From positions 664,001-728,000 of the forward strand of contig CAJHZI010000512.1 in NCBI GenBank assembly GCA_905160935.1: a DNA stretch of 64,000 bases, in the 5' to 3' direction. The notes below the pieces were generated by a model. That model did not search any database, was not told the origin of the DNA, and saw nothing but the letters and a program-made list of their open reading frames with translations. This DNA is from Enchytraeus crypticus. Taxonomy: Eukaryota > Annelida > Clitellata > Enchytraeida > Enchytraeidae. Made by a program: the position numbers and the translations under genes. Positions 1-64,000 of the stretch are shown in pieces. Every line of letters starts with the position of its first letter. Within the stretch, counting starts at the first letter, position 1.

Positions 1-193
1 TCCCGAAACATAATTAAACTGGGATTCAAGTGAAGATGATGACGCTTTAAGCTCAAATGTATTCTGTATTATTATAGAATATTTTAGAATCTAAAGAAAC
101 CATTTCTGCTAAACTATCTCGAATTTTGAGCCATTAAAATATGCAATAGCACCCGCCTGGTTCAATGTAGTTTATAAAAACAACGTATTTTAC

Positions 194-432
194 CTGGATC
201 CGGCGTACATAGAAAATATTTTTCCGTATTTCTTGCACCTTTCTGCCAAACTTTTGTGAAGTTTTGAAACTCCGCCTATAAATGGTAGAGAACCCACAAT
301 GGGTAGGTGTGGCAAAGATGGAGGAGCATTTGGATTCTTCTTCTTTCCAGAAATGCTGAAGACAAACCAGCACACGAACATAGCAGCCAGAATGACTCCA
401 GTCGATGTGAATAACTCCATTGTTTCCAGCAT
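194..432 (-). CDS. G0: cytochrome P450 (CYP2 clan), exon 1 only, gene runs off the left edge
   Basis: This is the first coding exon of a P450; the other five exons would lie to the left of the window. It reads from an ATG at 430-432 to a GT donor just below 194 (exon ends GGATCCAG, then gtaaaa). The 79 or so residues hold a hydrophobic N-terminal anchor (about residues 10-28), a basic patch (GKKKNPN), the proline-rich hinge PPSLPHLP, and the start of the fold ([20 protein letters not shown]). The layout and splice position match exon 1 of the other array members, but the protein is the most divergent copy: FSISGKKKNPN replaces the [11 protein letters not shown] type of linker, and the FIGGVSKLHKSLAERC stretch is its own. 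The product would be an ER-anchored monooxygenase; its substrate is unknown. Confidence 0.85.
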
Positions 433-473
433 CCTATAGACAGACGTTAGCTTTCAGTGCACAATCCAACCAG

Positions 474-612
474 AGCTTAGGTTCTCGGGATGTACCTTCG
501 AGAGCTTAGGTTCTTAGTATTACCTCCGAGACCTTAGGTTCTTAGGATTTACCTCCGAGAGCTTAGGTTCTCAGGATTTACCTTCGAGAGCTTAGGTTCT
601 TAGGATTTATAT
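474..612. repeat. 30-bp minisatellite upstream of G0
   Basis: About 4.7 tandem copies of a roughly 30-bp unit built on GAGCTTAGGTTCT followed by a GGATTTACC-like part, starting some 40 bp upstream of the G0 ATG. Other array members carry a different, 16-bp repeat further upstream. Confidence 0.85.
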
Positions 613-1194
613 CACAGAGCTCAATGTTAGTAATGCTCTTATGTGGTTACCCTCTTCTTCCTAATTCTTTATATAATTTCTATTAAGTATGCTGTATTTG
701 CTGCTTATTATGAAATGAAAAATAAATGAAAAAGTTTAAACATCAAAAAAATTTCAGGTGATGCAATTATATAATTATTACTTAGCAAATTGCATCAATC
801 CAGAAATGTATTAGTTGATATATAATAAAACGTTGATATAGATCACATCTGCATGTGCTTCACGTACTCCGGTGCAGGAATTTTAGGGTTTTTATAAACA
901 AGATGTTCTTGATCTTTCAGAGCGTGAAATGGCATATACTTTCATTGTTGACGCAAAATAGGTGTATCTGATACAAAATGCGCAAAATTGCGTAGGTTAA
1001 CAATTTTACATTAGATATTATTAATTACATCCTCGTATTGTGTCCGGGTGCGGTGTGGTCAAATGCTGAATAGGAAAATCGCAAGCAAACTGCCGCGTGC
1101 ACGTAAGAGGTGACTAAGGCAGATGTGAGGAGGGCAAAGTGGACACACCTTTCCATGTAATTTTACCCCGTTCATCAACGGCATACACAACTAA

Positions 1195-1375
1195 AGGATG
1201 TAATATAATGAAGAATGCAGGAGAAAAAAGTTAGAGAAAGACCAAGACATAGGATGTCGGATGATCTGATAACAAATTTAAGTATAAGGCTTAAGATAGA
1301 ATTTGACAGAAGTGTTATATGTAATGGGCCTGCCGTTAGGCCGTACACTAGAAGAAGAAGATCATTAAATACAAT
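1195..1375 (+). mobile_element. LINE 3'-end fragment (RTE/CR1-like tail)
   Basis: The plus-strand reading QEKKVRERPRHRMSDDL and the ending CATG..GGGCCTGCC..TAGGCC..GTACACTAGAAGAAG match the C-terminal tail and 3' end also seen at 3390-3545 and 32690-33175. This ending (W/G-P-A/T-C-Q then a stop and an AAGAAG tail) recurs and marks the 3' ends of one LINE family. Only the last couple of hundred bases are present, as usual for 5'-truncated copies. Confidence 0.5.
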
Positions 1376-2134
1376 TAACACTCTTGGAGATTATTGCAAG
1401 CTTATCTAGCCTATCCGGCATTAAATTATCAGAATATAACAGTCAACTAATATAATAAATAACTTTTACACTAAGACAATAATTTCACTGCACTACACAA
1501 TACATTGCTGTACACACATTTCACTATCACTGCAGTGGCTAGACCGCTAAAGGACTGATAAATTACATATCAATCAATACATTGCTCTACACACCACTGT
1601 GTACATTAAATTACTAACTGTAAATAAGCCTACTTATTCAGACGACAATGGCATTTCGATTCTAAGTCGATAGAGAATTATAAATACTAGCAGTGATTAC
1701 GCATATTAGACATCTGCTAATATATACATGTAGACGTACAGCGTACGCTATAATTAATCGGTACATAAAATCTCTAATAGCCATAGTCTAAGCAAACATT
1801 TTGAACTAAAAGACATTTCACAATTACGATCACTGAGCGATTTTAAGCTGTTTCGATGTGATTAAGATGTTTACGAAATACTATTTAATCTTTGAATTCC
1901 TGTCTCTATCATGGCTGAATTTATAATATTTTTATAAGGAGGGGTCGTTGGGGTGAAGGATCGAAGGCTATCCAGGTTGTCATCAGGGTTTTGTCATAGG
2001 TGGAGGCTAAAAAAAGAGCGTTAAAACTTGAGCACATATCGCACATCGGTCTAGGGGTTGAATACCCCCAACCCCACATCAAATACAACTCTTGTTCTAC
2101 AGACGTCTGCTGCATATACAGTTGGTAATGTAGG

Positions 2135-2960
2135 TATACAGAGCATGGGTATAGGCTACTGGTACAGCTAGAGTTCAAAGTTCTACACAAGACAACGGCC
2201 TGAAGCATTTCATGTGTCTCAGTTGTTGTTATCTATACCGCAGCTCTGATTTAATATATTTCTAAAACCATATATGACGACCCGGTATTAGGACAAGAAC
2301 AAACTATAGGACCGAAATACAAGAATGCGAATTGCAATATACGAGAGAAACTACTAGACAAAAAGACGCACTTGTAGAGTGACAAAGAGAGATTAAAAGT
2401 ACATGTAGGTATAGGCATGTACACAGAGCATGGGTATAGGCTACTGGTACAGCTAGAGTTCAAAGCTCTACACAAGACAACGGCCTGAAGCATTTCATGT
2501 GTCACAGTTGTTGTTATCTATACCGCAGCTCTGATTTAATATATTTCTAAAACCATATATGACGACCCGGTATTAGGACAAGAACAAACTATAGGACCGA
2601 AATACAAGAATGCGAATTGCAATATACGAGAGAAACTACTAGACAAAAAGACGCACTTGTAGAGTGACAAAGAGAGATTAAAAGTACATGTAGGTATAGG
2701 CATGTACACAGAGCATGGGTATAGGCTACTGGTACAGCTAGAGTTCAAAGCTCTACACAAGACAACGGCCTGAAGCATTTCATGTGTCACAGTTGTTGTT
2801 ATCTATACCGCAGCTCTGATTTAATATATTTCTAAAACCATATATGACGACCCGGTATTAGGACAAGAACAAAATATAGGACCGAAATACAAGAATGCGA
2901 ATTGCAATATACGAGAGAAACTACTAGACAAAAAGACACACTTGTAGAGTGACAAAGAGA
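2135..2960. repeat. 285-bp satellite, about 2.9 tandem copies
   Basis: The word GAGCATGGGTATAGGCTACT recurs at 2141, 2426 and 2711, giving an exact 285-bp spacing. The second and third units are almost identical; the first is divergent in its left part. The array ends in a GA-rich run at about 2957-2985. Short open frames inside (84 residues, repeated) are by-products of the repeat, not genes. Confidence 0.9.
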
Positions 2961-3389
2961 AAGAGAGAGAGAGACAGAGAGATAGTGAAAGAATGTGACC
3001 GAGAGTGATATAGACAGATATAATTTTTATTAATGAAATGGTAGTGTCATTAGCCTGAAGAAATAATCAATAATAACTAAAGGAGATAAGACGATTAAGC
3101 TTTGTCTAAGTGAAATATACGGAAGAGAAATTCTCCACTGAATTCTAAATTGGTTTCTAAACCACATTTGTAGTTCATGAATAATTCAGCTGATTTTTTA
3201 CAGTCAAATAAACATTTTAACATAGACAACTCGAATAAATTACTCATAATGAATGTAAGTGTAGTCAGCGACTAGGAGAAAGTTGAGGAACAGGTTTATT
3301 GACGGTTTGACTCTTCAATTAGGCCTAAGGATTTATATAATTGAGCCTGAGCTGAGGAAGGCATGGGGGTCCACCTCGTCCTAAGCAGA

Positions 3390-3545
3390 ATCCCCCAAGG
3401 ATAATGGTGTACAAAAAGAAATGTTGATGATTTAAAGATCCACTCGTGTGAAGAAATGAATAGGAAAACGGAATTTAGAGTTGAGTAGAGGCATTATAGA
3501 CTATGGACCTGCCAGTGGGCAGTGCACTAAGAAAAAGAGGGGGAA
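3390..3545 (+). mobile_element. LINE 3'-end fragment
   Basis: The reading frame gives VDDLKIHSCEEMNRKTEFRVE followed by a tail ending GACCTGCCAGTGGGCAGTGC and ACTAAGAAAAAGAG. The same protein tail and the same 3' sequence close the longer fragment at 32690-33175. A shorter piece of this tail also lies at about 5400-5440 and 11832-11872. It sits 30 bp beyond the stop codon of G1. Confidence 0.5.
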
Positions 3546-3574
3546 TATGTTTAATCATAGATTGTTTCATGTTT

Positions 3575-6500
3575 CTACAGTGCGTTTCTCGCTGCTAAAC
3601 GTATCTCATGCTCAAAGGCTGTAAGAGTTCTAGCAAAGACCATATCGTCCTTGACCTTGAGCTCGCCCTCTGGTGGCAGAATGTTGAACTGCTGAACGAG
3701 AGCTGAGAGAAAGAGAAACATTTCCTGACGAGCCAGTATCTCTCCCAGACAAGATCTCTTACCTGAAAGTTTAACAGTTGTTTTATATGTTCGATTGGAA
3801 TTAGGGAAAGAAAAGTGCACTACAATTTAATGCCTGGCAATGCAATAGAAATCTCTGCCACGAATGTACAAATGAATATCTTCAACATAAGAAAGAAAGA
3901 GGGCACTACGTTACTTCGATGTCCTATATAGATTCTTGTATTGTAAAAAATCTACCATTAAGATATCGATAACCTTATTGACAAATTTATATTTAAAAAT
4001 TCGGCGGTATATGTAAATAATTGATGACACGAATTAATATAACTGAACGCAAACATTTTATCTCAAACTTTATTTGGGTCTAAATTAGGGTTTAATAATA
4101 ATAATCGTGTAGTAAAATTTCTTAACAAGGCTATAAATGAAAAGTATGCCTACTATAAGATTCAACGATTTATATTGTTTATTAATAGTTTAAATAAAAC
4201 GGAAACTCCACAAGTTGGCGAGCGATATTGCCATGCAATCGATTAAATAGATTTACACTCGATGACGTACCGTGAGAAAAGGTAATCATCAAGTCCCTAT
4301 TAACGATTTCACCGGATTCGTTTAGAAATCTATCAGGATTAAATTTCTCAGGCTGGTCCCAAACTTGAGGGTCCATGTGGGCCGACCATAGATTCACCAA
4401 TATCTAAATAGGTTGATATAATACGGCGAAAATCAATCATTTCATATGTTTTAGGCTATACATGTGTATACTATTGAGATCAGTACTTTAACAAAAATAA
4501 AGGATTTACAGAAAAAATTATATTAGACTACTTACAAAAATTATAAGATATAAATTTCAATAATAAATCTACCGTATTCTTCAACCTTTTGCAAACTAAA
4601 AATGAAAAAAATTATTATTCCATCATTCTTAGAGTAGGCCTCTTAACTATAGGCCTATCAGTATTTATTTTATAACATTAAGTAGGCCTATATCATATAG
4701 CTTAAAGTGTAGGAATATGAAACCACGAACATATCAAAGCCTTGAATGCACTAGAAAAGAATATGACTCAAAATAAATTACTAAGTACTTAACTAACTCT
4801 TAGTTGAGTCAGTGCCGTATTAAATACTACAAGTGACGTTTTAACGAAATTATCCGTCTCTATAATTCTATTGATACCAGTTTGTAGTTTCAATTTTCCG
4901 AGAGCTCCCGTAGAATTGCAGACTTCTCTAATTTACATAAAAAGCCTGTGACATAAACTATAGTTTTCCATTAATTTAATGATTAATATAATAAAAAATC
5001 AAAGAATTGAAAATTAATATACGAGAATAATAATATAATAATGTGAATAAGCGAAAATCAATGCTTATTTTAAACATTTAAACTTTTCACACATGAGTAG
5101 GTTGTTCCCAAAACCAATTTCTTAGCACTATCGACTTTTCCACTGTCTTTTTAATTATGCCGGTCGTTCACATGAAATTCTTCATAATTATGACACAGCA
5201 CAGCACATTTGTTATCATAACTCTCCAGATTTAAGTCTCTAACTTCAGGCCTCCGGAACTCCTGTAAAAGTGCTAATCCTTGACTAAAAAAATCACACAC
5301 CCAACGATACCAACTTCGTAACAAATTAGTAAATAGAATTACTCACTATACCCGCTCCCGTAAATGAGATACTACTGTAAGTTACATTATATACCGTTTA
5401 CCTGCTAGTGGACAGTGCACTAAAATAGTAAGAGTGACTACGTTGTTTAACATTCTTTTGGTTACCTCGGTGCCAGATGGTATATTATATCCTCCTATTT
5501 CTGATTCCGCAACAGTAAGTCTTGGCATGGAGAGTGGAAGAGCTGTCTTCAATCGGTGCACTTCCAGTATAACAGCCTCCAAGTATACCAGGCGTGGTTT
5601 ATCATCCAGAGATGGAAGTCGATCACGTGGTACAACTGAATCTATTTCCTGTTGAAGACGAGACTGGTCATCCGGATGATTGGCCAGTAGAATTAGAGCC
5701 CAGTTCAACTGACCGGCAGTTGTCTCAGTGCCAGCTCCCATTAAATCCCTGCACGTAATAACACAAAAACAAGAAAACGTACACTACAGGTCGCTATTAA
5801 ACTACAGACACTTGACATGTAGGTGGATAAAGCACATAATTTTGCTGCTCAAAGCACTATATCAAGAGGTTAATGAAAGTGGAAGTTACCTCATTATAAC
5901 AGCCAAATCCCGGATTCTCGTAGTTTCCCGTGTTTCTCCATTTATCTTGACGTATTCTTTGATAAAGTTGTCACAGTTGCTGGCTGCATCATTGATGCTT
6001 TCTTCTACTTTGGTTTGACAGTAGTTCAAGAATTTCTCGTACAATTTTGAATTCTCGGCCAACTTCCTTTTATAATGCGGCAGTTTAGCCAGGATAGGAA
6101 AGACGTCCAGTATCGCATTCAACGATTCATCGAGGTTTCGAATCAGAGGTATTAGCTTCGTACCTTGTGGATCGTCGTATGAAAATCTTCTAGCAAACAT
6201 GAGGTTGTAGATAACATTCATGGTACAGTGTTCCAGAATTGAGGCAGGATACCAAGCTTTACCTTCCATAGAGTGGAGATGTTGTAGAAGACATGTTACC
6301 TCTTCTTGGATTCTTTGTTCCATAACAGCTCGACTGCCAAATCCAAAATTCTTCAACACCGAAATGCAGCTTGATCGAATCTTTCTCTGTGTATCCCCAG
6401 CTGGACTCATTAGTATTCCTGAAATAATCAAAACAAGGGTTACGATTATTTATCATCTCCACTTGATTCGAGTGTCAATTGCTTATAACCAATAGGGGTG

Positions 6501-7328
6501 GATTTATCATCTTTTCCCATTGATATTCTAGTTTAACTAGGGTCTTCATAAATTACACTAATTAAAATTAGAATTAATTAATATGTAATTAAACTTAAAT
6601 CTGGAATATTAAACTAATTTTAGGCCTACCATTGCCATGATCTGACCAGATGTATTTTTCCCCATATATCTCTCCTCTTCCCGCATATTCTGCAGAATGC
6701 TTCACAAGAGCTTCTCGAATCAGTTCATGCCCGTGTAAAACCACGATGTACCTGCAAGTATAATAATTCTCAAAATTGTTAGTGGTCTACACTTTTTAAT
6801 TAAATATAAGCCTGTTTGACAAAATTTTGTTATATTTTCTAAACTTCACTGAGAGATGTTAATTTTATTTGTTTAAATAATATTTTGAAAACGTTTTGCA
6901 GTGTTCAATAACGACATCATCCAAAAACTGCCCCTTATTGAAATGTTAGACCAATTTTATAAACCAGCCATCATGGCCTATATGTACAAAATATGACAAT
7001 TAAACGTACCCTTTTGGGGCTCATATTAATAATGGAACTTACTAAAAGCATCGAAATCAATTTTTTTATTAACTTGTTAATACCTTGAACCGGCGTACAT
7101 GGAGAATATTTTTCCATATTTCTTGCTCTTCTCCGTTAGACAGACATGAAGATTTGACAGACCGCTCAGGAATGGCAGAGTACCAACAAGCGGCAGATGT
7201 GGTAAGGATGGAGGAGCATTTTTCTTTTTTCCGTTCTTCTTACCATCAGTCACACTCCAACAAATCATCAGCCCAAAAAACAGTGCAGCAATGACTGTAT
7301 AGATCTCCAGTGTTTCCAACAATTTCAT
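3575..7328 (-). CDS. G1: cytochrome P450 (CYP2 clan, CYP17-like), six exons, complete
   Basis: Exons on the minus strand: 1, 7328-7084; 2, 6751-6630; 3, 6418-5890; 4, 5748-5466; 5, 4403-4271; 6, 3762-3575. All junctions are GT-AG and in phase, giving 499 residues, the usual size for a microsomal P450. Seen in order: N-terminal anchor, basic linker and [11 protein letters not shown] hinge (exon 1); EYAGRGEIY region (exon 2); GDTQRK at the C-helix (exon 3); I-helix AGTETT and K-helix EVHR (exon 4); [10 protein letters not shown] and PEKFNPDRF (exon 5); FSHG joined to [13 protein letters not shown] with the heme Cys (exons 5-6). GEILARQE resembles CYP17, so a steroid-type or other small lipophilic substrate is possible but not shown. 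The C-helix Trp of WxxxR is replaced by Gly, as in every copy here. Introns 1-5 carry no other genes. Confidence 0.93.
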
Positions 7329-8192
7329 ATTAGATTAACTTGATGGACAATTTAAATCACTTTAAGATGATTGAAACGTTCAGTATAGGCCTACCAATTT
7401 ATTATTGTTTTTGACAGATCTTACATATGTCCTACTGATCTACAATTCAAAATTGTTCTATTCTATTCATACCTATTAATGGCATGGTTTAGAACGGTCT
7501 CCTTGCTCTTTAATCTTTTATGGCTAGTGTAGGCTAAGTTCTTGAGTAACATTACCTTCAATATTTCACTGGATCTACAGTTCAGATCTGCTGAAAAATG
7601 AACTAGCTGAGACCTTCATGAACTAGACGGGTTTCTGAGTAGGCATAAGAACCTTAATTATATAGTTCTTAACCTGATAATCCAGTGATGTGTAAAGACT
7701 TGTATAGAGAAGCAGTCCGTTCCTAAACATCAAAGTATAGGGAGCTAGTCTATGACAACATTATTGAGTATAAAAAGCAGGAAATCAAAACAGTGGCTAA
7801 GCGTGCCCTTTAGGTCTGTATTACTCAACCTAGAACATAAATAAACTAAATGGACGTCGAACCCACATTCTTGCTAAAATACCAGACGAGAAGAGATGTA
7901 GGCCTACTTTCTACAGTTTAAAAACTAGATATAGCGATAAAACCTAAGTTTGAAAACGAGGTGACAGATAACAGAAGTGTCGTGCGTAAAGTGCATTGCC
8001 AAAACTCGTAATAAAAATTGCCAATTAGTTATAAGTGTTTACAATAGGCCTACACAAAAGGCAACAGTTTACAAGTTGTTACATCTATCAGAGGAGGTCG
8101 AGTTAAGAAATATTGATTACTTTCTGAAATATTACTTTCTGGTCAGTTCAACCGGGAATTATATATGGACCAGTAAGCGTAATAAAATGCTT

Positions 8193-8520
8193 ATTAATCA
8201 ATCAATCAATCAATCAATAAGAATTTAACGTCCAGTTCCTCGCCACAAAGAAATGTCGAGATCGTATCTTGTATACTTTGCACAACCAGACAACGAAACA
8301 CTCCACAACGAAGACGGAGTACATAAAGACCACAAAAGCTAGCGAGATCAAAACAGCGTCCAAGATCAAAAGCAATCGGGTCAAAATTTAGACATATGGC
8401 GGAAATAGATGGGTTTTTAGCTTACACAGGAAGGAGCCAATGCAATTATAAGATAAAAGATCTTGTGAAACAGAGAGTTCCATGTTGTCAAGTTCCATTT
8501 AAATAAGATTACTCATCAGA
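8193..8520 (-). mobile_element. Antisense LINE 3' fragment with (ATTG)n tail
   Basis: On the plus strand it starts with (AATC)n, then TTTAACGTCCAGTTCCTCGCC, then runs through GATCAAAAC..CAAGATC..GGTCAAAATTTAGAC to a GAGTTCC block. Related copies lie at 14625-14952, 22045-22345, 51765-51976 (continued at 56612), 58022-58640 and 63260-64000. The last one contains a reverse-transcriptase YADDTQLY motif on the minus strand, which shows that these are antisense LINE tails. On the minus strand the element ends in ATTG repeats, a CR1/L2-like ending. Confidence 0.65.
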
Positions 8521-8912
8521 GAGAAATGATCAATGGGTTTAATCGTGCAAAGTTATAGTATTTAATTTCTTCAAATTTGACAAAAATATGTTTTTCTTCA
8601 ATTGATATAGGCCTAACTATTTGATATATAGATTATGTAAATTATAGTTTACAGCATTTGTAACTTTTATCAGAGAAAGAATAGAATATGCATTCTGAGA
8701 TGATGTAACGTTGCCTTCTTAAGTGTTTTTGCTTTCTTATGCTTACTGCCCACTGGGAAAAATAAATCTTTAAGTGGAGTCAGTGTAAAAAGATATGCTT
8801 ATAGTTGAATCTGAAATAATTCAGTTTCATTTATTAGTTTTTGGCTGTCATTATGGTAATTATCTAATTGCTCTCATTCTTATTAATGCGCACGAATTTG
8901 ATCGAGCCTAAA

Positions 8913-8944
8913 TCAGTGCTAACTGCATCAGCAGTTAGCACTGA
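8913..8944. other. Short perfect hairpin (14-bp arms)
   Basis: TCAGTGCTAACTGC (8913-8926), loop ATCA, then GCAGTTAGCACTGA (8931-8944). It is repeated at 15345-15376 in the duplicated unit. Equivalent positions at about 22685-22725 and 57058-57096 are recognisable but the arms no longer pair well. Confidence 0.7.
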
Positions 8945-9229
8945 AGCTTGCCAATATGGCTGAAAAACAACACAGCTGGTTGCTTACATGGCTTACAGCA
9001 GTGGTTTAAAAACTTTTCGACAAAACGTTAAAAGCAATCACGAAGTGTAACGATTATCGTGCAATCTGAAGTAGAATTTATTCGTAATTTAGCTGTATTC
9101 TAAACGAGACGGTTTCATAAGCCGGAAGGGGCGTCCATCCTCACTCAGCAATTTCAACAATATTTCAACTCCAAGAGAAGAGCAACTGTTCATGAAAACT
9201 TTAATAAGAAAAAGGTATGCATTTTCATC

Positions 9230-9335
9230 TAGCTCAAGAAATAAGCTAATAGGCTAATGTTAACATCAACTTCCTCACTCAAAAGAGGGATAAAGTGACG
9301 TGAGAACCCAAGAATTTAACCCGGACATAGGCTAC
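9230..9335 (-). mobile_element. tRNA-derived SINE remnant (SINE family B)
   Basis: The text TTCCTCACTCAAAAGAGGGA then GTGACGTGAGAACCCAAGAATTTAA is a decayed version of the sequence at 20925-21030 (TTCCTCACTCGAAAGCG, GTGACGGGCGAGCCCAGGAT, TTGAA). Read on the minus strand it carries a degenerate pol III B box. The duplicated copy is at 15662-15767. Confidence 0.45.
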
Positions 9336-9820
9336 TGATCCGCGGTCAAATGTCTTACCGACATCGATCTTGGCTCCAGCGAAGTACTAAGCCTACGGCA
9401 AATTTATAGGAGAGAAATTTAGTAATAGTAGTGCTCATAGTTTTGAAGCAGCAGATGTTTCAGTTTGAAATTCCTATGCACAAAATAATTAAACATTAAT
9501 GTAACTACTGTATTATTGCAAATTTATTTAAAATTATAGAGTTAATGCAAATAATTAGAGCGTCATTAAACGTTAAACCTGAATGTGAAATCAGTAAAGA
9601 TTGACAGTGTTTAATGTTCTGTAAGGTTAACTATAACTATCGATAATAAATATTTTAACTCTTGGGTATAGTTTCTTATAACTGTCTGATTCAATTTCTT
9701 TGCTAAAATTGAATATCAGCGATTTTGAATTTTATATCTTCTGATTTAGAATATTGAATGATAAAGCTAGAGAAAAATATTCAGTAATATTTTTCATTGT
9801 ACTCGAATATGGAATATATA

Positions 9821-9825
<5 letters not shown>

Positions 9826-9892
<67 letters not shown>
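9826..9892. repeat. TA microsatellite at the 3' end of G2
   Basis: A long run of TA lies just 3' of G2 exon 6, with ACATGTATATATACATATGC after it. The same run, with the same length as far as I can count, is at 16258-16324, 3' of G3. The equivalent site beyond G5 holds the mariner relic. Confidence 0.9.
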
Positions 9893-9899
<7 letters not shown>

Positions 9900-9938
9900 A
9901 TATACATATGCATCATTGATTGTTTCATACTCCTACAG

Positions 9939-12900
9939 TCAGTTTCTCGCTACTAAACGTATCTCATGCTCAACTGCTATCAGAGTCCTAGCAAAGGTCA
10001 CATCATCCTTGACCTTGAACTCCCCCTCTGGTGGGAGAATGTTGAACTGTTGAACGAGAGCTGAGAGAAAGAGAAACATTTCCTGACGAGCCAGTATCTC
10101 TCCCAGGCAAGATCTCTTACCTGAAAGTTTAACAGTTGTTTTATATGTTCGATTGGAATTAGGGAAAGAAAAGTGCACTACAATTTAATGCCTGGCAATG
10201 CAATAGAAATCTCTGCCACGAATGTACAAATGAATATCTTCAACATAAGAAAGAAAGAATGCACTGTGTTACTTCGATGTCCTATATAGATTCTTATATT
10301 GTGAAGCGTTATTAAATCGACTAAAGGTGTAAAAACAACTTTGATAAGGTCAAGAAGAACTAGAGATATAAATATAAGAATTAGAAAAGTTATATTTAAA
10401 ACATCGACGATATATCTAAGTAAATGATGTACATGAATTAATGGAACAAAATATAAACATTTTATTCCAAACATTAACAGGGACTAAATGAGGATTTACT
10501 AATTATAATCTAGCACTAAAAGGTCTGATTTAAGTTTGAAAATAAGAAAAGTAAAAAATATGATGGTATGAATCGTAAGCTTAGGCTACTTGAGGTTCAA
10601 GGATTAGAAAGATTTAAAGGTCTACATAAAACGGAGACTCCACAACTTGACCAGCGACAGTGCCTTGCAATCTATTAAATAGATTGACACGCGGTGACTT
10701 ACCATGAGAAAATGTAATCATCAAGTCCCTATTAACGATTTGACCGGATTCGTTTAGAAATCGATCAGGATTAAATTTCTCAGGCTGGTCCCAAACTTGA
10801 GGGTCCATGTGGGCCGACCATAGATTCACCAATATCTAAATAGGTTGATATAATACGGCGAAAATCAATCATTTCATATGTTTTAGGCTATACATGTGTA
10901 TACTATTGAGATCAGTACTTTAACAAAAATAAAGGATTTACAGAAAAAATTATATTAGACTACTTACAAAAATTATAAGATATAAATTTCAATAATAAAT
11001 CTACCGTATTCTTCAACCTTTTGCAAACTAAAAATGAAAAAAATTATTATTCCATCATTCTTAGAGTAGGCCTCTTAACTATAGGCCTATCAGTATTTAT
11101 TTTATAACATTAAGTAGGCCTATATCATATAGCTTAAAGTGTAGGAATATGAAACCACGAACATATCAAAGCCTTGAATGCACTAGAAAAGAATATGACT
11201 CAAAATAAATTACTAAGTACTTAACTAACTCTTAGTTGAGTCAGTGCCGTATTAAATACTACAAGTGACGTTTTAACGAAATTATCCGTCTCTATAATTC
11301 TATTGATACCAGTTTGTAGTTTCAATTTTCCGAGAGCTCCCGTAGAATTGCAGACTTCTCTAATTTACATAAAAAGCCTGTGACATAAACTATAGTTTTC
11401 CATTAATTTAATGATTAATATAATAAAAAATCAAAGAATTGAAAATTAATATACGAGAATAATAATATAATAATGTGAATAAGCGAAAATCAATGCTTAT
11501 TTTAAACATTTAAACTTTTCACACATGAGTAGGTTGTTCCCAAAACCAATTTCTTAGCACTATCGACTTTTCCACTGTCTTTTTAATTATGCCGGTCGTT
11601 CACATGAAATTCTTCATAATTATGACACAGCACAGCACATTTGTTATCATAACTCTCCAGATTTAAGTCTCTAACTTCAGGCCTCCGGAACTCCTGTAAA
11701 AGTGCTAATCCTTGACTAAAAAAATCACACACCCAACGATACTAACTTCGTAACAAATTAGTAAATAGAATTACTCACTATACCCGCTCCCGTAAATGAG
11801 ATACTACTGTAAGTTACATTATATACCGTTTACCTGCTAGTGGACAGTGCACTAAAATAGTAAGAGTGACTACGTTGTTTAACATTCTTTTGGTTACCTC
11901 GGTGCCAGATGGTATATTATATCCTCCTATTTCTGATTCCGCAACAGTAAGTCTTGGCATGGAGAGTGGAAGAGCTGTCTTCAATCGGTGCACTTCCAGT
12001 ATAACAGCCTCCAAGTATACCAGGCGTGGTTTATCATCCAGAGATGGAAGTCGATCACGTGGTACAACTGAATCTATTTCCTGTTGAAGACGAGACTGGT
12101 CATCCGGATGATTGGCCAGTAGAATTAGAGCCCAGTTCAACTGACCGGCAGTTGTCTCAGTGCCAGCTCCCATTAAATCCCTGCACGTAATAACACAAAA
12201 ACAAGAAAACGTACACTACAGGTCGCTATTAAACTACAGACACTTGACATGTAGGTGGATAAAGCACATAATTTTGCTGCTCAAAGCACTATATCAAGAG
12301 GTTAATGAAAGTGGAAGTTACCTCATTATAACAGCCAAATCCCGGATTCTCGTAGTTTCCCGTGTTTCTCCATTTATCTTGACGTATTCTTTGATAAAGT
12401 TGTCACAGTTGCTGGCTGCATCATTGATGCTTTCTTCTACTTTGGTTTGACAGTAGTTCAAGAATTTCTCGTACAATTTTGAATTCTCGGCCAACTTCCT
12501 TTTATAATGCGGCAGTTTAGCCAGGATAGGAAAGACGTCCAGTATCGCATTCAACGATTCATCGAGGTTTCGAATCAGAGGTATTAGCTTCGTACCTTGT
12601 GGATCGTCGTATGAAAATCTTCTAGCAAACATGAGGTTGTAGATAACATTCATGGTACAGTGTTCCAGAATTGAGGCAGGATACCAAGCTTTACCTTCCA
12701 TAGAGTGGAGATGTTGTAGAAGACATGTTACCTCTTCTTGGATTCTTTGTTCCATAACAGCTCGACTGCCAAATCCAAAATTCTTCAACACCGAAATGCA
12801 GCTTGATCGAATCTTTCTCTGTGTATCCCCAGCTGGACTCATTAGTATTCCTGAAATAATCAAAACAAGGGTTACGATTATTTATCATCTCCACTTGATT

Positions 12901-13760
12901 CGAGTGTCAATTGCTTATAACCAATAGGGGTGGATTTATCATCTTTTCCCATTGATATTCTAGTTTAACTAGGGTCTTCATAAATTACACTAATTAAAAT
13001 TAGAATTAATTAATATGTAATTAAACTTAAATCTGGAATATTAAACTAATTTTAGGCCTACCATTGCCATGATCTGACCAGATGTATTTTTCCCCATATA
13101 TCTCTCCTCTTCCCGCATATTCTGCAGAATGCTTCACAAGAGCTTCTCGAATCAGTTCATGCCCGTGTAAAACCACGATGTACCTGCAAGTATAATAATT
13201 CTCAAAATTGTTAGTGGTCTACACTTTTTAATTAAATATAAGCCTGTTTGACAAAATTTTGTTATATTTTCTAAACTTCACTGAGAGATGTTAATTTTAT
13301 TTGTTTAAATAATATTTTGAAAACGTTTTGCAGTGTTCAATAACGACATCATCCAAAAACTGCCCCTTATTGAAATGTTAGACCAATTTTATAAACCAGC
13401 CATCATGGCCTATATGTACAAAATATGACAATTAAACGTACCCTTTTGGGGCTCATATTAATAATGGAACTTACTAAAAGCATCGAAATCAATTTTTTTA
13501 TTAACTTGTTAATACCTTGAACCGGCGTACATGGAGAATATTTTTCCATATTTCTTGCTCTTCTCCGTTAGACAGACATGAAGATTTGACAGACCGCTCA
13601 GGAATGGCAGAGTACCAACAAGCGGCAGATGTGGTAAGGATGGAGGAGCATTTTTCTTTTTTCCGTTCTTCTTACCATCAGTCACACTCCAACAAATCAT
13701 CAGCCCAAAAAACAGTGCAGCAATGACTGTATAGATCTCCAGTGTTTCCAACAATTTCAT
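9939..13760 (-). CDS. G2: cytochrome P450 (CYP2 clan), six exons, complete, chimeric
   Basis: Exons: 1, 13760-13516; 2, 13183-13062; 3, 12850-12322; 4, 12180-11898; 5, 10835-10703; 6, 10120-9939. The product is about 497 residues and all motifs are present ([21 protein letters not shown]). Exons 1-4 encode the same protein as G1 throughout, and exon 6 the same as G3 (ending [10 protein letters not shown], two residues shorter than G1). Exon 5 switches from G1-like to G3-like between 10764 and 10793. G2 is therefore a fusion of a G1-type 5' part and a G3-type 3' part made by unequal crossing-over. It inherits the upstream region of G1, so its expression should resemble that of G1 while its heme-domain C-terminus is that of G3. 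Its reality depends on the duplication not being an assembly artefact. Confidence 0.88.
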
Positions 13761-14624
13761 ATTAGATTAACTTGATGGACAATTTAAATCACTTTAAGAT
13801 GATTGAAACGTTCAGTATAGGCCTACCAATTTATTATTGTTTTTGACAGATCTTACATATGTCCTACTGATCTACAATTCAAAATTGTTCTATTCTATTC
13901 ATACCTATTAATGGCATGGTTTAGAACGGTCTCCTTGCTCTTTAATCTTTTATGGCTAGTGTAGGCTAAGTTCTTGAGTAACATTACCTTCAATATTTCA
14001 CTGGATCTACAGTTCAGATCTGCTGAAAAATGAACTAGCTGAGACCTTCATGAACTAGACGGGTTTCTGAGTAGGCATAAGAACCTTAATTATATAGTTC
14101 TTAACCTGATAATCCAGTGATGTGTAAAGACTTGTATAGAGAAGCAGTCCGTTCCTAAACATCAAAGTATAGGGAGCTAGTCTATGACAACATTATTGAG
14201 TATAAAAAGCAGGAAATCAAAACAGTGGCTAAGCGTGCCCTTTAGGTCTGTATTACTCAACCTAGAACATAAATAAACTAAATGGACGTCGAACCCACAT
14301 TCTTGCTAAAATACCAGACGAGAAGAGATGTAGGCCTACTTTCTACAGTTTAAAAACTAGATATAGCGATAAAACCTAAGTTTGAAAACGAGGTGACAGA
14401 TAACAGAAGTGTCGTGCGTAAAGTGCATTGCCAAAACTCGTAATAAAAATTGCCAATTAGTTATAAGTGTTTACAATAGGCCTACACAAAAGGCAACAGT
14501 TTACAAGTTGTTACATCTATCAGAGGAGGTCGAGTTAAGAAATATTGATTACTTTCTGAAATATTACTTTCTGGTCAGTTCAACCGGGAATTATATATGG
14601 ACCAGTAAGCGTAATAAAATGCTT

Positions 14625-14952
14625 ATTAATCAATCAATCAATCAATCAATAAGAATTTAACGTCCAGTTCCTCGCCACAAAGAAATGTCGAGATCGTATC
14701 TTGTATACTTTGCACAACCAGACAACGAAACACTCCACAACGAAGACGGAGTACATAAAGACCACAAAAGCTAGCGAGATCAAAACAGCGTCCAAGATCA
14801 AAAGCAATCGGGTCAAAATTTAGACATATGGCGGAAATAGATGGGTTTTTAGCTTACACAGGAAGGAGCCAATGCAATTATAAGATAAAAGATCTTGTGA
14901 AACAGAGAGTTCCATGTTGTCAAGTTCCATTTAAATAAGATTACTCATCAGA
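14625..14952 (-). mobile_element. Antisense LINE 3' fragment, duplicate copy
   Basis: Same element as 8193-8520, copied by the segmental duplication and not an independent insertion. Confidence 0.65.
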
Positions 14953-15661
14953 GAGAAATGATCAATGGGTTTAATCGTGCAAAGTTATAGTATTTAATTT
15001 CTTCAAATTTGACAAAAATATGTTTTTCTTCAATTGATATAGGCCTAACTATTTGATATATAGATTATGTAAATTATAGTTTACAGCATTTGTAACTTTT
15101 ATCAGAGAAAGAATAGAATATGCATTCTGAGATGATGTAACGTTGCCTTCTTAAGTGTTTTTGCTTTCTTATGCTTACTGCCCACTGGGAAAAATAAATC
15201 TTTAAGTGGAGTCAGTGTAAAAAGATATGCTTATAGTTGAATCTGAAATAATTCAGTTTCATTTATTAGTTTTTGGCTGTCATTATGGTAATTATCTAAT
15301 TGCTCTCATTCTTATTAATGCGCACGAATTTGATCGAGCCTAAATCAGTGCTAACTGCATCAGCAGTTAGCACTGAAGCTTGCCAATATGGCTGAAAAAC
15401 AACACAGCTGGTTGCTTACATGGCTTACAGCAGTGGTTTAAAAACTTTTCGACAAAACGTTAAAAGCAATCACGAAGTGTAACGATTATCGTGCAATCTG
15501 AAGTAGAATTTATTCGTAATTTAGCTGTATTCTAAACGAGACGGTTTCATAAGCCGGAAGGGGCGTCCATCCTCACTCAGCAATTTCAACAATATTTCAA
15601 CTCCAAGAGAAGAGCAACTGTTCATGAAAACTTTAATAAGAAAAAGGTATGCATTTTCATC

Positions 15662-15767
15662 TAGCTCAAGAAATAAGCTAATAGGCTAATGTTAACATCA
15701 ACTTCCTCACTCAAAAGAGGGATAAAGTGACGTGAGAACCCAAGAATTTAACCCGGACATAGGCTAC
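15662..15767 (-). mobile_element. tRNA-derived SINE remnant (family B), duplicate copy
   Basis: Same remnant as 9230-9335, copied by the 6,432-bp duplication. Confidence 0.45.
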
Positions 15768-16252
15768 TGATCCGCGGTCAAATGTCTTACCGACATCGAT
15801 CTTGGCTCCAGCGAAGTACTAAGCCTACGGCAAATTTATAGGAGAGAAATTTAGTAATAGTAGTGCTCATAGTTTTGAAGCAGCAGATGTTTCAGTTTGA
15901 AATTCCTATGCACAAAATAATTAAACATTAATGTAACTACTGTATTATTGCAAATTTATTTAAAATTATAGAGTTAATGCAAATAATTAGAGCGTCATTA
16001 AACGTTAAACCTGAATGTGAAATCAGTAAAGATTGACAGTGTTTAATGTTCTGTAAGGTTAACTATAACTATCGATAATAAATATTTTAACTCTTGGGTA
16101 TAGTTTCTTATAACTGTCTGATTCAATTTCTTTGCTAAAATTGAATATCAGCGATTTTGAATTTTATATCTTCTGATTTAGAATATTGAATGATAAAGCT
16201 AGAGAAAAATATTCAGTAATATTTTTCATTGTACTCGAATATGGAATATATA

Positions 16253-16257
<5 letters not shown>

Positions 16258-16324
<67 letters not shown>
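16258..16324. repeat. TA microsatellite at the 3' end of G3
   Basis: Counterpart of 9826-9892, with the same apparent length. That is surprising for a long dinucleotide run unless the duplication is very young. Confidence 0.9.
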
Positions 16325-16331
<7 letters not shown>

Positions 16332-16370
16332 ATATACATATGCATCATTGATTGTTTCATACTCCTACAG

Positions 16371-19300
16371 TCAGTTTCTCGCTACTAAACGTATCTCATG
16401 CTCAACTGCTATCAGAGTCCTAGCAAAGGTCACATCATCCTTGACCTTGAACTCCCCCTCTGGTGGGAGAATGTTGAACTGTTGAACGAGAGCTGAGAGA
16501 AAGAGAAACATTTCCTGACGAGCCAGTATCTCTCCCAGGCAAGATCTCTTACCTGAAAGTTTAACAGTTGTTTTATATGTTCGATTGGAATTAGGGAAAG
16601 AAAAGTGCACTACAATTTAATGCCTGGCAATGCAATAGAAATCTCTGCCACGAATGTACAAATGAATATCTTCAACATAAGAAAGAAAGAATGCACTGTG
16701 TTACTTCGATGTCCTATATAGATTCTTATATTGTGAAGCGTTATTAAATCGACTAAAGGTGTAAAAACAACTTTGATAAGGTCAAGAAGAACTAGAGATA
16801 TAAATATAAGAATTAGAAAAGTTATATTTAAAACATCGACGATATATCTAAGTAAATGATGTACATGAATTAATGGAACAAAATATAAACATTTTATTCC
16901 AAACATTAACAGGGACTAAATGAGGATTTACTAATTATAATCTAGCACTAAAAGGTCTGATTTAAGTTTGAAAATAAGAAAAGTAAAAAATATGATGGTA
17001 TGAATCGTAAGCTTAGGCTACTTGAGGTTCAAGGATTAGAAAGATTTAAAGGTCTACATAAAACGGAGACTCCACAACTTGACCAGCGACAGTGCCTTGC
17101 AATCTATTAAATAGATTGACACGCGGTGACTTACCATGAGAAAATGTAATCATCAAGTCCCTATTAACGATTTGACCGGATTCGTTTAGAAATCGATCAG
17201 GATTAAATTTCTCAGGCTGGTCCCATACTTGAGGGTCCATGTGTGCCGACCAGAGATTCACCAATATCTAAAACAGGTTGATATAATATGTAGAAAAATT
17301 AATAATTTAAAATGTATTGTATATGTGCAATTGTTCATACTATAAAGAACATCACGCCTACTGTACATAAATAAAAGATTTACTGAAGTTAGATGATACT
17401 AGGCTACATGCAAAATTAAATGATATAAATGTAAATAAAATATCGTATTCCTCCAGGATTTTATAAATATGAAAGAAAATCGTGTACTCTCACGAATAGG
17501 GTATTTACAATAACAGCTTCTTGATAAGTATAACCAATTCAAACAGTAAAATTGTAGGATCATGAAACCAAAATGAAATAAATTTAAGCCGATCATGCAC
17601 TATAAGAATGTGACTCAATCTAAATGACAAAGTACATGTTACTGACATAGTTTTAGCTGATCCTGTATTGTATTAAATACTATAAGCGATATTTTAACGG
17701 AAATTGTATTTCTCAAGTTATATTTATTCTAAATGGTAGGTTCAATTTTCAGAGCTCTCCGTAGAATTGCAGATTTCTTCTCCTTTCTTCACTGAATATT
17801 GTAATCGTTATGGACTCTATTATTTAATTCGTTAGGTTACCTCGGTGCCAGATGGTATCTTGTATCCTCCTATTTCTGTTTCCGCTACAGTAAGTCTTGG
17901 TATTGATAGCGGAACGGCTGTCTTCAGTCGGTGCACTTCCAGTATAACTGCTTCCAGGTATCCTAGGTGAGGTTTATCATCCAGAGATGGAAATCGATCA
18001 CGTGGTACAACTGAATCTATTTCCTGTTGAAGACGAGACTGGACATCCGGATGATTGGCCAATAGGATCAGAGCCCAGTTCAACTGACCGGAAGTTGTCT
18101 CAGTGCCAGCTCCCATCAAATCCCTGTCAATATTTTACACAAATAAGTAAAAGTCGCTATGGATACTATAGAAGCTTTTTGTGTACGCGGATGTACGCCT
18201 ACCCTAAGTTAAATTCTAATATTTAAATTTTATTTAAGTCTACTTGACAGAATAATTTCCATCTCTGGGCTTCTAATACACTGTACAACGCATATCTAAG
18301 AGTGTCCTGCAAACTGTTTACAGTTTTCTAGATTTAGGTCTACAACTGCGCAAAAATTGTATCAAATCAGTTTACGGAATGTAAAAATTATCATTTAAAT
18401 TCAGCAATAAAGAATTTTAATAAATTAATAAATGTGTTAAATTATATGATTAGAAATTTATGAGAATACTCACTCTATGACATTATGTTGATAATTGTAA
18501 ACTTACTGTAACCTAGAGATAGAGTAATTCATAGAATTGTCTAGAAATAATTTAAACCAAACTCACGGCTTAATCAGTATTAAATTAAAATAAAATATAA
18601 GGCTCTGTTTCTGTACAATAACGACTGGAATAAAATAATGATTAGATCTAATAAATTAGATTATTAAACTAAATTAGGCTAATAGAAGCCGAGTTTAGCA
18701 TTAATTTTGTAATGGCAATAACACACAATACGTCTAATAATAATAGCAGTTAACAAAATTGGAAGTTACCTCATTATAACAGCCAAATCCCGGGAACTCG
18801 TAGTTTTTTCTCCATTTATCTTGATGTATTCTTTGATAAAGTTGTCACAGTTGCTGGTTGTATCATTGATGCTTTCTTCTACTTTAGTTTGGCAGAATTT
18901 CAAGAATTTCTCGTACAATTGTGAACTCTCAGCCAACTTCCTCTTATAATACGGCAGTCTAGCCAGGAAAGGGAAGACGTCCAATATCGCATTCAGCGAA
19001 TCAGCAAGTTTTCCAATCAGAGAGATTAGCTTCCTACCTTGTGGATCGTCGTATGAAAATCTTTTAGTAAACATGAGGTTGTATATAACATTCATGGTAC
19101 AGTGTTCCAGAATTGATGCAGGATACCAAGCTTTACCTTCCATAGAGTGGAGATGCTGTAGAAGACATGTTACCTCTTCTTGAATTCTTTGTTCCATAAT
19201 TGCTCGACTGCCAAAACCAAAACTCTTCAGCACCGAAATGCAGCTTGATCGAATCTTTCTCTGTGTATCCCCAGCTGGACTCATTGCTATTCCTGAAATA

Positions 19301-20206
19301 ATCATAACCCGAGTTACGATTAATTACTATCACCAATTGATTCCAATTTCAATAGCTAATAACCAATAGGGGTAGATTTATCAAAATCTTTTTCCATTGA
19401 ATTCCAATTTACCTAGGGCCTTGATAAATTGAACTTATAAAAATTAATTAATATGTCATTAAAATTAAGTATTTCAGATTAAACTAATTTTAGGTCTACC
19501 ATTGCCATGATCTGACCAGATGTACTTTTCCACGAACATTTCTCCTCTTCCCGCATATTCTGCAGAATGCTTCACAAGAGCCTCTCGAATCAGTTCATAC
19601 CCATGTAAAACCACGATATACCTGCAAGTATATTAATACTTAAAATTATACGAGTCTACATTTTATATTTAGATATAATAGCCAAATTTCGTAACCTTTT
19701 CTAAATTTCAGAGACATATAGGCAAATTATGTTTATTTTTAAAATAATATTTAAAAACTATTAATTGTTAATTGGCGGTTGTAGTGTTAAATAACGACGT
19801 CATTCAACCCTGTCTCTTATTCAAATGTTAGGCCAATTTTGTCATGGCCTAAACGTAAATATCATGAAAATTAAATGTAATCTTTAGATTTCATTTTAGA
19901 TGCACACATTAATGATTGTAATTATGGAAAGCATTGAAATCCGATTTTTTTAATAACTTGTTAATACCTTGAACCTGCGTACATGGAGAATATTTTTCCA
20001 TATTTCTTGCTCTTCTCAGTAAGACAGACATGAAGATTTGATAGACCGCTCAGGAATGGCAGAGAACCAACAAGTGGCAGATGTGGTAAAGATGGGGGGG
20101 CATTTTGCTTTTTTCCGTTCTTCTTACCATCAGCCATACTCCAACAAATCACCAGCCCAACCAACAGTGCACCAATGGCTGTGTAGAGCTCCGGTGTTTC
20201 CAACAT
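16371..20206 (-). CDS. G3: cytochrome P450 (CYP2 clan), six exons, complete
   Basis: Exons: 1, 20206-19968; 2, 19621-19500; 3, 19292-18770; 4, 18123-17841; 5, 17267-17135; 6, 16552-16371. The total is 1,482 bp, 493 residues. Exon 1 is two codons shorter than in G1 and exon 3 is two codons shorter near its end ([12 protein letters not shown] against [14 protein letters not shown]); the frame holds in both. Motifs: anchor and [11 protein letters not shown] hinge, I-helix AGTETT, K-helix [13 protein letters not shown], and [11 protein letters not shown] with the heme Cys. The protein differs from G1/G2 at scattered sites through exons 1-4, so this is a distinct paralogue that diverged before the recent duplication. 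Upstream lies a 16-bp repeat array (21085-21345). Substrate unknown. Confidence 0.93.
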
Positions 20207-20924
20207 TTTATTTTAGAATAATTTAATTAAGTTTAATCACTTTTTGCCGATTGCAACGTCCACTATACCTATTTAGTATTATTTTTGAGTGATCTTACAT
20301 ATGGCCTAGTGATATTTTATCATTGCACGCTATCTGCTTATTAATTGTTAATGAAAGCGTCTACTTGATGTAACCAGGGTTGCATTTGCTAAATTCTACC
20401 AAGGGGGTCGTTTGTGGGTTGAAGGTTTACCAGAATGGTCATAATGACTTTGTATTAAGGGAGGCTAGAAAGTATGGGTTAAAATTTTAGCAGGGGATCA
20501 AACATCTACTAAGGGAGTCGAAATCCCTCCCCCCAACAAATACAATCCTGGATGTAACAAGTCCACAAGTGTCTCCTAAGAAACACCTCAGAATAAGGCA
20601 ATACGACATAATCGGTATTACCATGTACAATTACAACGCTATTGTCGTTTTAGTACCCTAATATCCTGAAGTAATTCTGCAACCTTTGTTTGCTCATTAA
20701 AATTTAGAGACTGCATGTTGCAAAAATGTTTTCACGTCGACGTCTAGGCTATCTACAGCGCACATAAGTATACATGTACATGTACGTTTCATGAGAAGTT
20801 AATGCACTAGCGGCAATGCAGTATATTATCTAACACGTCAGGCCAGGCCTAATGTTTGTACTACAGTAGTACCCAGCCCGTTCGACCGAACTATTACGCA
20901 ACGTGAAATGCAATAGGCTCTAAA

Positions 20925-21030
20925 TTTTGTAAAAAGCTGGTAAAGCTAAGGTTAACGTCAGTTTCCTCACTCGAAAGCGATGTCAGTGACGGGCGAGCCC
21001 AGGATTTGAATCCGCATCAACTGAAGTTAA
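20925..21030 (-). mobile_element. tRNA-derived SINE, family B
   Basis: On the minus strand it carries the pol III B box GATTCAAATCCTGGGCTCGC followed by CCGTCACTGACATCGCTTTC and a GAGTGAGGAAACTGACGTTAA tail region. The same head occurs on the plus strand at about 34712-34830 and on the minus strand at about 28005-28065. Several copies sharing the same tRNA-like part and the same body identify a SINE family. Confidence 0.6.
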
Positions 21031-21084
21031 AGTTATTTTACTTTAATTTTTACTCAACGGAGCCTAAACAGTATTAAGAACTTA

Positions 21085-21345
21085 ACTATAGCTGATACCT
21101 GAACTAGCTGATACCTGAACTAGCTGATACCTGAACTAGCTGATACCTGAACTAGCTGAGATCTGAACTAACTGATACCTGAACTAGCTGAGACCTGAAC
21201 TAGCTGATACCTGAACTAGCTGAGATCTAAACTAGCTGGTACCTGAACTAGCTGAGACCTGAACTAGCTGAGACCTGATCTAGCTGATACCTGAACTAGC
21301 TGAGATCTGAACTAACTGAAATACGAACTAGCTCAGACTTACATG
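21085..21345. repeat. 16-bp minisatellite GAACTAGCTGATACCT upstream of G3
   Basis: About 15 tandem units of 16 bp with small variants (GATACCT, GAGACCT, GAGATCT). The array lies about 0.9-1.1 kb upstream of the G3 ATG. About 13 units of GAACTAACTGGGATCT lie at the same relative place upstream of G5, and only about two upstream of G1 and G2. Confidence 0.9.
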
Positions 21346-22044
21346 AACTAGATGGGATCTGAGTTAGGCAGAAGAACCCTAATTATATAGTTCTTAAACT
21401 GATAATCAAGTAATAAGAATGTGTGAAGACCAGTAAACAGAAGCAATCTGTTCCTAAACATCACTATATAAGAGCTTTCTATTGTAACATAATTAACAAT
21501 AAAAAGCAGAAACTCAAATAAATTCCTATTCATGGCCTCTATGTCACTCAACTCAGAACATAAATAAACACGAAATGGACGTTGACCCCATACGCACTAT
21601 TGCTTAAATACCCGACGAGTAGAGATATACATTTGTACTTAATACAGTTAAAAAATTAGATATTGCAATAAAACCTAAGTCTGAAAACTAGGTGACAGAT
21701 AACAGACGAGCCTTAAGTTATGTGCCTCGCTACAGCTCTTAATTAAAATTGGTAAAGAGGCATAAGCAGTTTACAATACACAGAAGGTAGGCCTAACAGT
21801 TGACTAAGTGTTACGTCTATCTGCGGAGATCGAGTTGCGAATTTTGAAAAAGCTATGCTTCTGAATGACGCAACGGAAGATTAAATGATGAATACTTGGC
21901 CCTTACCATCACATTTAAGCATTAGACTGCTTAATCAATAATCCGTATTACCAGTTCTGTGAAAGTTAGCGATTTTACTCGCTGGTCAGTTCTACCGAGA
22001 ATTATGTAGACCTATGTGTTCAGTAAGCGTACGAATATACTTTT

Positions 22045-22345
22045 TAATCAATAAGAATTTAACGTCCAATTCCTCGCCATAAGGCTATGTCAGGTACGTA
22101 TCTTGCAGACTCTGCAAAAAGGGCGCAAAACACACATGATGACGACTGAGTACACAAAAGACCACAAGAAAAAGTGAGATCAAATTAGTGCAAGTCCAAG
22201 ATTCAAAGCATGCGTCTCAAAATGTAGACATATAGCGTAAAGAGATGGATTTTATCTTGCACAGGAAAAAGCAAATACAATTACAAGATACACAATCTTG
22301 TGGCAGAGAAATCTATACTGTCGAGTTCCTATTAAATAAATGGAT
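22045..22345 (-). mobile_element. Antisense LINE 3' fragment
   Basis: It begins with AATCAATAAGAATTTAACGTCC and follows the same path as 8193-8520 to AGATACACAATCTTGTGGCA and GAG. Being at the same relative place upstream of G1, G3 and G5, it inserted before the array was duplicated. Confidence 0.6.
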
Positions 22346-23294
22346 TCTTCAGAGAGAAATGATCAATGAATTTAACTGTGTAAAATAATAGTATTTTATT
22401 TCTTAAAAAAAAAAAAAAAATCTGCTTTTCTTTGTATTATATAACTACATGTTTGTAGCCAAAAGAGTATGTAACTAAGAATTTAAAATTATGTAAATCT
22501 AAGCTTGGGAAGAATATGGCTTCTGAGCAAAATAAATCTTTCATTGGAGTCTTTGTGAGAGGACAAAATTATGCTTATATTTGTATCTGAAAGAAAAGCT
22601 TTAAATATATTATTGATGAGCTTTTTCCATTATGCTTATTGTTTGATTGTTGTAATTCTTATTAATATCGTTTGATCGAGCCTATAATAGTGGTTTTACT
22701 GCTGCAGTTTTTAGCACTATAGCTTGCCAACATAGTTGCACAATACCACAGCTGGTTGCTTACTCAGCTTACTGCAGTGGTTCTCAAACTTTTCCATAAA
22801 ATTTAGTTAATAATTAATACGAAGTTTAGAACATTTCGAATGCATGCATTAAAGAATTAATAAATTAACATTTACTCGTCATTTAGCTGTTTCGAAATGA
22901 GAGGGTTCATCGGCCGATAGCATCAGGTCGGGAAGCTATAACGGAGATTGATATCCTAGGAATAGTATTTTGTCAATGTTGAAATTATTCATCACAAATC
23001 TTCAGGGATATAGCGCAAACTGGTTCCAGTTACTCATATACATGTAAAAACCGGTTGAAATAGATGACAATTTGAGAATATTATTGTTGATATATTTTTA
23101 TTGAACGTTGTACAAGTATGTTATTTCTTGGCAAATATAATATTGTGGTTTTGTCCTTTGTCTTCATGATACTGTTCGATTTGTGTTCGCTGTCGTGTAT
23201 TTTACTTTTTATTTTAAAATTATATGACAAAATATATGCCAATAATTGTCTCTTGTCAAGTGACAAAGGTTCATATTTTACTACATATTATACG

Positions 23295-23500
23295 TAGAAT
23301 GTCTTAATAGCGTAGAGGTAACGTCATGAAGTTTTAAATGAAATGATAGATCCTGAAGTGAATGGAACCCTCTTCGGTTCGAATCTCAGCCGCACTTATC
23401 TGAGAGTTAAATCTCGGACTTTCACAGGACTGACTATAAGGGAAATGGTCTGAATTTCCTAGCGTTTTAAACAAGTGGTATTAAAAATGGAAAGATATCA
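23295..23500 (+). mobile_element. tRNA-derived SINE, family A
   Basis: TCTTAATAGCGTAGAGGTAA (A-box-like region) is followed by the B box GGTTCGAATCTC at about 23376, then GAGAGTTAAATCTCGGACTT and a tail TTTCCTAGCG..GTGGTATTAAA. An opposite-strand copy with the same head, body and tail is at about 31300-31495. Two copies of about 200 bp sharing pol III boxes and a common tail support a SINE. Confidence 0.65.
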
Positions 23501-23834
23501 AACAAAGTTGATCATTTCACTAAAATACATGTTTACTTTTGTTACCTATGGATATCCAGTAATTAAACAAGTCTGTATTTGACACACTGAGGTTAGACTA
23601 ACTAGTTAGACTAACTGGGTGGAACTCTAGTCTTAAAATATAAGGGAACTCTTAGGAACGCACCACAATAATATCATATGCATACCCACACCTTTCATTT
23701 TACAATTCCACCATTCTCACAATGGAAAGATAAAAAGCAATTTTCCCTGGAAATGGCTTGACTGTTCCTTAATGAGTCATTGAAACATCTCGTGGAGCGG
23801 AAAAGGATCAATCAATTGGCATATTATAACAGTA

Positions 23835-23916
23835 AATTTCCCACAACAAACATATCTCTTGCTCAAAGGCTCTAAGAGTTCTGCAAAAAGGCATACCATC
23901 CTTGACATAACCTCAG
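23835..23916 (-). pseudogene. Remnant of a second exon-6 tail, 3' of G4
   Basis: Directly beyond the G4 stop the minus strand reads VKDGMPFCRTLRAFEQEI, plainly related to the normal exon-6 ending [20 protein letters not shown]. The same arrangement follows G6 at about 59098-59181. The segment has a weak AG ahead of it but no clear polypyrimidine tract, so use as an alternative last exon is uncertain. Confidence 0.6.
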
Positions 23917-26900
23917 TTACAGCTGTCGAGCAACCAGGCGCAAGGTGTGCCTGACAGCTGTCAGAGTCCTAGCAAAGGTCGCATCATCCTTGACCTTGAG
24001 CTCGCCCTCTGATGGCAGAATGTTGAACTGCTGAACGAGAGCTGACAGAAAGAGAAACATTTCCTGACGAGCCAGTATCTCTCCCAGATACGATCTCTTA
24101 CCTGAACTTACATATGTAATATATTTGTAGTATTACTCCTCTCCTACTTTGTTGAAAATTTATTTTTATTAATTATTAAATTTATAACCATTAACCTTTT
24201 TGAGTCCGGGTTGCTGAATTTAGAGCAACCGTGGATTGCAGGTGTCGTAAAAGCATACATTTCAGACATTATAGAAATAGAAAATATGTTTATTTTTTCA
24301 GCAAAGACACAAAATGTATGATCGATATACAATGCCTCAACAGCAATTCCTACATCTATAGCGAGAAAAAAATTGGTCGTCAGTCAGTGACGATATAGAG
24401 TATCTTATCTAGCTGACTACCGTGATAATTACGCAACTTACAGTTCTTAATAAAGATAGTATTAACACACAGTTCATAATACATTTAAAGTTGAACTTTT
24501 AATTTACATGTATAAGCAGAGCTAAATGACTAACAAAATAAAAATAAAAATGAAAACACTCTGAAACATACATAAATCATTCAAGTTAGCAAATTCAAAA
24601 ACATTCCATCATACAATCATCATCTTCCATTTAGCAAAAACCATTCATCAAAAAGGTACACTTTATACCGCTTAGAAAATTCAGTTACAGATTTTGCATA
24701 GCGAATGTCAGGGGATATTAGGTTCCAGTTAGCGACATAGTGAAAAGCATAAGATTTGAAAAATTCATTGGTAGTTCTTGCATATATAAATACTTAGATA
24801 ATGATTTCTCAAATTTATCAATTGAGATTCTAACTTACCGTGCGAGTACATAATCCTTAGGACCAGGTTAATTATTAAACGACATTTTTATAAAATTAGT
24901 TCAAATAGTCGATAATAGATGACTTACGATGGGAAATGTAATCATTATATTTATCTCCTAAATAGGTCTAAATGTGGATGTAATAATTATAATGGTTCGG
25001 TAAAGGGTCAGATATAAGTGACAAAAGAACAATATATTACTTTATGGTTCACGGATTTGCAAGATTTAATGGTTTAAAAGAAACGGAAACTCTAAAACTT
25101 GACAAGCGATTGTGCCATGCAATCGATTAAATAGGTCGACACTCGATGTCTTACCGTGAGAAAAGGCTATCATTAGGTCCCTATTAATGGTTTGACCGGA
25201 TTCGTTTAGCAATCGATCAGGATTAAATTTCTCAGGCTGGTCCCATAAGTGAGGGTCCATGTGGGCCGACCACAGATTCACTAGTATCTAAAACAGGTTG
25301 ATATAATACGTAGAAATTTATTTAATTGAGACTGATGCGCATTAAGAAATATGTACTTCAAAATAAATATGAAAGTCACTGACAATAAAAGTGAAAATCT
25401 AAAACATTATAAAATCAAATATTTGCTTACGGTTTAATAAAACTTCTGAAAACATGAGGTAGTAATAATCACGAAATATTTGTATATTTAGGCCATCTAG
25501 CAAAAAATACTTTTTTCTCTCTCTCTGTGTCTCTGTTCCCCTAAAGGGCAGGCCCAAGGTACACATTTCTATTTCAAGTCTGCTGTCTCGCTCAATAAAA
25601 CATTCAAGTTACATTCACAAAGCTTACGCCTTATTCACACATTAATATAACCTAATTCTTAGGAATAATGTCTTCCGAGATGGTTTCCTGTTGCTTTCCC
25701 CAGTTCCTGCTTAGTCGTCTCTCTCGACAAGTGCACTTTACGATTGGTCTATTCTTTGTTGAACAGAATGAAAGACGGGAATTTTCTTTACAAAGCAAAA
25801 TTACAAATTTGAGAGACTTATCAAGATTGGCTCTTGGATTGGAGCAACATTACAAGTTTAAATTTAATATGCATTATAAGAACACATCTACTATTTTTAC
25901 AGTTTTTTTAGCAGAACACTATAGCAGAGTATCTAATAATTGAGTAGTGTAAACTTCAGAGCACTCGCAAACAATGGTGGAATGTGAAACAGTTATTAAG
26001 TTGTTCTTTAACCTCTTTATTTCCGATATTTCTTCGTTCATTATGCAAACCTCGGTACCAGATGGTATCTTGTATCCTCCTAGTTCTGTTTTCGCAACAA
26101 TAAGTCTTGGTATGGAGAGTGGAACGCCTGTCTCCAATCCGTGTACTTCCAGTATAACCGCCTCCAAGTGTATCAGGCGAGGTTTATCATCCAGAGATGG
26201 AAGTCGATCACGTGGTACAACGGAATCTATTTCCTGTTGAAGACGAGACTGGACATCCGGATGATTGGCCAGTAGGATTAGAGCCCAGTTCAGCTGACCG
26301 GATGTTGTCTCTGATCCAGCCATGATTAGATCTCTGTCCAGATACATGCATGTAGATTTGAAAATATGGAATTTAGACAAACAGTACAAAATTAGAAAGT
26401 GTAAGAGCATCTCATTAAACGATTAAAATTATTAAACGTTAAGCTTTTCAATTGTATGGTGAGTCTTTGCTCCAATCGGTTCATTGTGCCTCTATTTAGG
26501 TAATTGTCAATAGCCTTGTTGTTGTGATAAATTTGGGTAATTTATAACCACACATAATTTTAATAACTTCCTTTTGATTACGGTATATAAATGTATGATT
26601 TGTTTAACCTGTCATCATTATTTTAAAGTGCTACATAAAACATGCGTTTATATAATAGACCTCATCAAAGAAACAGCAACTTGCCTCATTATAAAGGCCA
26701 ATTCTCTCGTATTCGTAGTTTCTCCTAAACTTATCTTTATGTATTTATTGAAAAAGTTGTCAAAATTGCTGATTGTATCATTGATGCTTTCTTCTACTTT
26801 AGTTTGACAGAAGTTCAAGAATTGCTCGTATAATTTTGAAATCTCAGCCAACTTCCTCTTATAAAACGGCAGTCTAGCCAGGAGAGGGAAGACGTCCAGT

Positions 26901-27207
26901 ATCGCATTCAACGATTCAGCAAGGTTTCGATTCAGAGAGACTAGCTTCGTACCTTCTGGGTCGTCGTATGAAAATCGTGTAGCAAACATGAGATTGTAGA
27001 TAACATTCATAGTACAGTGTTCCAAAATTGAGGCAGGATACCAAGCTTTACCCCCCATTGATTGGATGTGTTGTAGAAGACTTGTTACCTCTTCTTGAAT
27101 TCTTTGTTCCATAACTGCTCTACTGCCAAAACCCAAATTCTTCAACACCGAGATGCAGCTAGAGCAAATCTTTCTCTGTGCATCTCCAGCTGGACTATTT
27201 ACTATTC
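23917..27207 (-). pseudogene. G4: cytochrome P450 relic, exons 3-6 only, catalytic residues lost
   Basis: Exons: 3, 27207-26685; 4, 26333-26051; 5, 25287-25155; 6, 24101-23917. Each is open and of the expected length, but no exon 1 or 2 is found between 27208 and the next gene. Two invariant residues are gone: the K-helix ExxR reads EVHG (ExxG), and the heme ligand Cys is Tyr (KRSYLGE). Another change near the C-helix is RKICSSC for RKIRSSC. Intron 3 uses a GC donor (AG|GCAAGT). The I-helix reads AGSETT, as in G6. The C-terminus is [14 protein letters not shown] and then stop, unlike G1-G3 but like G6. Past the stop lies a remnant of a second exon-6 tail. Without the Cys ligand it cannot work as a normal P450. 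It is most simply a pseudogene, although the open exons suggest a recent loss or a non-catalytic role. Confidence 0.85.
24272..24785. other. About 510-bp insertion in intron 5 of G4
   Basis: The flanks (GCATACATTTCAGACATTAT and GATAATGATTTCTCAAATTT) are joined directly in G6 at about 59510-59545, so this block is extra in G4 or deleted in G6. It is AT-rich, and I see no terminal repeats or coding potential that would identify it. Confidence 0.5.
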
Positions 27208-27377
27208 CTAAAGCAGTCAAAACCAGAGTCGTCATCAAAGTAATATTATCTGATTCCTGTACTAAACGACAATAGGGGCAGAGGTAGCCCCCCTCCAATG
27301 CAATCGTCGCCATATCTCAAAGGTTACAACAAAGTAAATTCACCTGACTGCAAAATACCAAGAAATATAGCGCGGTA

Positions 27378-27433
<56 letters not shown>

Positions 27434-28571
27434 AAGCAAAAGAGACCTTTGGGAATATGAAAGAACTGTTAACTAAAAGTTCTCTAAGACATTAAAATTG
27501 CATTTAACCATGATGTGGACGTTAAGATCAAAGGTTATGAATATCGAAATCAACATACTTTCCTTAGATTAGTGCCATTATACATGTAGAGTGTCACTGG
27601 TTAATGTCCACATAGTCTTGAATTTAAATTTATAGATATAGGATTATTTACTAAAACTAATGTAATTAATATGAAGTGTAGTTCAGGGCTAATGTACATT
27701 ATGTTATAATTGATTTAGTTGACCTGCAAGAAGCAACGAATGGTCACACTCACTTATTTTATACATAGGCCTAATCATAAAATATTAGAGATGTGAGAAG
27801 TGCTAACTATACGTAATTATACTATACTTACAAATAATTATAGCATACATTTCCAGGATTATGCAATGATAAATATAATCATACACAATATGACGCGTTC
27901 TATACAACAATATTTCAACAATATTTGAAATCGAAGACACGAGCTACTATTCATGATGATTTTAATTTAAAAAAGTATGAAGTTTTAGCTTGCTCAAGAA
28001 AATAGTTAAAAAGCTAATGTCAGTGACGGGCGAGCCCAGGATTTGAACCAGCATATACTGATATATATATAATCGGTTGAAAATCTTACAGACATCCCCA
28101 GTAGTACTTGGCTCGAACCAAGTACTACGCCTAATACATAGTTATAGGAGATAAATTTAGTCATAGTATCACTCATGGTTTTGAGGCAGCAGATGTGTCA
28201 GATTGAAATTCAGACGTACAAATATAATTAAAGCATAATTGTAACTATTATTACAAATTTACTAAAAAATTACAAGTTACGAAATATAATTAGAGCGTCA
28301 TTAACAGTTAAATCAACAAGTCTAAGCGGTAAAGATTAACAATGTTTATGTTCAGTAGTCTTCACTATAAGTTTAAATTATAACTATTAATCCTACAACT
28401 CTTCAATATAGTTTCTTATAACTGTGTGTTGCAATTTCCTTGATTAAATTGTAACCGAGCGATCTTGTATTTTATGTGTTCTCATACAGAATAGTTAATG
28501 ATAATCCGAGAGAAGAATGTTAAGTAATAGTTTTCATATAGTCAGAAATATATACTTCAGAAATATATATA
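27208..28571. other. Region 5' of G4 where exons 1-2 should be
   Basis: A stretch of TA repeats (27381-27430) and then 27436-27900 match 62525-63005 beyond exon 3 of G6, so this is intron 2 sequence. At about 27905 the match with G6 stops, and from there to about 28560 the sequence instead resembles the far end of the G1-type spacer (9150-9800), including a SINE family B piece at about 28005-28065. The junction suggests a deletion that removed exons 1-2 and the promoter of G4. Confidence 0.6.
28005..28065 (-). mobile_element. tRNA-derived SINE fragment (family B)
   Basis: GCTAATGTCAGTGACGGGCG followed by AGCCCAGGATTTGAAC is the antisense of the B-box end of the family seen at 20925-21030 and 34712-34830. 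Confidence 0.5.
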
Positions 28572-28581
28572 TATAAATATA

Positions 28582-28655
<74 letters not shown>

Positions 28656-28658
<3 letters not shown>

Positions 28659-29444
28659 TGTGAGTCATAAAAAACATGTGCGCAGTATTTCGTCCACAAC
28701 TTTAACAGTTGCGAACCGAATTTTTAAATATTTTCAAAATTATAAAGAAGAAGAAAAGTATTAATTTAAATCTAGTTTGTGTGACACTTCCAGTTTATTT
28801 TAAGCAATAACAGAAGATTTTACAAACATAGTCTGTTTTTGTTGAAATTTTAAATTGGTGTTTACTATTGAAGATAAAGCGCTCATAAAAACTTGTACGT
28901 CTTAAAGGGTTATAGCGCACATGGGTTGATTACCGAATTTCCAACAGAAAACTGGAGGCTTGAAGGGCTAGATTGCTTACTAAAGAAATTATGCCAAAAA
29001 GAAGAAAATAAATAACATGGACGAGTTGAAGCAACGCCTGGTGGACGTTTGGCAAGACGTGCAGCAATCTGTCATTGACAACGCAATAGTTGAGTGGCGC
29101 AAGCATCTCCGAGCTTGTATTCGCGCCAAAGGATGACATTTTGAGCATATGCTTTGACAGTTGACAGTAGATTTATAACACTATTTATTTCGTGTGTTTC
29201 GTTGTTAGTTCCACTGGATTTGTAAACATTCTGTAGCGATTGATCTACTTAAACTGAATATTTTCAGTCGCGCATATTTTCAAGCATTGCTTCAACGCAA
29301 AAATAATAATTAACAGAGTCACTTAACGTTATTTTATAGCAAATGTTATCCTGATTATATCTCTGCAAGAAGTTTAAAAATCGGTTCACTAATACCAAAG
29401 TTATGGGCGAGAGACTGCGCACATGTTTTTTTTGACTCACAGTG
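28656..29444 (+). mobile_element. Tc1/mariner-type transposon relic
   Basis: Terminal inverted repeats of about 30 bp: CACTGTGAGTCATAAAAAAC..GCGCAG at 28656-28685 and its complement at 29415-29444, with a gap or mismatch in the A-run. A TA lies directly outside each end, the target duplication of this superfamily. Inside, the plus strand at about 29013-29145 reads MDELKQRLVDVWQDVQQSVI and DNAIVEWRKHLRACIRAKG, then a stop and HFEH, which is the known C-terminal end of mariner-like transposases. At 789 bp against about 1.3 kb for a full element, most of the transposase (including the DDD/DDE core) is deleted. It inserted in the TA run 3' of G5. Confidence 0.85.
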
Positions 29445-29477
29445 TATATATATTGCATCATAGTTTGTTTCATACTC

Positions 29478-36700
<7,223 letters not shown>

Positions 36701-37963
36701 TATAATTAGAGTATAACTTTAATTAATTTTAATCACTACTTTGCCGATTACAACGTTCAGTATAAAAATGTATTATTATTCTTGACAGATCTTACATATC
36801 TCCCACTGATACTTTTATCATAAAACCGTTTCGGCTTAATTGTTAATGAAAACGACCAACTGATATATTTGCAAGCTGCCTCCTAGGAAATAAATTCGGA
36901 GTAAGGCAATACGATATTGCAATATGCAGGTCTGATGCGCGATTATAGCTTTAGTGCCCAGACAACCTGGAGTATATTATGTAACCTTTGTTGCGTCGTT
37001 ACTCTTTAGAACTTAAAACGCCCAAGTAGTGTGTATAATGCGAGAGTGCATTTTTTCTGAAGAAAGGCTGGACTGCCGATATAAGTACATCATGTACGTG
37101 TAACGTATGTGAGTGACTTACGATTTTTAAGCGCTAGCGGTTATGCTGTAGGCATAGCATGTGAAGGCCAGGCCTACGTTCTGACTGTAGTAATTCCCAG
37201 CCCATGTGTCGAACTACAATGCTACGTGGCACCTAGTAGGTTGTAGATTACATGAAGTTACTCTACTTTAATTTTTGCGCAATTGCTCCTAAACAGTGCT
37301 AGCTGGGAACTGCACTGGCTTGGTTCTGAACTAGCTTGGATCTGAACTAATTGAGATCTGAATTAGCTGGATTTGAACTTGCTTGGATCTGAACTAATTG
37401 AGATCTGAACTAACTGGGATCTGAACTAACTGGGATCTGAACTAACTGGGATCTGAACTAACTGGGATCTGAACTAGCTGGGATCTGAACTAACTGGGAT
37501 CTTAACTTGCTATAACCAGAACAAGATGAAACCTGAGCTAGACGACACCTGATATAGCTGGAATCTGATTTAGGCCGAAGAGCCTTATATATGTCCTAAC
37601 CTAATTAGTTAACTATTAACAATGTGTAAAGACAATTATAGAGATGAAATCTGTTTCTAAGCATCACCATATAAGGAACTATTCTATAGCAACATAAATT
37701 AGAAAGCAGAAACTCAAATAATTGGCTAAGCGTGCCCTCTATGTCACTTAACCCAGGACATAAATAAACATCGAAATGGACGTTGATTTCACACGCTCTA
37801 TCACTCCATTACCAGACGAGAAGAGTTCACTGCCTTCATGCAGCTCTTATTCGAAAAAAATAAAGAAAAAGCTGTTACAATACACAGAAGGTAACAGTTG
37901 GCCACGCTTACGTCTACAGGTGGAAATGAGTTAAAAATCAAGACAGAAACTATAAGAGCCTAT
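36701..37963. other. 5' flank of G5 up to the Polinton
   Basis: It follows the G3 upstream region: 16-bp repeat units at 37310-37510, then the same ATATAGTTC..AACATAAATAAACA path as 21370-21570. It breaks off at 37963 where the Polinton starts and resumes at 51474. I see no gene and no clear core promoter. Confidence 0.6.
37310..37510. repeat. 16-bp minisatellite GAACTAACTGGGATCT upstream of G5
   Basis: About 12-13 units of 16 bp, the counterpart of the array at 21085-21345 with a different majority variant (AACTGGGATCT instead of AGCTGATACCT), so each array has been homogenised separately. Confidence 0.9.
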
Positions 37964-39055
37964 AGTAGGTATCAATGGCCTTTACCGGGACTGCCCAGCT
38001 ACGGTTTAGCCTATTAGCATATAGGCTACCAGCTGTTAGCCTATTAGCCTAGCAACTGCAAGCCTATAGCCCAGCAGCTGCGAGCAGCTGCTGCGAGCGG
38101 GCGGCGGGCAGCGGTAGGCTAACAGCTTCTGTGGTCTAAGCCTAGGTTGGATAGCCTAAGAAAGCGGCGCAGAGCCTATACTGCGCAAAAACAGCTGCGG
38201 CGGCGGCGGGCGGGGGGCGTCGGCTGGCGGCCTGTCTAGACAAGTCTGCGGTCTCAACGGTTCAACTTGATGAAAAACAGATGGCGTGCAGCTACGACGC
38301 CTTGACGCGGTTAGAGAATGTTCTAGAGTTTCAAAACAAACTTATTACGCAGTCGCACACGTATAGTCAAGTCTGAAATTACACATTGTGGTGAAATCGT
38401 TTATTCTAAGTCATATGTCCTACATATTGCGCAGCGTTTAAAAATATGCAATAGATGCGTACGTTGTCTGTATGTACTGCAACTGTTCTTATGATGTATG
38501 CAAATTGTAAACACTTTTCAGGTTAAGTGCTAAAACTACATGTTTATAAACAGTAAGCACTTTTCCGACAAGGCATCTTTATCAACTTTAACTTGATAAA
38601 GGCGTATTTCTATCAACATTAACTTTACCAAGTCATGTTTTTATCAACTTTTGACTTTAACAAGTTAAGTTTTTATAAAATTTATTATCGTGAAGACATA
38701 CTTTTATCAACTTTAAATATACCAAGGCATCTCTTTTATCAACTTTAACTTTAAAAGGTTTAAATTTTTTATCAATTTAAAAATTATCAAGTAATCTTTT
38801 TTATCAACTGCAACTTTAACACATTAATTTGTTATCAACTTTAAATTTATCATGTCATCCTTTTATCAACTTTAACTATAAAAAGTTAAGTTTTTATCAA
38901 TTTGAAATTTATAAGATGACCTGCGCAATGACAGCTGTGGTGTGCAGCCTAAAAGCTAGTGATGGCGCACTATCAGATGACTCAAGCAACCTAATAAGGA
39001 GGGACACATTGGCCTATACTGCGCAATAACAGCTGTTGCATGCGGCTGCGGGCAG
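37964..39055. repeat. Left terminal inverted repeat of the Polinton
   Basis: It pairs with 50375-51467. The outer part (about 38090-38235) is GC-rich, with GGCGGGCAGCGG- and GGCGGCGGCGGGCGG-type runs standing out from the AT-rich surroundings. The inner part (38560-38900) is made of the TTTATCAACTTTAACTTT repeat. A 66-residue open frame (38829-39029) is the same in both arms but looks like a by-product of the repeat. Confidence 0.85.
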
Positions 39056-39124
39056 CGTCGGGCGGAGACGAGCTTCTGCGATAGACAGCTTCTGCGACGG
39101 CGAGATTCTGCGGCGGTGCTCTGC

Positions 39125-40010
39125 TGTGCTCAGCCTAGACATGATGACTTATTCTCACGCGCACAGTTGTATTTTAACCCAGTAAGCTCGACGTAAACAT
39201 GATGATTCATTCTCACGCGCACAATTGTTACTTTGACCTACTAAGCTCGACGTAAACATGATGACTCATTCTCACGCGCACAGTTGTATTTTAACCCAGT
39301 AAGCTCGACGTAAACATCATGATTCATTCTCACGCGCACAATTGTTACTTTGACCTACTAAGCTCGACGTAAACATGATGACTCATTCTCACACGCACAA
39401 CTGTTACTTTGACCTACTAAGCTCGACGTAAACATGCTGACTCAGTCTCACGCGCACAACTGTTACTTTGACCTACTAAGCTCGACGTAAACATGATGAC
39501 TCATTCTCACACGCACAACTGTTACTTTGACCTACTAAGCTCGACGTAAACATGATGACTCATTCTCACGCGCGCAGTTGTATTTTAACCCAGTAAGCTC
39601 GACGTAAACATGATGATTCATTCTCACGCGCACAATTGTTACTTTGACCTACTAAGCTCGACGTAAACATGATGACTCATTCTCACACGCACAACTGTTA
39701 CTTTGACCTACTAAGCTCGACGTAAACATGCTGACTCAGTCTCACGCGCACAACTGTTACTTTGACCTACTAAGCTCGACGTAAACATGATGACTCATTC
39801 TCACACGCACAACTGTTACTTTGACCTACTAAGCTCGACGTAAACATGCTGACTCATTCTCACACGCACAATTGTTATATTGACCTACTAATCTCGACGT
39901 AAACATGCTGACTCATTCTCACACGCACAATTGTTATATTGACCTACTAATCTCGACGTAAACATGCTGACTAATTCTCACGCGCACAATTTTTATATTG
40001 ACCTACTAAA
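39125..40010. repeat. 59-bp minisatellite inside the Polinton
   Basis: About 14-15 tandem copies of a 58-59-bp unit containing AAGCTCGACGTAAACATGAT and CTCATTCTCACGCGCACA. Two unit types alternate (one ending TATTTTAACCCAGT, one TTACTTTGACCTACT), so part of the array grew by copying multi-unit blocks. It is present only on the left side. Confidence 0.9.
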
Positions 40011-40014
40011 TTCA

Positions 40015-42270
40015 ACGCATCTTTTTTTATTAACATTAACTGTATCAAGGTGTGATACATCAACATTAACCTTATCAAAGCTTATTTTTATAAACTGTAT
40101 ATTTATCAAGTCATCTCTTTTATTAACTTTAACTTTATCAAGGCATCCTATTAACAAGGTTAAGTTTAACAACTTATGTTTTTAAAAATGTATTATCATG
40201 AGGACGTGTTTTTATCTACTTTAAATATACCAAGGCATCTTTTTATTAACTTTAACTTTATCAACTTAAGTTTTTTATCAATTTTACATTTATCCAGTCA
40301 TAGTTTTTATCAACTTTAACTTTAATAAGTTAAGTTTTATTCATTTTACATTTATCATGTTGTCTTTTTTATCAACTTTAACAAGTTACGTTTTGATCAA
40401 TTTCAAATATATTAAGTGGTCTTTTTTATCAACGTTAACTTTAACAAGTTAAGTTTTACCAATTTGACATTTATAAAGTTTTCTTTTCTATCAACTTTAA
40501 TTTTAACAAGTTAAGCTTTTATCAAGTATAACTTTATCAAGGCGTGTTTTTTATAGCAATTTTACATTTATCAAGTTGTATTTTTATCAACTTTAACTTT
40601 AACAAGTTAAATTTTTATACATTTTACATTTATCAAGTGATCTTTTATTTCAACTTTAACTATATCAAGTTAAGTTTTTATGAATTTCAAATTTATCAAA
40701 TCGCATTTTTATCAACTTTAAATTGATCAAGTCATAATTTTTATCTACTTTATCTTTAACAAGTTAAGTTTTTATCAATTTGACTTTTATCAAGTCATCT
40801 CTTATCAACTATATATTTAACAAATTAAGTTTTTTATAAACTCTAACTATACCAAGTCATGTTTTTTATCAACTTAACTTTGACTAGTGAAAGTTTTTAT
40901 CAACATTGACTTTATCAAGGTGTGCTTTATACCAATTTTTATTGTGAAGGTGTGTTTCTATCAACATTAACTTTAACAAGTCGTGCTTTTATCAACCTTT
41001 GACTTTACTAAGATGTGTTTTTATCAACTGTAACTTTATCAAGGTGTGATTTTAAAAACTTTAAATTTACCAAGTCATGTTTTTATCAACTTTAACATTA
41101 ACAAGTTATGTTTTTATAAAATTTATTATCATGAAGGTGTATTTTTTATCAATTTTAACTTTGACAAGTTATGTTTTTATCAACTACAACTTTATCAAGT
41201 CATCTTTTTTATCCACTTTAAGTTATGTTTTTATCAAATTTATTATTTTGAAGGTGTGATTCTATCAACATTAACTTGACCAAATCATGTCTTTATCAAC
41301 CTTAACTTTACAATGGCGTCTTTTTATCATCCGAAAATTTATCAAGGTGTGATTTTATCAACTTTAATTTATCAAGTTATCTTTTTCATCAACTTTAACT
41401 TTACCCAGTCACATTTTTATCAACCTTAACTTTAACAAGTGAAGTTTCTATCAATTTTAAATTTATCAGGTTATCTTTTTTATCACCTTTAACTTTAATT
41501 AGTTAAGTGTTTATCATCATTAACTTTATCAAGGTGTATTTTAAACCAAATTTATTATAATGAAGGTGAGTTTATATCAACTGTAACTTTACCAAGTCAT
41601 GATTTTATCAACTTTAACTTTATTAAGGTGTGATTTTATCAACTTTTAATTTATAGTAAGTTAAGTTTTTATCAAGGGTAGCTTTACGAAGTCAACTTTC
41701 TATCAAATTTTAATTTTAACAAGTTATGTTTTTATCAAATTCATTATCATGGAGGTGTGTTTTTATCAATTTTAAGTTTAGCAAATTAAGTTTTTATCAA
41801 GTGTAACTTTATCAAGGTGTGTTTTTATCAACTTTAACTTTAACAAGTTATGTTTTTATAAAATTTATTATTATGAAGTTGTGTTTGTATCAATTGTAAA
41901 TTTAACAAGGTTTGTTTCTTATCAACTTTAACTTTACCAAGTCATGTCTTTATCAATTTTAACTTTAGCAAGGTATCTTTTTGTAAAGTTTAAATTTAAC
42001 AAGTTGTTTTTATAAAAAATTTATTATGATGATGTGTTTTTATCAATTGTAACTTTATCAAGGTGTGTCTTTTTATCAACTTTAACTTTATCGAGACACA
42101 ACTTTTATTTTTCCAGTCATCAATCTTTTTATCAAATATAACTTCACGCTTTATGCCTTTATCATCTTTAACTTTATCGCGGCGAGTTTTATTAACTTTC
42201 GACATTTTTAAGGCATGTTTTGATTATTTTAACTTTAACGCATCATGCTTTTATCAACCTTAACGTCTTA
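40015..42270. repeat. Degenerate TTTATCAACTTTAACTTT tandem array inside the Polinton
   Basis: More than 2 kb consists of diverged units of roughly 30-35 bp on the pattern TTTTTATCAACTTTAAC, TTTAACAAGTTAAG. The same repeat forms the inner part of both TIR arms, so it has spread from, or into, the terminal repeats. No coding capacity is seen; short open frames of FINFN/FYQF type come from the repeat. Confidence 0.85.
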
Positions 42271-42659
42271 ACGTCTTAAACTAGTCGTCTGTGTGAATTT
42301 CATACTTCGAGTGTGTCTGAAAATTTTAATATTGATGCTCATTGTAAATGCTGATTTGTCATTTCAGTTTATATCATGCACAGGATCATCTGTTGTGAGT
42401 GCAAGGTACCTTTTCCAAACTATCTAATTCACTTACAACGAGTATACATTCCATGAAACGATCGTTGTTCATTTGTGTCGATAAAATGCTTTTTAGAGGA
42501 TGAGTTAGTAATGAGTGAAGAATTGCCTTTGAAATCTTCTCTTACTCGTTATAGCATAATCTGAAAATTCTTTGCGATTTGAATTTTTTTTAGAAACAAC
42601 TCATTTTGATTACATGTGTCTTTATGACTCTGCAAATCTTTATTTACATTTAGTTATTT

Positions 42660-42810
42660 ACGTACACAATAATAAAAGACAGTCTTTATTTATAGACATG
42701 CAAAAACAACAGTTCAATGTGCACAATATATTTTGCAACAGTCTCTATTTACATGCAAATTCAACAGTTCAATGTGCACAATATATTTTGCAACAGTCTC
42801 TATTTACACA
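42660..42810. repeat. 58-bp direct repeat inside the Polinton
   Basis: CAACAGTTCAATGTGCACAA followed by TATATTTTGCAACAGTCTCT occurs twice, about 58 bp apart, near the 3' side of the polymerase region. Confidence 0.7.
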
Positions 42811-43089
42811 CAATATAAAAATTTGCAAATTCATCAATATTTACATTTAAAGCCATCAAAATTTATTTAAATTATTTACAGCGATAAAATATCATCAAAA
42901 GTCTCTATACACATGCAAAAATCAACAGAATCTATAAAGTTCGATTTTTACATCAGTCTGTACAGAAATATATACAATATTGATTCTCTATGTACAATTG
43001 CCTATGTACATTTAAATACAAATTTCCTAACATTAACAAAGATGAAAAGTGCTTCGTGATAGAAAATTCGTACGTCGAACCGGTGCTTG

Positions 43090-46000
43090 TTAGGGATTTA
43101 ATTTTGACATGTGCGTAAGCTAATGTCGTGTATCCGTCAGGGAGAATGTATCGTTTGTCGTCGTAGGGGTTCAGTCCGTCTTTTTTCAATGTTAGAGTTT
43201 GCAGCACATGGTCATTACTGCGAATGCAGCAGAATTCAGCCCTCGTTTTCTTATGCTGCTGACAAATGTCTCGTGCGTTATGTCCTTTTCGCGAAACGAG
43301 TTATGAATTCCTTTCGCAGTGGACTTAACCCCTTGCGGAGTTCGAGACTATACATTTTTGCCCTCAGTCCAACAAACGCGAGTGGTTGCAGCCCTTCACA
43401 CTCGTCTTTGAAAATTTCCAATTTTCTGTCCTTGACTTTACTAAAGCAAGGGTTGGATGGAGGGAAGTTGGATGTGTCCATGTGGTCAACAAAATCTAAC
43501 ATGTCTTTGAACAAGTCGTCCGTTACGGTGTGATAACAGAGCGAGTCGGTATCGGTGAACAAGAGCTGCGCTTTGTTACAGTACCTCGTCTTTATCAAAT
43601 CGTAATGGAATTCAAAAAGGTGTAATTTCGACAAATCGAGAATGCAAGCACCTGTGTACGTCGGTTTATCATAGAGGGCGTGTACCTGTTTCATCTCTCC
43701 GGCTACAAGAGTTTCGTTAATTTTGTTAAAGGAGTGGTAATTTGGTTTGGCTACCAAATTCCTTGCCTGTTTGTCCGATACGCACAACTTTATGTCTGTT
43801 TGTTTTCTCAAATTTTGCATTGTTTTGCCGAAAAGTGCATTGTTTAGAAATTTAAAAACGTTCTTTTCTGATGGTAATTTTGCTTTTTGGCGTTGAATGG
43901 TGTTGAAATGTACGTAGGGTTCGATCTATGCCTTTTGTGTGAAACTCATAACGCGATGTATATGTTTGCAGATCAAAACATTCTGCATAGTACTGAAAAT
44001 TTCTGTAGTGTAGTACATATCGGGACTTTGGCAAGAAATTTGGCACAAACTTTTCAATTTTTGAATCTTGTTTTCCCCCCAATTTTTTCAAAAGTTCCTC
44101 CTGATAATGGGAGTGGGAGGATTCAGGGATGGAAATTCTTTCGGGGGCTAGGGGCAGGTCATTGTGAAGCTCGTGTAGCACGTCGGGGTATTCAAAATCT
44201 ACCTCCAGCATGAAACCTGTATCTGTATCTTCCGGGATCTGCATGAAATCGATGGACCCAATTTCTGCCATAGTTAAAAATTTAAAATTTCCAGTGGGGA
44301 GCGGTTGGGACATGGCCCACCCGTACAGTTTATTTGAATCGTAATATTGGGTGTACGAGTGGGCTACCTAGGGGTCGTAGCTATGTAGATGAGGATTATT
44401 TGCTTCGGTGTACCGATGAGTGATAATCGATACGCCGCCGCGAAGAGCAGACTCAAAAAGGAGGAGATGATCGGGCTTTGTCAAGAACTCGATCTTTGCC
44501 TCGGTCATCTTTAGGCATGCATCAAATGAGAGACCGGGGCTGGTGTAGTAATGGGCGGGGTCGAGAGAGTAATTATTCATCGAAAATTTTCGAAAATTTT
44601 CGAAAGTTTTCGAAGCACGTCAGCGAGCAAAAAGAACGTCCGTGAGCAGGTAGAGGTCATGATACCCTCGCATATCTTGCACATCGAACGATCTCCAAAC
44701 CAACTGAACATGCTCGTAATCTTCTTTCGAACATTCCGATTCGGCGAGTTTACTGTAGAAATTTTGGATTGGGGGAAGTTGTTTTTCGTCAAATTTATTC
44801 CTAGAGCTCATGTACTCGTAGGGATAAACTCCCTTCCTCAAGATAAGGGATCTTTTTGATAGGGTCTGGAATATGACGACGAGTGTGGACAAATTTGGAC
44901 TCGTCTTCTTTCTTGAGGCTTTCGACCAGTGAATCTAGAGAGCCGGGGAGGAATTGGCAGGAATCTAAGATTCTTAGGTTCCCTATTTGGACGGAAATAA
45001 ATTTTCAGAATTGTTAGCTATTACACGAATTTGATCCATTTCGGGTAACGAATCCGTTTGTAAAAATTTCAAAATGTGGTGGATGTCGTAATTTTTGGAA
45101 TTGTGGAAGATGACCGGGATAAAGTATCTATCTCATCTACTCATCCTTTTCGTCCGCATTCTCATCTACATAACAACCTTTCCCAGGTATTTCCTCAACA
45201 TATATTTCATTCTTTGTATTCTTATTTTTCTTGTCCCAACCCCTCGAGTTAAATTTCCGGGGTTTTAATTTTAGATTGCAGCTGTTGCAACAAGCTGCGA
45301 TGAAATCGCCAGTAATGTGATCGTGATGCCTGACCTTCCGTACAAATGGTTTTCTGCAGAAGGTGCAGACATCAGAGTTACGATACTGTCGAACTTCATC
45401 TTTGATCATTATTTTCATGGGGACAACTTCTTTTAGTAAATTATAAACTTCTTCATCGATCTCATGCAGCGTGGCGTAAAACTTTTCCATCACGTTTGCA
45501 CCGCTGTACGTGTATGCTTTTTTATATGATACATTTTTGTACCAGCATACACGTACGATGCAAAAGCCGCTGGGTGTATGTACTTCGTCGTTTTCTGAAA
45601 TGAACGATTCAAAATAGCAGTAGAGGACAAAAGGGACTTCGAATTGTTGTGGATATATTTGAATTTCAATATGTTGGGCGGGTCACGGTCCGTGGACTGT
45701 TTAATCATATCCTCAACGAGACGACGTTCAGAGCCTTCTAGCTCAAGCAACCTATCAGCAAGATCGTCCAGACTAGAATAAAAAAGTTCTAATTCTTTAT
45801 CTTTAGCCTCTAACTGCAACTTGCTGAGAGGTAAGGTACTAGCTAGTGTAAGTTTCGTACCGCAGTCTCGTTGATGAGCGATTTGGAGTTTTTCGGAAGC
45901 AAATCGGTGGAGGCAGTACCTACAGGGAAAGATTTTATGCTGACGATTTTTGACGTCGAAAAGTAGTCTACCTAAATTTTCTATTAAAACATAATGCCTG

Positions 46001-46840
46001 ATTTGATTACCCTGTTTGTCTGCACCGGTTAAAAGAAGAAGGTTGACATGGTGTGGACGGTCTTGGTGTTTGGACATGTGTATTGATAGCAGTGTTGGGT
46101 CATATATTTCTTCATCAATATCGACATAACTAAGGACACCTATGCTTATATCAGGATTTTGGTTTTCGAATTTGGAGATTTGGTCGATACGGAGAGGGAA
46201 CTGGATGCCGGTGATATTAAATTTGTGGAGATGAGAGTAATAATGGTATGGACGGCCGGGGTGGTCAATTTTTTATTTTGCATTTTGTACTCGGGGATGA
46301 CATATACCGCAGCGGCTAGACAATGCAAAAAGCACTTTTCATCTTTGCTGTGAATATTGATGATGGCTTTTTTATTAGCAATAAATAATTGCGTTAAAAA
46401 ACGCAAGGAGTCCGCAATAGGATCGTATGATGCCACTCTAAGAGTGACATCATCGACATTTTCTAATAGCGAACCTGACCCCATCGAACAGAACTTCTCC
46501 AGCGTTTCGTTCAACTTGTTGACGGCTTCGGTCATCCGTTCATCGTTTTCCGATGGATGCAGGAGTCTCTCAACATCCGATCTGAAACACGCTTTTGTAG
46601 TTGACTCTGCACCTTCGCCTATTGTACGATGAAGGTTGATGTTGCTGGAGAGATAATATTTGATGGGGCTGCAAAATATATTAAATATAGTCCCCCATCT
46701 ATTTACAATAAAATATTCACTCCACCTAGCTAATAAGTAGTATAACATAACAACAGTAATATAACAAACTTTAGCGCCATCTGATGAATTTCTAATGAGA
46801 AAGAACTCTCTCCACCTAGCGAATAAGTAATATAGCATAT
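43090..46840 (-). pseudogene. Protein-primed DNA polymerase B region of the Polinton, broken
   Basis: Separate open stretches on the minus strand resemble the family-B polymerase of Polintons. The catalytic motif TDTDSL and the stretch LQPLAFVGLRAKMYSL lie near 43.4-43.6 kb, GYHDLYLLTDV near 44.7 kb, a zinc-binding CTFCRKPFV..HHDHITGDF block near 45.3 kb, CRYCLHRFASEKLQ near 45.9 kb, and CFLHCLAAAVY near 46.3 kb. The 3' end near 43.1 kb has LNPYDDKRYIL, another family hallmark. The order matches the family. The reading frame is broken at about six or more points, so no working polymerase is expected. Confidence 0.8.
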
Positions 46841-47594
46841 CTATTTAACAAACTTTAGCACCATCTGTTCAATTTCTAATAAGAACGAATTTGTAATGTC
46901 ATCTGTTACAATAGTAAAAATTAAACATACCCATGGCTGGCTAAATCTTGGTGCAATAATTCAGCGATTCTCAGACGCCTAGCTTCTAATTCCTCTCTTA
47001 GCCCTTCATGTTGGTCGAAGGTAGATAGAGAGTAGCTTGGAAAAACTGGAATTGGTGCTAATGGTCCACTTCCTCCTCCTCGCTGCGTCTTTTTCTTTTG
47101 GCATGACTTGCACACAGTGGAACCAGGCAGGAAACATTCTTCTCGCAATCTGCGTTTGCACGTACCGGTACATCGTACCTTCGTGGCGCATTCGACGCAG
47201 ATAGAATTTGCAGGGGGTAATTCAACAATGTCACAGTCACCTGTATGAATATAAATTTTAAAATTATTTGCAGAAAATACACTACTAATTTTATAATGAG
47301 TAAATATGTAAAATTATGCACCTTACAATGATATATTAGTCAGAATTAAAAATTTTACTAGATAGAGAGAGTACTATATTATATAAATTACTTACGACAT
47401 ATGTTTCGTTTAGCTCCTGAAGGACCAGCCATTGGTAAAGCTGAATGTTTCTGAGTACCTGCAACAAATATACAAGTATAAATTTATTATTTTCAAATAA
47501 AATATATTTTCTATAAATTTATATATTCTATACTTATGGTAAGTTTTAGCACCAATCTACAGCAAGCTTGAATAAAAAATTAGCCTTTCATCAT

Positions 47595-47675
47595 TACTTG
47601 ACCGAGCTGGGCTTTGAACTCAGATCAGGTGCATAAGAGGCGAACGTTCTAACCGTTACACCATTACCCACCCAG
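47595..47675 (-). tRNA. tRNA-like sequence (pseudo-tRNA or SINE head)
   Basis: On the minus strand: GGTAATGGTGTAACGGTTAG resembles an A box, and GAGTTCAAAGCCC about 40 bases later resembles a B box. A clean acceptor stem and a 7-base anticodon loop are not obtained, so a functional tRNA is unlikely. It lies between exon-like segments of the candidate gene. Confidence 0.4.
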
Positions 47676-47721
47676 TATAAAGTATACATTTTTAAACAAT
47701 GTTCAATGCACATTCTTCCTA

Positions 47722-47860
47722 AGAGAGAGAGAGAGCGAGAGAGATAGAGAGAGATAGAGAGATAGAGATAGAGAGAGAGAGAGAGAGATAGAGAGATAGA
47801 AAGAGAGACAGAGAGACAGAAAGAGAAAGAGAGAGAGAGACAGAGAGGGAAAGAGATAGG
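47722..47860. repeat. GA-rich microsatellite inside the Polinton
   Basis: GAGAGA with GATAGA and GACAGA variants over about 140 bp. The SLSLYLSL frames on the minus strand are artefacts. Confidence 0.9.
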
Positions 47861-48638
47861 AGATAAGAGATGGATAGATATATAGTGAGAGACAGTGTAG
47901 GAACTGTAGATGAGCCATAAATTGCATAGAAACAATGTAGGCCTATAAAATGCGATATTCTAGAAAATGAATTATACGCTTATAGACCTATTTAGAGGTA
48001 CAGATCAATTTTAATAATTATATATATCATAATTCGATGTTATTATTATAATAGTACATATATAATAAGGCATATAAAATAATTTCCTATTTTTAGCAAC
48101 ATTTCAACAAGTCATAGAAATATTTCTGCACTCAGCAGTTAGACTTTGTTATAAACAGTCGAGAGAGGGTGGGAATTGAGAGGGGCAAAATATATACAAT
48201 ATTCAACGACTGACATGGTTAAATGCAATATGGGCAGTGTCTGGTTACAATCTGTGATAGGATGGTCGTAATGAAACATTATTGATAATGTATTCGCTCT
48301 GAGAAAGAGATAAAGGGAAGCTCTCTACAAATTGTGCTGTGAGGTAGATTTTCTATACAGTAATGAAAATGCAGTCCAAATGTGCATAAAATAAATAATT
48401 CTTATAAATATAATTTTAAAATATCGTAGAATATGAGTACTTACAATGAGTGTAGTCTTTATTAATGAAATCAATCAGATTAATTCCTTCTAGAATGCTA
48501 TCGTCATCGCATGCGTTCGAACTTGCAGAAATTAAGTTTTCTTCACTAACTGTAAGTAATAGAAAATAGAAATAGGTGCACATTATTCTGATTGAAAAAT
48601 ACTATATGTCCATTAACTATTTTAAAAGATATAAATGT

Positions 48639-48639
<1 letters not shown>

Positions 48640-48715
<76 letters not shown>
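48640..48715. repeat. TA microsatellite inside the Polinton
   Basis: A pure TA run of about 75 bp. Confidence 0.95.
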
Positions 48716-48716
<1 letters not shown>

Positions 48717-49203
48717 CTTCTTCTTCAGTGCACTGTCAAGTGACAGGTTCGCGGTGAAAATACCCAAAGTCTGCCTGCTTACTCCATAAGAGCACTCCAT
48801 AGATCAACAAATCCATTCGCAAAAGTTTATACCTTATCCATACCTTATGTAGTCTATAGCTTGCAAATAATATGACTACTGAGGCGGACTCCCGCTACAT
48901 TCCACAGTTCTATATCGGATTAATTTCATTTAATCAGGGGAGTTTATATTTTATAACTATAGAAAGCAATATTCATTATAGATAGAGGCCTACTGAGTCA
49001 AATGTATCTTAGCTCTGTTTAAACATTGGAAAGCTCTTTATTGAGTTATATAATTCTAGAAGATAAAGTTAATTACTTACATCGCATAATGTCATGCTCC
49101 TGATCTAAAATATCCATTAAGCTGGGATCAACGATCATCTCCTCAGCTTGATCCGGTGTTGAGTTATCCACAGTTTGATGGTTGTTAGGAAGGGGCTAAA
49201 ATA

Positions 49204-49245
49204 CACACGTGATCATTAATACTAAAATATTAATGATCACGTGTG
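49204..49245. repeat. Perfect inverted repeat (18-bp arms) inside the Polinton
   Basis: CACACGTGATCATTAATA (49204-49221), spacer CTAAAA, then the exact complement (49228-49245). It lies just beyond one of the exon-like segments of the candidate gene. Confidence 0.85.
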
Positions 49246-50374
49246 CAAAGTATTTGTAAAATATGCATTTGTCTGCAGTAAAGGACCATACTGGTGGCAA
49301 CTAATTTAAAGAATTTTAAAATATATTACTGCTTTCCACATTGTCTATTTTGAAATACCATGTATAAATTAAATGGAGGAATTTGAAATATAGTAGATAT
49401 AATAGATGTAGATATCAGCGAGAGGGTAATGAGATGTATCTTAGTCCTGGTGAGGCCATATAGTAGTGACTTCCTTATAGTATAAAAATATACTTATTCT
49501 ATGTAAAATTAGAGAGAATCTTTTGCCATAGTGCAGAATGTTAAAAATAATAGCTCAAGAATTTTGAGTCTTAGAGGTATGAAAGAAACAGATCGAAATA
49601 GGTATATAAATTAATGTTGTATAAGTAATTTGTATAAATTAATCTCTACATTAAATAAAATAGAATTCTAACCTGTGCTATAGGATTCTTTATCAAGTCA
49701 TCATCAGAGACACTCTTAATCTCTATCAATTTGCAAGCAGCCATTGTTGCTATGTTAAACGTAGTAGGAACTGAAGCTTAGATGTTGCTCGTTTCAACTC
49801 AACTGTGCGAATGAAATGTAGTCAGAATTTGCTGACATCAATTATATTCTTTTTCTTTTTATACTCGTAGAAACTTAAAATGTGCTGAGGAGATGAATCA
49901 TCGTTCTGATTTCAGCAGACTAAATGCTGCGCAATAAGATATTGCGCAATAAAGTTTCAATACGGGTCATGAATCATCGTAACGGTGTGATCTTAACTGA
50001 CCACACTGTCGAGTAACTGCGCAATTGATTAACTGCACAGTTACTTTGTTAACTCCTCGCTCAAGCAGGTTGTCGTTCAGTCATCAAAATATTTGCTGTG
50101 TAATGCGATGAGATAGTTACGATGAGTAAGTTACAGGCGAGTTAAGACATGCCAAGTTTTCAAAATCAACTCGTCGAAGGTTAGCTGTCAAAGTCACACG
50201 TGCGTAGGCCGCAGAAGCTCGTCATCGTCCGAAGCAGCTAACAGTGCGTCACATAGGTCAGTCTCTGCGGCGCCGTCCGAAGCAGCTGTTATTGCGCAGT
50301 ATAGGCTCTGCGCCGCTTTCTTAGGCTATCTAACCTAGGCTTAGGCCATAGAAGCTGTTAGCCCGCCGCTGCCC

Positions 50375-51467
50375 GCCGCTGCCCACAGCCACATGCAACA
50401 GCGTTATTGCGCAGTATAGGCCAGTGTGTCCCTCCTTATTAGGTTGCTTGAGTCATCTGATAGTGCGCCATCACTAGCTTTTAGGCTGCACACCACAGCT
50501 GTCATTGCGCAGGTCATCTTATAAATTTCAAATTGATAAAAACTTAACTTTTTATAGTTAAAGTTGATAAAAGGATGACATGATAAATTTAAAGTTGATA
50601 ACAAATTAATGTGTTAAAGTTGCAGTTGATAAAAAAGATTTCTTGATAATTTTTAAATTGATAAAAAATTAACCTTTTAAAGTTAAAGTTGATAAAAGAG
50701 ATGCCTTGGTATATTTAAAGTTGATAAAAGTATGTCTTCACGATAATAAATTTTATAAAAACTTAACTTGTTAAAGTCAAAAGTTGATAAAAACATGACT
50801 TGGTAAAGTTAATGTTGATAGAAATACGCCTTTATCAAGTTAAAGTTGATAAAGATGCCTTGTCGGAAAAGTGCTTACTGTTTATAAACATGTAGTTTTA
50901 GCACTTAACCTGAAAAGTGTTTACAATTTGCATACATCATAAGAACAGTTGCAGTACATACAGACAACGTACGCATCTATTGCATATTTTTAAACGCTGC
51001 GCAATATGTAGGACATATGACTTAGAATAAACGATTTCACCACAATGTGTAATTTCAGACTTGACTATACGTGTGCGACTGCGTAATAAGTTTGTTTTGA
51101 AACTCTAGAACATTCTCTAACCGCGTCAAGGCGTCGTAGCTGCACGCCATCTGTTTTTCATCAAGTTGAACCGTTGAGACCGCAGACTTGTCTAGACAGG
51201 CCGCCAGCCGACGCCCCCCGCCCGCCGCCGCCGCAGCTGTTTTTGCGCAGTATAGGCTCTGCGCCGCTTTCTTAGGCTATCCAACCTAGGCTTAGACCAC
51301 AGAAGCTGTTAGCCTACCGCTGCCCGCCGCCCGCTCGCAGCAGCTGCGAGCAGCTGCTGGGCTATAGGCTTGCAGCTGCTAGGCTAATAGGCTAACAGCT
51401 GCTAGCCTATAGGCTAATAGGCTAAACCGTAGCTGGGCAGTCGCAGTAACGGCCATTGATACCTACT
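50375..51467. repeat. Right terminal inverted repeat of the Polinton
   Basis: It pairs with 37964-39055, with scattered single-base differences and short gaps. The block GCGCAGTATAGGCTCTGCGC followed by CGCTTTCTTAGGC occurs here at about 51246 and again just inside the TIR at about 50293, so part of the terminal sequence is repeated subterminally. Confidence 0.85.
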
Positions 51468-51473
51468 TCCTAT

Positions 51474-51982
51474 GCCAATAAATAGCCCAACGAGTGATAA
51501 AAACTTACTTTGAACTTCTTGAGAGAGACTAAATATGCACTTTTTACACAATTATTATGTAGAAAGCTAAACTGACATTGTCGCGAAGTGATAATCTGTG
51601 ATGCTATTTATCACGTTTAATGACAAAAATAGGCTTCTAAAATCATATACGCTTCTTAACCAATAGACAAACAAATAAACCATGTTTACAGTCCTGTGAA
51701 TGTCCGCGATTTTATTTTTTGGTCAGTTCTATCGGGAAATACGGTTCGGTACACGTACGAAAATGCTTATTAATTAATCATTCAATAAGAATTCAGCGTC
51801 CAGTTCCTCGCCACTGGGAAATGTCAGGGACTTCCCTTGCAGACTTTGTACAAACATACGCAAAAATACCACACCATGGCGACTGAATATACAAAGACCA
51901 CGTTAGAAAGCGAGATCAAAACAGTGGAAGTCCAAGATCCAATGCAAGCGGGTCAAAATTTAGACATACGCGGTAATAAATG
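51474..51982. other. Remainder of the ancestral G5-G6 spacer between the two insertions
   Basis: 51720-51976 continues the path broken at 37963, matching the spacer upstream of G3 (GGTCAGTTCTA.. at 51721 and 21983). It includes an antisense LINE tail at 51765-51976 (AATAAGAATTCAGCGTCC onward), which resumes at 56612 after the younger LINE. No gene is seen. Confidence 0.6.
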
Positions 51983-51991
51983 TAAACAAAC

Positions 51992-52492
51992 ATGGCGTCC
52001 GATAGGTGCGTAAAAATTAATGCGTTGCTATGTTTTGCAATTAATGCCTATAAAAGACACCCACAGAGGTTAATTAAGTCAATGATAAGTGACTTTTACA
52101 GCACAGACTGTATAGGCAATGCGAAAGACCTGCTAATTGCGGATATTGAGGCGTTGCAACTGGATAATTTTAAACCTCCTCCGAATCGAAGAGAAAAGGG
52201 CGGCAGAGACAATAAAGCCAGACAGGAAGTGGACGATATATTATTAGCTCTAACATTCGTCGATGAGAACGCTTGCTTCGCTCAGCTACCGCGTTATTCG
52301 GTGGACAACATGGGGGACATCCCCATAATGAGAATGGAAAATGGAGAATTTGCCTTGCTTATGGCAAAATTGAACAATATCGAGGATAATTTGTCCATGT
52401 TAAAATTAGCATATGCTAATGAGGAAGCAGCTAGATCGCAAAGCTCAAAGGAGCTGGCTCGTATCAGCTCTATTGTTGATTTGATCAACTAA
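51992..52492 (+). pseudogene. LINE ORF1, first part (166 aa)
   Basis: It starts MASDRCVKINALLCFAINAY just inside the 5' end of the LINE. The protein has a basic stretch (PPPNRREKGGRDNKARQ) and, near its C-terminus, a helical charged region (FALLMAKLNNIEDNLSMLKL) that may be a short coiled coil. It ends DLIN and a TAA at 52490-52492. In the +1 frame the sequence stays open from about 52480 into the next segment, so one frameshift probably separates two parts of one ORF1. It has no recognisable nucleic-acid-binding fingers. Confidence 0.6.
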
Positions 52493-52650
52493 CCGGCCAG
52501 TTTGCACGTGTATCTGATCAGTCACGTGCACAAGCAGTCAATTGTTCACTAGTACCACCTGGTCAAGCAGCTGATCCGTCGCTACTTACAGCAGGTTCTA
52601 ACAACCCGTCCACTCGTCACCCCCCTACTAGTCGTGCCACTCTCCAGTCT

Positions 52651-53289
52651 ATGGACTACGACACAGCTGACTGCGAGTCAGAAGGAGGTACGTGGCACAA
52701 GGCAGCAGCCCGTAAGAAGCGCAGGGCTACCGAGGCCCAGCTGTCGCCTCCCACTCCAAACGTAAATAATCCAACAATAAACAAATCAACTGGAAGTAAG
52801 CAGCTTTGGAGCGATCGAGTAGCCAATTCACCGGTCATTAAACAACAACCGCTTAAGAAAAAGTTCGTCAAGATCATTGGCAAGTCAGCACAGCCGTCAG
52901 ACAACAGCGATCACTCAATAGCAAGGGTTAAATCTGCTAAGCCATATATTAAGAAAAGAGTTCTCGGAATCTATAACGTGGATAGTACTGAAACCGTATC
53001 GTCACTGGAAGCTTCAATAGCTGAAGCCTGTGGTTGTAATCCTATCTCCTGTTTCCAGTTGAAATCAAGGGACGAAAATTCAAATGCATTCCGTGTATGC
53101 ATTAACGACAATATTACAGAAAAGTTTCTCAACTCCACACAGCTTTGGGCTAGCGGTATAGTCATTAAGCCATGGGTCTTCAAACCGAAGGAAACCACCC
53201 AAGCAGCTGCAGCTGCTACCAAGGATGCTACTGCTGCTGCTATGGTTACCGATAACGCAGCAACTGGTATTGCCACTAGTTCTAATTAA
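52651..53289 (+). pseudogene. LINE ORF1, second part (212 aa)
   Basis: The frame is open upstream of the ATG at 52651 as far as about 52480. The protein is basic (AARKKRRATEAQL), then has KKKFVKIIGKSAQPSD and a fold-like region (IKKRVLGIYNVDSTETVSSL, CFQLKSRDENSNAFRVCIND) that resembles an RRM-like or esterase-free ORF1 module, and finishes with an Ala/Thr-rich tail. The stop at 53287-53289 is 3 bp before the endonuclease ATG. The ORF1 type is not certain. Confidence 0.55.
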
Positions 53290-53292
53290 GAG

Positions 53293-54339
53293 ATGGCGAA
53301 TTCGGACTCACTTTCTGATTCGCAAAGGCTATCTGTTATAACTTACAATATGCATGGTTTTAACCAAGGATGTACATTATTGCAAGAGTTGTGCAATTCT
53401 AATTTATATGATGTGATATTTGTTCAGGAGACATGGCTAGCTCCTAGCCAGATGTATAAAATTTTAAATTTTAATCACAATTATGTTGGATTTGGAATCT
53501 CCGCCATGGAGCAAACAGTTGAAAAAGGTATTTTAAAAGGGAGACCCTGGGGTGGCACAGCTACTTTAGTAAAGGAAAGTCTAGTCAAACTGAGTAGTGA
53601 GATCAATACGTTTGATAGAGTTGTATCTTTAACTATAGGAGATTTGTTGTGTATAAATGTATATTTACCATGCAGTGATGGTTCAGACAATAGTATAAAT
53701 GAGCTAAACGAAATTCTGGCAAATGTCAGTACCATCATTGAGGAATCGGAGGCTCAATATTATATATTTGGAGGTGACTTTAACGCAGACTTGCAAAGCA
53801 GCTCTGCACATGCATCAGTAATTAATGCCTTTATGGACATCTATAAAATTAAAACGTTAGTTTTTGATGCTCACAGTAATGATATGACTTATACCTTTTC
53901 AAACAGCAAATTAAATCATTATAGTCTAATTGATTATGTCTGTATATCTGAGTGTATATCTACTTGTATAGCCACTTATAACATAGTGGACCATGCTTTA
54001 AATCATTCTGATCATTTGCCTGTAGCTGCTGTGTTAAATATGCCGTCACACACTAAGTATTGCTCAGCTGTAGTAGCAGGGCGCCCTGTGCATCATGTGG
54101 ATTCACCTAATGCTCATAAGAAGAGAATACTGAGATGGGATAAAAGTAACCTTAGTAATTACTACGATATGACTAGACAGTTGTATCCTGTATATGATGC
54201 TATTGTTAGTACTTTGTCTGTTTGTGAATGCTTGTCTAAACTGCAAATAGAAGAGTATTATTCAGCTACTGTGCATGCAATGCTGCCAGCATCTGAGCAA
54301 TGTATATTTTCTATCCCACAAAACACCCTGAAACATTAA
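53293..54339 (+). pseudogene. LINE ORF2, AP-type endonuclease part (348 aa)
   Basis: This is an exonuclease-endonuclease-phosphatase fold. VITYNMHGFNQG holds the N-terminal Asn, DVIFVQETWL the metal-binding Glu, YYIFGGDFNADL the GDFN motif, SLIDYVCIS the catalytic Asp region, and NHSDHLPVAAVL the terminal SDH His. All active-site motifs are visible, so this domain is well preserved. The frame closes with a TAA at 54337-54339, ahead of the reverse transcriptase, where the family has one continuous ORF2; a stop and a frame change separate the two. Confidence 0.85.
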
Positions 54340-54427
54340 TGGAGCAGTGATTTATCATTATTAAAATCAAAATCTTGCAATTCCCATAAAGTATAACTAG
54401 ATAACTAGCAAGCCTTTACATGGTAAT

Positions 54428-56201
54428 TTGATGGAACAAAAAACCAAGGACAAGTTGCTATATAAACTTGCCATCAAAAAAGAAAAAGAAGCGGCAAAGT
54501 ACATAGTATCGGACAATTTACATGAGGGACTAGTCTCAAAAAATAATGTTGCCTTCTGGAAGACTTGGAAGAGCAAAGTTAACAGAAAAGCAAGCACAAA
54601 ACTTCACTTGCGAGACAATCTAACTCCAGAATTAGCTGCAGAAAAGTTTGCAGAATATTTTGAGGGGGTATGTTCTCCAAACTCTGATAATTTTAGCAAT
54701 ATTAAACTACAAGAATTTAAAGAGAAAATAAGAAATTATTCGGGATGTGCTCATAACGCAAAATTCGATATAACTGTGCAGCTAATAGAACTGTCATTAA
54801 AGAAAATGAAAATGGGCAAGTCTCCTGGCATTGATAACATTACTACTGAACATGTCGCTTACTCGCATCCAGTGCTATTATCATTGTTAGCAAAGTTGTT
54901 TAACTCGATGCTAATATCGAGTTATGTGCCACGAGATTTTGAAAGGGGTATCACTATACCCATTCCGAAAAATGAAAAAGCTCACGGTCCTCAAGCCATT
55001 GATACTTTCAGAGGAATTTCATTAAGTCCTATTATGTCAAAATTATTTGAACATTGCTTAATGATAAAATTATCTAAGTATTTTATTACAAGCTATAATC
55101 AACTTGGTTTCAAACCCAAGTCTGGCTGTCAGCATGCAATATATACTGTGAGAAAAGTAATAGAACATTATACTGAAAACAATTCAACTGTAAATGTATG
55201 TTGTTTAGACATAAGCAAGGGCTTTGATAAAGTTATTCATTCAGTGCTTTTCCTAAAATTAATGAAAAGAGGAGCCCCATGAGTGTTGATTAATATCTTG
55301 TTCTACTGGTACAGTATATCCTACAGTTGTGTTAGATGGGAAAATGTTCTCTCTAGGCCTTACCGATTATTGGCTGGCATACGGCAAGGTGGAGTCTTAA
55401 GCCCAGTTTTATTTTCTATTTATGTTAATGCTAGATATATTCGCTAAATATGGATGTTATTTTAAGGGTATCGCTGTCAGTGCAATTATGTACGCAGATG
55501 ATCTATTGTTGTTAAGCCCGTCTCTTTGTGAAATGTAACGTATGTTAGATATCTGTAGTAGTCAGCTAGAATTGTTAGACCTGCAGATTAATATTAAAAA
55601 ATGCTCATCATTACGTATTGGCAACAGATACAACAAGAAATGTTGCAAACTATATCTAAAAGATAGCTTAGTTCCTTGGACAGACGAAATGAAATATTTA
55701 GGAATATATATTTTGAATACACCTAAATTTAAATGTAGTTTTGATGCTGCTAAAATTAAATATTATAGATCTGCAAATGCAATATTGGCTAAATTAGGAA
55801 CTTCTAACAATAAGCCTGTAATTCTAAAATTAATATCGACCATTGCTCTACCATGTTTAACGTACGCATTGGAGGCTCTGTCCCTTAATAAAACAGAGTT
55901 AACTACTCTAAATAGTCCGTGGACTAAATCTTTTCAAAAGGTTTTTAATACATATGACACAAATACTATAAAACATTGTCAGTTATATACTGGGTTTAAA
56001 TCAATTTTGCACATATATGCATTAAAGGTAATGTCCTTCTTATCGTATCTGAATATGTCGGAAAATATAATGCTAAGATTAATATGTACAAGTCTGTCTA
56101 CGGGCGACTTAGACAAGCTGGCAGCTCACTTCCATACTAATGCTCTGGATTTTAAAAATAACTACAGAGATGTAATAAATCTAAACTTTCAGCAGTGTTG
56201 A
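54428..56201 (+). pseudogene. LINE ORF2, reverse transcriptase part
   Basis: Open stretches cover the RT fingers and palm: MGKSPGIDNITTEHV, RGITIPIPKNEKA, FRGISLSPIMSKLFEHCL, NQLGFKPKSGCQHAI, CCLDISKGFDKVIHSVL, GIRQGGVLSPVLFSIYVN and the catalytic MYADDLLLL at about 55488-55515. A TGA at 55280-55282, a frame change near 55430 and a TAA at 55536-55538 interrupt it; the last part (55542-56201) is the thumb and C-terminal region (DEMKYLGIYIL). The Asp of the first catalytic block (CLDISKGFD) and the YADD are both present. Beyond it CNLCGF..ILHRLLFSKC at about 56260-56330 looks like the C-terminal Cys/His knuckle in another frame. Confidence 0.85.
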
Positions 56202-56432
56202 AAGAAAAAATTGGTATATCATGCCAATAAGTATTATTGTTGTGGAAATTTTGACAAATGTAACCTATGCGGTTTCAATATTGATGATATTGATGTGCTT
56301 ATATTGCATAGGCTACTCTTTTCGAAATGCAATCTATTGTTTTTATTCATGTTCTATTTTCTTTGTTTTGCACATTTTCCGTTTATTTCTGTTTCTGTTT
56401 TGTGTGTGTCTTGGTTGCCCAAGTGGCGAATA

Positions 56433-56435
<3 letters not shown>

Positions 56436-56482
<47 letters not shown>

Positions 56483-56505
56483 TTATATATATATATATAT
56501 TATAT

Positions 56506-56555
<50 letters not shown>

Positions 56556-56571
56556 TATATATATAGATATA

Positions 56572-56604
<33 letters not shown>

Positions 56605-56605
56605 G
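56436..56605. repeat. TA-rich tail of the LINE
   Basis: About 170 bp of TATATA with ATTATAT and TAGATA breaks follows the AATAAAAGG end of the LINE. It is probably the LINE's 3' tail enlarged by slippage. Confidence 0.85.
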
Positions 56606-58021
56606 TAAATGAGTTCTTAGCTTGCCCAAGAAATTTCCAATATAATTAAAAGATCGACGATCTTGTGCCAGAGAGTTCAATATTGCCGAGTTACATTTGA
56701 ATAAGTAGATTCATCAGAGAGAAATGATCAATGGGTTAAATCGTGCAAAATAATACAGTATTTAATTTCTTTATATTTTACAAAATCCGTTTTTTCTTCA
56801 AATAGTGTAACTATGTAACCTATAGATTATGTAACTAAGAATTTATAACATATGTAATTTTTAGCTTGGGAAGAATATGGCTTCTGAGTATAATAAATCT
56901 TTCATTGGAGTCGGTGTGATGTGATAAAATTAGGGCCTATGCTTATAGTTGGTTCTGAAAGAAAAGCTTTAAAATTATTATTGCCTAGTTTTTTTCATTT
57001 TGCTTATGCTTTGATTATTGCAATTCTTTTTTATGATGTTTGAATTTGATCGATACTATAACACTGGTTTTACTGCTGCAGTTTTTAGCACAGAATCTTG
57101 TCAACATAATTGCAGAATACCACTGCTGGTTGCTTACTCAGCTTTCAGAAGTGATTCTCAAACTTTTCGATAAAAGTTAAAGTCAATGACGAAGTATAAA
57201 CCATTATCGTGCATGCTGAATCAACATTTACTCGTCACTTATACATGTATGTTTTCGAAACGAGATGGTTTCTTCTGCAGTCAGGGTCGTCCGTCCCTCT
57301 AAAGCAACGAAACATGCAAGCTCATTACCCACCCCCCCCCCCCCCCCCGACTAACTAACGATGCGCAATTGTTTCATTCCTCCCCCTGTATTTTAAAATT
57401 CCGAAGAGATGCAACACCAGTTTAACGTCATTGCCACTGCTTTTGAAAGTAAATCCACCTTAAAGGTAAGTCTTATACGAGGCGACTAAGAAAAACTTGA
57501 GTAGTCACTTCAGGATTAAGACTTTACCAAGCTCCAAGTAACATTTTAGTGAAGTAAAAGGCCCAGTGTTTGCGATGGGATGAATTTCTTGCTTTTGAGA
57601 CAATAGGCAATTCAAGCGAAACTCTTAAAGCATAAATAAAATTCAGTTAAAAAAGAACTTTATAATCAATAACCTTACATTGCTTTTTTCCTTAACAAAG
57701 AAAATGATGACTGGAAAAGTGAAAAAAAACCTGAGATATAACTTGAACAAAATACAATTACTAGGGTAAAACTTGTCATATAAGAATCATGTTGTTGCAA
57801 TACTAAAAATTACTAAGAGTGCTTTATGAAAAACCAAACTTTTCCTATAATGTAGCAGTATGCAGTGATGGAATGGTGCTGGAATGCATGAGAACGCCGT
57901 TCTTCTACCTTTTTTCTGATGGAAACGGCGTTCCTGCTAGAAAAGTAGATCTTAGCGGGAACGGCGTTCCCCTTGCGTTCACTTTCGTTTTTAGGATAGG
58001 ATGGAACCGCGTTTCACTCAG

Positions 58022-58640
58022 CTATAATCAATCAATCAATCAATAAAAATTTAACGTCCTGCTCCTCGCCATAAGGCAATGTCAGCGATATCTCTTTCAG
58101 ACTCTACGCAAACAGGCGCGAAAGCACCACACGATGACGACGGAGTACATAGAGACCACAAGAGAGAGCGAGATCAAAACCGTGCAAATCCAAGATCCAA
58201 AGCAAGCGGGTCAAAATTTAGACCTATGGCGGAAAGAGATGGGTTTTTTTAGCTTGCCAAGGAAAGTACCAATACAATTACAAGATCGAAGATCTTGTGG
58301 CAAAGAGTTCCATATTGTTGGAGCTGAAAACAAGAAGCGTCTGCCCATGGCAGACTTAATCTTTGATACAGTGAAAAGGTTTTTACTAGAGGAACGAAGA
58401 TTACGAGAGGGTTGATTGACAGATAAAAAAAATCAGATAGGTAGGATGGTTTACCATAATTTAAACTTTTGAAGGTTAAGGAAGCTATCTTGAATTTTAT
58501 ACGTTTGTGACTGGCCGGTAACCAGTGCAGTTTCTTAAGAAGAGAAGAGGTGTTGGATTTGAGTATTTTTACAATACAAACGACTAGAGAAAGAGAATTT
58601 TGTACGTGTTCGAGACGAATTACAGAGGTCTAAATAGACT
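58022..58640 (-). mobile_element. Antisense LINE 3' fragment with (ATTG)n tail
   Basis: It starts with (AATC)n and AATTTAACGTCC-like text at 58028-58060, follows the same course as 8193-8520 and continues beyond it (GGAGCTGAAAACAAGAAGCG..CGAGAGGGTTGA), matching the arrangement at 63430-63550, where the RT coding part begins. A 93-residue plus-strand frame here (58134-58415) is the antisense of the LINE tail and not a gene. Confidence 0.6.
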
Positions 58641-59097
58641 ATATTACTATTTTTGTGTTAAAGCAAAGAAGACAGGACAATCATAGGAAAATTACAGTCT
58701 ACTATATCGAAAATATTACGTCAACACGTACGACTGAAATGTTACTATAATGATCCTTGTCAGGAATAGATTCAAACAAACAAGTACAGAGTTTAGCTTA
58801 AAGAACATGAAATCCAACTAATTTTAAAACTAATTTAGCATTCCCACAAGTTCCACCTACAATTAATGCCTAAGGATAGCTGGGTGGAACGCTAGTCTTA
58901 AAATATAAGGAAACTCTTAGGAACGCATCCCAAAAATATCATATGCATACCCACACCTTTCATTTACAATTCCACCACTCTCACAATGGAAAGATAAAAA
59001 GCAATTTTCCCTGGAAATGGCTTGAATGTTCCTTGATGAGCCATTGAAACATCTCGTGGAGCGGAAAAGGATCAATCAATTGGCATATTATAACAGT

Positions 59098-59181
59098 AAA
59101 TCTCCCACAACAAAACATATGTCTTGCTCAAAGGCTCTAAGAGTTCTGCAAAAAGGCATGCCATCCTTGACATAACCTCAG
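59098..59181 (-). pseudogene. Remnant of a second exon-6 tail, 3' of G6
   Basis: VKDGMPFCRTLRAFEQDI-like coding sequence follows the G6 stop, just as beyond G4 (23835-23916). The shared arrangement shows that it arose before G4 and G6 separated. Confidence 0.55.
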
Positions 59182-60259
59182 TTACAGCTGTCGAGCAACC
59201 AGGCGCAAGGTGTGCCTGGCAGCTGTCAGAGTCCTAGCAAAGGTCGCATCATCCTTGACCTTGAGCTCGCCCTCTGGTGGCAGAATGTTGAACTGCTGAA
59301 CGAGAGCTGACAGAAAGAGAAACATTTCCTGACGAGCCAATATCTCTCCCAGACACGATCTCTTACCTGAATTTACAAATGTAATATATTTGTAGTATTA
59401 AGCCTACTTTATTGAAGATCTATTTTTATTAATTATTAAATTTGTAACCATTAACCTTTTTGAGTCCGGGTTGCTGAATTTAGACCAACCGTGGATTGTA
59501 GGTATCGTAAAAGCATAAATTGCAGAAGTTATGAGATAATGATTTCTTAAATTTTTCAATTGAGATTCTAACTTACCGTGCGAGTACATAATCTTTAGGA
59601 CCAGGATAATTATTATACGACATTTTTATGAAATTTGTTCAAAATTTGATAATTGGTGACTTATAATGGGAAAATGTAATCATTAGAATTATCTGTTTAA
59701 TACTTCTAAATATGGATTTAATAATCGTGCAGTAAAGGGTCAGGCATAGGTTACCAATTAACAGTATGTTACTTTGTGGTTCACGGATTTGCAAGATTTA
59801 ATGGTTTAATAAAACGGAAACTCCACAACTTGACAAACGATAGTGTCATGCAATCTATTAAATAGATCGACACGCGGTGACTTACCGTGAGAAAAGGTTA
59901 TCATCAGGTCCCTATTAACGATTTCACCGGATTCGCTTAGAAATCTATCAGGATTAAATTTCTCAGGCTGGTCCCATACTTGAGGGTCCGTGTGAGCCGA
60001 CCAGAGATTCACCAGTATCTAAAACAGGTTAATCTAACACGTAGAAATTTATTTAATTGAAACCTATGCGCATTAAGAAATATGTACTTCAAAAACAATA
60101 TTAAAAAAAACTGACAATAGTTCTAGAATCTTAAACATTGTAAAACCAACTGTTTGCTTACTTTTCAAAAAGACTTTTGAAAACCAGAGGTAACTAATAA
60201 AAACCATATATTTCAATATTTTGAACCTCTAGCATTAATTTTCCCTCTCTTTCTCTCTC

Positions 60260-60295
<36 letters not shown>

Positions 60296-62246
60296 CATAT
60301 GGCAAGCCCAATATACATTTTTTTATTCGAAGTCTGCTGTCTAGCACAATAAAACTTCCAAGTTACTTTCATGAAAGGTTACGCTTTATCCACACATCTT
60401 CTTAAGTGCAATTCCTAGTGGGAGATGCAGGGTACATATTCATACTCAAAGTCAGCTTTCTCGTTCTATAAGAGCAGTCCTTAGATCAACAAATTAATTC
60501 GTTGACAAAATCTAAGCCTTGTCCATACCTTTTGTACCCCATAGCTCGGGAAACGTTTGGATTCTGAGGTGGCTTCCCGTTGCCTTCCTCAGTTAGATGG
60601 ATTAATTACCATTTAATCCTAGGGGAAAATAGTTCATGGTGAGGTGGGTCCACTCTTGCCATCGACACATCAATGTAACCTATTTCTTAGGAATGATGGC
60701 TTCGTGGTGGTTTCCTGCTGCCTTCCCTAGTTCCTACTTAGTCGTCTCTCTCTCGACAAGTGCAGTTTATGATTAGCCTATTCTTCGGTGGACCAGATGA
60801 AGAACGGGAATCTTATTTACACAGCAAGTCAAAATTGTGAGATATTTAATCAAAATTGACTCTTGTATTGGAGCAACATTACAAGCTTAAATCTAGTATG
60901 CATTACAAGATCATATACAATTTCTTTACAGTAATTATACCAGAATACAATATCAGAGTATCTAATATTTGATTACTCCATACATCCTCCACACCCCAGA
61001 GCCCTCGCACACTCTAATGGAATGTGAAACAGTCATTAATTTTTTTTAACCTCTTTACTTCAGATATTTCTTCATTCATCTAACACACCTCGGTGCCAGA
61101 TGGTATCTTGTATCCTCCAATTTCTGTTTCCGCTACAGTAAGTCTTGGTATGGAAAGTGGAACGGCTGTCTTTAGTCGGTGCACTTCCAGTATAACTGCT
61201 TCCAGGTATCCCAGGCGAGGTTTATCATCCAGAGATGGAAGTCGATCACATGGTACAACGGAATCTATTTCCTGTTGAAGACGAGACTGGACATTCGGAT
61301 GATTGGCCAGTAGGATTAGAGCCCAGTTCAACTGACCGGAAGTTGTCTCTGATCCAGCCATGATTAGATCTCTGTCCAGATACATACATGCAGATTTTTG
61401 AAAATATGGAATTTAGACAAACAGTACAAAATAAGAAACTGTATGAGCATCTCATTAAACGCTTAAAATTATTAAACGTTAAGCTTTTGAAATGTAATTA
61501 AGTCTTTGCTTCTATTGGTTTATTTTGCCTGGATTTTTGTAATTGTCATTGGCCTTGTTGTTGTGGTAAATTTGGGTACTTTATAAACACACACAATTTT
61601 TATAACTTCCTTTTGATTACGGTATATAAATGTATGATTTGTTTAACCTGTCATCATTATTTTAAAGTGCTCCATGGAACATGCATTTATATAATAGAAC
61701 TCATCAAAGAAACAGCAACTTGCCTCATTATAACGGCCAAGTCTCTCGTATTCGTAGTTTCTCCTAAATTTATCTTTATGTATTTATTGAAAAAGTTGTC
61801 ACAGTTGCTGACTGTATCATTGATGCTTTCTTCTACTTTAGTTTGACAGAAGTTCAAGAATTTCTCGTATAATTTTGAAATCTCAGCCAACTTCCTCTTA
61901 TAAAACGGCAGTCTGGCAAGGAGAGGGAAGACGTCCAATATCGCATTCAACGATTCAACAAGGTTTCGATTCAGAGCGACTAGCTCCGTGCCTTGTGGAT
62001 CTTCGTATGAAAATCTTGTAGCAAACATGAGGTTGTAGATAACATTCATAGTACAGTGTTCCAGAATTGAGGCAGGATACCAAACTCTGCCTTCAATTGA
62101 GTGGATTTGTTGTAGAAGACTTGTTACCTCTTCTTGAATTCTTTGTTCCATTACTGCTCGACTGCCAAAACCCAAATTCTTCAACACCGAGATGCAGCTA
62201 GAGCGAATCTTTCTCTGTGCATCTCCAGCTGGACTATTTACTATTC
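59182..62246 (-). CDS. G6: cytochrome P450 (CYP2 clan), exons 3-6 seen, partial
   Basis: Exons: 3, 62246-61724; 4, 61371-61089; 5, 60018-59886; 6, 59366-59182. All are open and in phase. Key residues are kept: I-helix AGSETT, K-helix [13 protein letters not shown], and [11 protein letters not shown] with the heme Cys. Intron 3 has a GC donor (AG|GCAAGT), as in G4. The C-terminus is [14 protein letters not shown], shared in type with G4. It is therefore the intact sister of the G4 relic. Exons 1 and 2 are not found between 62247 and 64000; they either lie to the right of the window, which the 2-kb introns of G5 make plausible, or are lost as in G4. Confidence 0.85.
60238..60292. repeat. CT microsatellite in intron 4 of G6
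   Basis: A TTTCCCTCTCTTTCTCTCTC run of about 50 bp. A shorter counterpart lies at 25512-25535 in G4. Confidence 0.9.
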
Positions 62247-62428
62247 CTGAAGCATTCAAAACCAGAGTCGTCATCAAAGTAATATTAACTGATTCCTGTA
62301 TTAAACGACAATAGGGGCAGAGGTAGCCCCCCTCCCATCCAATGCATGGGAAATCGTCGCCATATCTCAAAGGTGAACCAAGTCAATTCACTTGACTGCA
62401 AAATACCAAGAAATAGAGCGTGGTAGCC

Positions 62429-62468
<40 letters not shown>

Positions 62469-62470
62469 TG

Positions 62471-62536
<66 letters not shown>

Positions 62537-63259
62537 TGCACAAGCAAGAGGCCTTTGGGAATATGAAAGAACTGTTAACTAAAAGTTCTCTGAGACATTA
62601 ATTACATTTAACCATGATGTGGACGTTAAGATCAAAGGTTATGAATATCGAAAGCAACATACTTTCCTTAGATTACTGCCGTTATACATGTAGAGTGTCA
62701 CTGGTTAATGTCCACATAGTCTTGAATTTAAATTTATAGATATAGGATTATTTACTAAAACTTATGTAATTAATATGAAGAGTAGTTCAAGGCTATTGTA
62801 CATTATGTTACAATTGATTTAGTTGACCTGCAAGAAGCAACCAACGGTCACACTCACTAATTATGTACTTAGGCCTAATCATAAAATATTAGAGATGTGA
62901 GAAGTGCAAATTATACGTAATTATACTATACTTACAAATAATTATAGCATACATTTCCAAGATTATGCAATGATAAATATAATCATACACAATATGACGC
63001 GTTCTGTACAGTTATTGCTTCAAAAGTTTATACTTTTAACGATAAATTGTTTAAAGACGGAGAGGGAGTTTTAAAAAATTATTTTAGAATTTTTAAGCTG
63101 TGGAAGTGCAGTACTCTATATATTGTGCGTTTTTATATTCATTATTGTATAGTTAATAATAATACTAATAATAATAAAAAGTTTTACGTAAGTTTCTCCA
63201 TACAATGATCACGTCAGTGACGTCCACCTATCATATGCCACTACTATTCGTTTCACCCC
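62247..63259. other. Intron 2 or 5' flank of G6
   Basis: A TA microsatellite with TACTGTATA and TATTTATA breaks lies at 62432-62535. 62540-63005 matches 27440-27900 beside G4 closely. 63005-63259 has no match in the window. No exon 2 (EYAGRGEIY region) is present. Confidence 0.6.
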
Positions 63260-64000
63260 AAACGATCTGAATAAACAGGTACCGAAGTGAAAGAAAAAGA
63301 TCTTGAGCGGTGCCGGTCCGGTGTTCAAGAAACAGTCAGACAAGATGAAAAAATCTATGGTGGGAAAAGATGTGTTTTCAACCTACAACGGAAAGACGAA
63401 GTAGTAGAACATGAGCGAAGATCAGGAGGCAGAGAGTTCCAAACAATTGGAGCTGAGAAAGAAAATGAATGTCTACCGAACTAACTGAGAATATTAGGAA
63501 TTTTGAGCTGTTTGGTATCGGAAGAACAAAACTTACGAGAAGGTTGACATTGGATTAGGAGATTCGAAAGGTAAGAAGGAATACCAAAGAGAAGTGTTTT
63601 GAATGTTAACAGAGCAATTTTATACCTAATTCTTTGAACCAATGGAAGCCAATGAAGATTATTAAGCAAGGAACTAGAGGTGGCCTGAAGCCTTGAGGAT
63701 CGACAGACAACACGTGCTAGGGAATTCTGAATGCGTTGCAAACACATAAGAGAAAAAGGTAAGCCAAGTAGAAATGAATTACAGTAGTCAAGTTTAAAAT
63801 GAACTATTGAATTAGCAAGAATTAGGGATGAATTCTTATATAGAGATGACCGTATCTGTCTGATTTAACGGATCTGGAAGAAAGGCGAACGACAGACAGT
63901 TGAGATATGAGATTGGAAGTCAAGATTCAGAATCTGCGCTAGACAATGATATGTAAAGCTGAGTATCATCAGCATAGAAGTGAAATTTTATTGAAGCATT
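63260..64000 (-). mobile_element. Antisense CR1/L2-like LINE fragment, runs off the right edge
   Basis: On the minus strand 63481-63747 reads LQRIQNSLARVVCRSSRLQA followed by LLNNLHWLPLVQRIRYKIAL and LTFKTLLFGIPSYLSNLL, a classic C-terminal stretch of CR1/L2/Rex-type reverse transcriptases. Upstream, near 63965-63990, the minus strand reads KFHFYADDTQLYIS, the catalytic Y/F-ADD-TQLY motif of that group. The coding part seems nearly open. The 3' side (63260-63480) matches the antisense LINE tails elsewhere in the window and so identifies their family. Confidence 0.8.

Follow-up and report, generated by a model that had tools for sequence, protein, structure and literature searches.

Polintons are intermediate between viruses and transposons. 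In a 64,000-nucleotide stretch of the genome of the annelid Enchytraeus crypticus (the window; C419:664001-728000 in a 524-Mb genome), a 13.5-kb element (37964..51467) has the ends and the polymerase of a Polinton but no detected integrase or structural genes. Is it a broken copy of a complete Polinton, a member of a reduced lineage, or another class of element that captured a polymerase? We favor the second answer, with a probability of about 0.64. More precisely, we propose that the element is a dead copy from a capsid-less, self-copying subfamily of Polinton/adintovirus type, which kept its polymerase and borrowed integrase from intact relatives.

Ends and repeats of the element

The element begins with AGTAG and ends with CTACT. 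It is flanked by GCCTAT (37958..37963) and TCCTAT (51468..51473), which agree at 5 of 6 bases. Its terminal inverted repeats, or TIRs (37964..39030 on the plus strand and 50403..51467 on the minus strand), are about 1.06 kb each and are 99% complementary. Inward of the left TIR, a 59-bp tandem array (39139..40009, plus strand) is followed by a long, degenerate 31-bp array (TTTTTATCAACTTTAACTTTATCAAGTTAAG; 40024..42092, plus strand). The 59-bp array is present in many of the family copies that we fetched, and the 31-bp unit also occurs within the TIRs, with degenerate subrepeats at 38578-38911 in the left arm. The tandem repeats that had been noticed earlier resolve into two arrays, which may be cis-acting end structures. 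Past the arrays, the minus strand carries a broken polymerase gene, with a spliced gene upstream. Outside the element, we saw a cytochrome P450-like exon to its left (by eye; 36458-36718, minus strand) and two overlapping long open reading frames directly to its right (51986-53289), which by eye resemble ORF1 of non-LTR elements.

We do not use the 99% identity of the TIRs as an estimate of age, because the differences are concentrated in the outer part: the arms disagree at 8 of the outermost 133 columns; over the following 930 they disagree at 4, and a 2-base gap is counted among these. If only substitutions are counted, there are 8 in 120 outer columns and 2 in 946 inner ones (Fisher p = 8e-7; columns past 1066 lie beyond the arms and were excluded). 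The similarity of the inner parts is likely due to gene conversion between the inverted arms. The outer divergence of ~6-7% accords better with the decayed polymerase.

With the outermost 437 bp of a TIR arm as the query, we found at least 74 matches in the genome (with the best 40 of 156 candidates scored). We fetched 20 stretches, and 11 copies, including the window's, had TIRs on both sides. The fetched copies have the same modular ends. A 6-bp duplication that matches at 5 or more positions flanks 10 of the 11 copies, and five of these duplications are exact. At 0.26 per base, such a match is expected by chance with a probability of ~0.006 per copy. A script that checked nine of the two-TIR copies reported four exact duplications and five with one mismatch; by eye, the duplication of L009 (TACGTG) is also exact, provided that the start of the element is read as AATAG. 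The eleventh copy, C546 (L026/L027), has no 6-bp duplication that we could find. The same polymerase as in the window is present in the two-TIR copies C194 (L010) and C115 (L012 and L013), and a fourth two-TIR copy, C746:14474 (L025), has a portion of a different one. The other 7 of the 11 have no polymerase match, either by DNA or by tblastn with a viral polymerase. Six polymerase-less copies (L009, L011, L014, L015, L016, and L017) nonetheless carry 6-bp duplications.

A divergent polymerase and its undetected partners

Compared with a relative whose frame is open and from which it differs at 24.6% of bases, the polymerase gene (43060..46690, minus strand) is interrupted by 11 indels that break the frame and by 3 in-register stops. 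In a DNA search, it gave at least 49 matches at 40 places (the best 40 of 111 candidates were scored). Among these 40 places, 17 (including the window) are 81-91% identical, and the other 23 are mostly 73-76% identical. The more distant group includes C190, which has an open polymerase frame of 1,197 amino acids. The C190 polymerase is 34% identical, over 1,195 amino acids, to a protein from an IMG/VR viral contig. The same contig encodes an integrase of the rve family (Pfam, E = 6.4e-8) and an ATPase of Pox_A32 type (E = 5.6e-11). Pieces of the window's polymerase match the PolB of this contig by tblastn.

From this homology and from motifs, we classify the gene as a putative protein-primed family B DNA polymerase (pPolB), as originally predicted. 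It contains what we take to be an OTU-like region, one or more zinc fingers, and exonuclease and family B polymerase motifs, all read by eye. The OTU-like N-terminal domain has no profile match; its Cys and His motifs were seen by eye in the open relative. Scans with Pfam, PHROGs, and NCBIfam did not name the polymerase, and Pfam's DNA_pol_B_2 does not match it. Searches of PDB sequences gave nothing useful, and there was no match to the polymerase in phage records. No helicase family was listed for the 1,197-residue relative, so we saw no sign of a pPolB-S1H fusion. The genome is rich in polymerases of another type, PF03175, with 206 matches, many of them in open frames of ~1350-1420 amino acids. 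Pieces of the window's polymerase had no significant tblastn match to 30 fetched PF03175 places, and a profile-profile comparison with the PF03175 polymerases, which relied on shallow alignments, was not significant.

When viral contigs were first scanned with the C190 polymerase, no relative came up. Degenerate motif patterns picked out four contigs (L062, L069, L061, and L068). We rejected L061, because its reading frames around the motif seem to be unrelated. Another scan, this time with L062, recovered that contig alone.

The spliced gene has five predicted exons on the minus strand, whose GT/AG boundaries were placed by eye. The first (49673..49744) begins with MAACKLIEIKS. It is followed by exons at 49081..49195, 48445..48549, 47396..47458, and 46931..47240. 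The last of these is rich in cysteine and lies upstream of the polymerase. The four exons that were compared with relatives (all but the second, whose reading frame as excised opened with a stop) have protein matches in C115, at 67-91% identity. The cysteine-rich exon is 80.8% identical to C115 and 49.5% identical to C190 at the protein level, which bears out the possible spliced gene of the original prediction. The spliced gene points toward the polymerase, of which it probably forms the 5' part. We would guess that it has a terminal-protein role.

The reported lack of integrase and structural genes also held up. No integrase, ATPase, or capsid family was found by Pfam in any of the element's 21 stop-to-stop reading frames of 80 or more amino acids, and no Ulp1/adenain-type protease was listed in the Pfam scans of the window's reading frames. 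When we used 12 reading frames from one viral relative and three from the C190 copy as tblastn queries, the polymerase was the sole match in the window. For capsid proteins, which diverge quickly, the lack of a match to one viral relative is a weak test.

A search of the genome with a viral integrase listed at least 129 places (of 652 candidates), and these were mostly free of stops. Apparently, this genome is rich in young-looking Polintons. None of the 40 listed polymerase places lies within 20 kb of the 129 listed integrases (129 of 652 candidates were scored). As a control, only 9 of 75 PF03175 polymerases do. Because the duplications are 6 bp long and the genome has many integrase frames that are open, we infer that integration would occur in trans.

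A junction segment in place of the packaging ATPase

Downstream of the window's polymerase there is a 300-bp segment (the junction segment, 42283..42585) and then the repeats. To see what other copies have at this position, we read 350-450 bp from each of six copies of the window's group, five of which were the best polymerase matches apart from C194. All five (C284, C293:2434915, C425:1728489, C443, and C123) have a packaging ATPase directly downstream of the polymerase. The sixth, C330, was picked because it has a TIR close to the polymerase, and it has window-type sequence at the ATPase site (86% identity). C194 has the window-type junction as well (87% over 591 bp). In C190, a more distant copy, a packaging ATPase likewise lies downstream of the polymerase, together with two more reading frames. 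The C190 ATPase matches Pox_A32 with E = 1.1e-4 and 22.2 bits, where the curated cutoff is 22.8 bits, and Adeno_IVa2 with E = 0.0038.

We then searched the genome with the 401 bp around the junction (42280-42680) and scored all 10 candidates. Positions 4-396 of the query, or nearly so, are matched at six places with 83-90% identity: the window itself, C746:842416, C194, C765, C330, and C293:2789117. A seventh match, in C236, is partial (72% identity). The ATPase-bearing copies C123, C443, and C425 match positions 306-381 alone, which places the breakpoint near 42585; two others, C284 and C293:2434915, are absent from the matches. For the 300 bp to the left of the breakpoint, no other full match was listed in the genome. 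At five of the six places, a polymerase lies within ~0.7 kb of the junction segment; at C746:842416, none was listed nearby.

Because six places share the junction segment and no other full match was found, the reduced form appears to be a subfamily that spread, with the junction segment as its marker. The reduced state looks like a trait of this subfamily, and the reduced form looks to have moved. This supports the reduced part of the earlier suggestion of a reduced, non-autonomous lineage; non-autonomy is likely for integration. It had also been proposed that other copies would tell a lineage trait from a deletion product, and both kinds of copy exist: five siblings keep the ATPase, and one subfamily is without it. 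The ATPase-bearing state would be the older one.

The history of C115 is less simple. The end of its polymerase is missing, no junction segment is present, and the polymerase is closer to that of C194 (6.7% of bases differ) than the window's is (8.9%); the window and C115 differ at 9.7%. Either C115 is itself a reduced copy, or there was an exchange of segments among copies.

At another locus, L022, we noticed a 36-residue remnant of an ATPase (E = 1.8e-8) and, by eye, the end of a polymerase (tblastn E = 0.22) beyond a family TIR, with another insertion in between. About 550 bases past the ATPase remnant lies a kinase-like reading frame (by eye; L022 4297-4779; SFGTPGYLPPEIL).

Selection, alternative explanations, and known systems

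If the preferred reading is correct, the reduced form would have copied itself from its TIR ends with its own protein-primed polymerase, and intact relatives of Polinton type would have supplied the integrase, which would account for the identical 6-bp length of the duplications. The polymerase should then show selection after the shortening. The window, C194, and C115 have 14, 4, and 9 breaks in the polymerase, respectively, and where the copies overlap, no break is identical. The dN/dS ratio between the window and C194, which are both reduced, is 0.47 (bootstrap range 0.36-0.62). It is 0.32 (0.23-0.44) between the window and C115 and 0.54 (0.34-0.85) between C194 and C115. Ratios against C190 are much lower (0.14 for the window and 0.12 for C194), which implies that the polymerase gene remained functional during most of the separation from C190. 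The ratio of 0.47, a mark of purifying selection, and the lack of shared breaks suggest that the polymerase was still being used once the element had been shortened and that the copies died separately, as would fit a master copy whose polymerase worked. Exchange with ATPase-bearing siblings could produce a false signal of this kind.

These data bear most directly on a plain non-autonomous element, in which the polymerase is a passenger left by a deletion and both polymerase and integrase come in trans from longer siblings. We consider this unlikely, with perhaps a quarter of the weight of the evidence behind it. It would fit the private changes of C194, which are about neutral if C115 is the third copy (8 synonymous to 37 nonsynonymous, and 36:45 for the window). 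With C190 as the third copy they are less neutral (26:75, and 38:74 for the window). Also, the polymerase-less copies with 6-bp duplications suggest that the ends alone may be mobilized in trans, unless these copies lost their polymerases after insertion. Against a passenger polymerase are the upper bound of 0.62 on dN/dS between two reduced copies and their independent breaks. A single deletion that shortened the window's copy of a full Polinton has the slimmest chance of all. ATPase-bearing siblings at 85-90% identity do exist, as this would require, but C194, C330, C765, and C293 also have this junction segment close to a polymerase, and C746 has the segment too. In the single pair that we compared, the window and C194, the flanks have no similarity. 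The remaining alternative, a TIR element of another class that carries a captured pPolB, had been raised by the original prediction, and we find it very improbable. Foldback/Galileo-type elements have long, internally repetitive TIRs, which the window's TIRs resemble. Polinton-like features speak against another class: the 6-bp length of the duplications, AGTAG at the ends, and the order of polymerase and ATPase in the siblings.

Our confidence in a reduced, self-copying subfamily is lowered by the near-neutral changes of C194 and by the fact that no integrase was located in the reduced copies or beside the siblings, and slightly by the distance of C115 and the missing duplication of C546. We are more tentative about a broader claim, which we consider possible and somewhat against the odds: that this is a lasting, capsid-less branch of the polinton-type virus family, that is, a self-copying chromosomal satellite whose polymerase is under selection and which takes its integration from full-size relatives.

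How does the element compare to known systems? Kapitonov and Jurka reportedly described, in 2006, a 6-bp duplication together with AG...CT ends as the signature of Polintons. The window's element has TIRs, AG...CT ends, a 6-bp duplication (at 5 of 6 bases), and a pPolB, and its siblings have a packaging ATPase, as in Polintons/Mavericks. It differs in having no detected match to an ATPase, integrase, or capsid, and tblastn gave no significant similarity between its pPolB and PF03175-type polymerases at 30 places in the same genome. Because integrase and ATPase were not detected, we file the element as a derivative of the Polinton family rather than as a complete member. Its pPolB, with a putative OTU-like N-terminal region, may resemble the PolB of adintoviruses and bidnaviruses, and it is related to a viral PolB whose contig also carries an rve integrase. 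Unlike adintoviruses, as defined in PMC11071296, the element has no hexon or integrase that we could see. Transpovirons, which arose within the polinton-like world when the structural module was lost (PMC11071308), resemble the window's element in this respect; however, their pPolB is fused to S1H and they are associated with giant viruses, whereas the window's copy is chromosomal and is flanked by a 6-bp duplication. A 2013 paper (PMC3671162) left open whether Polintons originated as capsid-less replicators or capsids were lost. An exact-phrase search of the literature for related or capsid-less elements gave no match, which does not prove their absence from print. With a reduced, polymerase-keeping subfamily and ATPase-bearing siblings in one genome, the change from packaged to unpackaged and the dependence on helpers become directly testable.

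Two other loci deserve mention. The contig with the C190 copy stops within 1-2 bases of the apparent terminus of the element (C190:174808, at the end of L060), perhaps due to an assembly break at repeats. And L025 (375-8765; C746:14474) is 8.4 kb long; its TIR is distantly similar, and it has an exact duplication (CTCAAA), an AT-hook-like reading frame, and a partial polymerase of another lineage (25% identical). It has the same kind of 31-bp repeats as the window, so this repeat type crosses polymerase lineages.
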